From the NCBI GenBank assembly GCA_009837395.1, contig VXTP01000016.1, positions 132,631 to 194,473 on the forward strand: a DNA stretch of 61,843 bases. Direction: 5' to 3'. Shown here in pieces: positions 1 to 61,843 of this stretch. Each line of letters opens with the position of its first letter. Positions within the stretch are counted from its first letter, which is position 1. Source of the stretch: Gemmatimonadota bacterium. GTDB lineage: Bacteria; JAAXHH01. The position numbers and the translations under genes are program-made. A model generated the notes under the pieces. That model was given only the letters and a program-made list of their open reading frames with translations, was not told the origin of the DNA and did not search any database.

Positions 1-644
1 GAGGTCGAAGAGAGCGTCGCGTTACCATTCACCGGTCCGATTTCGATGCTCCCACTCAGTGTCTTGGTATGTACCTTGCCTGCTACGCGACTGGCTCTGA
101 TATGCCCGCTGGTCGTTTCTATGCTCACATCACCTTCGGTTGGACCGGTCGAAATGAACCCGGAAAGTGTTTTGGCCTTCACGTATCCTTCGATGTTCCC
201 GGTCTGGATACCGTCACTGATTGTACTCAGGTCCAGGTTGAAATTCACGGGAACCGTAACCTCGATTTCCACGCGGGTTCTGTCCCGCCAGAACCGTCGC
301 GGCAAGTTGTCGTCGATTCGGTCGACCTCGATTCGTACACCGTTAACCGTCTGTTCAATATCGACTTCAACATTCCCGAAGGCTTTACGAACCCAGTCAG
401 TATCGGTTGTCCTTAATCGTTTTCTAACCAGGACATCCACTTCGTTATTGACTGAGCTGCTGATGTGAATCGCCCCCAATTCGGCATCGACCGTCAGGGT
501 ACCACCGGGGTTCACCTCGAATTTCTGCCGAATGTTCTCGATATAGTCCCGTCCATCGCGCTCGAATCCGATCTCCTGGGCGTTACACGTGTCAGAGATC
601 CAGAGTAATGCACATAATGCCGCGACAACTCCAGTCCGGTTCAT
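1..644 (-). CDS. DUF4097-like exported protein (3' end cut off by the window edge)
   Basis: An open frame runs without a stop from ATG at 644 to the window edge, so only the N-terminal 214 residues are present. The start is preceded by GGAGGGGG about 4 nt upstream. Residues 1-23 form a signal peptide (short hydrophobic core ending NAQ). The rest is repetitive beta structure: 'GGTLTVDAELGAIHI', then alternating phrases such as 'TTSGHIRASRVAGKV' and 'TLSGSIEIGPVNGNA', the ladder pattern of DUF4097 / adhesin-like beta-helix proteins, which are envelope proteins of unknown exact role. The 3' end and downstream partner are outside the window. Family assignment rests on repeat style only. Confidence 0.72.
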   Translation of the reverse strand, partial: MNRTGVVAALCALLWISDTCNAQEIGFERDGRDYIENIRQKFEVNPGGTLTVDAELGAIHISSSVNNEVDVLVRKRLRTTDTDWVRKAFGNVEVDIEQTVNGVRIEVDRIDDNLPRRFWRDRTRVEIEVTVPVNFNLDLSTISDGIQTGNIEGYVKAKTLSGFISTGPTEGDVSIETTSGHIRASRVAGKVHTKTLSGSIEIGPVNGNATLSST

Positions 645-769
645 AACCCCCTCCAATCGCCATTTACAGCATCGAAAATGTTTACTATGGTTCTTAAACA
701 TTAGACTAATGCGACAGGTATAAGGTTACGGGGACCCAGGGAGAGTCTTGCTGAAGGTATACGGAAGTC

Positions 770-1564
770 CTACTCCACCCAGTGAGACACGAGGGGCTTC
801 AGCTCACCGGGCAGGCCGTCGAAAACGTCTCTGGGGAGGGAGGGGACCAGGTTTTCCGTTCCGCCGGTTTCGTCCACCAGGAGCCGGCGGTCTTCCGAAC
901 CGGGCCGCAGCACGTTCAGGTTCAGCCACCAGGGCGCGTAGCGGACGACGACGGCCACGCGGGGGTCCTTAGAGGTGTTGGCGGCCGTCGAATGCCAGAG
1001 CCGGCTGTCCATGACGAGGACGCTTCCCGCCTCGCCGGTCACGTTCAGCTCGTTCGGATGGGGTTCGTCGGGAGATACTCCGTTGTTGCCTGTGGGATTG
1101 TTGTCCTTGCGATGGCTGCCCGGGACGATGAGCGTGCCCCCGTTTTCGCCGGTGAAGGAGGAGAGCATCCAGATGGTGGTGAGGTGCATGACCGCGTCGG
1201 GGTACGGAGCGGGCACATGTCCCGCGTTCCGCTGGTTGAAGGGCCAGTCGGCGTGCCAGCCTCCGCGGTCGTTCCCGGGTTCGTTGATGGTGGCCGTGGT
1301 GAAGGAGATGCGGAAATGGCGTCCGAGCAGCGCGCCGGACAGTTCGAGGAGCCGCCGGTCCGCGAGCCAGGGCGCCAGCGACTGGTCGTACTTCAGGAAA
1401 CCGCTCACATGGCCAATGTTCGCAGGCGCATCGGGATTCCGGTGGCGGTTGGTGGAAGCGATGACCCGGTGGCGTACCTCGTTCAGCCTGTCCCCCGGGA
1501 TGATGCCGTCCAGGACGCACCAGCCGTCCGTCCGCATGGCCTGTATCTGACGTTCCAGCATCAT
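770..1564 (-). CDS. Phytanoyl-CoA dioxygenase (PhyH) family protein
   Basis: This 264-aa protein has the Fe(II)/2-oxoglutarate dioxygenase fold of the PhyH family. The iron ligands are visible: H104-x-D106 in 'WHADWP' and the distal His191 in 'LWHSTAAN', preceded by the typical 'GTLIVPGSH' strand at about 143-151. An arginine near 202 is in place to hold 2-oxoglutarate. The substrate cannot be read from sequence; members hydroxylate small molecules as well as acyl-CoA. It starts 12 nt after the stop of the upstream epimerase gene, so the two are probably one transcript acting on a related metabolite. Two adjacent ATG codons open the frame; either could be used. Confidence 0.88.
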   Translation of the reverse strand: MMLERQIQAMRTDGWCVLDGIIPGDRLNEVRHRVIASTNRHRNPDAPANIGHVSGFLKYDQSLAPWLADRRLLELSGALLGRHFRISFTTATINEPGNDRGGWHADWPFNQRNAGHVPAPYPDAVMHLTTIWMLSSFTGENGGTLIVPGSHRKDNNPTGNNGVSPDEPHPNELNVTGEAGSVLVMDSRLWHSTAANTSKDPRVAVVVRYAPWWLNLNVLRPGSEDRRLLVDETGGTENLVPSLPRDVFDGLPGELKPLVSHWVE

Positions 1565-1576
1565 TCAGTTTCGTCC

Positions 1577-2548
1577 CTACAGGTCGTCCGTGCTCAGCGT
1601 GCCGGCCTCGTGATGGCGTCGGAATACGTCCCAGGTCTCCCGGATCCCCTCGTCCAGCGGCGTGTAGGGGATCTCGCCCACGTCCTCCTGGATGGCGCGG
1701 TCGTCGAGGTCGGGCGCGATGGGCAGGTTCAGGTCCAGGTGGGAGATGAGTCCCTCCGAACCTGGGACGACGCGCTCGATGGACGCGATGACTTCGTCGA
1801 TGGTCACGACGTCTCCGCGGATGCTGTAGGCCCCGGCGCCACTGGAGGCGGCCTCGGCGCATCGGATGAACGTACGGGCGGTGTCGTTCACGTACTGCAT
1901 GTTGTTCCGCCCGCCGTACCCGATCACGTACGGCCGGTTCAACAGGGCGGCCTTGACCGCCTTCGTGGGGTCGGAGGTCAGTCCGAAGTCCCGGCCCGGC
2001 CCGTACACGGTCCATGGCCGCAGGCCGATGCTGGAAATGCCGTGGTCGAGGTAATACACCCGGGCGTTCGCCTCGTTGCACTGCTTGAAGACGCCGTAGT
2101 GGGTGACGGGCCGCAACACCGCGTCGTTGTCGACGGGCCCCGCATCGTAGTCGTCCTCCATGCCGTAGACGGCCGCGGAACTCGCGTAGACGACGCGTTT
2201 CACGATATCGCTATGGGTTTTCGCCGCCTCGAAAACGTTCAGGGTGCCGATCACGTTGACCGTGGCGCCCTTGATGGGGTCGGTCCGGCACACGGGCACC
2301 TGCAGCCCGGCCAGGTGAATGATGCGGGACGCGCCCGTTTCTCCGACCACCCGGGTGAAGTGGGTCCCGTCGGCGATGTCGCCCTTGATGAACCGGACCC
2401 GGGCGATCTGTTCCTCGTCCATGATCAACGCCATGCGGGCGGTGTGTTCCACCAGGTCGTAGATAGCGACATCGTGCCCGTCGTCGACCAGGGTTTTCGC
2501 GATCCACGAACCGATGCAACCATATCCGCCGGTGAGCAGATACTGCAT
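1577..2548 (-). CDS. NAD-dependent epimerase/dehydratase family protein
   Basis: This is a 323-aa extended short-chain dehydrogenase. The N-terminus carries the nucleotide-binding G-x-x-G-x-x-G ('TGGYGCIGSW', residues 6-15), and the catalytic set is Ser123/124 ('ASSAAVYG') with Y151-x-x-x-K155 ('YGVFK'). Such enzymes act on nucleotide sugars or related polyols. I chose the ATG at 2548 rather than an upstream in-frame start because the Rossmann strand begins right there and AAGGAC lies 8-9 nt before it; the longer form would add 26 unrelated residues. It is the first gene of a probable two-gene operon with the PhyH dioxygenase. Confidence 0.88.
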   Translation of the reverse strand: MQYLLTGGYGCIGSWIAKTLVDDGHDVAIYDLVEHTARMALIMDEEQIARVRFIKGDIADGTHFTRVVGETGASRIIHLAGLQVPVCRTDPIKGATVNVIGTLNVFEAAKTHSDIVKRVVYASSAAVYGMEDDYDAGPVDNDAVLRPVTHYGVFKQCNEANARVYYLDHGISSIGLRPWTVYGPGRDFGLTSDPTKAVKAALLNRPYVIGYGGRNNMQYVNDTARTFIRCAEAASSGAGAYSIRGDVVTIDEVIASIERVVPGSEGLISHLDLNLPIAPDLDDRAIQEDVGEIPYTPLDEGIRETWDVFRRHHEAGTLSTDDL

Positions 2549-2741
2549 GAAAACGGTCCTTTTTATACGAGAAGCAGGGGACGAAAAACAACGGCCGAAA
2601 AACCTCGTCCATGGTATGGCGTGCAAGGACCGGTGTCAAGGGAAACAGCCGCGTTCCAGCGGGCCTGTCCGAGGCCCTCCGCCAGCCGTTTTAGTCCTTG
2701 ATCGGACCCCGCCGGGCAGATACATTGTGCCCATCCCGGAA

Positions 2742-2807
2742 CGACCGGCGAGAGACCGGTGTACGACCGGTGAGAGACCGGCGCTCGGCCGGCGGGCGAC
2801 CGGTAAA
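2742..2807. repeat. 22-bp tandem repeat, three degenerate copies
   Basis: Three consecutive 22-bp units (2742-2763, 2764-2785, 2786-2807) share the core GACCGG...GAGAGACCGG. The third copy is the most diverged. The array lies in the divergent gap between the epimerase gene (-) and the OPT-like gene (+), starting about 40 bp before the latter, so it may sit in a promoter or leader. No protein is encoded. Confidence 0.8.
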
Positions 2808-2843
2808 TCCAGTGTATTCCATCCCCTATAAGCGATCCGTCCC

Positions 2844-4841
2844 ATGAGCGTACGCCAGCGGTCTTCCGCGTCGTCCGGAAATCCGGGTTCCCATCCTCCC
2901 GGAGCGGGTGCTCCCCCCCGGCATGGGGGCCTGGCTTCGGGCATGACGCTCCGGGCGGTAGGTCTGGGCCTGGGACTCTCCGTGCTCATGGCGTGGTGGG
3001 TGGTGCATTCCGCCTTCGAAGCCCACTCTTCCTACCTTTCCATCACCCACATGCCCATGGCGGCGCTCTTCCCCTTCATGCTGGTCGTCTTCGTCATAAA
3101 CGGCTTGTTGAAGCGTTTCGCGCCCACGCGGATCTTCACCGCGCCTGAACTGATCATCATCTTCTTCATCGTGTTCACGGCCTCGGCCGTTCCGGGGTGG
3201 GCGTTTACCACCTACTGGGTCGCCGTGCCCTCCATCCCCCACTACTACGCCAATTCCGAGAACAGATACGTCGAGTTGTTCTTCGAGTACCTTCCGACCT
3301 GGCTTGTCGTCACCGACGAACGACAGGCCATACGCTGGTTCTACGAGGGACTGCCGTCCACGGGGGTCATCCCCTGGCGGGACTGGATCATCCCCATGAG
3401 CTGGTGGGGCACCTTCTTCCTGGCCCTCTTCTTCGCCAGCGCCTCGCTCATGGTGATCCTGCGCAAGCAGTGGATCGAAAGGGAGCGGCTGACCTTCCCG
3501 CTGGCCCGCGTCCCCCTGCTGCTCATCGAGGACGACGAAAGCGGTTCCGTGCTGCCCCGGATCGCCCGGTCCAGGGTATTCTGGTACGGTTTCAGCATCC
3601 CCCTCTTCATCATTCTCTGGAACATCGTTTCGTATTGGGACGTCGTGCCGCCGATCAGGCTGGGGGGAGACTACCGCATACCGATCACCCTGGCCGAATC
3701 CTTCCCGCCGATCCAGTTCAAGATCAATTTCGCTTTCATCGGCATCGGGTTCTTCACGAACCTGAATATCCTGTTCAGCATCTGGGTGTTCTTCCTGCTG
3801 GCCACGATCCAGATCGGCATCATGAGCCGGTTCGGCATTCCGAAGACGACCGAGATCGTCACGGCCCAGCACCTGGGCGGTTTCTTCATGTTTACCCTCT
3901 TCGGACTCTGGATGGCGCGCCGCCACCTCTACGACGTGGTGAGAAAGGCTATCGGCCGGGGCCGCGACATCGATGATTCGGGAGAGTTCTTCTCGTACCG
4001 GACCGCCATGGGCGGCGTGGTGATCGGCATCCTGTACATGTTCTTCTTCCTGGTCAGTATGGGCATGTCCCTGGCGGCCGCGGCCACGTTGCTGGCCACC
4101 TGCATGCTGCTCTTTATCGGGGTCACCCGCGTGGTGGCGGAAGCAGGGCTCATCAACCTGGACCTGCCCTACAACGCCCATGAATTCACCGTGTTCTCCT
4201 TCGGGTCGGCGAACCTGCACCGGGCCGACCTCACGATACTGACGCTGTCCCAGACCTTCTCGAGGAACTGGCGGACGCTGGGCATGTGCGCCATGGCCCA
4301 CGTCAACAAGATGGGCGACGAGATCGGCGGCGCCCGGCGCGGCATCTTTCCCGTCATTGTCTCGGCACTCGTCATGTCCGCGGTCATAGCGGTCGTCTAC
4401 ACCATCTTCCTGGGATATGACACCACCGGGGCGGATGGATTCAGGGACGCCTTCGGCAACGCAAAAGCAGGATATGTCACGTTGACGACGTGGATCAACA
4501 ACCAGACCCAGCTGACCGGCGGAGAGTACCTGGGTCTCGGGATCGGCGCATTCATCGCCTGGCTGCTGATCCTGGCCCACCACAATTTCCACTGGTGGCC
4601 GCTGCACCCCATCGGATGGGCGGTGGCCAAGACCTGGGGCATCGGGATGATCGCCACCTCGATCTTCATCGTCTGGCTCATCAAGGCCATCATCATGAAA
4701 CTGGGCGGCACGAGACTCTACCGCCAGTCGCAGCCCTTCTTCATCGGCATGCTGGTGGGGTACGTACTGGGCGTGGCGCTTTCCTACGGAGTGGATGTGA
4801 TCTGGTTTCCGAACTCGGGGCATATCGTGGAGACGTGGTAG
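2844..4841 (+). CDS. DUF6785/DUF6784 (OPT-like) multi-spanning membrane protein
   Basis: A 665-aa integral membrane protein with a 30-residue Pro/Gly-rich cytoplasmic N-terminus and roughly a dozen or more hydrophobic helices. It has family phrases shared with the paralogue at 11671: 'VILRKQWIERERLTFPLA' (about 210-228), 'GVTRVVAEAGL' (about 427-437), and a C-terminus of the form 'QPFFIGMLVGYVLG' followed by 'DVIWFPNSGH'. I recognise this as the DUF6785/DUF6784 type, which resembles the oligopeptide transporter (OPT) superfamily; transport of a small peptide or peptide-like solute is an inference. ATG 2844 has no strong ribosome binding site; Met34 is an alternative start. A rhodanese gene follows 81 nt downstream. 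Confidence 0.8.
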   Translation: MSVRQRSSASSGNPGSHPPGAGAPPRHGGLASGMTLRAVGLGLGLSVLMAWWVVHSAFEAHSSYLSITHMPMAALFPFMLVVFVINGLLKRFAPTRIFTAPELIIIFFIVFTASAVPGWAFTTYWVAVPSIPHYYANSENRYVELFFEYLPTWLVVTDERQAIRWFYEGLPSTGVIPWRDWIIPMSWWGTFFLALFFASASLMVILRKQWIERERLTFPLARVPLLLIEDDESGSVLPRIARSRVFWYGFSIPLFIILWNIVSYWDVVPPIRLGGDYRIPITLAESFPPIQFKINFAFIGIGFFTNLNILFSIWVFFLLATIQIGIMSRFGIPKTTEIVTAQHLGGFFMFTLFGLWMARRHLYDVVRKAIGRGRDIDDSGEFFSYRTAMGGVVIGILYMFFFLVSMGMSLAAAATLLATCMLLFIGVTRVVAEAGLINLDLPYNAHEFTVFSFGSANLHRADLTILTLSQTFSRNWRTLGMCAMAHVNKMGDEIGGARRGIFPVIVSALVMSAVIAVVYTIFLGYDTTGADGFRDAFGNAKAGYVTLTTWINNQTQLTGGEYLGLGIGAFIAWLLILAHHNFHWWPLHPIGWAVAKTWGIGMIATSIFIVWLIKAIIMKLGGTRLYRQSQPFFIGMLVGYVLGVALSYGVDVIWFPNSGHIVETW

Positions 4842-4922
4842 CCGGCGTTATCAAGGCGATCCGCGGTGCGGAGGCGACCCGCGGCGCCGATCATGATGGC
4901 AGTTAAAGGAAGGAGTACTTAG

Positions 4923-5360
4923 ATGAGCGTCAACCAGGTCATGCCCGACGAGGCGGCCAGGCTGGTCGAATCCGAGGGGTACGCATACATCGACGTCCGG
5001 TCGGTTCCCGAATTCGACCAGGGCCATCCCGCACCAGCCGTGAACATCCCCCTGCTGCACGCGGACGAGCAGACCGGGCAGATGACGCCCAACCCCGATT
5101 TCGTCCGGGTGATGAAGGCGAACTATGCGGAGGATGCGAAGCTGGTTCTCGGTTGTCGGACGGGCCAGCGCTCCAATCACGCCGCCGAGTTGCTTCAGTC
5201 CATGGGATACCAGACGGTCGTCAACATGCGCTGCGGGTTCAGCGGCGAGATGACGCCCTTCGGCCAGGTGGTCAATCCGGGATGGGAGGAAGTAGGCCTA
5301 CCGGTGAGCCATGACAGCGGTGAGGGCGTGAGTTACGCGTCGCTCGCTGCAAAAGGGTGA
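4923..5360 (+). CDS. Rhodanese-like domain protein
   Basis: A 145-aa single-domain rhodanese. The family entry strand 'YIDVRSVPEFDQGHPAPAVNIPL' lies at 22-44, and the active-site loop 'CRTGQRS' starts at Cys78, so the persulfide-carrying cysteine and its arginines are intact. No signal peptide is seen, so it is probably a cytoplasmic sulfur carrier or transferase. GGAAGGAG precedes the ATG by 8 nt. It lies next to, and convergent with, the bacillithiol operon, which also concerns thiol chemistry; whether they are linked is a guess. Its last codons lie in a 29-bp tandem repeat that continues past the stop. Confidence 0.87.
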   Translation: MSVNQVMPDEAARLVESEGYAYIDVRSVPEFDQGHPAPAVNIPLLHADEQTGQMTPNPDFVRVMKANYAEDAKLVLGCRTGQRSNHAAELLQSMGYQTVVNMRCGFSGEMTPFGQVVNPGWEEVGLPVSHDSGEGVSYASLAAKG

Positions 5361-5415
5361 GCTACGTGTCGCTCGCGGCAAAAGGTTGAGTTACGCGTCG
5401 CTCGCTGCGAAGTCG
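5329..5415. repeat. 29-bp tandem repeat (3 copies) spanning the rhodanese stop codon
   Basis: Units occupy 5329-5357, 5358-5386 and 5387-5415 (the last one diverges in its final few bases). The core is TACGCGTCGCTCGCTGC. The first unit encodes the protein's C-terminal residues SYASLAAKG, and the second starts with the TGA stop, so the duplication copied the gene end outward. It lies between two convergent genes. There is no spacer/repeat structure of a CRISPR type. Confidence 0.88.
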
Positions 5416-5434
5416 GAAGGGGCCTGACGGGGGC

Positions 5435-6565
5435 TTACGGGGCCTGCCCCCGCAGTACTTCTTCGTAGTAGGCTTCGTAATGCGGGACCACGGCCTCTTC
5501 CGCGAAGTTATCCAGCACCCGCTGCCGGGCCTGCCGGCCGACCTCCTCTCGCAAGCCATCGTTCGCAAGCAGGTCCGTGGCGTGCCGGGCCATCTGCCGG
5601 ATGTCGCCCACTTCGGTGATGTAGCCCGTTTCCCCGTGGCGCACCAGTTCCGGCAGGCCGCCGGCGTTGGCGCCGATCACCGGGACGCCGCAGCTCATCG
5701 CCTCCAGGGCCGACAGGCCGAAGCTCTCCTGTTCGCTGGGCAGCAGGTACAGGTCGGAACAGGAAAGGATCCGGTCCACCCCCTCCTGCTCTCCCATGAA
5801 TACCACGCCGTCCTCCAGGCCCAGTTCCCGGGCCAGTTCCTGCATGGGGATGCGCTCCGGACCTTCCCCCACGAGCAGCAGCTTGCACTTGACTACTCGC
5901 CGCACCTCCGCGTACATGCGGATGATGTCCCCGATGCGCTTGACCGGCCGGAAATTCGACACGTGCGCGATGACCTTCTCGTCATCGTCGACAAAATTGC
6001 TGATGTCGCAGTGGCCGTCCCCCCGGCGGAACCGTTCGACGTCGACGAAATTGGGGATCACGCGGATGTCCTTCTCGATGTCGAAGAGGGACAGCGTGTC
6101 GCGCTTGAGGGACTCGGAGACCGCCGTGACCCCCTGGCTTTCCTCGATGCTGAACCGGGTGATCCGGTAGAAGGACTTGTCGCTTCCCACGAGCGTGATA
6201 TCGGTGCCGTGCAGGGTCGTGATGACCTTGACGGCCCGGTCGCGCAGCATGTGCCGCGCCAGGAAGGCGCAGGTGGCGTGGGGCACGGCGTAGTGCACGT
6301 GGAGGATGTCCAGCTCCGCCTCTGAGGCCACGTCGGCCATTTTCGCCGCGAGCGCGAGGGTGTAGGGCGGGTACTTGAACAGCGGGTAGGGCATGACCTC
6401 CACGTTGTGGAAGGAGATGTTCTGGCTGTATTCCTGCAGGCGGAAGGGGATCGAATAGCTAACGAAATGGACCCTGTGCCCCTTCCGGGCCAGCGCCTGT
6501 CCCAGTTCGGCGGCGATGGCGCCGCTTCCTCCGTAAGTGGGATAGCAGGTGATGCCGATGTTCAT
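5435..6565 (-). CDS. bshA: N-acetyl-alpha-D-glucosaminyl L-malate synthase
   Basis: A 376-aa GT4-family glycosyltransferase for the first step of bacillithiol synthesis (UDP-GlcNAc plus L-malate). The N-terminus 'MNIGITCYPTYGGSGAIAAELG' with its GGSG loop is diagnostic for BshA. Other family segments are 'FHNVEVMPYPLFKYPPYTLALA', 'HVHYAVPHA', 'TTLHGTDITLVG', 'HVSNFRPVKR', and the EX7E donor motif in 'SEQESFGLSALEAM'. Length matches the family. It is the last gene of the operon and its ATG overlaps the bshB1 stop by 4 nt, implying coupled translation. Confidence 0.96.
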   Translation of the reverse strand: MNIGITCYPTYGGSGAIAAELGQALARKGHRVHFVSYSIPFRLQEYSQNISFHNVEVMPYPLFKYPPYTLALAAKMADVASEAELDILHVHYAVPHATCAFLARHMLRDRAVKVITTLHGTDITLVGSDKSFYRITRFSIEESQGVTAVSESLKRDTLSLFDIEKDIRVIPNFVDVERFRRGDGHCDISNFVDDDEKVIAHVSNFRPVKRIGDIIRMYAEVRRVVKCKLLLVGEGPERIPMQELARELGLEDGVVFMGEQEGVDRILSCSDLYLLPSEQESFGLSALEAMSCGVPVIGANAGGLPELVRHGETGYITEVGDIRQMARHATDLLANDGLREEVGRQARQRVLDNFAEEAVVPHYEAYYEEVLRGQAP

Positions 6566-7293
6566 CTGTTGCCGCCTTCGCCCGTGAAGTGGGCCAGGGG
6601 ATCGTCGATCGAAAGGTACTCCCGGACGACGAAAGGCTCTCCGTACCGCGCGCCAATCAACTGCCCGTAGTAACGGCTCTGGGCTTCGACCTCTTCAAGG
6701 AACTCGGGCCGGCTGATAAAGGTCTCCGGCTCGGTAGAGTCCGGGTCGTGGAACTGCGACCGGTGGGCCTTCACCGCCTCGATTTTCCGGCTGAACGTCG
6801 ACGTGATGTCGACGATAAAGGAAGGCCGGGGTTCCCGGTAGCGGTGGTGGGTAAGGTAGAAGACCACCTTCCGGGGCCTGAAAGCCGGGTGGTCCGTCTC
6901 GAGTTTCTCCAGGCCCGCCAGAAAGGCCGCGTCCCTAGCCAGCCGGGCGGTCTCCCCGTGATCGGGATGGCGGGCGATCTCGTGGGGAACGAGGAGCATA
7001 TCGGGCCGGTATCGGCGTATGGCGTCGATGAGGGCGTCGCGGTGGGTCGGGCAGGTACCGATGCGGGCGTCCGGCAACTGCAGGTTCAGCCTTTCGGACA
7101 ACCCGAGCACTTCCGCCGCCTCCTCCGCTTCCCCTTTTCGTCCTTCGACCGTTCCCCGGGTACCCATCTCGCCCAGGCTCATGTCGACGATTCCGGTGGC
7201 ATATCCCAGGTCAGCGAACCGGATCATCAGGCCGCCACAGTGCAGCTCCACGTCGTCCGGGTGCGGGGATACGGCAAGCACATCGAGTTTCAT
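6562..7293 (-). CDS. bshB1: Bacillithiol biosynthesis deacetylase
   Basis: A 243-aa LmbE/PIG-L zinc deacetylase that removes the acetyl group from GlcNAc-malate. The zinc site is seen in 'PHPDDVE' (residues 10-16), and the second His in 'RHPDHGE'. 'SLGEMGTRGT' and the C-terminal 'FISRPEFLEEVEAQSRYYGQLIGARYGEPF' match the BshB1 subtype rather than mycothiol MshB. Both flanking bsh genes overlap it by 4 nt (ATGA), so it is the middle of a tightly coupled bshC-bshB1-bshA set. Confidence 0.95.
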   Translation of the reverse strand: MKLDVLAVSPHPDDVELHCGGLMIRFADLGYATGIVDMSLGEMGTRGTVEGRKGEAEEAAEVLGLSERLNLQLPDARIGTCPTHRDALIDAIRRYRPDMLLVPHEIARHPDHGETARLARDAAFLAGLEKLETDHPAFRPRKVVFYLTHHRYREPRPSFIVDITSTFSRKIEAVKAHRSQFHDPDSTEPETFISRPEFLEEVEAQSRYYGQLIGARYGEPFVVREYLSIDDPLAHFTGEGGNR

Positions 7294-8924
7294 AGCGGGG
7301 TCATCCTGTGTCTGAAGTCCCTTTCGTCCGTGGCCTCGAAGAGCGTATTCATGACGTCGAAACCGTGAAGGGCGACGTACTGCCAGATGTTGGCCACCCG
7401 TTCCTGGAGGTGCCCGTTGGGATACAACAGGCGGTCCGCCCGCATGATCTGTCCGCGCATGACCCCGTCCGCCTTCTTCAGGGCGCGGAGCGTCTTTTCT
7501 TCCAATCTGCCCAGGGCGAAGCGGGTCTTCCGCTCCGAGGCCTCGACGATCCGGCTCAGCCCGGGGTCGATGGAAGTCACGTGCCCTTTGAGGTTTCTGT
7601 AGTGGGCTTCCACGTCGCCCCGCGCGGCCCGGAGACCCTCGGTGACCGGTACCGGCATCTCTTCCCGGAGTTTCCGGTCGACCACGGATTCGATGCCCTG
7701 GACGAAATGGGAGATCGCGAGGCCGTGCTTCTCCAGGACCCGGGCGGTCCTCGCGCCCACCAGCGTATGGGACGCGCGGGGATAGACTACGGGGTAGGGC
7801 AGGCCGAACTGCCGGTAGACCCCGCCAAGCTGGCCGTAGTAGGCGATTTCCGCCGGTCCGCCGATATAGGTCAGCGTCGGAAACAGCGTGTCCTGCACCA
7901 GGGGCCGGGTGATGACGTTGTGCGTGAACCGACCGGGCGTATCCTTAAGCATCCCTAGCAGTTCCTCGCCGGTAAAGGAAAGGCTGTCGTCCCGGCTGCT
8001 GAACCGTCCGTCCTCGTAGCGCAGGGCATTGCGCTGCCCGTCCTGGTACAGAAACAGGTTCACCGCGTCCTGGGACCGGGAGACCTGAGGATGAAACCCG
8101 GCGTGCTCCAGATCGCGGGACGCTTCCAGGACGGAGACCGTGGTCGCGAGCGGTGCGCGGATTTCCTGCTCGAAAACGGGACGCATAAGGGGTTTCAGCG
8201 CCGGGTCGGTGGGGTCGACGAGGACCAGGCCATGGTCCCGGAACAGCAGCGTCATGAGACGAGCGAAGGCATCGGACAGCGAAGTCCCGGCCGTACAGTG
8301 CCGCCGAAGCGCCTCGATGGCGGACGGGCGGTATTCCGAGTCGGGCAGGGCCTCGGCGAACTGCCCGAGCAGCGTTTCGATTTCGGGTCCGAGCAGGCGG
8401 TCGCTCGCGGACCGGCGATCGGCGGGGTCGTCGGGGCTCAGTTCGAACCTGAGGGCGTCCCCGTCCGTCCGGCAGACGTGGACATGGTTGATTTCGGCGT
8501 AGTCATGGTCGTCGGCGGCCATCCAGAAGACGGGCACGGCCCGCACGCCGGTTTCCTCAGAGACCCTTTTCGCCAGCTTGACCGCCGTTACAGCCTTGTA
8601 GATGGTGAACAGGGGACCGGTCAACAGGCCCGTCTGCTGCCCGGTGGATACGACGAAGGTATCGTCCCCGGCGAGGGAACGGGCGTTGGCCAGGACCGTC
8701 TCGTCCGCTCCGAACCGGCCGTTCTGGACCTCGAGAATCCTGGCGAGCGCCTTTCTCGGCGGCGGCGCGGCGCGGGACTGGACGGCCTCGATCATGCGCG
8801 GCCATACATCCGGATCGCGTGGATCGTGGGTGTAGAAAGGCCGCAACGACTCGAAGTCTTCGAGAAAGGTATGCAGCAGGTGGTCCGGCAACACCTGTCG
8901 GTAGTCCACTGCATGATTGTTCAT
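7290..8924 (-). CDS. bshC: Bacillithiol biosynthesis cysteine-adding enzyme
   Basis: A 544-aa protein that adds L-cysteine to glucosaminyl-malate, completing bacillithiol. The family signature 'STGQQTGLLTGPLFTIYKAV' is followed by 'VPVFWMAADDHDYAEINHV', and 'YIGGPAEIAYYGQL' with 'YPRASHTLV' lies further on. The start is set at ATG 8924, which overlaps the stop of the upstream MMPL gene in an ATGA and gives the family's usual length of about 540; an upstream open extension of 58 residues is low-complexity and overlaps that gene. It runs into bshB1 with another 4-nt overlap. Confidence 0.95.
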   Translation of the reverse strand: MNNHAVDYRQVLPDHLLHTFLEDFESLRPFYTHDPRDPDVWPRMIEAVQSRAAPPPRKALARILEVQNGRFGADETVLANARSLAGDDTFVVSTGQQTGLLTGPLFTIYKAVTAVKLAKRVSEETGVRAVPVFWMAADDHDYAEINHVHVCRTDGDALRFELSPDDPADRRSASDRLLGPEIETLLGQFAEALPDSEYRPSAIEALRRHCTAGTSLSDAFARLMTLLFRDHGLVLVDPTDPALKPLMRPVFEQEIRAPLATTVSVLEASRDLEHAGFHPQVSRSQDAVNLFLYQDGQRNALRYEDGRFSSRDDSLSFTGEELLGMLKDTPGRFTHNVITRPLVQDTLFPTLTYIGGPAEIAYYGQLGGVYRQFGLPYPVVYPRASHTLVGARTARVLEKHGLAISHFVQGIESVVDRKLREEMPVPVTEGLRAARGDVEAHYRNLKGHVTSIDPGLSRIVEASERKTRFALGRLEEKTLRALKKADGVMRGQIMRADRLLYPNGHLQERVANIWQYVALHGFDVMNTLFEATDERDFRHRMTPL

Positions 8925-11434
8925 GTAACCGGCCTTGTTCGGCGCTTTTCCATGATGAGCAGGTAGGCGGGCAGCGCGACCAGGGCCGTCGCCAGCGTGG
9001 CGATCTCGCCCACGTTGGCCATGATCCCGAAGGAATGCAGGCCCCGGTTGGACGTCAGCATGAGCGAGGTGTACCCGATCAGCGTGGTGGACGAACACAT
9101 GACCAGGGCCGCGCCTGTATGCTGTACCATATTACCTATGGAACCGCGCCCGTCAAGGCGGTAGCGTTGATACAGGTTCACGCTGTAGTCTACCCCGATG
9201 CCCAGCGTAGTGGGTATGACGATGAAGTTGAAGAAGTTCACCTTGATGTCGAAGAGCGCGATGAAGCCGCCCATAACCAGCATGCCGCCCAGCAGGGACG
9301 CCAGGATGACCACCGACGCGTGGATGCTTCGGAAGGCCAGTACGAGGAGCGTGATCACGCCCACGAAGCAGGCGATGGTGGCGATGGGCCCGTCGCGGTC
9401 CACGGCCTTCAGCATGTCGGCGAAGACCACGGCCTCTCCGGAAGAATAGATGACTTCATCGTCCGGAAGTTGGTTGGAACGGACGACCTCCGCGAACCGG
9501 ATCAGGTTCCGGCCGTTCCAGAGCCCGGCGTCCGACCGCGGGTAGACGTAGATCAGCCTGCCCACCGTCCCGTCCCGCTCCTCGTAGGGCCGCGTAAGCG
9601 CTTCGGGCAGGTCGTCCACGGTGATCCCGTCCAGGCTCAGGTTGTCGCGGAAATCGTTGATCTTCGCGAGCTGGTCGGGCGGGATGCCGAGTTCGTCGGG
9701 CGGATTCGTGTCGAGCATGTACTCGATGTCCCATAGGACGTCGATCTTGTCCTCCTGGTCCTCCGGCAGCAAGTCGAAAACGGTCCGGACCCGGTCGATG
9801 GTCGGATTGGGCACTTCCTTCTCGGCCTCTTTCTTGTCCAGCACGGCCCGGCGTATGCCCGGCACCTGGTCCAGACGGTCCGCCAGGATGACGGCCGGCG
9901 ACTGCGAAATGCCGAAGAGGGCGTTGACGCGGTGGTTGAGGATCCGCTCGTAGGTGTCGCCCCGCGGCTCGTTGCGCAGTTTCGAGAAGTCGTACTCGAA
10001 GGAATTCGGGAGCCACCACACCAGCAATGCGGCGCCCAGCACGACGAGGGAGAAACTCGTGCCCACCACGGCCCGTGGCTTCTTCTGCACCAGGTTGGCG
10101 AGACGGCTCATTGAACGGCCCCGGGAGACCTTCCGGGTCCAGGTCTTCCGTCCGAAGGCGGTGCGGTCCCAGAGCATCAGCAGCGCCGGCAGGAGGGAGA
10201 AAGTCGAAAGCCAGCACAGCAACATGCCCAGGCCGCCGATGAACCCGAAATGGTTGAAGCCCCGGAAATCGGTAATCATGAGGGTGCCATAGGCCAGGCC
10301 GGTAGACGCCGCCGAGGTGACCGTCGCCGTGAGCGTGTTCCGGAAGGCGATCTGCACGCCGTCCCGGGCGTTCTCTCCCCGCAGCCGCTCCTCCTTGTAC
10401 CTGGACATGAGGATCAGGCCGTAGTTGATGCCGTTCCCGATGATGATGGCGCCCAGGAAGGCGGTCTGCATGTTCAGGTAGCCGATGCGGAAATAGGTGA
10501 GGCAGAACGTCCAGAGAATGCCGACGACCACGACCAGCGTGATGTTGATGACCGGGACGATGGTGCGGAAGTAGAGGAAGATGGCCAGGGCGACCAGGGA
10601 CAGCGTGACGCCGGCCGACGTGAAGATTTCCCGGTTGACGGACTCGTACTGGTCCAGGATCAGGCGGTACTTGCCGGTGAGCCCGACCTTCAGCGACGGG
10701 TGGTAGGACGTGGGTTCGAGGCCTTCCGCGATGGCCAGGACCCGTTCGCACAGGTCCCGCGAGAAGGACACGCCGGTCGACGATCCGAAGGGTTTCAGGA
10801 CCATGACGAGAAACTGCCCCTGCTCGTCCTGTCCCGTGAAATAACCGTCGACCCACTTGTCCAGCTTCTCCGACGCCTCTTTTTCGTACTTCTCCTCCAG
10901 GTCGCTCACGGTGAACGGCTCGTCTTCCGTCTCCAGGCCGAGGTCTTCCTCGGAAACGAAAAGGGGGTTCTGTTCCAGTTTCGTCTTCAGGATCTGCCGG
11001 CTCAGCCGGCTCTGGATCTCTTCCAGGTCCTCCAGTTCGGCGTACAGGTACTTGTGGTCTTCGTAGAACCGCTTTTCGTCGTCCACCCGGTACTCGATGT
11101 AGCGGACATATCCTTCCGGAAGGTCGGACCGGAGCCTGCCGGCGAGGTCGTCGGCGTACCGCTGGGCGGCGGCCAGGTCTTCGGTCTCTATGACGACGGT
11201 CAGGTTGCCGATGCCGCCGACGCGCTCCGTGAGCCGATGTATATCGTCGACGCTCCGGTAGCCTTCGGGGAGCAGTTCGACGAAGTCTGTTTTCAGCTGA
11301 AGCCTGGAGGCGAAATGGACGGAAAGCGAGGCGGAAAGCAGCGCGAACAACAGGACCTTTGCCGGATGGCGGCATATGAAGGCGATGTACCTGTTCAGGA
11401 AGCGGTCTAGGGCGGCTCTGGTCTCGGCCTTCAC
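8921..11434 (-). CDS. RND/MMPL-family exporter
   Basis: An 837-aa RND superfamily protein of the MMPL/hopanoid-transporter type. It has two repeats, each one helix, a large periplasmic loop and a block of five helices ('VTLSLVALAIFLYFRTIVPVI' onward, and 'IATIACFVGVITLLVLAF' onward). Each block has the small-residue segment seen in RND helix 4 ('AIIIGNGINYGLILMSRYKEE', 'PTTLGIGVDYSVNLYQRYR'), where the aspartate used for proton coupling is present in the second half (GVDYS) but replaced by Asn in the first (GINYG). I prefer GTG 11434 because GAGGA precedes it by 7 nt; a TTG 11 codons upstream lacks one. First gene of the bsh operon, overlapping bshC by 4 nt. Confidence 0.88.
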   Translation of the reverse strand: MKAETRAALDRFLNRYIAFICRHPAKVLLFALLSASLSVHFASRLQLKTDFVELLPEGYRSVDDIHRLTERVGGIGNLTVVIETEDLAAAQRYADDLAGRLRSDLPEGYVRYIEYRVDDEKRFYEDHKYLYAELEDLEEIQSRLSRQILKTKLEQNPLFVSEEDLGLETEDEPFTVSDLEEKYEKEASEKLDKWVDGYFTGQDEQGQFLVMVLKPFGSSTGVSFSRDLCERVLAIAEGLEPTSYHPSLKVGLTGKYRLILDQYESVNREIFTSAGVTLSLVALAIFLYFRTIVPVINITLVVVVGILWTFCLTYFRIGYLNMQTAFLGAIIIGNGINYGLILMSRYKEERLRGENARDGVQIAFRNTLTATVTSAASTGLAYGTLMITDFRGFNHFGFIGGLGMLLCWLSTFSLLPALLMLWDRTAFGRKTWTRKVSRGRSMSRLANLVQKKPRAVVGTSFSLVVLGAALLVWWLPNSFEYDFSKLRNEPRGDTYERILNHRVNALFGISQSPAVILADRLDQVPGIRRAVLDKKEAEKEVPNPTIDRVRTVFDLLPEDQEDKIDVLWDIEYMLDTNPPDELGIPPDQLAKINDFRDNLSLDGITVDDLPEALTRPYEERDGTVGRLIYVYPRSDAGLWNGRNLIRFAEVVRSNQLPDDEVIYSSGEAVVFADMLKAVDRDGPIATIACFVGVITLLVLAFRSIHASVVILASLLGGMLVMGGFIALFDIKVNFFNFIVIPTTLGIGVDYSVNLYQRYRLDGRGSIGNMVQHTGAALVMCSSTTLIGYTSLMLTSNRGLHSFGIMANVGEIATLATALVALPAYLLIMEKRRTRPVT

Positions 11435-11560
11435 GGTGCATTCCTCGTGTGAAACACGCACATCCAAGGTATGGAAATATCCCCGTAAACTACTGGGGTG
11501 TCAACCACTAAAACGGCGAGTGCGACGGGGTTGCAGGACTTCGGCGAAAGGCGTTTTTCT

Positions 11561-11589
11561 TTGACTTATCCCGCGCGCGACCTTACATA
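11561..11589 (+). promoter_or_regulatory. Possible sigma-70-type promoter for the 11.7-kb operon
   Basis: TTGACT at 11561-11566, a 17-nt spacer and TACATA at 11584-11589 lie about 80 nt before the OPT-like start, in the divergent gap with the MMPL/bsh operon. The -35 match is good, the -10 match poor (3 of 6). Confidence 0.3.
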
Positions 11590-11670
11590 TGCTGGACCCG
11601 TTTTTTAATTCAAACCATTACCAGAAAACGCGAAAGCCGTTCTCCGCCCACTACATTTTCCGCCCACTCC

Positions 11671-13665
11671 ATGGCCTCAGTACAGCAAAGTGTTTCCGCC
11701 TCCGCTGTCCGTGCGACCGCGACCCGGATCATTACGCCGCGATCCATTCTCCTGGGCCTGACGAGCGTCGTCCTGATCTCCCTCATCGTCCCCTATTTCC
11801 AGTACACCATGGCCTCGTCCCAGCTGGGTGCGGATCATCTCCACATCGGCGCGCTGTTTCTGGCCTTCGCGTACCTGGTCGTTTTCAACGTGGTGCTGGC
11901 CAGGTGGAAGAAGGACTGGGCCCTCACGCCCCACGAGTTCGTCATCCCCCTGGTCATGGGCATGGCGGCATCGGGGCTGACGACCAACGGCATGGGCGCT
12001 CCGTTCATCTCCACGCTGATGGCCCCCTACCTGCTGGCGACGCCCGAGAACCAGTGGGCCGAGTATTTCTACCCGTACCTGCAGCCCTGGGCGAACGTCA
12101 CGAACCAGGGCAACGCCCTCACGTGGCTGGTCGACGGTATCCCACCCGGCGCGTCCATTCCCTGGAGCGTTTGGGGCATTCCGCTGTTCTGGTGGCTGAC
12201 CTTCATCGTCCCGGTCATCTTCATGGGCCTGTGTCTCGTGGTCATCCTCAGGCGGCAGTGGGTCGAACACGAGAAGCTCGTCTTTCCCATGATGCAGATC
12301 CCCCTCGCCTTCACCCGCGGCATGGAATCGCCGAGCCGCATCCCGGCCTTTCTATCGGAGAAGCGGTTCTGGATCGGCTTTTCCATCCCGTTCTGCGTGA
12401 TGATGTACAACATCGTCGGGTTCTTCACCCCGGTCGTGCCCCAGTTCCCCTACTTCGGATCGGCGCCGCCCATCGTATTCGGCGAGGGATTCCCGCCGCT
12501 GGAAATCAACTTCCGACCGGCCATCCTGGGCATTTCCTATTTCGTCAACCTGGACGTCCTCGCCGGTTTCTGGGTGTTCTACATGATCGGGATCATCCAG
12601 GTGGGGATCGCCCACCGGATCGGTTACGACATCCCGGGGCGGGACAACTACACCTCGATCCATCCCATGCTGGACTGGCAGAACATGGGCGCGTTCATCC
12701 TCTTCGTGGGATGGGGGCTGTGGCGGGCGCGGTTTCACATCCGCGCCGTGTGCTCCCAGGCCTTCGGCCGCCGATCGGACCTGGACGACTCGGACGAGAT
12801 GCTGCCCTACCGGGTCGCGGTCTTCGGGTTCATCGGGGGTTTCGTCTACGGGGTGGTCTGGCTGAACCAGCTGGGCATGAGCGTGCCCATCGCCGTGTTC
12901 CTCCTCGCCGGCGTATTCATCATCTACATCGGCGTGTCCCGCATCATCGCCGAAGCCGGGCTACCCTACGTGCGTTCGCCCATGATCGCCCAGGTGCTCG
13001 TGTTCTATTCGGTCGGGTCGGCCAACCTTTCCATGTCCACCATGACGGCCATGGCCCAGACGTACGGACCCGTCAGCGAGATCAAGTCGACCTTCATGCC
13101 CGCCTTCATGCAGGCGGCCAAGCTGTCCGAGATCGGTGCGCGCTGGCAGCGTGGCCTGGGTTGGTCGCTCCTGTCCGCCGCGGTGATCGGCGTGGTGATC
13201 TCGCTGGTCTGGACGATCTACCTGGGGTTCGACCTGGGCACGCGCCAGTTCACCAACGGCTGGTGGTTCGGCCGGATCGGATCGACCATCCCCTATAATG
13301 AAACGCTCACCAAGATCCGGGATCCCTTCGGGCCCGACACGTCGCGGCTCATGTTCTTCCTGGTGGGCGGTGCGCTCATGTTTCTGCTCATGACGCTGAG
13401 GGCCCGGCTGCCGGGCTGGCCGCTGCATCCCCTCGGGTTCTTCCTTTCATACTCCTGGCCCGCCCGGGCGATCGTCTCGTCCATGTTCGTGTGCTGGGTC
13501 ATCAAGAGCATCATGATGTGGGTCGGCGGCATCGAACTGTACCGGAAGGGGCAGCCCTTCTTCCTGGGCCTGATCTTCGGCGTGGTCACCGGCGTGGTCA
13601 TCTCCATGTTCGTCGACTACGTGTGGTTTCCCCACGCGGGCCATCATATCTACGGGATAGACTAG
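11671..13665 (+). CDS. DUF6785/DUF6784 (OPT-like) multi-spanning membrane protein, second copy
   Basis: A 664-aa integral membrane protein, clear paralogue of the one at 2844: 'VVILRRQWVEHEKLVFPMMQIPL' at about 190-212, 'GVSRIIAEAGL' at about 420-430, 'GWPLHPLGFFLSYSW' and the C-terminal 'GQPFFLGLIFGVVTG...DYVWFPHAGHH' match position for position in style. A long N-terminal helix starts at about residue 28. Predicted solute transport is inferred from its likeness to OPT transporters. Its stop is followed after one base by the GTG of the pseudopeptidase-permease fusion, so the two are almost certainly translated together. Confidence 0.82.
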   Translation: MASVQQSVSASAVRATATRIITPRSILLGLTSVVLISLIVPYFQYTMASSQLGADHLHIGALFLAFAYLVVFNVVLARWKKDWALTPHEFVIPLVMGMAASGLTTNGMGAPFISTLMAPYLLATPENQWAEYFYPYLQPWANVTNQGNALTWLVDGIPPGASIPWSVWGIPLFWWLTFIVPVIFMGLCLVVILRRQWVEHEKLVFPMMQIPLAFTRGMESPSRIPAFLSEKRFWIGFSIPFCVMMYNIVGFFTPVVPQFPYFGSAPPIVFGEGFPPLEINFRPAILGISYFVNLDVLAGFWVFYMIGIIQVGIAHRIGYDIPGRDNYTSIHPMLDWQNMGAFILFVGWGLWRARFHIRAVCSQAFGRRSDLDDSDEMLPYRVAVFGFIGGFVYGVVWLNQLGMSVPIAVFLLAGVFIIYIGVSRIIAEAGLPYVRSPMIAQVLVFYSVGSANLSMSTMTAMAQTYGPVSEIKSTFMPAFMQAAKLSEIGARWQRGLGWSLLSAAVIGVVISLVWTIYLGFDLGTRQFTNGWWFGRIGSTIPYNETLTKIRDPFGPDTSRLMFFLVGGALMFLLMTLRARLPGWPLHPLGFFLSYSWPARAIVSSMFVCWVIKSIMMWVGGIELYRKGQPFFLGLIFGVVTGVVISMFVDYVWFPHAGHHIYGID

Positions 13666-13666
13666 C

Positions 13667-16600
13667 GTGTATTCGCGGATATTCGGTTACTTCTTCCTCG
13701 CCGTGGGCGTCCTGCTGTTCCTCGCTGTGTCCGTCGCCGGACCGGCCTGGGTGACGGAGCACGTAATCCTGAGGATCGTCTCCCTTCCGGAAGACGTACC
13801 GCCCAGGCCCCTCGAAGAGGCGCCGGTGACCTGGGAAGAGGTCTCCGAAATCGTCACCCCGGAACGCGTGGAGGCCCATGTCCGGGCGATGAGCGAAAAC
13901 CCGTCCCGCGTCGTCGGCTATCCGGGAAACCGGGCGGCCATGGAGTACGTGGTCGATGCCTTCCATGCCGGCGGCCTGGCCGAGGTCACCGTCGACACCT
14001 TCACGGTATCCTCGCCCGTCGACCACGGTTTCACGCTGACGGTGCACGACTCCGTGGGGACGGAAATGCCGGTGTACCAGTTCTGGCCCAACCTGGTCCG
14101 GTTGAATTCCTTTACCGACGGGATCCGGGGACCCCTGCACTACGGCCGGCGGGGCGAGTTCCAGGCCTTCAACGGGAAGGAGATCGAGGGGAGTATCGTC
14201 CTGGTCGATTTCGACGGGCGCGACCAGTACCTCAACGCGCGGATGCTCGGGGCCCGGGCCGTGCTGTTCCACGACAGCGGCCCCGGTTCCGTGACCAACA
14301 ACCAGGCCCAGCGCAAGATCCTGGACGTGCCCGCCGACGTGCCGCGCTTCTGGGTCCCGGACCCCCACGCCGCCGCTGTCCTGGCGGCCGCGCGGTCCGG
14401 CGATGTCGAAGTGACGATCCGTGGACGCATGACGTGGGAACGGGCCGAGACCTGGAACGTCATGGGGTGGATACCGGGCCGGGACGAACCGCTGCCGGGG
14501 AGCGACGGCACGGAGAAATGGAAAGACCGGATCGTCGTGCTGTCGGCGTTCTACGACGCCATGTCGGTCGTACCCGGTCTGGCGCCGGGCGCCGAGAGCG
14601 CGGGGGGTATCGCCGCCATGCTGGAGCTGATGGACGTGCTCCGGGCCCATCCGCCGGGATACACCGTGCTGTTCCTGGCCACGTCCGCCCATTTCCACGG
14701 GCTGCAGGGCGTAAACGACTTCCTGGACCGGCACCAGCGAAAGGACGAGTTCTTCCTGGAACGGATCCCCGAAGAGGACCGGATCCCCTTCGACCTGTTC
14801 CTGGGCCTGGACCTCACCAGCAGGGCGGACCAGGTCGGCCTGTTCAGCTACGGCGATTTCATCTTCTTCACCTCGAATCTGGATATCCTGTACGAACCCT
14901 ATGCGGACCGGTACCTGAATTACGCGCGCAAGGCCGGGGTCCACGATGATGAGGATAGCCGGACGGCCTATCTCAACACGCTGACGCACCCGCTCCGGTC
15001 GCAGGAAAGCTTCATGCCCGCCGGTCCCGCCTTCGACCACGAGATGGTCACGCTCGCCGGGCTCCACGGCATGACCTTCGCCACGGTAAACGACAACAGA
15101 CTCCTCATCGATACCCCGAAGGACCGGATCGAGTACGTCGATTTCCCCAACCTGGTCCGGCAGATCCGAACGCTGGGCACGCTGCTGCCGGCCATGCTGT
15201 CCGATCCCGTGGCCTTCGACGTGGACGAGTCGATTCGGCTCAAGGACGAGGGCCGCGACATTGAAGGCCGGGTCCTCGAATTCGACCGAACGGTGGATTT
15301 CTTCAAGCCCAATACCCCGGTCTCCGACGCCCTGGTCGTCTACGAGCCCGGATACCAGAGCCACAGCGGCGTTCGTGGGTTCATGGTTACCCACGCCGAC
15401 TCGCTGGGGCATTTCCGGCACTCCATGGTCCGGTTCCCCCGGGGACCGACGGAACTGCGCAGTTACGGCCTCGCTGCCGACGGCCGGATCGTGTACGCCC
15501 CCGACCTCGGTGAAGAGGGCAACGCCACCTTTCCCCTCGCGGTGCCGAACTCATCCAAGGTGAACAATACCATACAGGTCCTCTTCCCCTGCGAGGAGAT
15601 CAACCTCTTCGATATCGTGGACCCCGGCGTCTTCGTCGCCCTCGACAACCTGACCGTACTCGGCCGGGACAACAGCCCGCTACGCAAGTACGGCGCGGCC
15701 TTCGTGGAAGACCAGAGTTTCTTCGGCAACTGGATGACCAACGCCGCGGTGGTCTTCGCCCGGCCCGAGGACCGGGTCAAGATGTTCATGAGCTCGGGTC
15801 CCCGGGGTGTCAAGTACCTGCTGACCAACACGCCCGAATCGTGGCTCGACGAACCGCCGGTAAGCATCTCGGACGACGCCATGGCCCTGGCCCAGGGACG
15901 GGGATTCACGGCGGACCAGGGCCTGATCCTCTACCCCTTCTACCAGAGCGCCCTGGACCTGTGGTCGCTCAACCGGGCCCGTCTGATGAAACTGGAGGAC
16001 CACGGCGTGACCAACGCCCGGGCCGCCGAACTCCATGAGGAAAGCACCGAAGCGCTCCGGGCCGCCCGGGAGGCCCTGGAGAACCGCCGTTACGACGCCT
16101 TCGCCGCGCGGTCGAGAGAGGCGTGGGGCTTCGAGGCGCGGGCTTATCCCGACGTGCGGTACGCCGCGGACGATACGGTGGACGGCATCGTGTTCTACTT
16201 CATGCTGCTGGTCCCCTTCTGTTTCTTCCTCGAACGGCTTTTCTTCGGTTTCACGGACATTCGGAAGCGGCTGGCCTCGGTGGGCGTCATCTTCGCGGCG
16301 GTCTTCATGCTGCTGCAGAACGTGCACCCCGCCTTCCAACTCAGCCTGACGCCGTACATGGTCTTTCTCGCCTTCCTCATCCTGGCCATGGCGCTGATCA
16401 TCATCACCATGATCGTCACCCGGTTCGACACCGAGATGAAGAACCTGACCCGGTCGGCGGCCGGCCTCCACGAGGCGGACATCGGCCGGCTGAGCGCCAC
16501 GGCCGTGGCCATTTCCCTGGGGATATCGAACCTGCGCAAGCGGAAGATGCGCACGGCGCTGACCGCGGTCACGCTGACCCTGCTGACCTTCACCGTCTTG

Positions 16601-18235
16601 TCCTTCACTTCCTTCCGGACCGGCATCCAGTTCTATACGCTGGACCGCGAAAACACCCCGCCGTACGACGGCGTCCTCATGCGCAGCCTGTCGTGGCACT
16701 CCCTGCCCACCTCCTTCCTGCCCTACGTGGAGAATGCCTTCGAAGACCAGGCGGACGTGGTACCCCGGTCCTGGTACGAGCCGGAGGACATGGTCAGCCC
16801 CTATATCGACCTGCGTGTGCGGGGCAAGGGGACCGCCACCACGGTACAATCCATCCTGGGACTGCACGCCGACGAACCGGCCGTCACCGCGCTGGACCGC
16901 TACCTGGTGCCGGGCGGACGGTGGTTCGCCCCGGACGAAAGGTCGGCCTGCCTGCTGCCCACGGAACTGGCCGAGCGGCTGGACGTGGGGCCGGAGGACG
17001 TGGGTACGGCGGAGGTGGAGATCCTCGGTGGACGCTATACGGTGATCGGACTGCTCGATTCCGATGGATTCGACGCCTACCGGGACATGGACGACGAGAG
17101 CATCATGCCCGCCAGTTTCTCCATGACCCGGACCCTGACCGACATGGACATCGAAGTGTTCATGTCCACCATCCAGGCCTCCGAGCACCTGCCGTCCCGC
17201 AACGTGCTGGTCCTGCCCTACCGGCAGACGCTCGACCTGAACGGGTCCACGCGGTCCGTGGCCATCGCGGGGTTCGCCGACGGCGAAGAGCTCCGCGATT
17301 CCGTGGAGGCCTTCATGTCGCGGGTCCTCCTGGCCGTGTTCGTCGGCATGGAAGACGAAGTGAGGGTCTACAGCTCCCTGGGCGCTACTTCGGTTTCGGG
17401 CCTGGCCAACCTGATCATCCCGGTGCTCATCGCGGCGTTCCTGGTGTTGAATACCATGATGGGCGCCGTGTTCGAACGGTTCCGGGAAATCGGCGTGTAC
17501 AGCGCGGTCGGCCTGGCGCCGAACCACGTCGCCGCCCTGTTCATCGCCGAAGCCGCCGTATTCGCGACGCTCGGGGCCGTTTTCGGTTACCTGTCCGGCC
17601 AGATCATCACCATGGGGCTCTCGCAATGGGACCTGCTGGGCGGTATGTCGCTCAACTATTCCTCCCTGTCGACCGTATACGCTACGATGGTCGTCATGGC
17701 TATCGTCTTCCTGTCCACGCTCTACCCGGCGAAGAAGGCCGCGGACATGACGGTAGAGGACGTGACGCGGCGCTGGTCACCCCCGCCACCCGACGAAGAC
17801 GACTGGTGCTTCGAGTTCCCGTTCACGGTGACCGTACCCGAAGCGTTGCCGCTGTCGGGCTACCTGAACCACATCTTCCAGACCCATGAAGACAGTTCGG
17901 CAGAGGACTTCGTCGCCGAGGGGACCACGCTCGACGCGATACCGGGGGATAACTACGACACGTATCACGTGGCGTCCACCGTCTGGCTGGCGCCGTACGA
18001 CCTCGCCATCAGCCAGGACGTGCGGCTTGAACTGGAGCCCGTGCTCCACGAGAAACTGTACCGCATCCTGATCGTGATCCACCGCCGCAGCGGAGACCTG
18101 GCGCAATGGCAGACGATCAACCGGCGGTTCTTTACTGTATTGAGGAAGCGGTTTCTCGTGTGGCGGACCCTCGCTGAGCCTATAAAAGCACGGTACAGGG
18201 ACGTCAGGGCTTTCGATCGCCACACGGCCCTGTAA
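13667..18235 (+). CDS. Fusion of M28-like pseudopeptidase with FtsX-type permease (1522 aa)
   Basis: After a membrane anchor (about 5-25) come a PA-like domain (about 155-210, 'GRRGEFQAFNGKEIEGSIVLVDFDG') and an M28-like domain (about 265-360). In the latter the metal and catalytic residues are gone: the usual H-x-D is 'AFYD', the usual G-A-N-D is 'GAESAGG', and the usual Glu-Glu is 'TSAHFHG'. From about 840 there are several helices, then 'RKRKMRTALTAVTLTLLTF', a MacB-like periplasmic domain and a C-terminal FtsX block (about 1243-1365, 'AAFLVLNTMMGAVFERFREIGVYSAVG'). About 150 soluble residues end the protein. No ATPase gene is nearby. GTG start, one base after the OPT-like stop. It probably binds, rather than cleaves, a peptide-like ligand; that is inference. 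Confidence 0.82.
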   Translation: MYSRIFGYFFLAVGVLLFLAVSVAGPAWVTEHVILRIVSLPEDVPPRPLEEAPVTWEEVSEIVTPERVEAHVRAMSENPSRVVGYPGNRAAMEYVVDAFHAGGLAEVTVDTFTVSSPVDHGFTLTVHDSVGTEMPVYQFWPNLVRLNSFTDGIRGPLHYGRRGEFQAFNGKEIEGSIVLVDFDGRDQYLNARMLGARAVLFHDSGPGSVTNNQAQRKILDVPADVPRFWVPDPHAAAVLAAARSGDVEVTIRGRMTWERAETWNVMGWIPGRDEPLPGSDGTEKWKDRIVVLSAFYDAMSVVPGLAPGAESAGGIAAMLELMDVLRAHPPGYTVLFLATSAHFHGLQGVNDFLDRHQRKDEFFLERIPEEDRIPFDLFLGLDLTSRADQVGLFSYGDFIFFTSNLDILYEPYADRYLNYARKAGVHDDEDSRTAYLNTLTHPLRSQESFMPAGPAFDHEMVTLAGLHGMTFATVNDNRLLIDTPKDRIEYVDFPNLVRQIRTLGTLLPAMLSDPVAFDVDESIRLKDEGRDIEGRVLEFDRTVDFFKPNTPVSDALVVYEPGYQSHSGVRGFMVTHADSLGHFRHSMVRFPRGPTELRSYGLAADGRIVYAPDLGEEGNATFPLAVPNSSKVNNTIQVLFPCEEINLFDIVDPGVFVALDNLTVLGRDNSPLRKYGAAFVEDQSFFGNWMTNAAVVFARPEDRVKMFMSSGPRGVKYLLTNTPESWLDEPPVSISDDAMALAQGRGFTADQGLILYPFYQSALDLWSLNRARLMKLEDHGVTNARAAELHEESTEALRAAREALENRRYDAFAARSREAWGFEARAYPDVRYAADDTVDGIVFYFMLLVPFCFFLERLFFGFTDIRKRLASVGVIFAAVFMLLQNVHPAFQLSLTPYMVFLAFLILAMALIIITMIVTRFDTEMKNLTRSAAGLHEADIGRLSATAVAISLGISNLRKRKMRTALTAVTLTLLTFTVLSFTSFRTGIQFYTLDRENTPPYDGVLMRSLSWHSLPTSFLPYVENAFEDQADVVPRSWYEPEDMVSPYIDLRVRGKGTATTVQSILGLHADEPAVTALDRYLVPGGRWFAPDERSACLLPTELAERLDVGPEDVGTAEVEILGGRYTVIGLLDSDGFDAYRDMDDESIMPASFSMTRTLTDMDIEVFMSTIQASEHLPSRNVLVLPYRQTLDLNGSTRSVAIAGFADGEELRDSVEAFMSRVLLAVFVGMEDEVRVYSSLGATSVSGLANLIIPVLIAAFLVLNTMMGAVFERFREIGVYSAVGLAPNHVAALFIAEAAVFATLGAVFGYLSGQIITMGLSQWDLLGGMSLNYSSLSTVYATMVVMAIVFLSTLYPAKKAADMTVEDVTRRWSPPPPDEDDWCFEFPFTVTVPEALPLSGYLNHIFQTHEDSSAEDFVAEGTTLDAIPGDNYDTYHVASTVWLAPYDLAISQDVRLELEPVLHEKLYRILIVIHRRSGDLAQWQTINRRFFTVLRKRFLVWRTLAEPIKARYRDVRAFDRHTAL

Positions 18236-18254
18236 CCGGAGGAGAGGAGCGGCG

Positions 18255-19412
18255 ATGTACGACCTGATCATCAAGGGCGGCCACGTCATCGATCCGGAGA
18301 ACGGCGTCAACGAAAGCCGGGACGTCGCCGTAGACGGCGGCCTGATCGCGGCGGTGGAGCACGACATCCCGGCGGAACACGGCCGGAAGGTGGCCCGCGT
18401 CCACGGCCACTACGTCACGCCCGGGCTGATCGACATCCACATGCACGCCTACGGCGGTTACCAGGGGTGGGTGTTCCCCGACGCCCACGTGCTCCCCAAC
18501 GGCGTAACCACGGTGCTCGATACCGGGGGCGCGGGATGGAAGAAATTTGAAGACTTCAAGGACTCGGTCATCGCCGAATCCGTTACCCGCGTGCTGGCCT
18601 TGATCAACATCGTGGGCGCCGGCATGGAAGGCGCCGTGGAGCAGGACGTTTCGGAGATGGACCCGGTTCCCTGCGCGGACATGATCAGCAGGTACCCGGA
18701 GCACGTCGTCGGGTCCAAGACCGCCCATTTCGGCGGTCCGGGCTGGGAAGCGGTGGACGGCGCCGTCGAGGCGGCCCGGCGAAGCGGCACTATCGCCATG
18801 ATCGATTTCGCGCCGAAGCCGACCCGGAGCTACCGGGACCTGCTGCTGAAGAAGCTGAGCCCCGGCGACATACACACGCACCTCTACGCGCAACACATCC
18901 CCCTGCTGGACGAGCACGGCCGGGTGAACGACTACGTCCGGGAAGCGCGGGACAAGGGCATCCTGTTCGACCTGGGCCACGGCGGCGGCAGCTTCTGGTT
19001 TCGCATCGCCGTGCCGGCCATCGAGCAGGGGTTCCTGCCGGATACCATCAGCACGGACCTCCACAAGTACAGCGCCCTGATGCCGAACGCGAGCATGAAC
19101 ACGACCATGTCGAAATGCCTGAACATGGGGATGACCCTAGAGGACGTGGTCATGCGCTCCACGCGGAACCCCGCCCGGGCCATCCGGCGCCCCGAACTGG
19201 GTACGCTGAGCATCGGCGCGGAGGCGGACGTCGCCGTGCTGGAGCTGGAATACGGAGAGTTCGGTTTCGTGGACTCGGGCCACGCGCGCATGCGCGGCGA
19301 CCGGCGGCTGAGGTGCCTGCTGACGGTGCGTGCCGGCGAGGTGGTCTGGGACCTGAACGGCCTGACGCGGCCGGACTGGGACAAGGCGGGAAAATACATC
19401 AGGGCGGATTAG
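18255..19412 (+). CDS. Amidohydrolase/deacetylase family metallohydrolase
   Basis: A 385-aa amidohydrolase. The first metal motif H62-x-H64 ('IDIHMHAYGG') follows the small N-terminal beta domain ('LIIKGGHVIDPENGV'). Lys155 in 'VGSKTAHFG' fits the carboxylated bridging lysine, His209 ('HTHLYAQH') and the 'DLGHGGGSFWF' segment give further ligands, and 'STDLHKYS' holds the catalytic Asp. The overall pattern fits the EF_0837/AHA_3915-type deacetylase-like subgroup, whose substrates are N-acyl or cyclic amide compounds. A strong GGAGGAGAGGAG site precedes the ATG. It lies between the fusion protein and the third OPT-like gene, consistent with hydrolysis of an imported amide. Confidence 0.87.
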   Translation: MYDLIIKGGHVIDPENGVNESRDVAVDGGLIAAVEHDIPAEHGRKVARVHGHYVTPGLIDIHMHAYGGYQGWVFPDAHVLPNGVTTVLDTGGAGWKKFEDFKDSVIAESVTRVLALINIVGAGMEGAVEQDVSEMDPVPCADMISRYPEHVVGSKTAHFGGPGWEAVDGAVEAARRSGTIAMIDFAPKPTRSYRDLLLKKLSPGDIHTHLYAQHIPLLDEHGRVNDYVREARDKGILFDLGHGGGSFWFRIAVPAIEQGFLPDTISTDLHKYSALMPNASMNTTMSKCLNMGMTLEDVVMRSTRNPARAIRRPELGTLSIGAEADVAVLELEYGEFGFVDSGHARMRGDRRLRCLLTVRAGEVVWDLNGLTRPDWDKAGKYIRAD

Positions 19413-19497
19413 CCGGACGGACCGGGTTGAGTACGGGCGCGGCTGAAAACCGGTACGCGCCGCACCCATTCGGAAATGCCATGACCGAGCGTAAACC

Positions 19498-21549
19498 ATG
19501 AGCGACACCACCAGGCGTGAACACCAGGATCGGCACGACCGGGAAGCCGATTCCGCCGGACAGGACGACCGGTGGCAGATCGTTCCGGACAGCCTGCCCT
19601 ACGAGGACGGGTTCAGCAGCCGGATCATCTGGGCCGCCTTCTTCGTCGGGCTGGTCATGCTCCCGGGGGCGATCTACCTGGAACTGGTGACCGGAAAGAG
19701 TTTCGCGGGCGCCGCGGAATGGGTCACCATCATTATGTTCATCGAGATCGGTAAGCGCCTGTTCATCAAGCTGAAACCCCAGGAAGCCATCATCCTCTAC
19801 TGGCTCGCCGCAGGTCTGGCGGCGACGGGTCTGGGCGCCAGCGGCATGGCGGCCGGATCATCGGTGCACGGCGCGCCTTTCGCCAAGATGATCTGGTTCC
19901 AGTATCTGATCCAGTCTCCCCAGGCGGACGGCCTGGCCCAGCTTCTGCCCCAGTGGGTTTCGCCTCCCAGGGGTTCCGATTCCCTGATCACCCGGACCCT
20001 CTTCTCCATGGAGTGGCTGGAACCGATTCTGCTGGCCATCCTCGTGTCCATCCTCGGCCTGGTCAACGCCATTTCACTGGGATACGTGCTCTTCCGCATC
20101 ACGGCGGACACCGAACGCCTGCCCTTTCCCCTGGCGCCCGTACAGGCGGCCGGCGCCACCGCGCTGGCGGAATCGTCCGCGGGCGAAGAGACCTGGCGGT
20201 GGCGCCTGTTTACCGTCGGCGCCATGATCGGCCTGGGTTGGGGTATTCTGTACGTCGTCGTTCCGACGGTATCGGGCGTGGTGCTGACCAAGGGGGTCGA
20301 AGTCTTCCCCATTCCCTTCGCGGACTTCACGCCGCGGGTCCGGGACGTGCTGCCCGCGTCGCCCATCGGCATCGGCACGGACATGGCCACGCTCCTGGTG
20401 GGTTTCGTTCTGCCCTTCTGGATCGTGGTCGGTACTTTCATCAGTTCTTTCGTCGTCACCTTCATCGCCAACCCGGCCCTCTACCACTTCGGCCTTTTGC
20501 ACAGCTGGGCGCCGGGGATGAGCACCATCCCCACTTCCATCAACAACACCATCGATTTCTGGCTGAGTTTTTCCTCCATCGGCACTTCGCTGGTCATCGG
20601 CCTGATCGGCCTGGTCGCCTTCGCCCGCGCCTTGCGACGAGACCCGGACGGCCCGTCCGGAGGCCTGGGACCCCGCCGGCCGCCGCCGGACCGGGGCGAT
20701 TTCCGGCTTCCCATCCCCATCGCGCTCTGGGCGGTTTCGACCCTTTGCTTCATCCTCCTGGTCTACTATCTCGAACCCACGTTCCCGGTATGGATCTCCC
20801 TGGTATTCGGGTTCCTTTGGACGCCCTTCTTCTCCTACATCGGCGCGCGCATGATTGGCCTCACGGGTTCGCCCTACGGTTCGTCCTTCCCCTACGCGAG
20901 GGAGGGCTCCTTCTACCTGTCGGGCTACAAGGGCGTGGCCATCTGGTTCGCCCCGGTTCCGCTCTTCGATCACAGCGGCGTCGTGGCGACCTTCCGGCAG
21001 CTGGAACTCACCCGAACGCGATTTCCAAGCCTGGTCAAACTGTATATATTGAGCCTGTTGCTGCTCATCGTGTTCAGTTTCCTCTTCTATGCCCTGATCT
21101 GGAAACTGGCGCCCATACCGTCCGCGGCCTATCCCTTCGTCGAGAAGATGTGGCCGCTGCAGGCGACGATGGAAACGATCTGGATCAAGTCGACCCTGCC
21201 GGGCGGATCGGATGTAATCGGGCAACTCATCAAGTGGGAGTACATCGGCGCCGGGATGGGGTTCACGGTAGCCCTTTACGGGGTCCTGAGCCTGCTCAAG
21301 GCGCCGCCGCTGCTGTTCTACGGCCTGGTGGCCGGACTGGGCACCGGCGCCTGGATACACTATACGTTGCCCACGTTCATCGGAGCGATGCTGGGCCGGT
21401 TCTATTTCGGAAAGCGCTATGGCGAGAAGAGATGGCGGGCCTACGCGCCCGTGATCCTCGCCGGGTACGGGTGCGGCCTGGGTCTGATCGGCATGGCGGC
21501 CGTCTCCCTGGTGCTGATCGCCAAGTCCACGTCCCAGATCCTGTTCTGA
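19498..21549 (+). CDS. OPT-like peptide transporter family membrane protein, third copy
   Basis: A 683-aa protein with a charged 45-residue N-terminus followed by about 14 hydrophobic segments. It is more distant from the two other copies but keeps the 'TERLPFPLAPVQAAGATA' segment, placed like the 'LTFPLARVP' segment of the first copy, and 'APGMSTIPTSINNTIDFWLS'. A Pro/Gly/Arg-rich loop at about 380-400 separates two halves. The OPT superfamily is the best fit; the substrate is unknown, though the catabolic neighbours point to an imported organic acid or peptide derivative. The ATG overlaps no neighbour; the next gene starts 15 nt after its stop. Confidence 0.8.
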   Translation: MSDTTRREHQDRHDREADSAGQDDRWQIVPDSLPYEDGFSSRIIWAAFFVGLVMLPGAIYLELVTGKSFAGAAEWVTIIMFIEIGKRLFIKLKPQEAIILYWLAAGLAATGLGASGMAAGSSVHGAPFAKMIWFQYLIQSPQADGLAQLLPQWVSPPRGSDSLITRTLFSMEWLEPILLAILVSILGLVNAISLGYVLFRITADTERLPFPLAPVQAAGATALAESSAGEETWRWRLFTVGAMIGLGWGILYVVVPTVSGVVLTKGVEVFPIPFADFTPRVRDVLPASPIGIGTDMATLLVGFVLPFWIVVGTFISSFVVTFIANPALYHFGLLHSWAPGMSTIPTSINNTIDFWLSFSSIGTSLVIGLIGLVAFARALRRDPDGPSGGLGPRRPPPDRGDFRLPIPIALWAVSTLCFILLVYYLEPTFPVWISLVFGFLWTPFFSYIGARMIGLTGSPYGSSFPYAREGSFYLSGYKGVAIWFAPVPLFDHSGVVATFRQLELTRTRFPSLVKLYILSLLLLIVFSFLFYALIWKLAPIPSAAYPFVEKMWPLQATMETIWIKSTLPGGSDVIGQLIKWEYIGAGMGFTVALYGVLSLLKAPPLLFYGLVAGLGTGAWIHYTLPTFIGAMLGRFYFGKRYGEKRWRAYAPVILAGYGCGLGLIGMAAVSLVLIAKSTSQILF

Positions 21550-21564
21550 CGGGAAACAAGTGCC

Positions 21565-22599
21565 ATGCCCGATGATTTCCGCGTAGCCCTGGTAGCCGAC
21601 CTGCGGGGTCCCGACGGCGGGGTCGTGTTCGACGATTTCGGCGTCGACGTGCTGGACGAAGCCGGGGTCTTTCATGCCTTCCTGGAAGAGGACCGGTCGC
21701 CCGTAACCCCGGATCAGCTCGAGGATTTCGACGCGGTGATCTCCATGGGCCAGCACTACACGCAAGACTCCTTTGCCGGGGTCGAGCGCCTGGCGCTGAT
21801 CGCCCGGACGGGCGTGGGCTACGACATGATCGATATGGACGCCGCAACGGAAGCGGACGTCATGGTGACGATCACCCCGGAGGCCACGCGCAAGCCCGTG
21901 GCTAGCGCCACGATGGCCCTCCTGCTCGGTCTCTGTCACCGGGTAACCATCAAGGACGCCATCGTGCGGAACGACGACTGGGACATCCGTTTCGATCACA
22001 TGGGATGCGAGGTCCGGGGCCGCGTGGTCGGCCTGATCGGCATGGGCATGATCGGCCGCGAGGTGGCGCGCATGATGGCGCCCTTCGAGCCGTCCGAGAT
22101 CCTCGTCTCCGATCCGGCCGTGTCCGCGGAAGAAGCCGCGCAACTGGGCGTTACGCTGGTGGACCTGGAGACGCTGCTCAAACGCAGCACGTTCGTTACC
22201 ATCCACTGTCCGTTGAACGAACACACCCGGTACCTGATCGGTTCGCGTGAGCTGCGCATGATGCGGGAGGACGCCTACCTCGTCAACACGGCCCGTGGCG
22301 CTATCGTAGACCAGAGCGCCCTGGAGCAGGCGTTGCAGGAAGGCAGGATCGCGGGCGCGGCCATTGACGTTTTCGAGCAGGAACCGCCGGACGCCGACGA
22401 TCCCCTGCTTTCCCTGCCGAACGTCATCCTGGCGCCGCACGCTTCGTGCTGGACCTACGAACTGTTTCGCGATATCGGACACGACTGCATGAAGGCGGCC
22501 CTGGCCGTCTCCCGGGGAGAAGAGCCTCCCTACGTGGTCAACCGGCAAGTACTCGAGCGGCCCGGTTTGAGGAGGAAACTGGAGCGGCTCAGCAGTTGA
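21565..22599 (+). CDS. D-isomer-specific 2-hydroxyacid dehydrogenase
   Basis: A 344-aa NAD(P)-dependent dehydrogenase that interconverts a 2-hydroxy acid and its 2-oxo acid. The nucleotide-binding 'GLIGMGMIG' loop is at about 152-160. The catalytic Arg is in 'VNTARGAIVD' (about 243), the Glu in 'FEQEPPD' (about 272) and the His in 'APHASCWT' (about 292). It lies 15 nt after the OPT-like gene and 127 nt before an Ldh-type dehydrogenase that handles hydroxy acids of the opposite fold class, suggesting catabolism of a hydroxy acid released by the upstream amidohydrolase. Confidence 0.9.
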   Translation: MPDDFRVALVADLRGPDGGVVFDDFGVDVLDEAGVFHAFLEEDRSPVTPDQLEDFDAVISMGQHYTQDSFAGVERLALIARTGVGYDMIDMDAATEADVMVTITPEATRKPVASATMALLLGLCHRVTIKDAIVRNDDWDIRFDHMGCEVRGRVVGLIGMGMIGREVARMMAPFEPSEILVSDPAVSAEEAAQLGVTLVDLETLLKRSTFVTIHCPLNEHTRYLIGSRELRMMREDAYLVNTARGAIVDQSALEQALQEGRIAGAAIDVFEQEPPDADDPLLSLPNVILAPHASCWTYELFRDIGHDCMKAALAVSRGEEPPYVVNRQVLERPGLRRKLERLSS

Positions 22600-22726
22600 C
22601 TCGACCCGAAGATGACGTGTAGACCGGGGCCTGACACGGCCGAAATATAACTCGATATCGTCCGGCCGATCACTGCGCCGGATACACGCCGGACACATAC
22701 GTGGATAAGACCGAGAAAGGAAGATA

Positions 22727-23785
22727 ATGCCGGTAATTTCCCCTGAGAAACTGCATCGAATCGGCTGCGAAGTGATGGAGGCGGCCGGCTGCACGGCGGA
22801 CGACGCGCGCAGCGTCGTGGACCACCTCGTGGATTCCAATCTATTCGGCCATGATTCCCACGGCGCCATCCGTATCCCGGAATACGTGAAGGCCATCAAG
22901 GACGAGGGTCGATTCAAAGCCAGGGCGGACGTACGGATACTGAAGGAGAGCCCGTGCACGGCCGTGGTGGACAACGGCGGCGCGCTCGGCCAGGTAGGCG
23001 GTACCTTCGCCATGCAGCTGGCCATGAAGAAAGCCCGGGAACACGGCACGGCCACGGTTTCCCTCCGGCGCACCAGCCACGTGGGGCGTGTGGGCGCCTA
23101 TCCCCTCATGGCTGCCCGGGAGGGCCTGATCGGATCGGCATTCGTCAACGCGGGCCGGTTCGGGCGTCAGATCCCGCCCTTCGGGGGCATCGACGGGCGG
23201 ATCAGCACCAATCCCATCGCTTTCTCGGCCCCTCGCCGGGACGACGACCCCGTCATGGTGGACCTGACCACTTCCGTCGTCGCGGAAGGCAAGGTGCGCG
23301 TCGCCGCGAACAAGGGCGTGCAGGTGCCCGAAGGCTGGCTGATCGACCACAACGGCAATCCCACGACCGATCCCACGGTTATCAAGGGACCGCCGCCCAA
23401 CGGCGCGATCCTGCCCATGGGCGGCATCGTCGCCCACAAGGGCTACAGCCTGGGCCTGCTCGTGGAGATCCTGGGCGGTACGCTGAGCGGACAGGGATGC
23501 GCACAGGGCGAGCAGACCGTATCGAGCAACGGCGTGCTCTTCACCGTCTACGATATTTCGTTTTTCACGGACCTGGACTGGTACTACGAGGAAGTCGAGG
23601 GACTGATCCGCCACGTGAAAGCCAGCAGGACGGCCCCGGGATTCGACGAGATCCTCATACCGGGCGAACCGGAGTTCCGATTGGCGGCGAAGCGCCGGGA
23701 GGAAGGGATCAGCATCGACGACACCACCTGGCAGCAGATAGAGGAAGCCGGGATCCGGGTCGGCCTGAATCCCGCAAATTGGTAG
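22727..23785 (+). CDS. Ldh-family (malate/L-lactate/ureidoglycolate) oxidoreductase
   Basis: A 352-aa enzyme of the Ldh_2 fold, which oxidises L-2-hydroxy acids or reduces imines with NAD(P). Family landmarks are 'FGHDSHGAIRIPEYV' (about 42-56), 'RRTSHVGRVGAYPLMAAREGLIG' (about 115-137), 'GRISTNPIAFSAPR' (about 162-175) and 'AHKGYSLGLLVEILGG' (about 231-246). AAAGGAAG precedes the ATG by 7 nt. Which of lactate, malate, sulfolactate or ureidoglycolate it uses cannot be told. It ends the operon; its TAG stop begins a 17-bp repeat followed by a hairpin. Confidence 0.9.
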   Translation: MPVISPEKLHRIGCEVMEAAGCTADDARSVVDHLVDSNLFGHDSHGAIRIPEYVKAIKDEGRFKARADVRILKESPCTAVVDNGGALGQVGGTFAMQLAMKKAREHGTATVSLRRTSHVGRVGAYPLMAAREGLIGSAFVNAGRFGRQIPPFGGIDGRISTNPIAFSAPRRDDDPVMVDLTTSVVAEGKVRVAANKGVQVPEGWLIDHNGNPTTDPTVIKGPPPNGAILPMGGIVAHKGYSLGLLVEILGGTLSGQGCAQGEQTVSSNGVLFTVYDISFFTDLDWYYEEVEGLIRHVKASRTAPGFDEILIPGEPEFRLAAKRREEGISIDDTTWQQIEEAGIRVGLNPANW

Positions 23786-23833
23786 GCTCGTAGAAACGGT
23801 AAGCCCGTAGAAACGGCAAGCCCGCTGAAATGA
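23783..23833. repeat. 17-bp tandem repeat (3 copies) starting at the Ldh stop codon
   Basis: Units at 23783-23799, 23800-23816 and 23817-23833 share AAGCCCGTAGAAACGG. The first begins with the gene's TAG stop, the second with TAA, the third with CAA. The repeat runs up to a hairpin between convergent genes. Confidence 0.82.
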
Positions 23834-23835
23834 AA

Positions 23836-23867
23836 AAGGGACAGGAGAATCAACTCCCCTGTCCCTT
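23836..23867 (-). terminator. Hairpin terminator of the DUF2911 gene (possibly bidirectional)
   Basis: AAGGGACAGG (23836-23845) pairs perfectly with CCTGTCCCTT (23858-23867) over a 12-nt loop. Read on the minus strand it is followed by five Ts, a good intrinsic terminator for the DUF2911 gene, whose stop is 30 nt away. On the plus strand there is no T run, so ending the Ldh transcript there is less certain. Confidence 0.75.
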
Positions 23868-23897
23868 GGATGCTGCCTTACAGGATAGCGGTGGAAA

Positions 23898-24458
23898 CTA
23901 CTTGGCCGAGAAACCGACAAGCAGGCGGTGAGTACCCCACCCAACTGCTAGGTAATGCTGGCCTTCGTTTTCCAGGAATCTCACGGTGAGCCGTTCGATC
24001 ATCTCGTTTTCCACGCTGTACATAAACGGCACTTCCAGCACGTCGTTCTCCCGGCTGGCGCCCGGCGCGCCCCAGATCCCCACTTCACTGTTGAAGATGA
24101 GCGACCACGAATCGCCGTCCACGTGCTTTATCCAGGCGCTGTAGGAACCCGCGGCCAGCGTGGCGTCACCGAACATTAGATCGCCTTCCGTCGTAAAGGT
24201 CGTGGACTTGTTACTGCCGAAGCGCCAGACGAATCCCGCCGGCGCCATGGCGAGCATGTCCCTGCCCTTCATCTCGGGACGGCCGTAGTCAATGGACACC
24301 TTGCCGCCAGACAGCGCGACTTCCAACATACCCCGACCGGGGTCCGATCCTTCACCGCCAGAGGGCATGGTCGTCTGGGCATCGGCGATCCCGCTGCCCA
24401 GGGAAGTCAAGGCCATGGCAAGGGCCAGGCCGCCGATCATACGGGTAATGCGAAGCAT
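23898..24458 (-). CDS. DUF2911 family exported protein
   Basis: A 186-aa protein with a signal peptide (residues 1-28, ending ADA-Q). The mature part has the DUF2911 pattern: 'VSIDYGRPEMKGRD', 'VWRFGSNKSTTFTTEGDL', 'LAAGSYSAWI', 'WSLIFNSEVGIWG' and 'ENEMIERLTVRF'. The family is periplasmic and of unknown function. ATG 24458 is chosen because AGGAGG lies 7 nt upstream and the signal peptide begins there; an 83-residue upstream extension is not protein-like. It stands alone between two plus-strand operons. Confidence 0.9.
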   Translation of the reverse strand: MLRITRMIGGLALAMALTSLGSGIADAQTTMPSGGEGSDPGRGMLEVALSGGKVSIDYGRPEMKGRDMLAMAPAGFVWRFGSNKSTTFTTEGDLMFGDATLAAGSYSAWIKHVDGDSWSLIFNSEVGIWGAPGASRENDVLEVPFMYSVENEMIERLTVRFLENEGQHYLAVGWGTHRLLVGFSAK

Positions 24459-24776
24459 AAATACCTCCTGAAAACGGTGCTTGTTCTGAAATTCCTTTAA
24501 AGCAGGTCGTACGAGCCAAAAATGAGAAGAATCAGCCTTGCTGTCAACGAAATTGCATCGACCCGGCGATGCCTGGGAAACGGACCAGGGAAATGTCGAT
24601 ACGCATGCCGCGGCCGGTCTCGGAAGACGGTAGGCTGGCGGTGTATTTCCCTTGATTTTTGGTCCTTCCCGGTCGATTTTAGCCCGTGGGGCTCGACAGT
24701 TCGACAACCCCTTCCTGCTGTGACGAATCTATATACGTCTGATAGCTGCATTTCTTCAATTTAAAGGAGCACAGGG
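24459..24776. other. 318-bp divergent intergenic region
   Basis: It holds the ribosome binding sites of the DUF2911 gene (minus, AGGAGG) and the RraA-like gene (plus, AAAGGAG about 8 nt before the ATG). TATATA at about 24730 could be a -10 element for the plus-strand hut operon, but no convincing -35 element is at the right distance. No RNA gene, ORF or clear inverted repeat is seen. Confidence 0.5.
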
Positions 24777-25451
24777 ATGACCCGTGTAGACGATGCCGTA
24801 TTGAACGGTCTGGCCGGTTTCGACTCGGCCACGGTTTACAACGCCGTGGAGAAAGTGCAGGGCGTTTCGAATGACGATTACACCGGCCCGGAGATTCAGT
24901 ATTTGACGCCTGAACTCGGCACCGTGATCGGGTACGCCGTGACTTCCGAGGTCACCCCGCTGGACGCAACGCCAGCCAATATGAGCTGGCCCGACTACTA
25001 CGACGTGCTGAACGAGACACCGGGTCCCATGATTGCGGTGATGAAGGACGTCGACACCCGTCCGAAGCGCGCCGCCGTCTTTGGCGACGGCATGGCGCAT
25101 ATCCACAGGAAGCTCGGCGTAGTGGGCGCCGTGGTCGAAGGCTGCGTCCGCGATCTCGAGGGCATCCGGGCAGCGGGCCTGCCCATATGGGGCCTCGGCA
25201 CGGTATCCGGCCACGGCCCCTTCAACGTGCGGGCCGTCGGCCGGCCGCTTGTGGCCGGGCAGTTGCTCGTGCAGACCGGGGACCTGTTGCTCGCCGACGT
25301 GGACGGGGTCGTGAAGATCCCGCTCGATATCGCGGAAGACACCCTGAGCAAGGCGAATGAGATCAGGACCTGGGAACGGTCCCACTTCGACATGATCAAC
25401 AGCCCCGATTTCTCCTACGAAAAGTGGAAGAACCGGGAATCGCAGGCGTAA
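24777..25451 (+). CDS. RraA-like protein (HMG/CHA aldolase-type family)
   Basis: A 224-aa RraA-fold protein. Seen are '[13 protein letters not shown]' near the N-terminus, '[31 protein letters not shown]' at about 100-130 (the substrate and metal-binding loop; the Arg-Asp pair is in 'CVRD') and '[12 protein letters not shown]' at about 173-184. Members are either RNase E regulators or class II pyruvate aldolases/oxaloacetate decarboxylases; the catalytic-type loop favours an aldolase or decarboxylase. Its 3' end overlaps the hutU start by 28 nt, so it heads the histidine-degradation operon, an unusual partner. Confidence 0.85.
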
Positions 25452-27109
25452 GCCGCCTATTGGACCGTATCGTGAAAGCACCGACGGGAACCGAACTGCA
25501 CTGCAGAAACTGGCTCATCGAAGCGGCCTACCGCATGATCCAGAACAACCTGGACCCCCAGGTCGCCTTCGATCCGGAGAACCTCGTCGTGTACGGCGGC
25601 AGGGGCAAGGCCGCCCGAAACCGGGAGGCCCTCGAAGCCATCCTGAACGCCCTGCGGAACCTGGAACCCGACGAGACCCTCATGGTGCAGTCGGGCAAGC
25701 CGGTGGCGGTGTTTCGCACCTACGAGGACGCGCCGCGCGTCCTGATCGCCAACTCGAACATGGTACCGGCCTGGTCGACGCAGGAGAACTTCGACGCCTG
25801 GGAGCGCGAGGGCTTGACGATGTACGGCCAGATGACGGCCGGCAGCTGGATCTACATCGGTACGCAGGGCATCCTGCAGGGTACTTACGAGACCTTCGGC
25901 GCGCTCGCCCGGAAACACGGTTGGGGCAGCCTGTCGGGAAAGCTCGTGGTTACGGCCGGGCTGGGCGAGATGGGCGGCGCCCAGGCGCTGGCCATCACCA
26001 TGAACGGCGGCGTGGGACTGCTGGTGGAGGTGGATCCCTGGCGCGCGCGCCGGCGCCTGGAACTTCGCCAGGTGGACACCGTGGCGGAGAACCTCGACCT
26101 CGCGTTGAGCTGGGTGGACGAGGCGCTGGCCGCGGGCGAAGCCCGGTCGATCGCCCTGATCGGAAACGCCGCCGAGGTGCTTCCCGAACTGATTGACCGG
26201 GGGATCGTACCCGACGTAGTCACGGACCAGACTGCGGCTCACGACCCGCTCTACGGGTACATCCCCGCCGGGCTGTCCCCTGCAGCAGCGCGCCGGTTGC
26301 GCGAGCGCGATCCGGACGGCTACCAGGAGCGTTCCATCGCTTCCATGACCGTCCACGTCCAGGCCATGCTCGCGTGGCAGCGTAAGGGGGCCGTGGTCTT
26401 CGACTACGGCAACAACCTGCGTCAGCGGGCCTATGACAACGGGGTGGAGCAGGCCTTCGACTATCCTGGCTTCGTCCCGGCCTACATCCGTCCCCTGTTC
26501 TGCGAAGGCAAGGGCCCCTTCCGGTGGGTCGCGCTTTCGGGAGACCCCGAGGACATCTACCGGACGGACCAGGCCATCCTCGAGCTGTTTCCGGAGGACG
26601 ATCACCTTTTCCGCTGGATCACCATGGCCCGGCGTCACGTGGAATTCCAGGGGCTTCCGGCCCGTATCTGCTGGCTGGGATACGGCGAAAGGGCCCGGGC
26701 GGGACTGAAATTCAATGAACTGGTCGCATCGGGCGAGATCAGCGCGCCCATCGTTATCGGCCGCGACCACCTGGACAGCGGCTCCGTCGCCAGCCCTAAC
26801 CGCGAGACCGAGGCCATGAAGGACGGTTCGGACGCCATCGCGGACTGGCCCGTCCTGAACGCATTGATCAACACGGCGAGCGGCGCCACCTGGGTAAGCT
26901 ACCACCATGGCGGCGGCGTGGGCATCGGATACAGCCTCCACGCCGGGCAGGTCATCGTCGCCGACGGCACGCCCGAGGCGGCCGCGCGCCTGGAGCGCGT
27001 GCTCACCAACGACCCGGGGATGGGCGTGGCCCGGCACGTCGACGCCGGCTACGAAGAAGCCCTGGCCGTGGCACAGTCCCGCGGCGTCAAGATCCCCATG
27101 ATGGATTGA
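25424..27109 (+). CDS. hutU: Urocanate hydratase
   Basis: A 561-aa urocanase, converting urocanate to 4-imidazolone-5-propionate with bound NAD. Family segments run the whole length: '[23 protein letters not shown]', '[18 protein letters not shown]', '[15 protein letters not shown]', '[11 protein letters not shown]', '[13 protein letters not shown]'-like text and '[15 protein letters not shown]' with the catalytic Cys at about 416, then '[20 protein letters not shown]'. The usual family has about a dozen residues before 'KAPTGTEL', which fits the GTG at 25424; a TTG at 25460 or GTG at 25472 is possible since none has a clear binding site. It overlaps the RraA-like gene by 28 nt. Confidence 0.96.
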
Positions 27110-27131
27110 ACATCGGAAGTGATGGTCGGAT

Positions 27132-28751
27132 ATGGCTGATTCCCGGGCCCCCCAGGCCCTCACGGATCCCCAGGCCCACACGGACCCTCTGGCCCTCACC
27201 GGCCACGATCTCACCATTGACGACGTGGTCGCCGTCGCGCGGGGCCGGACCGTCGCCATTCACCCCGATGCCCTTCCCCCCATGGAGCGGTCCCGGGAGG
27301 TCGTGGACCGGCTGGTCTCGGAAGGGCGGATCGCCTACGGCATCACCACGGGGTTCGGCCGGTTCAAGGACAAGCTGATCTCGGCGGACCAGGTCGCCGA
27401 ACTGCAGTTGAACCTGATCCGGAGCCACGCGGCGGGTACGGGTCCGGAACTGGACGAGGAGACCGTGCGGGCCATGCTGGTCATCCGGGCCAATACGCTC
27501 GCCATGGGCTATTCGGGCATCCGGACCGAAGTCGTGCAACTGATGGTGGACATGCTGAACGCGGGCGTGCATCCCTGCATACCCGGACGGGGTTCCCTCG
27601 GCGCGAGCGGCGACCTGGCGACCCTTGCCCACATGTCCCTGGTGCTCATCGGCGAAGGCGAGGCCGTGTACCGGTCCCGTCGGCTCGACGGGGCGTCCGC
27701 ACTGCAAGATGCCGGTCTCCTGCCCGTGACCCTGGGCGCCAAGGAAGGACTCGCCCTGACGAACGGCACCACACTCATGGCCGGCCTCGGCGCCCTGCTG
27801 GTCCACCGGGCGACCCACCTGGCCCTCACGGCGGACATCGCCGCCGCCATGACCCTGGAAGCGCTGGCCGGCACCGACCGCGCCTACGACGCGCGGGTGC
27901 ACGCCATACGGCCCCACCCCCGGCAGATCGCCTGCGCGGGATACCTGCGGGACATCCTGCACGGCAGCCGGCTGCTGCGTGCCGACAATCCGGGCAACGT
28001 CCAGGATCCCTATACCCTGCGCTGCGTCCCCCAGGTACACGGCACGGTCCGGGACACGATCGACTACGCCCGGTGGGTGGTCGGCATCGAGCTGAACGCC
28101 GCGAACGACAATCCGCTGGTCTTCGCCAGTGACGATCCCGATGACGCGGAAGTCATCAGCGCGGGCAATTTCCACGGCGAACCCATCGCCGTCGCCATGG
28201 ACAGCATGAAGCTGGCGCTCGCGGACATGGGCAACATGAGCGAGCGGCGTTCGGCCCGGCTCGTGGACGCCGATTCCAACGAAGGCATTTTGCCCATGTT
28301 CCTCACGGACCACGGTGGACTGGAAAGCGGCCTGATGCTCGCCCAGTACACGGCGGCGGCCCTGGCGTCCGAGAACAAGGTGCTGGCCCACCCGGCCAGC
28401 GCCGATTCCATCCCGAGCGGCGCCAACACGGAAGACCACGTGAGCATGGGCGCGGCGTCGGTGCACCACACGCTTCAGGTGGTGGAGAACGTGGAGACCA
28501 TCGTCGCCATCGAGTTGATCGCCGCAGCCCAGGCCATCGACTTCAGATGCAGGGAACCCGGGATCACCCCGGAAGCGCTGGGCGCCGGTACTGGCCTGGC
28601 ATACCGGTTGATCCGCCGGCATGTCCCCTTCCTCGACCGCGATGTCCCGCTTTCACCGCTATTTGAAACCATACGAGAACTCGTCGCGAAGGGCGACGTG
28701 GTCGCCGCGGTCGGAGAGATGGTGGAAGTCCCCGGGCCGACGCTGGACTGA
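27132..28751 (+). CDS. hutH: Histidine ammonia-lyase
   Basis: A 539-aa enzyme that deaminates histidine to urocanate. The MIO cofactor arises from Ala158-Ser159-Gly160 in 'GSLGASGDLATLAHM'. 'YGITTGFGRFKD', 'NDNPLVF' and 'SIPSGANTEDHVSMG' are family hallmarks. It is some 25-30 residues longer than usual at the N-terminus, where an in-frame 18-bp repeat encodes QALTDP-QAHTDP-LALTGH. The gene starts 22 nt after hutU. The gene order U-H-I-F with short gaps supports one transcript. Confidence 0.96.
   Translation: MADSRAPQALTDPQAHTDPLALTGHDLTIDDVVAVARGRTVAIHPDALPPMERSREVVDRLVSEGRIAYGITTGFGRFKDKLISADQVAELQLNLIRSHAAGTGPELDEETVRAMLVIRANTLAMGYSGIRTEVVQLMVDMLNAGVHPCIPGRGSLGASGDLATLAHMSLVLIGEGEAVYRSRRLDGASALQDAGLLPVTLGAKEGLALTNGTTLMAGLGALLVHRATHLALTADIAAAMTLEALAGTDRAYDARVHAIRPHPRQIACAGYLRDILHGSRLLRADNPGNVQDPYTLRCVPQVHGTVRDTIDYARWVVGIELNAANDNPLVFASDDPDDAEVISAGNFHGEPIAVAMDSMKLALADMGNMSERRSARLVDADSNEGILPMFLTDHGGLESGLMLAQYTAAALASENKVLAHPASADSIPSGANTEDHVSMGAASVHHTLQVVENVETIVAIELIAAAQAIDFRCREPGITPEALGAGTGLAYRLIRRHVPFLDRDVPLSPLFETIRELVAKGDVVAAVGEMVEVPGPTLD
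27153..27206. repeat. 18-bp in-frame tandem repeat in the hutH 5' end
   Basis: Three degenerate 18-bp units (27153-27170, 27171-27188, 27189-27206) of the form CAGGCCCTCACGGATCCC extend the N-terminus of HutH by six-residue steps. They lie before the conserved part of the enzyme. Confidence 0.75.
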
Positions 28752-28828
28752 TCCTATTACCACTACGGGTCGAACGCGTCCCGGCAAGACCGTAGAATCC
28801 GGTTCGATGACCGCCGCCGTTTCGTAAG

Positions 28829-30112
28829 ATGGGAAACATGGAAACCGTCGATCTGTACCTCCACAACGCGGAACAGGTCGTGACCTGCGCATCGCACGGA
28901 CCGAAGCGCGGGCCGGCCATGGCGGACGCCGGCGTGATCGAACGCGGCGCCGTGGCGGTCAAAGACGGGCGGATCGTGGCGGCCGGACCGGCCGCACAAC
29001 TGGATGGGACCGTTACGGCCGAACGCGTGATCGACTGCACCGGCCGGTCCGTTTGTCCCGGTTTCGTGGACGCCCATACCCATACGGTCTTCGGCGGAGA
29101 CCGTGCGGCGGAATTCGAACTGCGGATCAAGGGCGCTTCGTACATGGAAATCATGGCGGCCGGTGGGGGTATCGTCAGTACCGTCCGGCATACGCGGGCG
29201 GCATCCGTGGACGAACTCGCGCGCTCCGCAGCAGCCCGGCTCGACGAAATGCTGGCGCTGGGCACCACGACCGTGGAGATCAAGACCGGTTATGGCCTGA
29301 GTGCGTCCGACGAACTGAAGATGCTCCAGGTCATCGAAGGGCTCGACCGCGACCACCCCTGCGATATCGTCCCCACGTTCCTGGGCGCCCACGCCGTGCC
29401 TCCCGAATTCGAAGGAGATGCCGAAGCGTACACGCGTTGCGTAGTCGAAGAAATCCTTCCCGAAGCGGCGGCCTGGTATGCATCGTCCCGGTTCGCGGAG
29501 CGGGGGGTTCCCATGTATGTCGACGTATTCTGCGAGGACCACGCCTTCGATCTCGACCAGTCCCGCCGCGTGCTGGAGGCCGGAATTGAGGCCGGATTCA
29601 AGACCAAGATCCATGTGGACCAGTTCAATAGTTTCGGCGGCGTCGCCATGGCCCTGGAACTCGGCGCCGCTTCGGTGGATCATCTCGACGTAACGGACCG
29701 CGCCGAAATAGAGGCACTCGGCGAATCCGGCACCATCGCCGTCCCGCTTCCGGCCGTCAACTTCAACCTGGGCATGACGGACTATGCCGACGCGCGGGCG
29801 ATGATGGACTCAGGCGCCGCCGTGGCCCTCGCCACCGACCTGAACCCCGGTTCCGCGCCGTGCCCGTCCATGCCCGCGGTCATGGCCATCGCCTGCAGGT
29901 ACCAGCGGCTTACCCCCGCGGAAGCGCTGAACGCGTCCACCATCAACGCGGCCCACGCGATCGGGGAGGGGGAGGAGGCGGGATCCATCGAAGCCGGCAA
30001 GCGGGCCGATATACTCGTGCTGAAGGCGGCCGACTACCGGCATATCCCCTATTTTTTCGGTGGAAATCCGGTGCAGACCGTGATCAAACGGGGGCGGGTA
30101 ATGAGCCTATGA
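28829..30112 (+). CDS. hutI: Imidazolonepropionase
   Basis: A 427-aa amidohydrolase that opens imidazolone-5-propionate to N-formimino-L-glutamate. The metal motif is 'VDAHTHTVFGG' (about 81-91); 'GGGIVSTVRHTRAAS', 'EIKTGYGLS', 'TFLGAHAVPPEF', 'DVFCEDHAFD', 'KIHVDQFNSFGG' and 'LATDLNPGSAPCPSMP' are HutI signatures. ATG 28829 or Met4 could start; neither has a strong binding site. The stop overlaps the hutF ATG by 4 nt (ATGA), so the two are coupled. Confidence 0.96.
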   Translation: MGNMETVDLYLHNAEQVVTCASHGPKRGPAMADAGVIERGAVAVKDGRIVAAGPAAQLDGTVTAERVIDCTGRSVCPGFVDAHTHTVFGGDRAAEFELRIKGASYMEIMAAGGGIVSTVRHTRAASVDELARSAAARLDEMLALGTTTVEIKTGYGLSASDELKMLQVIEGLDRDHPCDIVPTFLGAHAVPPEFEGDAEAYTRCVVEEILPEAAAWYASSRFAERGVPMYVDVFCEDHAFDLDQSRRVLEAGIEAGFKTKIHVDQFNSFGGVAMALELGAASVDHLDVTDRAEIEALGESGTIAVPLPAVNFNLGMTDYADARAMMDSGAAVALATDLNPGSAPCPSMPAVMAIACRYQRLTPAEALNASTINAAHAIGEGEEAGSIEAGKRADILVLKAADYRHIPYFFGGNPVQTVIKRGRVMSL

Positions 30113-31356
30113 ACCCAGGGAACGATGCGCCTGCGATTCGTTTCGAAGCCGGCCGCTGGATCATGCCCGGCCTGGCTACGGCCCACTCCCACGCTTTCCA
30201 GCGCGCCCTCCGCGGGCGGACGCAGCGGCGCGCGACACGGGCGGGCACCTTCCGGGGCTGGCGGGACGAGATGTACCGGCTGGTCGAAGGGCTCGGTCTG
30301 GACGACCTGTACGCGATTTCGCGTTTTGCCTATACCGAACTGGCGATGTCCGGCGTCACGGCCGTCGGCGAGTTCCATTACGTGCATCACGGTCCGGGCG
30401 GACGTCCCTATGCGGATCGCACCGAACTGGCGGACGCCGTGGTTCGTGCGGCCCGGGACGCCGGCATCCGGATCTGCCTGATCCGAACCGCTTACCTGCG
30501 GGCCGGTTTCGGGCAGTCCGCGGTGCCCGCGCAGGAACGATTCATCGACCCGTCGATCGATCAAGTGTTGCAGGACCTCAATGACCTGAGGTCGCGTTAC
30601 GCGGACGATCCGCACGTAACCGTTGCCGCGGCTGCCCATAGTGTCCGGGCGGTGCCAATTTCCGGGATCCGGACGCTGGCTGCGTACGCGGACGAGCACA
30701 ATCTTCCCTTCCACATGCACGTCAGCGAACAACGGGGAGAGCTGGAGGAATGCAGGGCGGAGCACGGGACGACGCCCGTCGCACTGCTTTCGAGCGAAGG
30801 CGTGCTGTCCCCGCGTTTCGTGGCCGTGCACGCCACGCACCTGGAGGATGCGGAGGTCTCCGCGCTGGGAGAGAACCACGCTTTCGTGTGCATTTGCCGT
30901 ACCACGGAAAGGGATCTCGGCGATGGGCTCCCGCCCACATCCGGATTGCTTGACGCCGGCGCACGCCTCTGCGTCGGCGTGGACAGCCACGCCTGCGAGA
31001 ACGCCTTCGAGGAAATCAGGGCCGTGGAACTCGACGAACGGTCCCGCCGTGAGGTGCGACACGCTGCGGCGGAAGCACCCGTGCTGCTGGACGCGGCCAC
31101 GACACAGGGCTACACGGCCTGTGGACTGGAAGCACAGTGGCAGGAGGATCAAATTCACCTGGATGGGAACGATCCCTCCATCGCCGCCATCGACCCGAAT
31201 TGTGCACCTGACGCAATCCTCTTCGGTGCCACGCCGAGGGCGGTGAAAACCGTCGTCGTCGCGGGAAAGCAGATCATCGCAGAGGGCCGACACGCCCAAT
31301 ACGACGAGACCTTGGAGCTGTACCGCAAATCGTTGCGTAAACTGGAGTTAATGTAA
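30109..31356 (+). CDS. hutF: Formimidoylglutamate deiminase, N-terminally short
   Basis: A 415-aa amidohydrolase that converts formiminoglutamate to N-formylglutamate and ammonia. 'GLATAHSHAFQRALRGRTQ' carries the H-x-H metal ligands, 'GEFHYVHHGPGGRPYAD' is the HutF marker, and 'HMHVSEQRGELEEC', 'VHATHLED' and 'GVDSHACENAFEEIR' complete the active site. Compared with known HutF proteins (about 450 aa) it begins just before the H-x-H and lacks most of the N-terminal half of the small beta domain. ATG 30109 overlaps the hutI stop; an open frame extends further upstream but lies inside hutI and is not homologous. Activity is likely but the missing part is odd. Confidence 0.9.
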   Translation: MNPGNDAPAIRFEAGRWIMPGLATAHSHAFQRALRGRTQRRATRAGTFRGWRDEMYRLVEGLGLDDLYAISRFAYTELAMSGVTAVGEFHYVHHGPGGRPYADRTELADAVVRAARDAGIRICLIRTAYLRAGFGQSAVPAQERFIDPSIDQVLQDLNDLRSRYADDPHVTVAAAAHSVRAVPISGIRTLAAYADEHNLPFHMHVSEQRGELEECRAEHGTTPVALLSSEGVLSPRFVAVHATHLEDAEVSALGENHAFVCICRTTERDLGDGLPPTSGLLDAGARLCVGVDSHACENAFEEIRAVELDERSRREVRHAAAEAPVLLDAATTQGYTACGLEAQWQEDQIHLDGNDPSIAAIDPNCAPDAILFGATPRAVKTVVVAGKQIIAEGRHAQYDETLELYRKSLRKLELM

Positions 31357-31395
31357 GTAAAGAATGATGAGTGAACGAAAAGAAAGGAGGCCTTG

Positions 31396-32250
31396 ATGGC
31401 ATCGGTCAAATATGACTATGCAGAGATGATCTGGAACGAGATCAGGGATGCTGCTGCCCAGGACCGGGTCGCCCTCCTGCCGGTGGCGACCTACGAGGAC
31501 CACGGACCCCACCTGCCGGTGGACGTCGACGTGGTCCTGGCGACGGAGATCTGCCGGCGCGCCGCGGCACGCATCCCGGAGGAAGTCGTCCTCGCCCCGC
31601 CGGTGACCCACGGTTACAGCCCCCATCACATGGATTTCCACGGGACGATCACGATCCGGTGGGACACCTTCATCAACTACGTCCGGGACGTATGCTGTAG
31701 CCTGGCCTATCACGGATTCAAGCGCATCCTGATTATCAATGGCCACGGGAGCAACACCTCGCCCCTCGACCTGGCCGCGCGCCTGTCCGTGATCGATTTC
31801 GAAGGACGTATCCTGTGCGCCAGCGCCAATCACTGGGGCCTGCGGCAGGCGAGGGAGGTGGGCAAGGCACTTCGTGATTCAGACTATGGCGGAACGTCTC
31901 ACGGCGGCGAATACGAGACGTCGCTCTACCTCGTCCTGAAACCCGACCTGGTCGAGATGGACAAGGCCGTGGACAACCGGAGCCCGCTGCCCAACAGTTT
32001 CAAGACGGACCTTCTGGCCGGTGGACATCCCGATGCTTCCGACGCTCGCCTGGTGCCCTACTGGAGTTCGATTTCTCCCAGCGGGGTCATGGGGGACGCC
32101 ACGAAAGCGACGAAAGAAAAGGGCGAGAAGTTCCTGGAGGCGGCCATCAACGGTGTGATCGAACTCGTCCGGGAGTTGCGTGGAACGCCCATTCTGGCGC
32201 GGCGCGTCCAGCACGGGGATGTGCCGGAAACGAAGTGGAAGATGACCTAG
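31396..32250 (+). CDS. Creatininase-family amide hydrolase (candidate formylglutamate deformylase)
   Basis: A 284-aa member of the creatininase/FAPy-deformylase family. The metal-binding segment 'YEDHGPHLPVDVDVV' (Glu34, His36, Asp43/45), 'NGHGSN' (115-120) and 'SHGGEYETS' (His169, Glu172) are intact, so it should be an active metal-dependent amidase. The start is ATG 31396 with AAAGGAGG 5 nt upstream. It follows hutF by 39 nt at the place where hutG would complete the deiminase branch of histidine degradation, and no hutG-like gene is seen in the window. Some family members (archaeal ArfB) hydrolyse formamides, so deformylation of N-formylglutamate is a plausible but unproven role. Confidence 0.87.
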   Translation: MASVKYDYAEMIWNEIRDAAAQDRVALLPVATYEDHGPHLPVDVDVVLATEICRRAAARIPEEVVLAPPVTHGYSPHHMDFHGTITIRWDTFINYVRDVCCSLAYHGFKRILIINGHGSNTSPLDLAARLSVIDFEGRILCASANHWGLRQAREVGKALRDSDYGGTSHGGEYETSLYLVLKPDLVEMDKAVDNRSPLPNSFKTDLLAGGHPDASDARLVPYWSSISPSGVMGDATKATKEKGEKFLEAAINGVIELVRELRGTPILARRVQHGDVPETKWKMT

Positions 32251-32254
32251 GGAA

Positions 32255-33091
32255 TCAGCCCCGCGACGGCTCGCTCATGGTTTCCCTGGCCTTGCGGCTC
32301 AGTTCCGGGAGATGATCGTCGTTGGCCATGACCTGCTCGAGGTGACGCATGCGGTCTGGGGAAGCGGTTCGCAGCATCGCCGGGCCGTAGGCTTCATCCA
32401 GCCAGAATCGGGAAGCGCCGCTGATGTAATCGCGCAGTTCCGGGATGAGACGCTCGGGATAGCGCTGGCACAGGTTCATAGTAAACATCCGCCGGTGCGT
32501 CCCGCCGCCGAACGAGGCGTGCTTGGTATTGTGGTTGAAGCAGACGATGTCGCCCGGCCGGGTCTCCAGCGCCTGGGCCGGTACGTCCGCGGGCGCCGTA
32601 TCCCACAGAGACGAACTCTCTCCCACGTGCTCCTGCAGTGCGTCCGCGTAGACGTCATCCCGCTTGTGGCTGCCGGGTATGACCCGCAGGCAGCCGGTGT
32701 CCCGCGTTAGCGTATCCAGGTAGAAGGCGATCTTGATGTGCAGAATCTCGGGATGCCATCCGTCCGAGTGCCACCTCGTATCGCCGGCGTAGTAGTTGCC
32801 GTCGCTGCCCATATAGTTGAAATCGTCGCCCAGCAGACTGGTCGCGATTCCACGGATTCGTTCGTCGTCCAACAGCGAGGAAAGGCGTTCGTGCTGGTCG
32901 ATGAACGGTACGATGCAGGAGCGTTCCTTGCCGTCATGAGGCCGTCCGTGGTGCCCTCCTCCGCGTTCTGCCCAGACCTCCTCGTAGGCGTTGATGATCT
33001 CGTCGATACGATCGGCAAGTAGACCCGGAAACCCCAGGTATCCGAAGGTATCAAAGAAAGCGAGTTGCTGCTCGGTCAGTTTACGGTCCAT
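32255..33091 (-). CDS. Phytanoyl-CoA dioxygenase (PhyH) family protein, second copy
   Basis: A 278-aa Fe(II)/2-oxoglutarate dioxygenase. Iron ligands are H108-x-D110 ('RWHSDGWHPE') and distal His191 ('HNTKHASFGGG'), with Arg200/201 following for 2-oxoglutarate; 'GCLRVIPGSHKRDD' is the typical strand before the loop. It differs clearly from the copy at 770 (for example a long 'GGGHHGRPHDGKERS' N-terminal loop), so these are not recent duplicates. It is convergent with the creatininase-family gene (4-nt gap) and appears to be a single-gene unit. Confidence 0.88.
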   Translation of the reverse strand: MDRKLTEQQLAFFDTFGYLGFPGLLADRIDEIINAYEEVWAERGGGHHGRPHDGKERSCIVPFIDQHERLSSLLDDERIRGIATSLLGDDFNYMGSDGNYYAGDTRWHSDGWHPEILHIKIAFYLDTLTRDTGCLRVIPGSHKRDDVYADALQEHVGESSSLWDTAPADVPAQALETRPGDIVCFNHNTKHASFGGGTHRRMFTMNLCQRYPERLIPELRDYISGASRFWLDEAYGPAMLRTASPDRMRHLEQVMANDDHLPELSRKARETMSEPSRG

Positions 33092-33192
33092 AACCTTTAC
33101 TCCTTATTTCGGCATGGCTCATTATCCCGGCATGACAAGGCGCAGCCGGATCATCAGGGGGATGTCCGGACCATCAGCGGTAAAGCTAGGCA

Positions 33193-34074
33193 CTATTCGG
33201 CAAGTCCTGTCGCGCATTCGAAATCGAATATGAGCGTATTGCCCAGGGGCACGTAACCGATTTTCGGATAGATGTGGTTGGACGTGGGATTGGCAAGGTC
33301 GGTATACAGGCTACAGAATCTGTAACCGCCCGCAAGCAGTTTCTTCGTCAACTGGTGAACGCACGAAGTCGCGTATCCCCGTCCGCGGAATTCCGGAGGT
33401 GTGTACACCAAACCCACGTTCGTGCCGGTCTTCATGGCCCTGGATTCTTTGGCGATCGAAACCGGTCCGTCGTGGTCCCAGATGTACATACTCTCTTCGC
33501 CGATGTACTTCTTCGCTTTTTCCATCGCCTCGGCAGAAACGGATGCTTCCCCGACCGCCTCCTCCCGTGAGAACGCCTCGATCCACTTCGCCATCAGCGC
33601 AAGATCTTCCGTCTCGGCCAGGCGCAGGCTGCCCGGCGCGAGGGGCACATCGACGACGCTGCGAGCCTCGAATACCCGAAGTCGCGTGGAAATCGCCGCG
33701 GCGAGACCCGGGTTGGCCTTCACCCAGGCGTCCGCAAAACACCGTGCCTCCGATTCGGGTCCGACGATGCCCGGAAACTGCACGCCATTATCGCGCAGGA
33801 AACCAACGAGCCGGTCCATGGCCGCTTCGATATCCAGGTCGAACCTGCTCAGAACGATCCTGAGCGGCGGCGTTCGGACCGCCACGCCGACCGGACGTCC
33901 GCTTTCCTCGATGCTCAGAAGCAGTAGAGGCTCGTCGCCGTAATACCGGGGATCCCTGGCCAGCGTGTGCGCGAGGCCGTAGGGCAGGTTGTTCTCGCTC
34001 TCGCGTTTTTCGAGGCAGGCGCCGGAGCGCGCGAGGAGTTCACGGGCGTGGGCATGTTGCACTACATCGTACAT
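33193..34074 (-). CDS. GNAT family N-acetyltransferase
   Basis: A 293-aa acetyltransferase. The C-terminal GNAT domain shows motif A 'VYTPPEFRGRGYATSCVHQL' (about 228-247), the acetyl-CoA pyrophosphate loop, and motif B-like 'LYTDLANPTSNHIYPKIGY'. The N-terminal 130 residues look like a second, degenerate GNAT-like half ('SIEESGRPVGVAVRTPP'), a layout known in two-domain GNAT proteins. The acceptor is unknown. It follows the second of two methyltransferase genes by 9 nt and is the last of a three-gene operon. Confidence 0.85.
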   Translation of the reverse strand: MYDVVQHAHARELLARSGACLEKRESENNLPYGLAHTLARDPRYYGDEPLLLLSIEESGRPVGVAVRTPPLRIVLSRFDLDIEAAMDRLVGFLRDNGVQFPGIVGPESEARCFADAWVKANPGLAAAISTRLRVFEARSVVDVPLAPGSLRLAETEDLALMAKWIEAFSREEAVGEASVSAEAMEKAKKYIGEESMYIWDHDGPVSIAKESRAMKTGTNVGLVYTPPEFRGRGYATSCVHQLTKKLLAGGYRFCSLYTDLANPTSNHIYPKIGYVPLGNTLIFDFECATGLAE

Positions 34075-34083
34075 GCTGCGGCC

Positions 34084-34815
34084 TCAGGGCAGTTCGTACC
34101 GGATCCACCACCAGTAGTTTCCGATGTGAATGTCCATGTTCGTGGTCAGGGGCTCGAATATGCGCTGCAGGTCTTCTTCGGTCGGGTCGTTTTCCACCAT
34201 AATGTACTCGGACCCGTCGGATAACTGCCGCGTCATGAACTGGTCGGTCCGGCCTTCGACCATGAAGAGCCTGCTTACTGCGTCGGGACTTGTCGGCCTG
34301 GACGACCGCATGAACACGACAGCACCCTTTTCGAGCCGTGCGTGGAAGCCGTGCAGAAACTCAGTGTATCTCGAAGAAGGACAGGTGTGCAGAAACCCCG
34401 CCGCGAAACCACCGTCAAAACGCTTGTCCGGCGCGATGGATCCAAGGTCGAAGGCGTCGCCTGCCAGATAGCTGACGTTGGGCGGGTTGTCGTTTTCCGC
34501 GGCGATGCGCAGCATATTGGGAGCGATCTCTACCCCTGTGACAAACACCGCGGTCTCCGCGATTTCCCGGGTCGCCGATCCCGTGCCGCTCGCTACCTCG
34601 AGCACCTTCCGGCCGCGCATGGCCTCCTGCGATTCCCGGACCATCCTGGCCTGTTCGGCGGGCAGATCAGGCGCGGGCCCCCGGGGGATCTTGTGCGGCA
34701 TGTCGCCGTGGACCTGTCGCAGGTTGTAATACGCGATGGTCGCCCGATGCAGGTTCTCCGGTCCCAGGTCGCGCGAATCCGGCGCGGGTTCCCGGTCACG
34801 CGTTTTCTCGCTCAT
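34084..34815 (-). CDS. Class I SAM-dependent methyltransferase
   Basis: A 243-aa Rossmann methyltransferase. Motif I is 'VLEVASGTGSATREIA' at about 71-86, the acidic end of strand 2 is 'VTGVEIAPNM', and 'YLAGDAFDLGSI' is motif II. The substrate is unknown. Its ATG overlaps the stop of the upstream methyltransferase gene by 4 nt, so two different methyltransferases are made together. Confidence 0.85.
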   Translation of the reverse strand: MSEKTRDREPAPDSRDLGPENLHRATIAYYNLRQVHGDMPHKIPRGPAPDLPAEQARMVRESQEAMRGRKVLEVASGTGSATREIAETAVFVTGVEIAPNMLRIAAENDNPPNVSYLAGDAFDLGSIAPDKRFDGGFAAGFLHTCPSSRYTEFLHGFHARLEKGAVVFMRSSRPTSPDAVSRLFMVEGRTDQFMTRQLSDGSEYIMVENDPTEEDLQRIFEPLTTNMDIHIGNYWWWIRYELP

Positions 34816-35495
34816 TCACGCACCGTTCCCGTAACGCCGAGGTATACCTTACCCTCGTATTGCACGGTGAAGTCCATTTCGCAGGCATCTGACATCCGTT
34901 CGAAATCTGCTCCTTCGAAGTACCGCTTGTAGATCTCGTATTGCCGGCCGTCATTCAGCGTGCGTACCGTGGTGCCTTCCTTGGAACGGGATCCGCGGAA
35001 CCGCGTCCAGTTGGAGTCCAGAATGACAATGCGTCCGTCAGGTTTCAGTGCGTTCCGCAGCCTAAGGAAAAACTGCTCTATCTGGCTGTCCGTGACGTGG
35101 CTGAGGAAGAACCCCACCAGTACGGAATCGAAGGACCGGTCTTCCAACGACACCTCGAGGGCATCGGTCTTCATGAAACTGGTGATCGGCTCGACGTCAT
35201 GGGCGCGCGCCTTCTCCCTTCCCTCCGCGAGCATGTTCCCGGACTGGTCCACGAGCGTGATCGCCGAACAGTTCGCAGCGTAAAACTGTAGCCAGTAGCC
35301 CGTTCCGCAGGGGATATCCAGGACGCTGCCGCGACAGTGGTCCCGAACGAGATGCCCCAGGGACCGGGCCTCTTCCTTGTACAGCTCCGGATCCGAAACT
35401 TTACCGGGCGGCCTGCCCAGCGTGTAGATTTCGTCGAACTCGGCCGCCCGTTCGTTGTAATACTCGTTCATGCTCTGCTGCAGGCGCGGGTCCAT
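34812..35495 (-). CDS. Class I SAM-dependent methyltransferase
   Basis: A 227-aa methyltransferase with motif I 'VLDIPCGTGYWLQFYA' at about 58-73, 'ITLVDQSGNMLAEGREKA' for SAM ribose binding, 'SFDSVLVGFFLSHVTD' and 'ALKPDGRIVILDSNW'. It is not closely similar to its operon partner at 34084 and may act on a different substrate. First gene of the operon, divergent from the Tat-exported aminotransferase gene 185 nt away. Confidence 0.87.
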   Translation of the reverse strand: MDPRLQQSMNEYYNERAAEFDEIYTLGRPPGKVSDPELYKEEARSLGHLVRDHCRGSVLDIPCGTGYWLQFYAANCSAITLVDQSGNMLAEGREKARAHDVEPITSFMKTDALEVSLEDRSFDSVLVGFFLSHVTDSQIEQFFLRLRNALKPDGRIVILDSNWTRFRGSRSKEGTTVRTLNDGRQYEIYKRYFEGADFERMSDACEMDFTVQYEGKVYLGVTGTVRE

Positions 35496-35680
35496 GGATG
35501 GATCACTTTCCTGATCGAAACTACAGTTTGCCGTGTTACGTCTTGAATGTCCTGGGTATCCAAAGTGTAAAACTGTTTATTACGCAGTCAAGGATGCATT
35601 CCCATTTTAAGTACCGCTCCGAAACCAGGATGCTGGATCAAGGTTGCCGGCGCGACCTCGCAGATCAAAGGAGTATTATC

Positions 35681-37087
35681 ATGAGTTCGGAAGGCTATGC
35701 AAACGACCGTCCCACGGGACACCCGAATACCATGGAACGGCGGCATTTCCTGAAAACCGCCGGCGTGACAGCCGGTTTGGCCACGTTCCTCGGTCCCGAT
35801 TCCTTCCGGGGCGTCGAAGCCGCGGTAAGTGAAACCGCGGATCTCACGCCGCTAGAGGCCGCCCGTGACGAAGGGCTCTGGCGCGAAGTCAAGCGGGCAT
35901 ACACGGTGGACCGCAGCCTGATCAATCTGGATAACGGCTATGCCTGCCCTACGCCTCGCGTCGTCACCGAAGCGTTCATTCGATACATATGGGAACAGGA
36001 ACAGAACCCGTACGGGGTGTTCGTTGACATGGCCAGGGACCGCATGAGTACCGTGAAGAAGTCCGTGGCGCGGCAGTTCGGAAGCAGCCCCGATGAAATC
36101 GCCCTCGTGCGCAACACCACCGAGGCGCTCAAGACGGTCCTGTACGGCATCCCGCTGAACCGGGGTGACGAAGTCCTCACGACGACCCATGACTATCCTT
36201 CCCTGGTGCGGGTCGTGCGGGATCGGGAGCAGAAAGAAGGGATCAAACTGGTTGAGGTGCCCGTACCGTATCCCGCAGGATCCATGGATGAGCTGGTGAA
36301 AGCCATTGAAAACGGCATTACATCGAAGACCCGCGTCATCCTGGTGTCCCACATAACGTACACCACCGGTCAGGTGTTTCCGATCCGGCAGATCAGCGAC
36401 CTGGCCCATCGGCACGGGATCGAAGTCGTCGTGGACGGCGCCCATGCCGTCGCCCATTTGGATTTCAAGGCCTCGGACCTGGACTGCGACTATTACGGAG
36501 CAAGCCTGCACAAATGGCTGAGTGCGCCGAAAGGGACCGGCTTGCTGTACATGAAGCGCGAGCACGTCGAGAAGATCGAGCCGTTGTACGGCCCGACCAT
36601 GAGTCTCCGATTCAACCCCCTGACGAGCATGCAGAAATACGAATCCGTCGGCACCCAACCCCTGCCGCCGTTCCTCGCCATCGGCGAGGCCGTCGCTTTT
36701 CACAACGCCATAGGACCGAAGCGCAAGGAAGAACGGCTTCGTTACCTGAAGAATTACTGGGCGGAACGGCTTCAAAGCCACCCCAAGATACGGGTATACA
36801 CCCCGACGGCCCCCGAAATGAGTTGCTGTATCGCCGGGGTCGGTATCGAAGGGGCCGATCCGACCGGTATTAGAGATTACCTTTGGAATGAACATCAGAT
36901 TCGAACATCCCGGGGCCGGTACGACCGGGAGGACACCGGTCGTACGTGGGTTCGTATCACGCCGAATCTGTACACTACGCTGTCCGAGCTCGATTACTTC
37001 GGCGACGTGATGGAAGAGGCGGCAGAGAACGGCCTGCCGGAACCGTACAGCAGGTACGAATTCGATCCGGAACGAATGCGCAGGTAG
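35681..37087 (+). CDS. Class V aminotransferase-like PLP enzyme with Tat signal
   Basis: A 468-aa PLP-dependent enzyme resembling isopenicillin-N epimerase/cysteine desulfurase-type class V proteins. An N-terminal twin-arginine signal ('MERRHFLKTAGVTAGLATFLG', about 19-38) should send it, folded and with PLP, to the periplasm. The core has 'NGYACPTPRVV', 'LVRNTTEALKTVL', 'VVVDGAHAVAHL' (PLP aspartate) and the Schiff-base Lys278 in 'GASLHKWLSAPKG'. ATG 35681 is chosen for the AAAGGAG 7 nt upstream; the open frame before it is not protein-like. Substrate unknown. It stands alone, followed by a repeat-rich gap. Confidence 0.88.
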   Translation: MSSEGYANDRPTGHPNTMERRHFLKTAGVTAGLATFLGPDSFRGVEAAVSETADLTPLEAARDEGLWREVKRAYTVDRSLINLDNGYACPTPRVVTEAFIRYIWEQEQNPYGVFVDMARDRMSTVKKSVARQFGSSPDEIALVRNTTEALKTVLYGIPLNRGDEVLTTTHDYPSLVRVVRDREQKEGIKLVEVPVPYPAGSMDELVKAIENGITSKTRVILVSHITYTTGQVFPIRQISDLAHRHGIEVVVDGAHAVAHLDFKASDLDCDYYGASLHKWLSAPKGTGLLYMKREHVEKIEPLYGPTMSLRFNPLTSMQKYESVGTQPLPPFLAIGEAVAFHNAIGPKRKEERLRYLKNYWAERLQSHPKIRVYTPTAPEMSCCIAGVGIEGADPTGIRDYLWNEHQIRTSRGRYDREDTGRTWVRITPNLYTTLSELDYFGDVMEEAAENGLPEPYSRYEFDPERMRR

Positions 37088-37105
37088 GATCTTCTCTGGG
37101 AGGCG

Positions 37106-37160
37106 GCAGTCTGTTAGACGGCGCTCTGACAGACGGCTGTCTGTTACCCGATGTCTGAAG
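37106..37160. repeat. 15-bp tandem repeat, about 3.7 copies
   Basis: Units at 37106-37120, 37121-37135 and 37136-37150 plus a partial fourth share GCNGTCTGTTAGACG with changes. The tract starts about 20 bp after the aminotransferase stop. Confidence 0.7.
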
Positions 37161-37167
37161 TGGCTTA

Positions 37168-37210
37168 AGGTGCCCCGGGGCGTTGCTCAGGATGCCCCGA
37201 GACGTTGCTC
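37168..37210. repeat. 21/22-bp direct repeat, two copies
   Basis: AGG(A)TGCCCCG.G.CGTTGCTC occurs at 37168-37188 and 37189-37210 with a one-base indel and two mismatches. Adjacent to the 15-bp tract. Confidence 0.75.
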
Positions 37211-37428
37211 ACGATCGCAAAAATACCTTGCAACGGGGTCATCCCGGTCTTATCATTTTGAATCATTACAATTGTTTCCAAGTCGGAAATAACCAGTACA
37301 TTTCCCATACCAGAACTTCGTACTGCGATTCCCGGAATAGTCAAAGTACCGGCCCGGATTCGGTTGCCGGACGGCCGTGAGATGCACGAAGAGGAACCCT
37401 CACGGCTCATTTGATGACGAGGAAGCGT

Positions 37429-38829
37429 ATGAGTGGGCGTGACGGTAAAGGTCAATCAGGGGATAGGCCCGGGTCGCCTGCGCCGTTGTTAACGCGGAGG
37501 ACCATGTTGCGCCGCGGCCTGGCGGGACTGCTTGCGGTTTCCTGCACGGGCTGGGCTGGCTGGGCAGGTCGGCCGGGCCAGGCAGGCCGGAAGGAAGCGG
37601 GTTCCTTTTTGGGAGGTTTGAACATGGTCTCAGCACAGGAAATGGAAACCGGGTTCGAAGGCGCGACGGATGATGAGATCGTTCTGGGCATGTCGGCCGC
37701 GTTCTCCGGTCCTTCCAGGGGTCTCGGCAGCGAGCTGTACCGCGGCGCCATGGCCTATTTCAATCACGTCAACGACAACGGCGGCGTGGCCGGCCGCAAG
37801 ATCACCCTGAAGCTGTACGACGACGGTTACCAGCCGGATCCCTGTGTCCGGAACACCATGAAGCTCATGCTCGAGGACAACGTGTTCCTGCTCTTCGGGT
37901 ACGTGGGCACGCCGACCGTAACGCGTGTGCTGCCCCTGCTGAAGAAGTTCCAGGACGAGCAGGTGTACCTGTTCTTCCCCTTCACCGGCGCCCAGCCCCA
38001 GCGGGAGCCGCCTTACGGTGATTTCGCCTTCAACCTCAGGGCGTCCTACCGGCAGGAGACGGCCGGTCTCGTGAACAACTTCCTCGCCGCGGGCAAAAGA
38101 AGAATCGGCGTGTTCTACCAGGCCGACGCCTATGGCAGAAGCGGATGGGCCGGGGTGAGGGCGGCGCTGGACCGGCACGGAGAGCGGCTTGCGGGCGAGG
38201 CGACCTACCGGAGGGGCTCGCGTTTCACCGGCAGCATGCGGGAGCAGGTGGAGATCCTCAAGTCCAATTCCCCGGATGCCGTCATCTGCATCGGGTCCTA
38301 CGCGGCCTGTGCGGCCTTCGCCCGGGACGCGGTCGACCGCGACCTTCGCGTGCCCATTGCCAATCTGTCGTTCGTGGGCAGTGAGAACATGCTCCAGCTG
38401 CTCAGCGACCTCGGGGAAGACGTGGAGACCTATTCCCGTTATCTCGTCAACTCCCAGGTGGTCCCGAGCTACGAGGACACGTCCATTCCCGCCGTTCGGG
38501 AATACCGTGAACTGATGGAACGCTACGATCCGGCGGTTCCGGAAGAACTCGTCCAGGAGTCGTACAGCCCCTTCCCACAGAGTTTCGTGAGTCTCGAGGG
38601 TTTTCTGGACGCCAAGCTGATGACCGAGATCCTGCGGCGCCTTGGAGGAAGTCCCGACCGCGACGGGCTCGAGGAAGCGGTGTTCTCGGTCGACAACTAC
38701 GATCTCGGGATCGGCGAACGGGTCTCCTTCGGACCGGACCGCCGGCAAGGGCTGCAGACCGTCTACTATACCGTCGTCCAGGAGGGCCGGTTCGTGACCC
38801 TGGAGGACTGGCAAGGCTGGCTATCCTAG
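37429..38829 (+). CDS. ABC-type solute-binding protein (branched-chain amino acid/urea type)
   Basis: A 466-aa type I periplasmic binding protein. A twin-arginine-like signal ('LTRRTMLRRGLAGLLAVSC') is followed by a Gly/Trp/Ala linker; the mature domain opens with 'EIVLGMSAAFSGPSRGLGSELYRGAMAYFNHVNDNGGVAGRKI', the hallmark of the LivJ/urea-binding class, and continues with 'VNNFLAAGKRRIGVFYQADAYGRSG'. ATG 37429 has GAGGA 5 nt upstream; ATG 37504 has an even better GGAGG and would give a plain Sec signal, so the start is open. No ABC permease or ATPase is nearby. The neighbours are an output-less Cache-HAMP sensor (1-nt gap) and an OFA-type MFS transporter, so it may serve as a ligand sensor. 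Confidence 0.86.
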   Translation: MSGRDGKGQSGDRPGSPAPLLTRRTMLRRGLAGLLAVSCTGWAGWAGRPGQAGRKEAGSFLGGLNMVSAQEMETGFEGATDDEIVLGMSAAFSGPSRGLGSELYRGAMAYFNHVNDNGGVAGRKITLKLYDDGYQPDPCVRNTMKLMLEDNVFLLFGYVGTPTVTRVLPLLKKFQDEQVYLFFPFTGAQPQREPPYGDFAFNLRASYRQETAGLVNNFLAAGKRRIGVFYQADAYGRSGWAGVRAALDRHGERLAGEATYRRGSRFTGSMREQVEILKSNSPDAVICIGSYAACAAFARDAVDRDLRVPIANLSFVGSENMLQLLSDLGEDVETYSRYLVNSQVVPSYEDTSIPAVREYRELMERYDPAVPEELVQESYSPFPQSFVSLEGFLDAKLMTEILRRLGGSPDRDGLEEAVFSVDNYDLGIGERVSFGPDRRQGLQTVYYTVVQEGRFVTLEDWQGWLS

Positions 38830-38830
38830 T

Positions 38831-39571
38831 ATGAAGATACAGAAGCTCTTCCAGCGCACCCGCTTCGGGATCTTCCTGCTCTTCGGCGTCATCGTCCTGT
38901 GCACTTCCGCCCTGTGTATATACACTGTAGATACACAGTTGACGGCAGAATACGAGACCAACAGCCAGAATATCGCCAAGAGCATCGCCGACTCCAGCGT
39001 CGACATCCTGCTCAACCGGAACCTGGCCACGCTGCAGTCGATGATCGATCAGTTCGTCGAAATCCAGGGCATCCGGTACATCTACATCACCAGCGAGAAC
39101 GGCGAGTATCTCGCCCATACCTTCGTTCCGGGGATTCCCGAGGAGATACTGGCAAGCGATCACGCGAGTACCGAGCCGGTGGAGCGAAGCATCCCCGGCC
39201 TGGGTGATTTCCTGGAGGTCGGCAGCCCCATCCTGGCGGGTGTCGCGGGTACGGTGCACGTTGGCATGGACCAGGACGAGGTCGCCCTCAAGATCCAGCG
39301 CGCCATCGGCCAGCAGGTCATACTCATCTGCATTTTCCTGGTCGTGGGCGTTTTAGCGTCGATCTGGCTGGTCAATCTCGCCGCCAAGCCCCTCGCAGAA
39401 TTGCTCGCGTACGCTGTTAACATCGCAGACGACAAGGAGCCGGAGACGACGGCCGACGATCTCCTGGGACGCGATGACGAAGTGGGCGACCTGGCCCGCC
39501 TCTTCCGCCACATCTCCGGTAAGGCGCCCGACTCCGGTGCGTCCGGCGCGTCACCGGAGAACGTCCGGTAA
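38831..39571 (+). CDS. Cache-HAMP membrane sensor without output domain
   Basis: A 246-aa protein with a first helix (about 11-31), a periplasmic single-Cache-like domain (about 32-155; 'ILLNRNLATLQSMIDQFVEIQGIRYIYITSENGEYLAHTF' and 'GSPILAGVAGTVHVGMD'), a second helix (about 162-183) and a HAMP-like segment ending 'RDDEVGDLARLFRHI' (about 183-227). The chain then stops after a Ser/Gly-rich tail, where a kinase, cyclase or methyl-accepting domain would normally follow. No frameshift is seen; the next gene starts 14 nt later on a good binding site. The start follows the binding-protein stop by one base. How it signals, if it does, is unknown. Confidence 0.85.
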   Translation: MKIQKLFQRTRFGIFLLFGVIVLCTSALCIYTVDTQLTAEYETNSQNIAKSIADSSVDILLNRNLATLQSMIDQFVEIQGIRYIYITSENGEYLAHTFVPGIPEEILASDHASTEPVERSIPGLGDFLEVGSPILAGVAGTVHVGMDQDEVALKIQRAIGQQVILICIFLVVGVLASIWLVNLAAKPLAELLAYAVNIADDKEPETTADDLLGRDDEVGDLARLFRHISGKAPDSGASGASPENVR

Positions 39572-39585
39572 GGGGAGGATAAGCG

Positions 39586-40893
39586 ATGCGCATTCCCCGA
39601 AGCGCTATCGCGCTCTTCTGCACGGCGCTTCAGATCTGCTTCGGAACGGTCTACGCCTGGAGCTTCTTTCAGACCATACTGGTGCGCCAGATCGGCTGGA
39701 CGCACACCGAGACGGCCTGGGCCTTCAGCATCGCCATCTTCACCCTGGGCGTATCGGCGGCGTGGGCCGGAAACATGCTGCCGAAGATGGGGCCGCGCAA
39801 GCTCGCGCTGATCGGCAGTTTCATGTTTGCGTGCGGGTACCTGGTCTCGGGGCTTGCGCTGCAGCTCGATTCTATCCCGCTGTTCTATCTCGGTTACGGG
39901 GTGATCGGCGGTGCGGGCATCGGCCTGGGATACGTCACGCCGGTCGCGACGGTCGCCAAGTGGTTCCCGGACCGCAAGGGACTGGCTACCGGGATCGTGG
40001 TCATGGGGTTCGGGGTCGGGGCTTTTCTGCTCAGCAAGGGTCTGGCGCCCTTCCTTATCGTGCGGACCGCGGGCGCCTTGCCGGAAGTCTTCATCTGGCT
40101 CGGCATCATCTTCGCCCTGATTCTCATCCCCTGCAGCCTGGCCCTTTCCGATCCTCCGCCGGATTCCACGGGTCCTTCGACCACGGCCACGGCCGATCCC
40201 GACGAGGCCGACGAACCGAAGTACGCCCGCTCCTACCTGGGCACCACGCAGTTCGTCTTCATGTGGATCGTCTTCTTCTTCAACATCGCGGCCGGGATTT
40301 CGGTCGTCAGTTTCCAGTCGGAGATTCTGCAGGAGATCTGGGGCCTGGCGGATGACAGTATCGAACCGACCACGCTGGCCGAGTACGGTGCCACGCTCAT
40401 CGCGGTGAGTTCGATCTGCAACGGCCTCGGCAGGCTCTTCTGGGGATTGCTGTCCGATCGTTTCGGCAGGGTTACGATATTCAGGGTGCTGCTCGGCAGC
40501 CAAATGGTGGTCTTCGGCATACTCATGACCGAGACCAATCCCTGGGTTTTCTCCGCGCTGGTCTGCTACGTGCTGCTCTGCTTCGGCGGCGGCTTCGCCA
40601 CTATGCCTTCCTTCGTACTTGACGTGTTTGGCACGAAGAAGATGTCCACCATCTACGGCGCGGTGCTGACCGCGTGGGCGGCCGCCGGGATTTTCGGACC
40701 GCTGTACGTGGGGTACCTCAAGGACGTCTATCCTGACCGCGCGGTCATGTACTGCTTCCTCATCGGGATCCTCATGCTCGGCGCCGGCTACCTGTTCTCC
40801 TACCTGCTGAACGACGGTCGGATCCGCCTGGGTCGCCCGACGCTCGAGACTACGCTGCAGCGGTACGGGATCGCCGTGCCGGGGCGGGGTTGA
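39586..40893 (+). CDS. OFA-family (oxalate/formate antiporter-like) MFS transporter
   Basis: A 435-aa, 12-helix major facilitator of the OFA type. Family marks are 'CFGTVYAWSFFQTILVRQIGW' at the N-terminus, 'GVIGGAGIGLGYVTPVATVAKWFPDRKGLATGIVVMGFGVGAFLLSK' (about 104-150) and 'NGLGRLFWGLLSDRFGR' in the second half. It should move small carboxylates such as oxalate, formate or pyruvate. AAGGGGAGG lies about 7 nt before the ATG. Third gene after the binding protein and the Cache-HAMP protein, which suggests carboxylate sensing and uptake together. The last codons are duplicated beyond the stop. Confidence 0.9.
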   Translation: MRIPRSAIALFCTALQICFGTVYAWSFFQTILVRQIGWTHTETAWAFSIAIFTLGVSAAWAGNMLPKMGPRKLALIGSFMFACGYLVSGLALQLDSIPLFYLGYGVIGGAGIGLGYVTPVATVAKWFPDRKGLATGIVVMGFGVGAFLLSKGLAPFLIVRTAGALPEVFIWLGIIFALILIPCSLALSDPPPDSTGPSTTATADPDEADEPKYARSYLGTTQFVFMWIVFFFNIAAGISVVSFQSEILQEIWGLADDSIEPTTLAEYGATLIAVSSICNGLGRLFWGLLSDRFGRVTIFRVLLGSQMVVFGILMTETNPWVFSALVCYVLLCFGGGFATMPSFVLDVFGTKKMSTIYGAVLTAWAAAGIFGPLYVGYLKDVYPDRAVMYCFLIGILMLGAGYLFSYLLNDGRIRLGRPTLETTLQRYGIAVPGRG

Positions 40894-40936
40894 GGTGCGT
40901 GAGGGCGCTACGGGATCGCCGTGCCGGGGCGAGGTT
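40864..40936. repeat. Direct repeat duplicating the 3' end of the MFS gene
   Basis: A 28-bp segment (40864-40891, core ATCGCCGTGCCGGGGCG) is repeated at 40909-40936 with one mismatch, a period of 45 bp. The first copy encodes YGIAVPGRG at the protein C-terminus; the second lies after the TGA. Confidence 0.85.
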
Positions 40937-41001
40937 TAGAAGCGGGACAGCGCAATTCCGTTTTTCTTTCAATATAGAGTGAAATTCACGGGGGAAATAC
41001 G

Positions 41002-41661
41002 ATGCCACGCCTGAGATTGGGGTTCATAATCGTCTTACTGCTGGGTGTGAATGCATCTCCAGTTTTTGCGCAGGGGGTTACGGGATCCGTCCAGGTGGGC
41101 ACGCTCGGGATCGGGGCGCAGGTCGCGACGCCACTCGCAAGCCGGATCAACTTCCGAGGCGGGCTCGATTTTCAGCCGGTCAGCTTCGAAGTACTCGCGG
41201 ATGATGTGGAGTTGGATGTGGAACTACCCGCTGCCACCGTGACGGCCGTGATCGATCTGTATCCGAACGAAAGCGGCTTCCGCCTGAGTGCCGGCGTACT
41301 CTACTTCGGGGGGTCCCTTGGACTCGAGGGTACTCCGGAGGAAGATGTGGAGCTTGGGAACAACGTATACACGCCGGCCCAGGTGGGAACGATCCGCGGC
41401 TCGCTCGGGACGTCCAGCCTTGCCCCCTATGCAGGCTTCGGGTGGGGGAATGCCGTCGGAACCGGTTTCGGCTTTGCCCTGGATGTCGGGATTGCCTACC
41501 ACGGGACGCCGGAATTCAGCCTCGAGGCATCCGGTCCCGTATCCTCGGATCCACAGTTCAGAAGAGACCTCGATGAGGAGGCCGAATCGGCCAACGATGA
41601 CATTCCCGGCGTCGCATCCGTGTATCCGGTCCTGAAACTGGGTCTCAGCTACGGGTTCTAG
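41002..41661 (+). CDS. Outer-membrane beta-barrel-like exported protein
   Basis: A 219-aa protein with a clear Sec signal peptide (1-23, 'GVNASPVFAQ'). The mature part alternates hydrophobic and polar residues in short strands with Gly/aromatic content ('FRLSAGVLYFGGSLGL', 'APYAGFGWGNAVG') and ends 'VLKLGLSYGF', a C-terminal Phe as in BAM-assembled barrels. About eight strands would fit. No closer family recognised. A poly-G/A stretch 'GGGGGAA' precedes the ATG by 6 nt. It supports a Gram-negative envelope. Confidence 0.82.
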   Translation: MPRLRLGFIIVLLLGVNASPVFAQGVTGSVQVGTLGIGAQVATPLASRINFRGGLDFQPVSFEVLADDVELDVELPAATVTAVIDLYPNESGFRLSAGVLYFGGSLGLEGTPEEDVELGNNVYTPAQVGTIRGSLGTSSLAPYAGFGWGNAVGTGFGFALDVGIAYHGTPEFSLEASGPVSSDPQFRRDLDEEAESANDDIPGVASVYPVLKLGLSYGF

Positions 41662-41680
41662 CCAGATGGCGGAATCTTCC

Positions 41681-42385
41681 TCAGTTACCGATTTGCCCTA
41701 GACCTAAAACCCCGGACAGGTCGGCCAGCGAGGTGATTTCAACGTCGGGCTTGATCTCAGCGTGGCTTTCCGCCCCTTCGCGATTAAGCCAGACCGTTTT
41801 CGCTCCGGCGCCGTGCGCTCCCATTACGTCGTTCTCCAGCGAATCCCCCACGTGCAGTAGTTCCTCTATCGGACAGCCCGCTCTCTGCGCGGCTATCTCG
41901 AAGATCCTCCGATCGGGTTTTCGAATCTGCACGTCCTGTGAGAAGACCACAAAGGCGAATCGTCCCTCGAGCCCGCATCGCTCGGGATAACTGTTCCCGT
42001 TGGACAGCAGGCCCAGCTTGTAGTGCGGGGCCAGGACATCGAGCGCGGGTATTACGTCTGGATACAGCTCGATGTCTTCGAAGCGATGCTTGAGGTAGAG
42101 CTCATTCAGATGGCCAGCGAGATCAAGGTCCGGGCATCCCAGATTCTCGAGCGTCCGCTCGAAGGCGAGTAGTCTCAGTTCCTCCATGTTCCAGGTTCGC
42201 CCCTGCTCTTCCTCCTCGACCCGGTTGCGAATCGCGATCATCTCTTCCACCGAGAGGTCCGCGGCGCGTTGGGTCGGAATCAGCCTGCGCAGTTCCGATA
42301 GGGCTTTCTTCAATGCATGCCGCATGACCTTCTTAAAATCCCACAGGGTCATGTCACCGTCGAAGGATATGGCTGAGATCGTCAA
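41681..42385 (-). CDS. HAD-superfamily hydrolase
   Basis: A 234-aa phosphatase-like HAD protein. Motif I is 'SFDGDMTLWD' (D-x-D at residues 9-11), motif II 'LLSNGN', motif III Lys in 'IRKPDRRIFE' and motif IV 'GDSLENDVMGA'. The all-helical cap is between motifs I and II. TTG 42385, with AGAGG about 6 nt upstream, is the preferred start; a TTG eight codons earlier would add little. Substrate unknown. It is convergent with the barrel gene (19-nt gap). Confidence 0.88.
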   Translation of the reverse strand: MTISAISFDGDMTLWDFKKVMRHALKKALSELRRLIPTQRAADLSVEEMIAIRNRVEEEEQGRTWNMEELRLLAFERTLENLGCPDLDLAGHLNELYLKHRFEDIELYPDVIPALDVLAPHYKLGLLSNGNSYPERCGLEGRFAFVVFSQDVQIRKPDRRIFEIAAQRAGCPIEELLHVGDSLENDVMGAHGAGAKTVWLNREGAESHAEIKPDVEITSLADLSGVLGLGQIGN

Positions 42386-42512
42386 TGTATCGCCTCTACA
42401 ATTGGACAAGACTTATTGGACCAAACTTTTTAGGCTGAACTAAAATATGTTGGAATCCCGAGAATTCCTGATGGACCGCTTCGCCTTAGCTTTTTCCAGA
42501 TACCGGCACCCG

Positions 42513-43334
42513 TTAGGGCGCTTTCGCAACGGAGAGGATGTGCGCACTCACGCCGATGAGTGAGGGTTCCGTCTCGACAAGTTTCAGGAAAGCGAGCAGA
42601 TCCTTACGCTTCGCCTCGTCTGCCCACAACTCGTCGAATTCACCAAGCAACCACGCCGGTCCTTCCAGCCCGATCGTCCTAACCAGGTCGAACCCCGCAG
42701 CCGTGATCTCTTCTTCGAATTCTTCAGGCCGGTGGAAACATGCCGTAGTAAAGTAACGTGGATCCATGTCCGGGTTTTCATGTCGCCCTTCATTCAGGTC
42801 CTTCAGTACGATACGGGCGAACTCGGGATTGAAGAGATACCCCTGTTTCATGCCGTCCATGAACGAAGCGAACCTGGAGATGGCCGCACAGATCAGCACA
42901 CCTCCCGGTTTCAGCACGCGAAGGGATTCCTCAAGCGCGGCGATCCGGTCCGGCCGCTCCTGCAGGTGATACAGAGGACCCATCAGAAGGACCGCGTCCA
43001 TGGAATGCGTCTCGAAGTCCAGCGTTCTGGCGTCGCCGACCTCCGCGCTCTTCAGGATTCCGTCCTTATCCCGTTCCTTTACCTGCTCGATGTGGCGCGG
43101 GACGACGTCCAGCAAGTGGACTTCGTAGGACCGCCCGGCAAGCCAGAAGGCATAGGCGCCCGGCCCTCCGCCTGCATCGAGGATGCGGGCCGGCGGTGCG
43201 GGGAGATGTTGCCGAAGAATCTCCCGGGTCCTTTCACCTTCCAACCGGGCGGTTCCTTTGTCAAGGCGATCGGATTCGGTCTCGATCTTCTCGTAGTACT
43301 GGATTACGTCACGGTCCACTTTGAACTCCGGCAT
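42513..43334 (-). CDS. Class I SAM-dependent methyltransferase
   Basis: A 273-aa methyltransferase with motif I 'ILDAGGGPGAYAFWLA' (about 46-61), 'VHLLDVVPRHIEQVKE', 'SMDAVLLMGPLYHLQERPDRIAALEESLRVLKPGGV' and a C-terminal cap 'LRTIGLEGPAWLL'-type region. It belongs to the same subgroup as the frameshifted gene at 48525 (shared 'LLMGPLYHL...DR.AAL' text). ATG 43334 is taken over an upstream TTG. Substrate unknown. Confidence 0.88.
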   Translation of the reverse strand: MPEFKVDRDVIQYYEKIETESDRLDKGTARLEGERTREILRQHLPAPPARILDAGGGPGAYAFWLAGRSYEVHLLDVVPRHIEQVKERDKDGILKSAEVGDARTLDFETHSMDAVLLMGPLYHLQERPDRIAALEESLRVLKPGGVLICAAISRFASFMDGMKQGYLFNPEFARIVLKDLNEGRHENPDMDPRYFTTACFHRPEEFEEEITAAGFDLVRTIGLEGPAWLLGEFDELWADEAKRKDLLAFLKLVETEPSLIGVSAHILSVAKAP

Positions 43335-43573
43335 GGTGTTTCGTCTCAAGGGGTTCGATATGGATCAAATCCTGCTTGTCCTTCATTTTGCTGGATCGAA
43401 TTCGGTTAGTGTGTTAGGTCTCTGTATAAAACTCGAAATACAGTTCCTAGATATCATATACATTAATGACTAATCAGTTAAATGGTTAATCTGTTGGACT
43501 TCTGGTTTTATGATCAAACCGATCGATCCAAGGGTCAGTGTCAGCACTTCTGGTCTGAGAAAGTGAGTTGATT

Positions 43574-43930
43574 ATGGCAAGGCGAGATTGGTACTGCGAG
43601 GATGTACTTTCAGGCATGCTCGAAGTAGATCGTGTCTACGAGGATGATCGCGTCCTGGCATTTCATCATCCACATCCTGTATCCGAAGTCCATGTGGTCG
43701 TAGTGCCGAAAGCCCATGTGGAAGGTCTGATGGATGAGACCGCTCTGGATGGAAAACTGTTGTCGTCGATGATGCGCGCTATCCAGCAGTCCGCGATGTC
43801 CACGGGCCTGTTGGACGGCAGGGGATTCTACTTCAGGGCCAATGCGGCGGCGCCCGGCGTTACACCCCACATGCACTGGCATGTTATCGGACCCGGGGCT
43901 GGTGCGGATTGGCCGAAAGCCAAACGGTAA
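43574..43930 (+). CDS. HIT-family nucleotide hydrolase
   Basis: A 118-aa histidine-triad protein. The triad H99-M-H101-W-H103 near the C-terminus and 'AFHHPHPVSEVHVVVVPKAHVEGL' (about 30-52) match the HINT/HIT branch that hydrolyses adenosine-5'-phosphoramidates or related nucleotides. ATG 43574 follows a purine-rich GAGAAAGTGAG. It heads a three-gene plus-strand unit in an AT-rich island: the H1-like gene begins 25 nt later. Confidence 0.88.
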   Translation: MARRDWYCEDVLSGMLEVDRVYEDDRVLAFHHPHPVSEVHVVVVPKAHVEGLMDETALDGKLLSSMMRAIQQSAMSTGLLDGRGFYFRANAAAPGVTPHMHWHVIGPGAGADWPKAKR

Positions 43931-43955
43931 ACCAAACTAACCGAGGAGATTCCCA

Positions 43956-44192
43956 ATGGCTCGTACAAAGAGACCAGGTAAGGCTGCTGCAAGTAGTGCA
44001 GCGAAAACACTAAGCAATCCGAAGACGACCAAGAAGGCCAAGTCCTCCGCCGCTAAAACTCTGGCAAAACGGTCGAGTAGTATGCGAACAGTTAAGTCAG
44101 CTCCTAAATCAGGAAAAGTGGGGCGAAAAGCAATCAGAAAGGCAGTCAGTTCTGTGAAATCGAAAAGGCGGTCCGGATCCAAGAGGCGATAA
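43956..44192 (+). CDS. Small lysine-rich histone-H1-like protein
   Basis: A 78-aa protein made almost wholly of Lys, Arg, Ser and Ala ('MARTKRPGKAAASSAAKTL', 'RRSGSKRR' at the end). 'SSAAKTL' occurs twice (about 13-19 and 30-36). Such composition is typical of bacterial histone-H1-like nucleoid proteins, which bind DNA through unstructured basic tails. GAGGAG precedes the ATG by 7 nt, a strong site, so it is likely a real gene. The next gene starts 3 nt after its stop. A role as DNA-binding partner of that neighbour is only a possibility. Confidence 0.75.
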   Translation: MARTKRPGKAAASSAAKTLSNPKTTKKAKSSAAKTLAKRSSSMRTVKSAPKSGKVGRKAIRKAVSSVKSKRRSGSKRR

Positions 44193-44195
44193 ACA

Positions 44196-44807
44196 ATGTC
44201 ACGTTCCTATACAAGTAACGTGTTTCTCAATTTCCCAATTGATGCTAAATACAGGTCGATCAGAAACGCTATGGTGTTTTCTGTCTACGACTGTGGGTTT
44301 GTTCCGAGATGTGCGCTCGAAATTGACAATAGCGGTGAGGTAAGGTTTGATCGCATACAGCGACTTATAAATGAATCCAAGTTCGGGATTCATGACATTT
44401 CAAGAACTGAACTGGATTCAGCCACCAACCTGCCCAGGTTTAATATGCCATTGGAACTGGGAGTATTTATTGGTGCGAAACGATACGGCAGTGCCAAACA
44501 GAAACAGAAAAACTGTCTGATACTTGATATTGAACAATACCGGTACCAGACGTTCATTTCCGACATTGCGGGGCACGATATTCGTTCTCACTCAAATGAA
44601 CCAGAGCAGGCTATCGATCATATACGAAACTGGTTGAATAACGCCTCTGGTCGCATAACCATACCAGGTGGCAGCGAAATCCGGCGCCGTTTCCGACAAT
44701 TCGAATCCGATTTGCCAGAAATGTGTGAGGCCATCCCGATCGAACTAGACGAACTCACCTACAATGACTACTCCAATTTTGTATCTGCGTGGCTTCGCGA
44801 GAACTAA
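44196..44807 (+). CDS. Conserved Rossmann/TIR-like protein of unknown function
   Basis: A 203-aa soluble protein that I associate with a widespread uncharacterised family: 'VFLNFPIDAKYRSIRNAMVFSVYDCGFVPRCALE' (about 9-42), 'RFDRIQRLINESKFGIHDISR' (about 50-70), 'RFNMPLELGVFIGAKRYG' (about 81-98), and 'LILDIEQYRYQTFISDIAGHDIRSH' (about 108-132). Alternating strands and helices, with conserved Glu and Arg in the 'LPRFNMPLELG' stretch, resemble TIR- or SLOG-like nucleotide-processing folds often found near defence genes; this is inference. The gene is clearly AT-richer than its surroundings, a sign of recent transfer. It is 3 nt after the H1-like gene. GTCACG only precedes the ATG, so translation probably depends on coupling. 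Confidence 0.8.
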   Translation: MSRSYTSNVFLNFPIDAKYRSIRNAMVFSVYDCGFVPRCALEIDNSGEVRFDRIQRLINESKFGIHDISRTELDSATNLPRFNMPLELGVFIGAKRYGSAKQKQKNCLILDIEQYRYQTFISDIAGHDIRSHSNEPEQAIDHIRNWLNNASGRITIPGGSEIRRRFRQFESDLPEMCEAIPIELDELTYNDYSNFVSAWLREN

Positions 44808-44829
44808 ACTCAAGATCCGAACTTGAGTT
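44807..44829 (+). terminator. Inverted repeat after the TIR-like gene
   Basis: AACTCAAG (44807-44814) pairs with CTTGAGTT (44822-44829) over a 7-nt loop, starting at the gene's stop. No T run follows, so it is a weak or factor-dependent terminator at best. Confidence 0.4.
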
Positions 44830-44923
44830 GGGTTGCTAAACCTCCTCATAGCAGTGAATTCACTCGCCCACTGAACCTTTTCCCCTCGAACTTCGCCCTG
44901 TTAGATGAAGGGAGAGCGATCTA

Positions 44924-46342
44924 ATGGGGTTCCTCGATGATCAGATGCTGGTCCAACAGATTCGGGCCGGCGACGAGCAGGCCTTCGTGACGCTGATCCG
45001 CCGCTATGAACGTTCGCTGGCTGCATTGATCCGGGATCGTATCGGTGCCGTGGACGCGGTCGAAGACGTGCTGCAGGAGACGCTTGCACACGCCTGGTCG
45101 GGACTGCGCGATAAATCACCCCGACATGTGCGAGCCTGGCTTTACCAGGTCGCGCGCAATCGTTGCGCCGACTACCTGCGCTCAGCACAACGAAGGGAGC
45201 AATTCGTCGACCCGGAGGAACTCGCAACCATGTTGAACCGCTTCGGTGTGCCGGCGGTCCGCCAACGCCGGGCAGCGAAGGATGTGGTCGATGCTTTCGA
45301 TCACGTACCCGAGAAGGAACGGGCGGCACTCAGGTCGTTCTACCTGGATGGGTTGAGCATAGCGGAAATCGCGGCCCGGCATCGCTGTCCGCCGGGAACC
45401 ATCAAGCGAAGGTTGTCCCACGGCAGGGACATGGTCCGCACCGAACTGGGCGTGACCACGAACAGAAGGAGCACGGCCATGAGCGCAGAAAGCAGCACAG
45501 GGAAGAAGGGGTTTCCGGAACTTCGGCCCCACATATCCATCGAGAAAAGTACAGGTACCCCTTTCTCCATCGATTTCCGGGAGCTGGCCTGGTGGTTCAT
45601 CGTTCCCGAAATCGGCGAGCAGGTCTGTTGGGCCGACTACGAGCCAGCCCGCGATGGAACGGTCTGGAGGTTGACCGAAGACAAGACCGCGGCCGCCTCC
45701 CGCCGCGCGATCATACACGGACGGGAGTGCGTCGAGATCGAGATCGAGGAAAATCGGCATAGGGATCGGGAGAGGCTACTTCCGCTAAACCATGATCCGG
45801 ACAAGACAGCCCGCCATACCCGATTCTGGGGCTGTCTGACAGAGACAGAGGTGCACTGGCTGGCCGTCGAGAGCATGAAATTCGATGGTACCAGGGAATT
45901 GCTGACCTGTCTCGATGAAGATTTTGGATGGGATTGGGGCATGTCGCCTCGTCAGGTCGAAGACAAGGACTATCTGACGGAGCAACCGGACGGATCATTG
46001 GCGAAGAATACGGATGCGACGCAGGTATTCTCGCACGGCCTTTACACATTGCGCATCGGCGACCGGGCTTTCGAATGCATGCGCGTGTTCGACATCGACG
46101 AAGATGCGTCCGAACGTGCGGTGCTGGTCATGGCGTTCGTCACCCGCGCGGGCCGCACGGTCCTGTTCCGGCGATACAACGGAAACCTCTGGGGAAAGCG
46201 GGAGAAGCCGCCCCACTCCTGGGGCGTCGAAATGACGTGGGAGGAGGATCTGCCGCATACCGACCGCCTCGTAATCGATGGCGTCAAGTACGTACATCAC
46301 TACGACAGCCTGACGGACGTGGCATGTGGACTGAAAGTATAA
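44924..46342 (+). CDS. ECF-type sigma factor fused to a C-terminal domain of unknown function
   Basis: A 472-aa protein. Residues 1-180 are a complete ECF sigma factor: region 2 'QAFVTLIRRYERSLAALIRDRIGAVDAVEDVLQETLAHAW' and region 4 'AFDHVPEKERAALRSFYLDGLSIAEIAARHRCPPGTIKRRLSHGRDMVR'. The remaining 290 residues are Trp- and acid-rich beta-type sequence ('WWFIVPEIGEQVCWADYEPARDGTVWRLTEDK', 'TLRIGDRAFECMRVFDID', 'ERAVLVMAFVTRAGRTVLFRRYNG') with no helix-turn-helix or membrane segment; it could be a sensor or autoinhibitor. Met186 has its own AAGGAG 7 nt upstream, so the domain may also be made alone. No anti-sigma gene is adjacent. Confidence 0.85.
   Translation: MGFLDDQMLVQQIRAGDEQAFVTLIRRYERSLAALIRDRIGAVDAVEDVLQETLAHAWSGLRDKSPRHVRAWLYQVARNRCADYLRSAQRREQFVDPEELATMLNRFGVPAVRQRRAAKDVVDAFDHVPEKERAALRSFYLDGLSIAEIAARHRCPPGTIKRRLSHGRDMVRTELGVTTNRRSTAMSAESSTGKKGFPELRPHISIEKSTGTPFSIDFRELAWWFIVPEIGEQVCWADYEPARDGTVWRLTEDKTAAASRRAIIHGRECVEIEIEENRHRDRERLLPLNHDPDKTARHTRFWGCLTETEVHWLAVESMKFDGTRELLTCLDEDFGWDWGMSPRQVEDKDYLTEQPDGSLAKNTDATQVFSHGLYTLRIGDRAFECMRVFDIDEDASERAVLVMAFVTRAGRTVLFRRYNGNLWGKREKPPHSWGVEMTWEEDLPHTDRLVIDGVKYVHHYDSLTDVACGLKV
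45466..45481 (+). promoter_or_regulatory. Internal ribosome binding site and ATG within the sigma fusion gene
   Basis: AAGGAG (45466-45471), a 7-nt gap, then an in-frame ATG (45479-45481), exactly at the junction between the sigma part and the C-terminal domain. Use would give a separate 287-aa protein ending at 46342. Confidence 0.55.
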
Positions 46343-46531
46343 GCGGATCAGTAAAAAACGGAGCGAGTGCATGTATGTCACTAGATTCAACAGCAAGAAT
46401 CCGACTCTTATGCATAAGGAGTCTCAGAGCGTGTTCCCTATCGGTCCATGCGGCATCCTGCATTTAGTAGATCAATGTGTTCCATCAAGCCACGTTCGGG
46501 TCAGAGCCTTTGCGAATGTTTCATACACCAT

Positions 46532-46984
46532 ATGGGGAGCAAACCAATTAGCACGAGAACCTCATTGGACGAATACCGCATTCGAAACCGTGTCGCGGTC
46601 TGGGGAGTTCCCGAGAACACTCGATGGTGGTTTACTGTCGTCTATCTGGCACTCACGGCCGCAGGCCATGTTATTATCTGGAAATTCAGGGTTTACGTAC
46701 TTTCAGTCGAGCTTGTATTGGACTACATTGTCAAGATCGGTGTATCATCGATTTTCGCTACATTTACTCTTATAGAAGGAGTGGACTTTATGGGATGGCT
46801 TTACGAATCAATTAAGCAACGACACAGGGAAGAGGGTCGTGAAGAGGGTCGGAAAGAAAGAGACCAGGCCTACAGAGAGTGGATCAGCAGGGAACAGGAG
46901 GCCGGTACACTTGGCACACCGAAGCAAAGTCCTCCACCGTTTCTTGAGGACGTTGCCTCACAATCAGAACGAGGTTCGGTTTAG
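46532..46984 (+). CDS. Small two-helix membrane protein with charged tail
   Basis: A 150-aa protein from the ATG at 46532, or longer if an upstream start (46448) is used; no strong binding site decides. After 'LDEYRIRNRVAVWGVPENTRWWF' come two hydrophobic helices ('TVVYLALTAAGHVIIW' and 'ELVLDYIVKIGVSSIFATFTLI'), then 'MGWLYESIKQRHREEGREEGRKERDQAYREWISREQEAG', a highly charged helix, and a Pro/Ser tail. No known function. The helical-then-charged layout suggests a membrane-anchored coiled coil. AT-rich compared with neighbours. Confidence 0.62.
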   Translation: MGSKPISTRTSLDEYRIRNRVAVWGVPENTRWWFTVVYLALTAAGHVIIWKFRVYVLSVELVLDYIVKIGVSSIFATFTLIEGVDFMGWLYESIKQRHREEGREEGRKERDQAYREWISREQEAGTLGTPKQSPPPFLEDVASQSERGSV

Positions 46985-47046
46985 ACCGAAATGGATCGCT
47001 CCGATCTATCGAGAAAGTATCAGGCGTCGTTGTTCAGGGAGCTTGA

Positions 47047-48078
47047 ATGCCGAGACAGGATTTCAGAAACAGGCCTATCGAGGAAGTAAAGGCTTTGCTC
47101 GATAGTCAGCGTGGTCTTTTGCCGCTCGAACTGCACTGCGACAACCGCGAGATCACGTGGTTCGACTTTGGGGACATGCATCTGCGCGAGACTTTTCTCG
47201 AGATCTCCGCGGAAGAACGACTGTCGCAGCATGCCGACGCTTTGACGGTGGTTACCGATTTCGATGTACTCGAGACGCCGGATCTATATGTTGACGCCCT
47301 TGCGCCTTCAGGCTTCATCTTCCACGTAGGGCGATGCGGTTCGACCTTGCTTGCCAAAGTGTTGTCGAGTCTGGACCGGCACATTGTGATCAAAGAAGCG
47401 GAACCTGTACAGCAATTGCTGGGTGTTGAATACGAAGAGGCATTCAGAGATCACCGCGCATCTTTTTTTCAGTCCTTGCTCAACATCTATGGCCATAAAC
47501 GGCTGCCGGAACACGAACGGTTCTTCGTTAAGTTCTCCAGCAATCACGTTAAACGATTGGAAATGATCCGAGGGCTCTATCCCGGCGTCCCGTGGTTGTT
47601 CCTCTATCGCAATCCTTACGAGATCATTCCGACCCTTCTCGAAGGACCCGCGTGGTTCATCCGCAACAAGAACACTCCCGAAGGCGCCTTTGATGCCGGC
47701 CTTCCGATAGAAGCGATCGAACGGATGAGCGATCTGGCATTCAGCGTACGGGTTGAATCGTCCACGCTCCGGATCGCCATTGAAAACACCTGCGATCATT
47801 GCCTGTTCGTGGACTATACGCAGTTGAAGCCCGAAAACCTCCCGAGGATCCTGCGCTTCTTCGGACTCAAGGTGACCATGGAAGATTATAATAAAATGTT
47901 CGAGCCGTTCGGATTCTACTCGAAGCGCGACGGGGAATCCGTGCCGTTTGTGCCGGACAGCGCAGCGAAGCGAGATAAAGTGACGGACGAAATCAGGGAG
48001 GCCATCGAGGAGGAACTGTGGGATCTGTATCAGTCCCTACATCACTCGGAACGTAACCTGGAGCGGGTCTATTCCTGA
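47047..48078 (+). CDS. Sulfotransferase-like P-loop protein
   Basis: A 343-aa protein. 'FIFHVGRCGSTLLAKVLSSL' (about 90-109) is the 5'-phosphosulfate-binding loop of sulfotransferases, with the usual Lys replaced by the bacterial-style G-R-C-G-S-T, and 'PWLFLYRNPYEII' (about 181-193) fits the 3'-phosphate site. The N-terminal 85 residues ('QRGLLPLELHCDNREITWFDFGDMHLRETF') form an extra domain reminiscent of cupin-associated sulfotransferase-like proteins. Whether it transfers sulfate is not certain. It is convergent with the VOC gene (2-nt gap). Confidence 0.8.
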   Translation: MPRQDFRNRPIEEVKALLDSQRGLLPLELHCDNREITWFDFGDMHLRETFLEISAEERLSQHADALTVVTDFDVLETPDLYVDALAPSGFIFHVGRCGSTLLAKVLSSLDRHIVIKEAEPVQQLLGVEYEEAFRDHRASFFQSLLNIYGHKRLPEHERFFVKFSSNHVKRLEMIRGLYPGVPWLFLYRNPYEIIPTLLEGPAWFIRNKNTPEGAFDAGLPIEAIERMSDLAFSVRVESSTLRIAIENTCDHCLFVDYTQLKPENLPRILRFFGLKVTMEDYNKMFEPFGFYSKRDGESVPFVPDSAAKRDKVTDEIREAIEEELWDLYQSLHHSERNLERVYS

Positions 48079-48080
48079 AG

Positions 48081-48473
48081 CTATACCTGGTGGGGAATCT
48101 CGGCCATGAGCGCCAGGAGATTCATCTCGCTGTCCCGGAAGAACGCCATCCATAGTTCGTGATCCTCAAGATCGGCGATCTTGTGCGGCCGTCCAACAAA
48201 CTGTACGTCCCGGTCCTTCATAATCCGGTAGGCGTCCTGTATATCGTCGACTTTGTAATACAGAATGGAAGTGTGAATATCTTCAAACCCCTCCTCGGGG
48301 ATATTCAACATGAGCCGTACGCCCGCGCAGTCGAAGAACGCCATGTTCGGCACCTGGAACAGGAACCGAATGCCCAACTGATCGCGATAGAAGGAAACGG
48401 CCCTGTCGAGATCCTTCACCCTGACGGAAACCTGGCCGATGGCCGAAAGGCCGAATTCGTCTTGTTGCGACAT
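48081..48473 (-). CDS. VOC-family (glyoxalase-like) protein
   Basis: A 130-aa protein with two beta-alpha-beta-beta-beta modules. 'IGQVSVRVKDLDRAVSFYRDQLGIRFLF' opens the first, 'HTSILYYKVDDIQDAYRIMKDRDVQFV' the second, and 'HELWMAFFRDSEMNLLALMAE' holds the last metal-ligand position. Members are lyases, dioxygenases or resistance proteins; no specific role can be assigned. AAGGAGG precedes the ATG by 6 nt. It lies 50 nt downstream of the frameshifted methyltransferase gene on the same strand. Confidence 0.88.
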   Translation of the reverse strand: MSQQDEFGLSAIGQVSVRVKDLDRAVSFYRDQLGIRFLFQVPNMAFFDCAGVRLMLNIPEEGFEDIHTSILYYKVDDIQDAYRIMKDRDVQFVGRPHKIADLEDHELWMAFFRDSEMNLLALMAEIPHQV

Positions 48474-48524
48474 GTTGGACCTCCTTAAGTACGCTCATCT
48501 ACCTCGGTCGTGTGGTTGCCGATT

Positions 48525-49336
48525 TCATGTCGAATTCCTCCGGCCCACATAGAGGATGTGCCTTGATGCCGCCACGATACTGGGCTCCGAACTGATTTCG
48601 AACAGGAGATCCAGCCAGCGCTCCCGTACATCACCCTCAAGCCTGTTGTAGCTTTCGTCGTCCGCGGAAATGGCCGGCTCGACCCCGGCAATCTGCAACG
48701 TATGGAAGCCTACCTTCTCGTGTATCGGAGCGATCTCCTCCAGACGGGAAAGTGTCCCCTGAAGCCGCCCCTGGGCGCATCATCCGACCGGCGGCCTTTT
48801 TCGATCAACCAGCGTACCTCGTCGCGGTTCTCGATCCACGAAGGGTTCTTCTTGATCAGGTTGCCGAAATTGCCGAACCTGGAAAGCCAGGCGGACAGGA
48901 CGACTCCACCCGGTTTCAGACAATCATACGCCGAACGCAGCGCTGCCGTTCTGTCCTCTTCCATCACCAGATGGTACATAGGACCCAGTAGGAGGACTGC
49001 CTCGAAAGTTCCGCGGGGGACTTGCTCCAGCGTGCGGGCGTCCCCCGTCATGAATTCGATCCGGTCAGAAAGGCCGAGTTCATCCGCCCTGGCTTGGCAT
49101 CGAGTGGTGAATTCATCGGAAAGATCCACGGCGGTGATCTGGAATCCGCGCCGAGCCAGTGGAAAAGTGTACGCACCGGTGCCGAAACCCACATCGAGGA
49201 TTCCGCCCTGGTCGGGCAAATACCGGTCCAGATAGCGCCACGTAACGTCGGCCTCGAGCTGCCGATGTTCCAATCGGCCGGCCTCCCTTTCCCAGCCTTC
49301 GTTGTAGAATGCGCGTATGTCGGATAGGTCATCCAT
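48525..49336 (-). pseudogene. SAM-dependent methyltransferase with a frameshift near its 3' end
   Basis: The first frame gives 208 residues ending with a stop at 48710: motif I 'ILDVGFGTGAYTFPLA', 'AVLLLGPMYHLVMEEDRTAALRSAYDCLKPGGV', then 'GGFRGHF' followed by unrelated 'PVWRRSLRYTRR'. In another frame the expected continuation is intact: 'RLEEIAPIHEKVGFHTLQIAG' through 'SIVAASRHILYVGRRNST', ending at 48525. A single base is missing at about 48746-48754 (CACTTTCCC). Either the copy is inactive or the base was lost in sequencing. Same subgroup as the gene at 42513. Confidence 0.78.
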
Positions 49337-49384
49337 GGTATCGCAACTCCGTGGGAATCCGGATTTCCTTCCAAATCAATCTCA

Positions 49385-51790
49385 TCAGTTCTGCTTCAGC
49401 GCGTTGACCGGGTTCCTGCCCGCCGCAGCCAGCGCATGCGCCCCGATCGTCAACCAGGCGATGACGAGTGCCACGACGCCTCCCGCGATGAACCACGCAA
49501 AGCTGATTCCCGCCGAATAGGCGTAGTTCTGCAGCCATCGGGACATGACGACATACGCCAGCGGCCAGGCAATGACGTTGGCCAGCAGGACATACTTCAT
49601 GAAGTCCCTGGAGAGCAGCAGCACGATGTCTGAAACGGCGGCTCCGAGCACCTTTCGGATCCCGATCTCACGGGTTCTCTGCTGGATCGAGAAGGAAGCC
49701 AGCCCGAGCAGACCCAGGCACGCGACGAAGATCGCGAGAAAGGCGAAGACCGCGAAGACCGTACCCAGTTGGCGTTCGGCGCGGTAGAGGCTGTCGAATT
49801 CGTCGTCGAGGAACGTGAATGCCAGGGGATATAGGGGATCGACCTCCTGCCACACCTCCTGGATCCGGGAGATGGTGTCTGTCACGTCCTCCGACCGGAT
49901 CCGGATAAGCACATCGGTGAAGTAGAGGGGATTGTGGTTGAAAACGATCGGCTCGATTTCCTCGCGAATCGACTGGAGGTGGAAGTCCTCCACGACCCCC
50001 ACAACGCGTCCCCGCAATCCACCGTATTCGATCCATTCAACCGGCATGCCGATCGCGTCGGGCGGCGCTTCCCAGCCCAGTTTCTGTACCGCGGTCTCGT
50101 TCAGCAGGAGTACCATGGTCGATTCCCTGCTCCATTCGGCCGGAAAGTTCCGGCCCGCCACCAGGTCGATTTCCATGACGTCCAGGAACCGGTCGTCCGA
50201 CGTGAGCAAGGACACGATCAGGTTGTCCTCGGGTTTCATCTCATCGGAACGGACGGCCATAATCCGTGGCGCCTTCACGCCCGGGACCCCATCGGTCGTC
50301 GCCATTCCGACTACGCCGGGCAACTGCGCCAGGCGCTGTTTCAGTACCGGAGCGCTTTCCCGTTGCTCACGACCAGTGATCTTAACGACCATTACGTGTT
50401 CTTTGGTGAAACCGAGTCTCATATCCTGTATGTACGCGAGTTGGTCGTAGACGATGGCCGTGCTGACAAGCAGAAAGATGGACATGACAAACTGGATCAC
50501 GACCAGGACCTGCCGAAGTCCCATCCCATGCGTTCCCGACTTCAGACTTCTTTTCAAAACTTCGGTGGGCAGGAAGCCCGAGAGGTAGAACGCGGGATAA
50601 CTGCCGGCCGCTACTGCGATCACCAGGGTTCCAGCCACTAGCACCCCCAGCACCCATCCGTTCGACAGCGCGAAGTCCAGTTGCTTTCCGGCCAGCGCAT
50701 TCACGCCGGGCAGGGCGAAGTGCGCAAGCGCGATCGCGACGATCATGGCGGGACCCGCCATAACGACGGCTTCTCCCAGGAACTGCCCAAGCAACTGGAA
50801 CCGGTTGGCCCCCATCACCTTGCGCACGCCCACTTCCCTGGCGCGCATGGCCGACCGCGCCGTGGCCAGGTTCACGAAGTTGATGCACGCGATGAGCGGT
50901 ATCAGCAGTGCGATAATCAGGAAGAGCACCACGTAGCGGAAATCACCGTTGGTCTCGAGTTCGCTGTCCCGGTGTGAATGCAGGTGAATGTCCAGCAGGG
51001 GCTGCAACGAAGGTCTCAATACCTTGGTCGATTCGCTGAACCTGCCTGATTTGTGCCGTTCCAAAAAGGCGGGCAGTTGCGCTTCCAGGTCATCCGGAGA
51101 GGCGTTTTCATACAGCCTGATGTAGGTATATTGATTCTCGTGCATCTCCCATTCATCGAGGCTGTTCGGATACAGGGCATCTCGTGTCAGGAGGGATATG
51201 ATCATGTCCGGGCGCATGTGCGAATTGGCGGGGATGTTCCGCATGACCCCCGTCACCGTGAAGTCCCACAGGTTATCCCCCCTGAGGACTTTCCCCATGG
51301 GATCATCGTCGCCGAAGTACTTGAAGGCCATTTCCTCCGAGATCACGATCGAATACGGTTCGGTCAACGCGGTCCGGGGATCCCCGGTGACGAAGGGAAT
51401 GGAGAACATGTCAAGCAGGGCCGCATCGGCCCAGATGACGTTTGTCTCGTAGAATCGCTTTTCCACATGCATGATAAACCAGGCCGATGTGGTTCCCCTT
51501 ACCCGGGCGAAGCGTTCGATTTCGGGGAAATCACGCTTCAGGGCGGGCCCCCATCCCGAGGGCGATCCCGCCGTCCGGACGGTCTGACCGGCGCTTTCTA
51601 TGTCATCGACGATCCGGTATACCCGGTCGGCATGGGGATGATATCGATCATAGCTCAACTCGTCCCAGACGTAGAGCAGGATCAGCATGCAGGCCGCCAG
51701 CCCGATCGCGAGCCCCACGATGTTGATGAGCGTGTAGGCGGGATACCTGAGAAGGTTGCGTATGGCGATGGTGAGGTAGTTTTGGAGCAT
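49385..51790 (-). CDS. MacB/FtsX-type ABC transporter permease
   Basis: An 801-aa permease with two MacB/FtsX halves. 'MLQNYLTIAIRNLLRYPAYTLINIVGLAIGLA' opens the first, a periplasmic domain follows, then 'FVNLATARSAMRAREVGVRKVMGANRFQLLGQFL' (coupling region); after a second periplasmic domain 'SFSIQQRTREIGIRKVLGAAVSDIVLLLS' repeats it. This eight-helix form is common in Bacteroidota-like and related phyla and usually works with a separate ATPase, not encoded here. ATG 51790 matches the family start; an open extension upstream reaches into the NUDIX gene. It lies 77 nt after the intact-frame NUDIX stop. Confidence 0.92.
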   Translation of the reverse strand: MLQNYLTIAIRNLLRYPAYTLINIVGLAIGLAACMLILLYVWDELSYDRYHPHADRVYRIVDDIESAGQTVRTAGSPSGWGPALKRDFPEIERFARVRGTTSAWFIMHVEKRFYETNVIWADAALLDMFSIPFVTGDPRTALTEPYSIVISEEMAFKYFGDDDPMGKVLRGDNLWDFTVTGVMRNIPANSHMRPDMIISLLTRDALYPNSLDEWEMHENQYTYIRLYENASPDDLEAQLPAFLERHKSGRFSESTKVLRPSLQPLLDIHLHSHRDSELETNGDFRYVVLFLIIALLIPLIACINFVNLATARSAMRAREVGVRKVMGANRFQLLGQFLGEAVVMAGPAMIVAIALAHFALPGVNALAGKQLDFALSNGWVLGVLVAGTLVIAVAAGSYPAFYLSGFLPTEVLKRSLKSGTHGMGLRQVLVVIQFVMSIFLLVSTAIVYDQLAYIQDMRLGFTKEHVMVVKITGREQRESAPVLKQRLAQLPGVVGMATTDGVPGVKAPRIMAVRSDEMKPEDNLIVSLLTSDDRFLDVMEIDLVAGRNFPAEWSRESTMVLLLNETAVQKLGWEAPPDAIGMPVEWIEYGGLRGRVVGVVEDFHLQSIREEIEPIVFNHNPLYFTDVLIRIRSEDVTDTISRIQEVWQEVDPLYPLAFTFLDDEFDSLYRAERQLGTVFAVFAFLAIFVACLGLLGLASFSIQQRTREIGIRKVLGAAVSDIVLLLSRDFMKYVLLANVIAWPLAYVVMSRWLQNYAYSAGISFAWFIAGGVVALVIAWLTIGAHALAAAGRNPVNALKQN

Positions 51791-51867
51791 GGGAATCTCA
51801 ACCGATCTGAGCTTCTTTTCTAAAGTTTGCTTTGTCGGGCAAAGAGGCAAACAGCACAGTTGACGTT

Positions 51868-52304
51868 CTATCGCCAACCGTAGCTGTCAAAAAACAACCC
51901 ATTTCCCCACTGTTCGATCGCTCTACGTACATAGGGGATTGTGTTGACAGGCAAATCACATATTGGAAACCATGAGAAGTCATCACATCTTTCCGGCTCC
52001 ATGTTGACGATTTCTCCAAACCATCTTGTAGCAGAAAGAAAAAAGGAAATTCTTTGTCGTTTTCCTTCCTGTGCATTATCCCTACTACCTTGATATCTAT
52101 AAACCGAATCTCGATACCGGCTTCCTCCTTAGCCTCCCGGATTGCAGCCTCTATCACTTCTTCGTGGCCGTCGAGATGTCCTGCGATCACGCTGTAGTTT
52201 CCGTCTTCGTATCCGGTATTTTCCCTTCTAAGCATTAAGATTTTGTCTTTGTCGTTTTTGAGGAAAACATGAACGTCGGTGATCAGTTTGAACCTGTCGA
52301 CCAT
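51868..52304 (-). pseudogene. NUDIX hydrolase with a frameshift in a T homopolymer
   Basis: The first frame gives a NUDIX domain with box 'GHLDGHEEVIEAAIREAKEEAGI' (about 42-64), then at 'KEFPFFFL' turns to unrelated text and ends at 51798. Shifting frame at the run of six Ts (52039-52044 as As on the plus strand) restores a typical NUDIX C-terminus, 'ATRWFGEIVNMEPERCDDFSWF' with 'LPVNTIPYVRRAIEQWGNG', ending at 51868. One T seems to be missing. It may be a sequencing error, a phase-variable tract or a true pseudogene. Otherwise it would be a nucleoside-diphosphate-derivative hydrolase. Confidence 0.78.
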
Positions 52305-52331
52305 ATCAGATTTTACCTTTGCAACCTGTCA

Positions 52332-53039
52332 TTAATGCAATGGCTTCATTAGTACTGCCCACAGGCCGTTGATACCCAAGAGGAAGCTATCCTCTGATTG
52401 TGCCCTCATGGGTCGAAACTCGATGATCTCGAAGTGGTATTGCAGGACATCTCGCAGTCGATCTTCGGTGTACCCGATACCCGGTGGCATCCTGCCCTCC
52501 TGGTAGATCTCCCAATCCTCCCTGGGAACACCGCCTGATGTGTCGAAGCAGGTCATCCCGAACATCCCGGATGGCTTGAGTATTGCATGTACCTTTTCGA
52601 GATAGTATGGCCGTTGATGAGGCTGCAGGTGATGAAGAAGGCCCGCATCGTAGGCCAGGTCGTAGTGGTTTACTGACAAGGCCAGGTCGAATATCGAACC
52701 GACATTGAAGTCGACGTCTACTGCGGACCGCCTTGCAAGTAAACGTGCTTTCCCTATCGCAGTACTCGAGATGTCGATGGCGTCGACCCTGTACCCGATT
52801 TTCGCGAGGTATACAGCGTTGCGGCCTATCCCACAACCCAGATCGATGGCACGGCCAGGTTTGAGATGGCCTTGTTCGATATACCGGACCAGACTCTCAT
52901 CCGGTTTATCGGTAACAAACGGTGGATTCCGCTTACCAATGGCGTAGAAGGATTCCCAGTCGATCTTGTCGGACAGGGCGCGATCGACCTGTTCCGCGTC
53001 CCCTATGGTGTGAATGGGTTTTCTCGGGATGTTCGACAA
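52332..53039 (-). CDS. Class I SAM-dependent methyltransferase
   Basis: A 235-aa methyltransferase with motif I 'AIDLGCGIGRNAVYLA' (about 64-79), 'VDAIDISSTAIGKARLLA', 'YDLAYDAGLLHHLQPHQRPYYLEKVHAILKPSGMF' and a C-terminal 'GYTEDRLRDVLQYHFEIIEFRPM'. It resembles thiopurine/tellurite-type small-molecule methyltransferases, substrate unknown. The only early start is TTG 53039. First gene of a probable minus-strand run with the NUDIX gene. Confidence 0.85.
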   Translation of the reverse strand: MSNIPRKPIHTIGDAEQVDRALSDKIDWESFYAIGKRNPPFVTDKPDESLVRYIEQGHLKPGRAIDLGCGIGRNAVYLAKIGYRVDAIDISSTAIGKARLLARRSAVDVDFNVGSIFDLALSVNHYDLAYDAGLLHHLQPHQRPYYLEKVHAILKPSGMFGMTCFDTSGGVPREDWEIYQEGRMPPGIGYTEDRLRDVLQYHFEIIEFRPMRAQSEDSFLLGINGLWAVLMKPLH

Positions 53040-53198
53040 CTTGCGACCTGGTCTTTGACTACTGAATCGAAATGTCTGTACTAAACAAGATATACCTTAT
53101 TGTCGAATTTGAAACCATGTAACTTACATCTGAATAGCTGACCGCTATCCGGTCATGAGCCGACAGGTGTCTAATATCAGGAATCCCGGAAACTAGCG

Positions 53199-55829
53199 AT
53201 GCCCGCCCACGCCCCCAAACATACGGCCGACGCATCGCAACGGACGTCGATCCCCGTAATCCGCCGCGTAAGACCCCGGTTGTTCAGGCCGGTCGACGAT
53301 CCCGATTTCCGTTTCGAGGCGCCGGCCGATCCGGTCCGGCGGCGAATCCAGTCCAACCTGCTTGACGACTGCGCGTTGTATGCGGACCAGCGGCCGTGGC
53401 GACGGGTCCCCCGACGAGCCCACAGCCCGCACCCCAACCACCAGCTCTACCTGACTTTCTACACCGCCATGCAGGCCACGGCGCTGATCGAGAACTACGC
53501 CTTCGCCTGGCGTATCACGAGCGACCCGCGCTGGCTTGGACGGGCCCGCGCATGGCTGCGGGCAGCCGCTGGATGGGACCACGGCGACCACGTGGAGGAG
53601 CACTTCTACACGGCCAACCGCTACATGCACGCTTTCGCGTTTACCCTCGACCTGATGGACGAGGTATTGCCTGACGCCGAGAAGCGTCAGGTCCGCGATT
53701 GCCTTGCGGGGCTGATGGAACGATGGTGGCCGTACGTGGACGAACGTCGTCACTATACGGCGGGCGGGCACCACACCGTCGTCGACTATGGGCACTTCGG
53801 GGTGGCCGCGGTGCACCTGTTGGGTGAACACCCTCGGGCGGAAGTTTGGCTGCAAGGGGTTATCGATCGATTTCGTAGCGGCATCCTGCCCAACGGCTGC
53901 GGTCGTGGCGGCGAGCCCGTCGACGGGCCCTCCTTCTGGGGTTTTGAGAACCTCTGGATGCTGCATTTCGCCGATGCGCTGCGCAATGTGACCGGTATCG
54001 ACCTGTTGGCCGATGTCCCCGACAGGCTGCGTCTGCCGCTGAACTGGTTCCGCGCTCATTGGACCGCGCCTCGCGAGATTCCCGATCAGCTCTACTATCC
54101 CGCTAATGCCAACATCGTGCTCGGCGGCCAGCTCAACGTCAATTCGCCGGTGCTCCTGAGGCTGGCCCAGGAGGCTGGTGACTGGGGGCTGCGAGACGTG
54201 GCCCTTTCCGACCCCCGCCTGGGGCGACTGTTTCGTTTCGGTATGGGTGTCAGGGGTTCGACCGCTGAATGCATGATTTCCTACGGGCCGTACGCCTACT
54301 GCTACTATGATCCCGCGTTTCGGCCGACCAGGGCGCGGCGCGTGACTTCGCTGGCGGGTCGTTTCGATATGTACACGGGCCGGTTCGCCGTGATGCGCAG
54401 CGGCCACGGACCCGACGCGGCCATCCTCTGCGTCAGCGGATACGACGGCGGCCTGGCTGCCTGCTTCATGGACCTGCACGTACAGTGGGCGGGCAGTCCC
54501 CTGCTGAAGACCATCAGTGCCTTCGAGGCCCAGCCGACGAGATGCGGCAGCCTGCCCTGCGTGGGCGGGCAGAACGAGACGGTCGCCAAATTGGGTGGCC
54601 TGAAGCGCACGAAGGACTGGCAGCGGCTGAGCGTCTTCTCCCGGCGGACCGAGCACGAATACTGGATATCCCGCGGAGATGATCCGGTCCTGCTCGTGGC
54701 GCTGAGGCGTCGCCGGCGCGGCGTGAGGGTTGTTAGAGCGGGCGTTCCGCATGTCCGGTTGCGGGGTGGCGATGCCCTGCAATATGACGCAGTGCCCTGG
54801 TTCCGCGCCAATGGTGGACGCATGCGTCTTCGCTTCCGGATACGGGGACGGGGTCACGCGACTGGCAGCGGGGACGCGGCTGGCAGCGGAAACGCGGGAG
54901 GGCCCGGAAACACGGACGGTCCAATAAACGCGAGCGGCCCTCGCGTGTTGTTCAACGCCGGGAACGGTGTCGGGGGGCATTTTGGCACTGGGGTCAACAC
55001 TTTTGCCCTCTTCGTCGACGCGGACGGCCGGTTGTGTTTCAGCGTGCAAAGCCAGAACAGCAACCTGGTCTCCGTGCACGCGCCGGGTACGGTAGTAGCA
55101 GGAGCGTGGCACGACGCGCATATTGCCTGGGATGGCTTCAACCGCCGCGGTGCCAGGCCATGGATGGAGATGTCCCTCGATGGCAAGTCTAAACGACTGG
55201 ACGACCCGGCGGTCTTCGGCGAGATGGGACGGGACACGCAGGGACTCGCTTCGCGGGAGGAACCGCGCACGTTTTACGTCAGGCCCAATACGGCCCTGGC
55301 CTTTGGCGGCTCGGTACAGACGCCCGGCGTCTCCATGGACTGCGATCTCGCCCGGATTGACCTACACTGTCCAGGCCGCCGCCGGCTCACCGTGGATCCG
55401 GCCGAAGGCCTGGGACCCGAGACCGGTGGCGGTGAGCTGTCCTACAAGCTGAATCCGGTGGATCTGCGTGGCCTGGAGGGAGACGGTACCAGTCTGGACG
55501 GAGACCGTGCCCGTCTGGGTGCGGGATCGCATGTGGTGGATGTGATTTCGGTCGCTGGCAGGGACCTTCGACTAAGGAAGGAGGAGGTGCCCTACGCGCC
55601 TTCCGGGCTCGCCGCAGGCAGTCTCGTCAGCTTCCTTCCGGATGCTACCGTAGCCTCAACACGGCTGGTGGCGGGTACGGACGACGACATCCTGGTCCTG
55701 GCATTCTGCGGCAGTTCGTCGAAGGCTCGAATTTCCCGGGAGGAAGACCGGTTCAGCTTGAGTGCAGGCGACCGGGCGTATTCGTTTGAGGTTTCACGGG
55801 GGCGTGGTGCAATTTTGCGTTTGTGCTGA
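53199..55829 (+). CDS. Heparinase II/III-like (alginate-lyase-type) protein with LamG-like domain
   Basis: An 876-aa protein. Residues about 40-330 are an alpha/alpha toroid of the heparinase/alginate lyase class ('YLTFYTAMQATALIENYAFAW', 'YTANRYMHAFAFTLDLMDEVLP', 'AGGHHTVVDYGHFGVAAVHLLG'), with His and Tyr in places expected for polysaccharide lyases ('YGHF'). From about 330 to 540 a beta-sandwich follows; about 545-740 looks LamG-like ('DAVPWFRANGGRMRLRFRIRGRG', 'WHDAHIAWDGFNRRG'). An in-frame 18-bp repeat is inserted at about 553-582. There is no signal peptide, unusual for a lyase acting on polymers. ATG 53199 follows no clear binding site. Confidence 0.78.
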   Translation: MPAHAPKHTADASQRTSIPVIRRVRPRLFRPVDDPDFRFEAPADPVRRRIQSNLLDDCALYADQRPWRRVPRRAHSPHPNHQLYLTFYTAMQATALIENYAFAWRITSDPRWLGRARAWLRAAAGWDHGDHVEEHFYTANRYMHAFAFTLDLMDEVLPDAEKRQVRDCLAGLMERWWPYVDERRHYTAGGHHTVVDYGHFGVAAVHLLGEHPRAEVWLQGVIDRFRSGILPNGCGRGGEPVDGPSFWGFENLWMLHFADALRNVTGIDLLADVPDRLRLPLNWFRAHWTAPREIPDQLYYPANANIVLGGQLNVNSPVLLRLAQEAGDWGLRDVALSDPRLGRLFRFGMGVRGSTAECMISYGPYAYCYYDPAFRPTRARRVTSLAGRFDMYTGRFAVMRSGHGPDAAILCVSGYDGGLAACFMDLHVQWAGSPLLKTISAFEAQPTRCGSLPCVGGQNETVAKLGGLKRTKDWQRLSVFSRRTEHEYWISRGDDPVLLVALRRRRRGVRVVRAGVPHVRLRGGDALQYDAVPWFRANGGRMRLRFRIRGRGHATGSGDAAGSGNAGGPGNTDGPINASGPRVLFNAGNGVGGHFGTGVNTFALFVDADGRLCFSVQSQNSNLVSVHAPGTVVAGAWHDAHIAWDGFNRRGARPWMEMSLDGKSKRLDDPAVFGEMGRDTQGLASREEPRTFYVRPNTALAFGGSVQTPGVSMDCDLARIDLHCPGRRRLTVDPAEGLGPETGGGELSYKLNPVDLRGLEGDGTSLDGDRARLGAGSHVVDVISVAGRDLRLRKEEVPYAPSGLAAGSLVSFLPDATVASTRLVAGTDDDILVLAFCGSSSKARISREEDRFSLSAGDRAYSFEVSRGRGAILRLC
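54857..54946. repeat. 18-bp in-frame tandem repeat in the heparinase-like gene
   Basis: Five degenerate 18-bp units (54857, 54875, 54893, 54911 and 54929 onward) of type CGCGNCTGGCAGCGGAAA encode a Gly/Asn/Ala-rich hexapeptide repeat (ATGSGD-AAGSGN-AGGPGN and so on) inside the LamG-like region, probably a surface loop. Confidence 0.75.
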
Positions 55830-55863
55830 GTGTATGAGTGTTGATCGCCAGCACCGACTGGCT

Positions 55864-56610
55864 TCAATCGTCCCGTTGCTGCCTTGCCAACCAATCCCAC
55901 AGTTCGGGATCGCCGTACGCGTTTTCCCATGCCCCGACGTGTCCTGCTTCCGGGTACACGGTAAACCGGACATTGCCTCCGGCTTCCTCGAGCGCATCGA
56001 CCATCTCCTGCGATCGCTCAAGCGGTACGGCCTCGTCTTTCGCGCCGTGAAATACCCAGGTCGGAATCTCTTTCATCAGCGGTGCTTTATCAGGTTCCCC
56101 GCCCCCACAGATGGGAACGGCTGCGGCGAACAGGTCCGGATAGGTGTAGGCCAGACCCCACGACCCGTACCCGCCCATGCTGAGACCGGTCACGTAGATC
56201 CGGGTCGTATCGATGCGATGGGTCTCGACGACTTCATTGATCAGCGCATGTAGCGTTTCAATCGACCACCACACACCTTCTGGACATTGGGGTGATATGA
56301 CCACGAAGGGGAAGTCCTCTCCTTCCGCGATCATCTTCGGCGGACCGTGGACCTTCACCAGTTCGAGGTCGTCCCCGCGCTCGCCCGCTCCATGCAGGAA
56401 GAGGAGCAGCGGCCATTCCTCTTCGTTCGTTTGGTAAGTCGGTGGCAAATACAGGAGGTAACTCATCTCGCTGGCCTCTCCATTGCTGGATGTTTCCAGG
56501 GTCTGAGAAATCTGTCTTTCTTCGGACTGGGTATGACCGAGGCTGACGCTGATGATCCATAACATGACGAACAATACTGGCGCTATTACGCCGAGACGTC
56601 GTAGTTTCAT
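55864..56610 (-). CDS. Exported alpha/beta-hydrolase esterase (PHB depolymerase/feruloyl-esterase-like)
   Basis: A 248-aa hydrolase with a signal peptide or anchor (about 8-27). 'PLLLFLHGAGERGDDLELVKVHGPP' holds the oxyanion region; the nucleophile is Ser144 in 'VTGLSMGGYGSW', the acid Asp192 in 'FHGAKDEAVP' and the base His224 in 'PEAGHVGAW', so the triad is complete. This is the 'prolyl oligopeptidase/peptidase-like' esterase type common in glycan-degrading bacteria. ATG 56610 is chosen because GGAGG lies 9 nt upstream. It is convergent with the heparinase-like gene. Confidence 0.88.
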   Translation of the reverse strand: MKLRRLGVIAPVLFVMLWIISVSLGHTQSEERQISQTLETSSNGEASEMSYLLYLPPTYQTNEEEWPLLLFLHGAGERGDDLELVKVHGPPKMIAEGEDFPFVVISPQCPEGVWWSIETLHALINEVVETHRIDTTRIYVTGLSMGGYGSWGLAYTYPDLFAAAVPICGGGEPDKAPLMKEIPTWVFHGAKDEAVPLERSQEMVDALEEAGGNVRFTVYPEAGHVGAWENAYGDPELWDWLARQQRDD

Positions 56611-56686
56611 CCCTTCAATCCTCCACATTGACCGAGATAACAGTGGGACGTGTCATTTGGGAACTTCAAACCGGGAATCGGGCCGC

Positions 56687-57739
56687 CTATCCAGTAGGAG
56701 GCTCAACCCGTGTCTTCACGATGGAACCGTCTCGCACCTGCGTCGTGAAATGCAAGACTCCGGGCCGGACCACTTCCGGCAACAGATCCATCCCGTCGAC
56801 CACGACGCGGGGATCACGGCACCAGGCAGCGGGTACGCCGGCCTCCAGCGTAAGGCTTCGGTAAGGTACCTCTTCGGGCAATCCGGAAAGATCGATACGG
56901 AAACACTGTGCTACCTCCGGATCTTCTCTTTTTAAGCCGCCCTGAGGATCACCACCCACTTCGCCATCACCCACCGTCTCAATCCGGGCGAAGCGACGCA
57001 TCAGGTGATAACTGAGCGCTTCTTCGGGCACCGCGCACCAGACCGCGTCGCCTCCCTCGGACAGGACCGTTTCAAGGCGTTGCCTGAGCTGGGCTTCGGA
57101 GCAGTCCTTGTTGGGATGGACGGCTGTCTCCAGCGGACAGTGACAGTAGTCGATGAGCCATCCCTGAGTTTCCTGGGCCTGGCGGATGTTCCGGAATGGA
57201 TCGTAGGCGCTGTAAAAGGGCGGGTAGTAGTGGTCGTGCAGCGCGGTTCGATTGATCCAGAACAACTCGTCCCCCGGTAGATTGAGCGCGTCTGTCAGGC
57301 TCATGGCGCCCAGGTAGCCGTAGCGGCGGCAGGCTTCGAGGACGTGGTCGGCCATGTTGGTGTTGTCGCCGGGCGAACAGTACAGAATGATCGACTCGCT
57401 GAGGGCTTCCTCAAGTACCTGTTTGGCTTTGCCGATCTCCCGGTCCACCGTCTCAGGCGTAATGATCTCATGGCTCCACGAATGATTGCCCACGCCCCAG
57501 CCACGGGCGAGCAGGTCGCGCAGTTCGGCCCCGTTCATGTGGCGGTAGCCGTTGAAACTGGAGCTTCCGATGTTCCGGATCTCGCCCAACTGGCCGACGA
57601 CGACTTCTACGTGGCCGGGGATCTTGTACTCTTCGTGCATGGGAACGGCGAAGCGATGCAGGTCGGCGAGAGCCTCGTCATAGGTGATCGAGTAAACCCA
57701 ACGCTTGCCGTACTTCCACGGACAGATGTCCAGGCTCAT
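56687..57739 (-). CDS. NodB-like polysaccharide deacetylase family protein
   Basis: A 350-aa protein. The catalytic Asp is in 'ITYDEAL' (Asp21) and the metal motif is H86-S-W-S-H90 in 'NHSWSHE', so the zinc site of NodB-type deacetylases is present; 'YCSPGDN' and 'IDYCHCPLE' fill the remaining strands. A C-terminal beta domain (about 270-350) is extra. There is no signal peptide, so an intracellular small glycoside or amide could be the substrate. It begins 15 nt after the isochorismatase-like gene and ends a three-gene operon. Confidence 0.85.
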   Translation of the reverse strand: MSLDICPWKYGKRWVYSITYDEALADLHRFAVPMHEEYKIPGHVEVVVGQLGEIRNIGSSSFNGYRHMNGAELRDLLARGWGVGNHSWSHEIITPETVDREIGKAKQVLEEALSESIILYCSPGDNTNMADHVLEACRRYGYLGAMSLTDALNLPGDELFWINRTALHDHYYPPFYSAYDPFRNIRQAQETQGWLIDYCHCPLETAVHPNKDCSEAQLRQRLETVLSEGGDAVWCAVPEEALSYHLMRRFARIETVGDGEVGGDPQGGLKREDPEVAQCFRIDLSGLPEEVPYRSLTLEAGVPAAWCRDPRVVVDGMDLLPEVVRPGVLHFTTQVRDGSIVKTRVEPPTG

Positions 57740-57754
57740 GGCGCGTGTCTCACA

Positions 57755-58558
57755 TCAGTTGGACCGATCGTCCTGAATTTGCTCTATAGCCTGCTTGAAC
57801 TGAGCGAAAGTGCAGCCGTGGCCGAGGGTCCACTCGAAGATGTGGAGCCCATAGTTGGTCGCCAGCCGTTGCGGGAACGTGTCCGGCGACTCGACGCCGA
57901 CGGTTCCGTCCCGCATCACCACGCAACGATAGCCGCGCGCCAGCATGGGCCGGGCGGCTCCCTCGGCACCGAGCAGGCACATGTCGGCCGCGAACCCCAT
58001 GTAGATGAGCGTCTCGATGCCGCGTTCGCGCAGGTAGTCGTCCAACGTGTCGGAGTAGAAGACGAGGGGCTCGTCGCCAACCGGAGAAACGATTTCGGCG
58101 CGCTGCATCTCCACCAGCGGCGAGCGCGCCATGTAGTCGGCACCATGGGCCCGTTCGAACAGCTCCTGCCTGACCGGGTGAACGGAGGCCTCCGCGTCCG
58201 ACCGTCGTGATTCGATGTGTGGGTATTTTCGGTCCATCCAGTCCGTCTCGACGTGGCAGACCGCCATCCCGACCGAGCGCGCCAGGTCCATGGCCGGGCG
58301 GATGACTTCGGCCATGATGCGGGCGGCCTCCGCTGTCGCCTGCGGCCAGCCCATGCCGACGCAGTAATTGGCGTCCGTAGCCGGACCATCCGGACAGCCG
58401 ATGTTCCAGCAGTGGATGCCGACCAGGGCGGTTTTTTCCAGGGGCAGTGAAAGGGTGACTTCCTCGTATCCCGCGCGGTCCGTCGGCACGGAACGGTAGT
58501 AGCGGGCGGCGAGTTGGAGCGTTTTCTCCACCGAGTGATCTCCGTCGTTTTCGCTCAT
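57755..58558 (-). CDS. Isochorismatase-like protein lacking two triad residues
   Basis: A 267-aa protein of the cysteine-hydrolase/isochorismatase fold. The catalytic Cys194 remains in 'YMGFAADMCLLG', but the Asp expected after the first strand is His49 ('ALVGIHCWN'), and the Lys expected before the 'DTLDDYLRERGI' segment is not found ('PLVFYSDT'). It may be a pseudoenzyme or use different chemistry. ATG 58558 overlaps the DegT stop by 4 nt; a longer open frame runs back into that gene. Middle gene of the operon with the DegT aminotransferase and NodB-like protein. Confidence 0.84.
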   Translation of the reverse strand: MSENDGDHSVEKTLQLAARYYRSVPTDRAGYEEVTLSLPLEKTALVGIHCWNIGCPDGPATDANYCVGMGWPQATAEAARIMAEVIRPAMDLARSVGMAVCHVETDWMDRKYPHIESRRSDAEASVHPVRQELFERAHGADYMARSPLVEMQRAEIVSPVGDEPLVFYSDTLDDYLRERGIETLIYMGFAADMCLLGAEGAARPMLARGYRCVVMRDGTVGVESPDTFPQRLATNYGLHIFEWTLGHGCTFAQFKQAIEQIQDDRSN

Positions 58559-59823
58559 CGCCGGTTCTCCTCCGCGACGCGGCGCACGATCGCGGCCGCC
58601 TGCTCGCAGTGGTGGGGATCGTACTTGTCGCAGAACGAACTCCAGCGGATGAAGCACTCCAATATTCCGTGGGCGTTCGGACAGTTTTCCGCGTCATAGC
58701 GGTATGTGCGGGATGCCGGCGGCTGCGAATAGGGGAAACGCCGGTGCTTTGCCGCCTCGTTCAGGAAGGGTAGGGTCACCGGCAGCAGGTAGTAGCGCAT
58801 CGGGCTCGCCCCGGGGATGCCCCCGGCCGCCACCTGGTCGCCGAATTCTTCCACATCGCATCGGAACTGTTCCGGATCGATAGTGAATCCCGCCATCCAG
58901 CAGGAGTACACTTCGGTCTCCTGTGGGATCGGCAGTGCCGTGATGCCCGGAATCTCGTCGAGGAGCGCACTCAGCAGGCGGATCATGCGATCGCGTTGCT
59001 CCACCTGCGGCCGGATGATCTCGAGCTGGGCAAGGCTGATGGCCGCGGTGGACTGGGTCATGCGATGGGCGAATCCATTCACCGTGTGTACACGGCCGAA
59101 GTGCTCGACCATTTTCCCGGCGCGGCTCTGGCCGATAAACCGCGCCCGTTCGGCCAGTGCATCGTCGTCGGTAAGGATGCAGCCGCCCACGTCCGAACCC
59201 ATGGTTTTCTCCGCATCGAATGAAAAGCCACCGGCCGTCGCCAGGGTGCCGGCAAAGCGGCCCTTGTAGCGGCCGAAGACCGCCTGGCAGGCGTCCTCGT
59301 AGACCAACAGTCCGTGGCGCGTGGCGACCTTGTTGATGGCGTCCATATCGCAGATAAGGCCGCTGAGGTGCACGACGAGGATCGCCCGCGTTCGATTGGT
59401 TACGCACGCCTCGATGGTCTCGGCGCTCACGTTGATCGTACCGGGTGCGGTGTCCGCGAATACGGGGATATACCCGGCGCTGATCACCCCCTGCACGGTG
59501 CCGAAATCGCTGACCGAACTCACGATGATTTCGTCGCCCGGCTCGAAGTCGAAAGCCGCCGCCAGCACGGCCAGGGCCGGCGTGCATCCCGGCGTGGCGA
59601 TGCAGTGGGCGACTCCGCTGGCCTCGGCGAAGGCGCGCTCGAACCGGCCCACCATGTCGCAGGTCAGCCCGGAATCGACGACCTCGGCCAGGTACTCCAT
59701 GGCGCGTGGACCGATCTCCCGGGGAAAGGGTTGCGGCAGCGGTCCGCCTGAATCCTGCTGGGTGGCGGCCCCGTAGCGCGCGTGCTCGCGCTCAACGCGG
59801 TCGGTTATTGTTTCGGACGCCAT
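58555..59823 (-). CDS. DegT/DnrJ/EryC1/StrS-family PLP aminotransferase
   Basis: A 422-aa sugar-aminotransferase-type enzyme. 'GVAHCIATPGCTPALAVLAAAFDFEPGDEIIVSS' at about 70-103, 'VVHLSGLICDMDAINKVA', Asp177 in 'VYEDACQAVFGRYKG' and the PLP Lys206 in 'FSFDAEKTMGSDVGG' are all present. Such enzymes transaminate keto sugars or cyclitols. ATG 59823 has GGAG 5 nt upstream and avoids overlap with the preceding gene. It is first in a three-gene set with coupled translation to the isochorismatase-like gene. Confidence 0.88.
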   Translation of the reverse strand: MASETITDRVEREHARYGAATQQDSGGPLPQPFPREIGPRAMEYLAEVVDSGLTCDMVGRFERAFAEASGVAHCIATPGCTPALAVLAAAFDFEPGDEIIVSSVSDFGTVQGVISAGYIPVFADTAPGTINVSAETIEACVTNRTRAILVVHLSGLICDMDAINKVATRHGLLVYEDACQAVFGRYKGRFAGTLATAGGFSFDAEKTMGSDVGGCILTDDDALAERARFIGQSRAGKMVEHFGRVHTVNGFAHRMTQSTAAISLAQLEIIRPQVEQRDRMIRLLSALLDEIPGITALPIPQETEVYSCWMAGFTIDPEQFRCDVEEFGDQVAAGGIPGASPMRYYLLPVTLPFLNEAAKHRRFPYSQPPASRTYRYDAENCPNAHGILECFIRWSSFCDKYDPHHCEQAAAIVRRVAEENRR

Positions 59824-59849
59824 GCTGTCTCCATTCATACTTTGTTCGG

Positions 59850-60203
59850 TTAACCCGCCCTTGCGCCGTCCGGTACAGGTAGTTCGGGTACCAACAGACA
59901 AGGCGTAAGCCCATCCGCGTATCCAATATCGAAGAGCATGCCCTGGGAGACTTCACCGGCCATTTTTCTCTCGGCCAAGTTTACCACGAAGAGGGCTTGC
60001 TTACCTTCGATTTCCTTCGGGTCCGACCGTTCCTGCTTGATTCCTGCAAGGATCGACCGGGTGTGGTCTCCAAAGTCGACAATCAGCTTCATGAGCTTGT
60101 TTGAATTGGCCACCTCTTCGACCGCGGTGATCGTACCGGCGCGAATGTCGAGTTTCTCGAAGTCCTCGAAAGAGATGGTTTCTTTAATGGGAGCGGGTTT
60201 CAT
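59850..60203 (-). CDS. tRNA-binding domain protein (CsaA-like)
   Basis: A 117-aa single OB-fold protein of the EMAP II/CsaA type. 'FEDFEKLDIRAGTITAVEEVANSNKLMKLIVDFGD' and 'QALFVVNLAERKMAGEVSQGMLF' are hallmark text, related to the C-terminal domain of MetRS. Cells use it as a tRNA-binding or export chaperone-like factor. The ATG overlaps the stop of the GNAT gene by 4 nt. The DegT gene begins 26 nt further on. Confidence 0.92.
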   Translation of the reverse strand: MKPAPIKETISFEDFEKLDIRAGTITAVEEVANSNKLMKLIVDFGDHTRSILAGIKQERSDPKEIEGKQALFVVNLAERKMAGEVSQGMLFDIGYADGLTPCLLVPELPVPDGARAG

Positions 60204-60742
60204 GATTGAATGGCCTCGAATTCCGGTTTCAAAATGCCGAACGCAATCCTGTCCCAGCGTTGATTCGACCAGTATACGGCCTCGCGTTCGCGTCCTTCCT
60301 CGCTAAATCCGAGCTTTTCCAGTACCCTGATGGCGCCGGCATTGTTCTCCATGGTCGCAGCCGAAACCCTGTGCAGGTCCAGGTGATCGAACCCGTACCG
60401 TAGCATAGCCAGCGCAGCATCTGTGCAGTACCCCTTGCCCCGGTCTCTTTCAAGTGCAATGCCGGCACCGAGGCTCGCCGTGCGATTCCTCCAGTCGATA
60501 CCGGACAGTTGTATGTCGCCAACGATGTCTCCTTCATCATCGAAGATGCCCAGGTAGATCTGACTCTTTTCCTGTTTTTCCTGGATATCCTCGAACCACT
60601 TCTCCGAACCTTCGACCGAAAGACCCGGCCTGACCGGTTCGGTCGGGATCGGTTCCACGGGTTCGTAGTTTTCCCACAGGATACGGCAATGCGCCCGTTC
60701 CATGGTCCGCAACACCGCTTTCTCACCACGCAATTCAATCAT
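60200..60742 (-). CDS. GNAT family acetyltransferase (RimJ/RimL-like)
   Basis: A 180-aa acetyltransferase: 'GDIQLSGIDWRNRTASLGAGIALERDRGKGYCTDAALAMLRYGFDHLDLHRVSAATMENNAGAIRVLEKLGF' is the classical motif A/B stretch of RimJ/RimL. Typical substrates are ribosomal N-termini or small amines and antibiotics. ATG 60742 is used, a TTG just before it being less likely. Overlaps the tRNA-binding gene by 4 nt. Confidence 0.9.
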   Translation of the reverse strand: MIELRGEKAVLRTMERAHCRILWENYEPVEPIPTEPVRPGLSVEGSEKWFEDIQEKQEKSQIYLGIFDDEGDIVGDIQLSGIDWRNRTASLGAGIALERDRGKGYCTDAALAMLRYGFDHLDLHRVSAATMENNAGAIRVLEKLGFSEEGREREAVYWSNQRWDRIAFGILKPEFEAIQS

Positions 60743-60774
60743 CAAAGTAACCCGCTATCTAAGATAACCCATCG

Positions 60775-61224
60775 CTATTTTGTTGGCCATGCCAGCTTGA
60801 CGGCGAACTCGGCTAACGGTCCAAGTGGCAACTCCCGTACCCGGCTTTCGGTCAGCCACTCACAGTGATCGGTCGATCCTTCCCTTTCGGGTCTCAAGTC
60901 GAACGTCGCAAGCTCAACCTCGTAGACGATCCCGATGTGATGTACCGGATCGCCCTGCCAGTCCGTCCGACCTTCGTAAGCATGCGAATACACGGAGGCC
61001 ACGTGGTATGCCTTGATGTCTACGAGTCCCGTCTCCTCCTCCAGCTCACGGCACAACGCGGCATCCGGGTGCTCGCCCCATTCGATTCCGCCGCCGGGCA
61101 TCGTCCACAGGCCGCCGTCCTCGAGGCCGGCGGTCGCGCGAACCAGGAGCAGCCGGTTCGAAGGATCGCGGCACAACGCATAGGCGCCGATGTGAACGTG
61201 CTGATTGTCGGTTTCGGCGGTCAT
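60775..61224 (-). CDS. NUDIX hydrolase
   Basis: A 149-aa protein with a complete NUDIX box 'GGGIEWGEHPDAALCRELEEETGL' (about 43-66), the Mg-binding Glu pair in 'RELEEETG'. 'GIVYEVELATFDL' closes the fold. Substrate within the nucleoside diphosphate-X range is unknown. GGAG precedes the ATG by 9 nt. Unlike the gene at 51868 it is intact. Confidence 0.92.
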   Translation of the reverse strand: MTAETDNQHVHIGAYALCRDPSNRLLLVRATAGLEDGGLWTMPGGGIEWGEHPDAALCRELEEETGLVDIKAYHVASVYSHAYEGRTDWQGDPVHHIGIVYEVELATFDLRPEREGSTDHCEWLTESRVRELPLGPLAEFAVKLAWPTK

Positions 61225-61294
61225 TAACGGTAACTCCAGGAAGTCTGTATTCGTGGGTTAATGTAGTTTGTATTCATCCAACCCGTTACAGGTT

Positions 61295-61822
61295 TCAACG
61301 AACAATGGGCATATGTATGGCGTACACGTTGTGTGTTCTAATCAGATGTTCCGTCTTTCGGCTTCGGTCCGCAACCAGCACCGAAACACCCACTACATCA
61401 CCCATTAGACGTTCGATCAGCTTGATCATGGCCTTGACCTGGGCGCCGGTGTCAATCACGTCATCCACGATCAGGATGCGTTCGCTGGGTCTAATCAGGT
61501 CTCTATTCACCTCCAGGGTCTTCTTTCTATTCGTGTAGTCTATGAATGAGATCCTCGACCTGTGCTGACGATGGACGGGAAGTTCCCCTCCTTTTCGGAA
61601 AGGAATGAAGCCCCGGTTCAGCCGCTGGGCTACCGCGCTGCCCAGGATGAATCCCAGCGATTCCGGACTCGCTACCTTGTCCAGGTCGACGTTGCGGAAC
61701 GGTCGAGCGAGATCGAGAATCAGGTTCCTGCGGACTTCCGGTTCGTTACACAGGGGAGTCAGGTCTACTTTGTTGCCGGGTACTCTCCGGTCTATGTGAG
61801 GGCGGTAATAGTCCCATTTCAT
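61295..61822 (-). CDS. Phosphoribosyltransferase (adenine phosphoribosyltransferase-like)
   Basis: A 175-aa type I PRTase. The PRPP loop 'ILIVDDVIDTGAQVKAMIKLIE' is at about 115-137; 'RGFIPFRKGGELPVH' (about 70-85) fits the apt-type region before the hood. Most likely a purine-base salvage enzyme, though the flanking sequence is not typical enough to name apt. Start ATG 61822 lies 22 nt from the window end, so its upstream neighbour is not visible. Confidence 0.86.
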   Translation of the reverse strand: MKWDYYRPHIDRRVPGNKVDLTPLCNEPEVRRNLILDLARPFRNVDLDKVASPESLGFILGSAVAQRLNRGFIPFRKGGELPVHRQHRSRISFIDYTNRKKTLEVNRDLIRPSERILIVDDVIDTGAQVKAMIKLIERLMGDVVGVSVLVADRSRKTEHLIRTHNVYAIHMPIVR

Positions 61823-61843
61823 GCTTTGGATCTCTCGGTATGA

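Follow-up and report, generated by a model that had tools for sequence, protein, structure and literature searches.

An ECF sigma factor fused to an undescribed C-terminal domain, with a conserved internal start predicted to give the free domain as a second product

ECF sigma factors with fused domains are already known, but how most of these domains work is not. In a 61,843-nucleotide stretch of contig VXTP01000016.1 from a Gemmatimonadota bacterium (the window), a first-pass annotation pointed to an ECF sigma gene that continues in frame into a long C-terminal domain (CT) and carries a possible second translation start at the border of the two. The locus raises the question of whether one gene makes both the fusion and the free CT and, if so, what the free domain would do to the sigma factor.

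Layout of the fusion gene and nature of its C-terminal domain

A check of the open reading frame (ORF) and its domains upheld the described layout, with an in-frame fusion, two complete sigma regions and, at the domain border, an AAGGAG Shine-Dalgarno (SD) sequence 7 nt before an in-frame ATG, all at the positions originally given:

44873-44899, plus strand: ECF-type promoter GAAC-N17-CGCCCT (-35 GAAC at 44873-44876, -10 CGCC at 44894-44897), 24 nt before the start codon; an exact match and the only one in the window
44907-44914, plus strand: primary ribosome binding site GAAGGGAG, from the sequence; anti-SD duplex -8.4 kcal/mol
44924-46342, plus strand: full ORF of 472 aa, ECF sigma factor, linker and CT domain; open in 10 same-genus genomes
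44993-45196, plus strand: sigma-70 region 2, aa 24-91 (Pfam PF04542, 1.1e-11)
45284-45427, plus strand: sigma-70 region 4, aa 121-168 (Pfam PF08281, 6.7e-11)
45455-45505, plus strand: linker, aa 178-194, predicted disordered (pLDDT <50 in the AlphaFold2 model of the fusion)
45466-45471, plus strand: internal SD AAGGAG, 7 nt before the ATG; conserved in 10 of 10 same-genus genes
45479-46342, plus strand: nested ORF from the internal ATG at 45479, predicted free CT domain of 287 aa; all-beta, with separate-gene homologues

Sigma70_r2 (PF04542) and Sigma70_r4_2 (PF08281) both score above their Pfam cut-offs in the window protein, and TIGR02937 from NCBIfam is above its own, which fits the ECF class; Pfam gave no match to sigma region 3. 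No anti-sigma gene lies among the neighbouring genes examined, as had been noted, and no zinc-finger anti-sigma was found beside the fused gene, which in this respect departs from canonical ECF pairs with their adjoining anti-sigma gene. The same-genus loci have no conserved adjacent partner gene; their neighbours are only loosely shared and include no visible anti-sigma, and a conserved neighbour as partner of the fusion was rejected on these grounds. The 203-aa ORF directly upstream of the fusion (44196-44807) is without a Pfam match and is absent from most same-genus loci.

The 287-aa CT has no match in Pfam or NCBIfam. A PDB search by sequence with a 58-member CT profile found nothing, and Pfam scans of the 58 members individually returned nothing at significant levels. 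The early description of CT as a domain of no known family thus stands, a known extension domain was rejected, and CT is, as judged from its sequence, an undescribed domain family. Its proposed beta character agrees with an all-beta AlphaFold2 model (pLDDT 92, pTM 0.89). Foldseek returned only weak matches to this model, with a YmcC-like exported protein first and LolA-type lipoprotein carriers next (best match 3fzx, E 1.4e-3, TM 0.34/0.44); from this weak fold resemblance, binding of a hydrophobic ligand by CT is conceivable. The full-length model has a disordered linker and gives no confident arrangement of the domains (pTM 0.54); CT is not confidently packed against the sigma, no inhibitory contact is seen, and a sigma-CT docking taken from this model was dropped.

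Among the passages compared from a review of ECF sigma factors (PMC8999054), none of the extension domains named corresponds to CT. One close likeness is to ECF41, in which an ECF sigma has a fused, SnoaL-like C-terminal domain and no adjacent anti-sigma, and which combines a conserved promoter with what seems to be only one target (PMC3426412 and passages of PMC8999054). In contrast to the ECF41 extension, CT is about twice as long, is also encoded by a separate neighbouring gene and comes with a conserved internal start, and the SnoaL-like domain of ECF41/56/205/294/295 has no Pfam match in CT or its 57 relatives. Regulatory C-terminal extensions, some thought to be fused anti-sigmas, are also reported in parts of that review for ECF238/CorE, ECF42, ECF48/52/53 and ECF243 (IutY), whereas CT showed no cysteine-rich, TPR or zinc-finger domain. 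It contains about six scattered cysteines in 287 aa and no CXC cluster, unlike CorE; it is all-beta without a TPR match, unlike the TPR-rich helical extension of ECF42; and it has neither a zf-HC2 match nor, in its model, helices of membrane-spanning length, unlike ECF48/52/53. The same passages describe no two-product coding arrangement for these groups.

Conservation of the fusion and of the internal start

The fusion gene is present in 10 of 12 genomes of the genus, the window included, with CT identities of 75-92%, and is also open in at least six lineages beyond it; CT domains of a second Latescibacterota clade are 52-55% identical. Two genomes without the fusion hold only a separate, distant CT gene (35% identity; G008) or only a CT fragment (G009), and no close relative of the window's sigma was found in these two or in two other searched genera of the family (best matches 28-29%). 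Sigmas with a fused or directly adjacent CT match the window's sigma profile at E 1e-34 to 1e-112, with one very diverged fusion (L136, 1e-19) as the exception among fused sigmas. A tree of 71 CT domains contains at least four changes between fused and separate forms, with long deep branches of unsure order. The first-pass annotation had allowed that a lost stop codon made the fusion; because the frame is open in all 10 recovered same-genus genes and in many other lineages, a lost stop does not explain it and was rejected. One degraded copy (L083:1297-1746, genome G520) has its sigma cut in region 4 and its CT internally deleted, with the frame still kept.

The internal start stays constant at a place of high residue variation. 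AAGGAG, the 7-nt spacing and the ATG are kept in all ten same-genus genes while the codons there read RRS, KRR, TRS or GRR. In a codon alignment of these ten genes, AAGGAG is the only invariant one of 364 six-base stretches that span at least four different residue combinations. The second Latescibacterota clade has GAGGAG at the same junction position. Across 21 intact fusion genes, 20 have a linker ATG with anti-SD pairing of -6.0 to -11.8 kcal/mol in a linker of 18-26 codons; these genes are related and the 20 are not independent trials, though at least seven diverged groups are covered, the window's genus included. Only 12 of the 143 other internal in-frame ATGs in those fusions reach -7.7 kcal/mol. 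Outside this set, L136 carries AAGGAGG ahead of its linker ATGs. One fusion (L090) has no internal start. The invariant hexamer and the ATG comparison together reject a chance SD at the junction, and the ribosome binding site on which the two-product proposal hinged is kept across diverged fusions.

In the window gene the internal site pairs about as well with the anti-SD as the primary one (-8.0 against -8.4 kcal/mol). The mRNA folds more weakly at the junction than in most of the gene (top 6 percent), an only moderate accessibility that is supportive, not decisive. A conserved SD and start at the domain border, the mark of nested two-product genes, are thus present, and from these sequence features it is very likely that one gene gives two products, the fusion and the free CT.

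A natural deletion bears on the same prediction. In the sister sequences L019 and L022, which count as one event, a deletion with the same breakpoint has removed the promoter along with region 2 and half of region 4, and the SD, ATG and an intact CT are kept. CT is single-copy in each genome and dN/dS between the two is 0.15. Because both retain this sole, selected CT after the loss of the sigma, CT is, on the evidence of these substitution rates, maintained under purifying selection without it, presumably made from the internal start.

The probable self-promoter and CT as a separate gene

GAAC-N17-CGCC stands with the same spacing directly ahead of fusion genes in diverged lineages and of an adjacent-gene relative (L047), with CGTC in L088, and the GAAC -35 element of ECF-type autoregulatory promoters is thus found upstream across clades. 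Within the genus, all searched genomes with the fusion gene have the strict pattern at that gene, and it has no exact match in G008 or G009, both without the fusion. Since the promoter precedes the sigma gene across clades, autoregulation is implied, and we infer that this sigma reads GAAC-N17-CGCC, which fits the earlier label of a self-regulating sigma. Other strict matches in the genus are scattered and no commoner than those of a reversed-pattern control, and strict and looser patterns gave no other site common to all genomes with the gene. A wider regulon was rejected, several recurring looser matches looking, by eye only, like coding sequence; the strict motif may miss weaker targets.

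In G409, whose fusion is the one without an internal ATG, a separate CT gene sits nearby on the same strand and is preceded by a further copy of the promoter; in G499 and G500 the order is promoter, CT gene, fusion. These few cases are suggestive.

Stand-alone CT genes beside sigma genes had been proposed as a test of the domain's independence, and they exist. In L044 the sigma stop overlaps the CT start (TAATG), and in L047 the sigma frame runs on past the start of CT, whose ATG lies in another frame behind AAGGAGGAGGACG. In three further operons (L051, L084 and L094) a diverged CT gene lies downstream of a sigma gene and then a zf-HC2 anti-sigma gene, the zf-HC2 match being above the Pfam cut-off in two and just below it in L094. 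The fused gene thus resembles canonical ECF/zf-HC2 pairs through these relatives but has no such anti-sigma beside it, and the L051 sigma matches the window's sigma profile far more weakly (1.6e-15) than sigmas with a fused or adjacent CT. Because CT coexists with a zinc-finger anti-sigma in these operons, it need not itself be an anti-sigma.

About 40 CT copies have no sigma nearby, most of them in Poribacteria; of 35 such loci there, 26 have a gene for a PhyH-family dioxygenase upstream of CT and in the same orientation (e.g. L026:4697-5509). No promoter of the fused type was found ahead of these orphan Poribacteria genes except for two matches at about -225. Since most Poribacteria copies have neither an adjacent sigma nor such a promoter, CT also has a role independent of this sigma. 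The loci let the same domain be compared in all its arrangements, namely joined to the sigma, in an overlapping neighbouring gene, behind a zinc-finger anti-sigma gene, and by itself.

Several minor observations concern these loci. The CT frame of L043 has 263 codons. In L084 a gene for a small, apparently membrane-anchored protein with a weak DUF4064 match (2306-2785) separates the zf-HC2 anti-sigma gene from CT. Upstream of their diverged CT copies, L131 (671-1273) and L133 (14-880 on the minus strand, numbered along that strand) carry genes that by eye look like degenerate sigma factors, with a region 4-like stretch; neither matched the sigma profile. The Poribacteria genome of L024 (G101) has 67 sigma-domain matches, many of them within open frames 800-1,000 aa long, which makes up a sizeable set of ECF sigmas whose extensions are very long.

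Possible roles of the free domain

We lean towards a nested two-product gene in which CT is the regulatory partner of a self-activating sigma. Sequence comparison strongly supports the fusion, the internal start, the separate CT relatives and the self-promoter. The gene would give two nested products with a common stop codon, a linker-tethered sigma-CT and a free CT from the internal start, CT descending from, or interchanging with, a free-standing protein whose gene lies immediately 3' of the sigma gene. By transcribing its own gene from GAAC-N17-CGCC, the sigma would amplify both products on activation. CT would most likely be the regulatory partner that replaces a separate anti-sigma gene, probably sensing a cytoplasmic ligand and holding the attached sigma off or setting its activity, and the free CT would act in trans to damp the loop, as a competitor for the surface, ligand or dimer interface that the attached CT uses. 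Both proteins are probably made, with CT regulating the sigma and its effect presumably inhibitory, perhaps as the sensor or decoy first suggested. If free and fused CT are made side by side, the free form should be a competitor for the partner or ligand of the fused one, and a damping or decoy role is therefore favoured. The polarity of the effect cannot be read off the arrangement because fused domains are reported to inhibit in ECF41 yet to be required for activity in CorE and ECF42 (PMC8999054, PMC3426412).

The main rival to a damping or decoy role is that CT is the output, a ligand-binding or enzymatic effector whose amount is raised by a sigma acting as a single-target autoregulator, with the fusion mainly coupling CT production to the sigma. 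This would suit the promoter pattern, of which the searched same-genus genomes with the gene all share just one match, that at the gene itself, as well as the separate G409 CT gene under the same promoter, the survival of CT alone under purifying selection, the PhyH neighbour in Poribacteria and the apparent control of a single transcript by ECF41 sigmas (PMC3426412). An output protein needs no fusion to its sigma, yet the fusion stays open in many lineages, and weaker targets may escape the strict motif; we consider an output role unlikely. It is less likely still that the attached CT is a conformational sensor needed for activity, as in CorE or ECF42, with free CT serving as a ligand buffer or dimer partner. 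Fused ECF extensions can act positively, according to passages of PMC8999054, and the modelled beta fold, with its weak YmcC/LolA resemblance, could bind a hydrophobic ligand, but adjacent-gene relatives indicate that the sigma can be made without an attached CT.

The internal start could also be a functionless leftover of a fusion made by stop loss between overlapping genes. Adjacent relatives overlap by a few bases, so a small mutation easily fuses them. A useless site would decay, however, yet this hexamer persists over changing residues in different genera and in separate fusions, and CT has outlasted the deletion of the sigma; such a relic is very improbable.

Under the preferred nested-gene reading, a sigma and its own free regulator would be in-frame products of one self-activating gene, so that each sigma burst makes a trans-acting brake at a ratio set by two ribosome binding sites, and CT would found a new family of sigma partners. 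We put this fuller form forward tentatively, as a distinct possibility. A search of freely accessible literature found no sigma factor gene with an internal start yielding a free regulator. Two-polypeptide phage endolysins likewise use an in-frame internal start to make a full-length protein and a free C-terminal part, in one case as a 1:5 complex (PMC9430671), but they are phage cell-wall enzymes, not regulators, with no homology to CT. Cas11b also comes from an internal in-frame start within a larger gene, according to parts of PMC11899642, but is a CRISPR effector subunit and an unrelated protein. The conserved start leads to a testable prediction, a two-protein circuit encoded by a single gene in uncultured bacteria. 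It also provides a functional link for a domain family that has no name, and it warns that the second product, the free CT, will escape gene callers.
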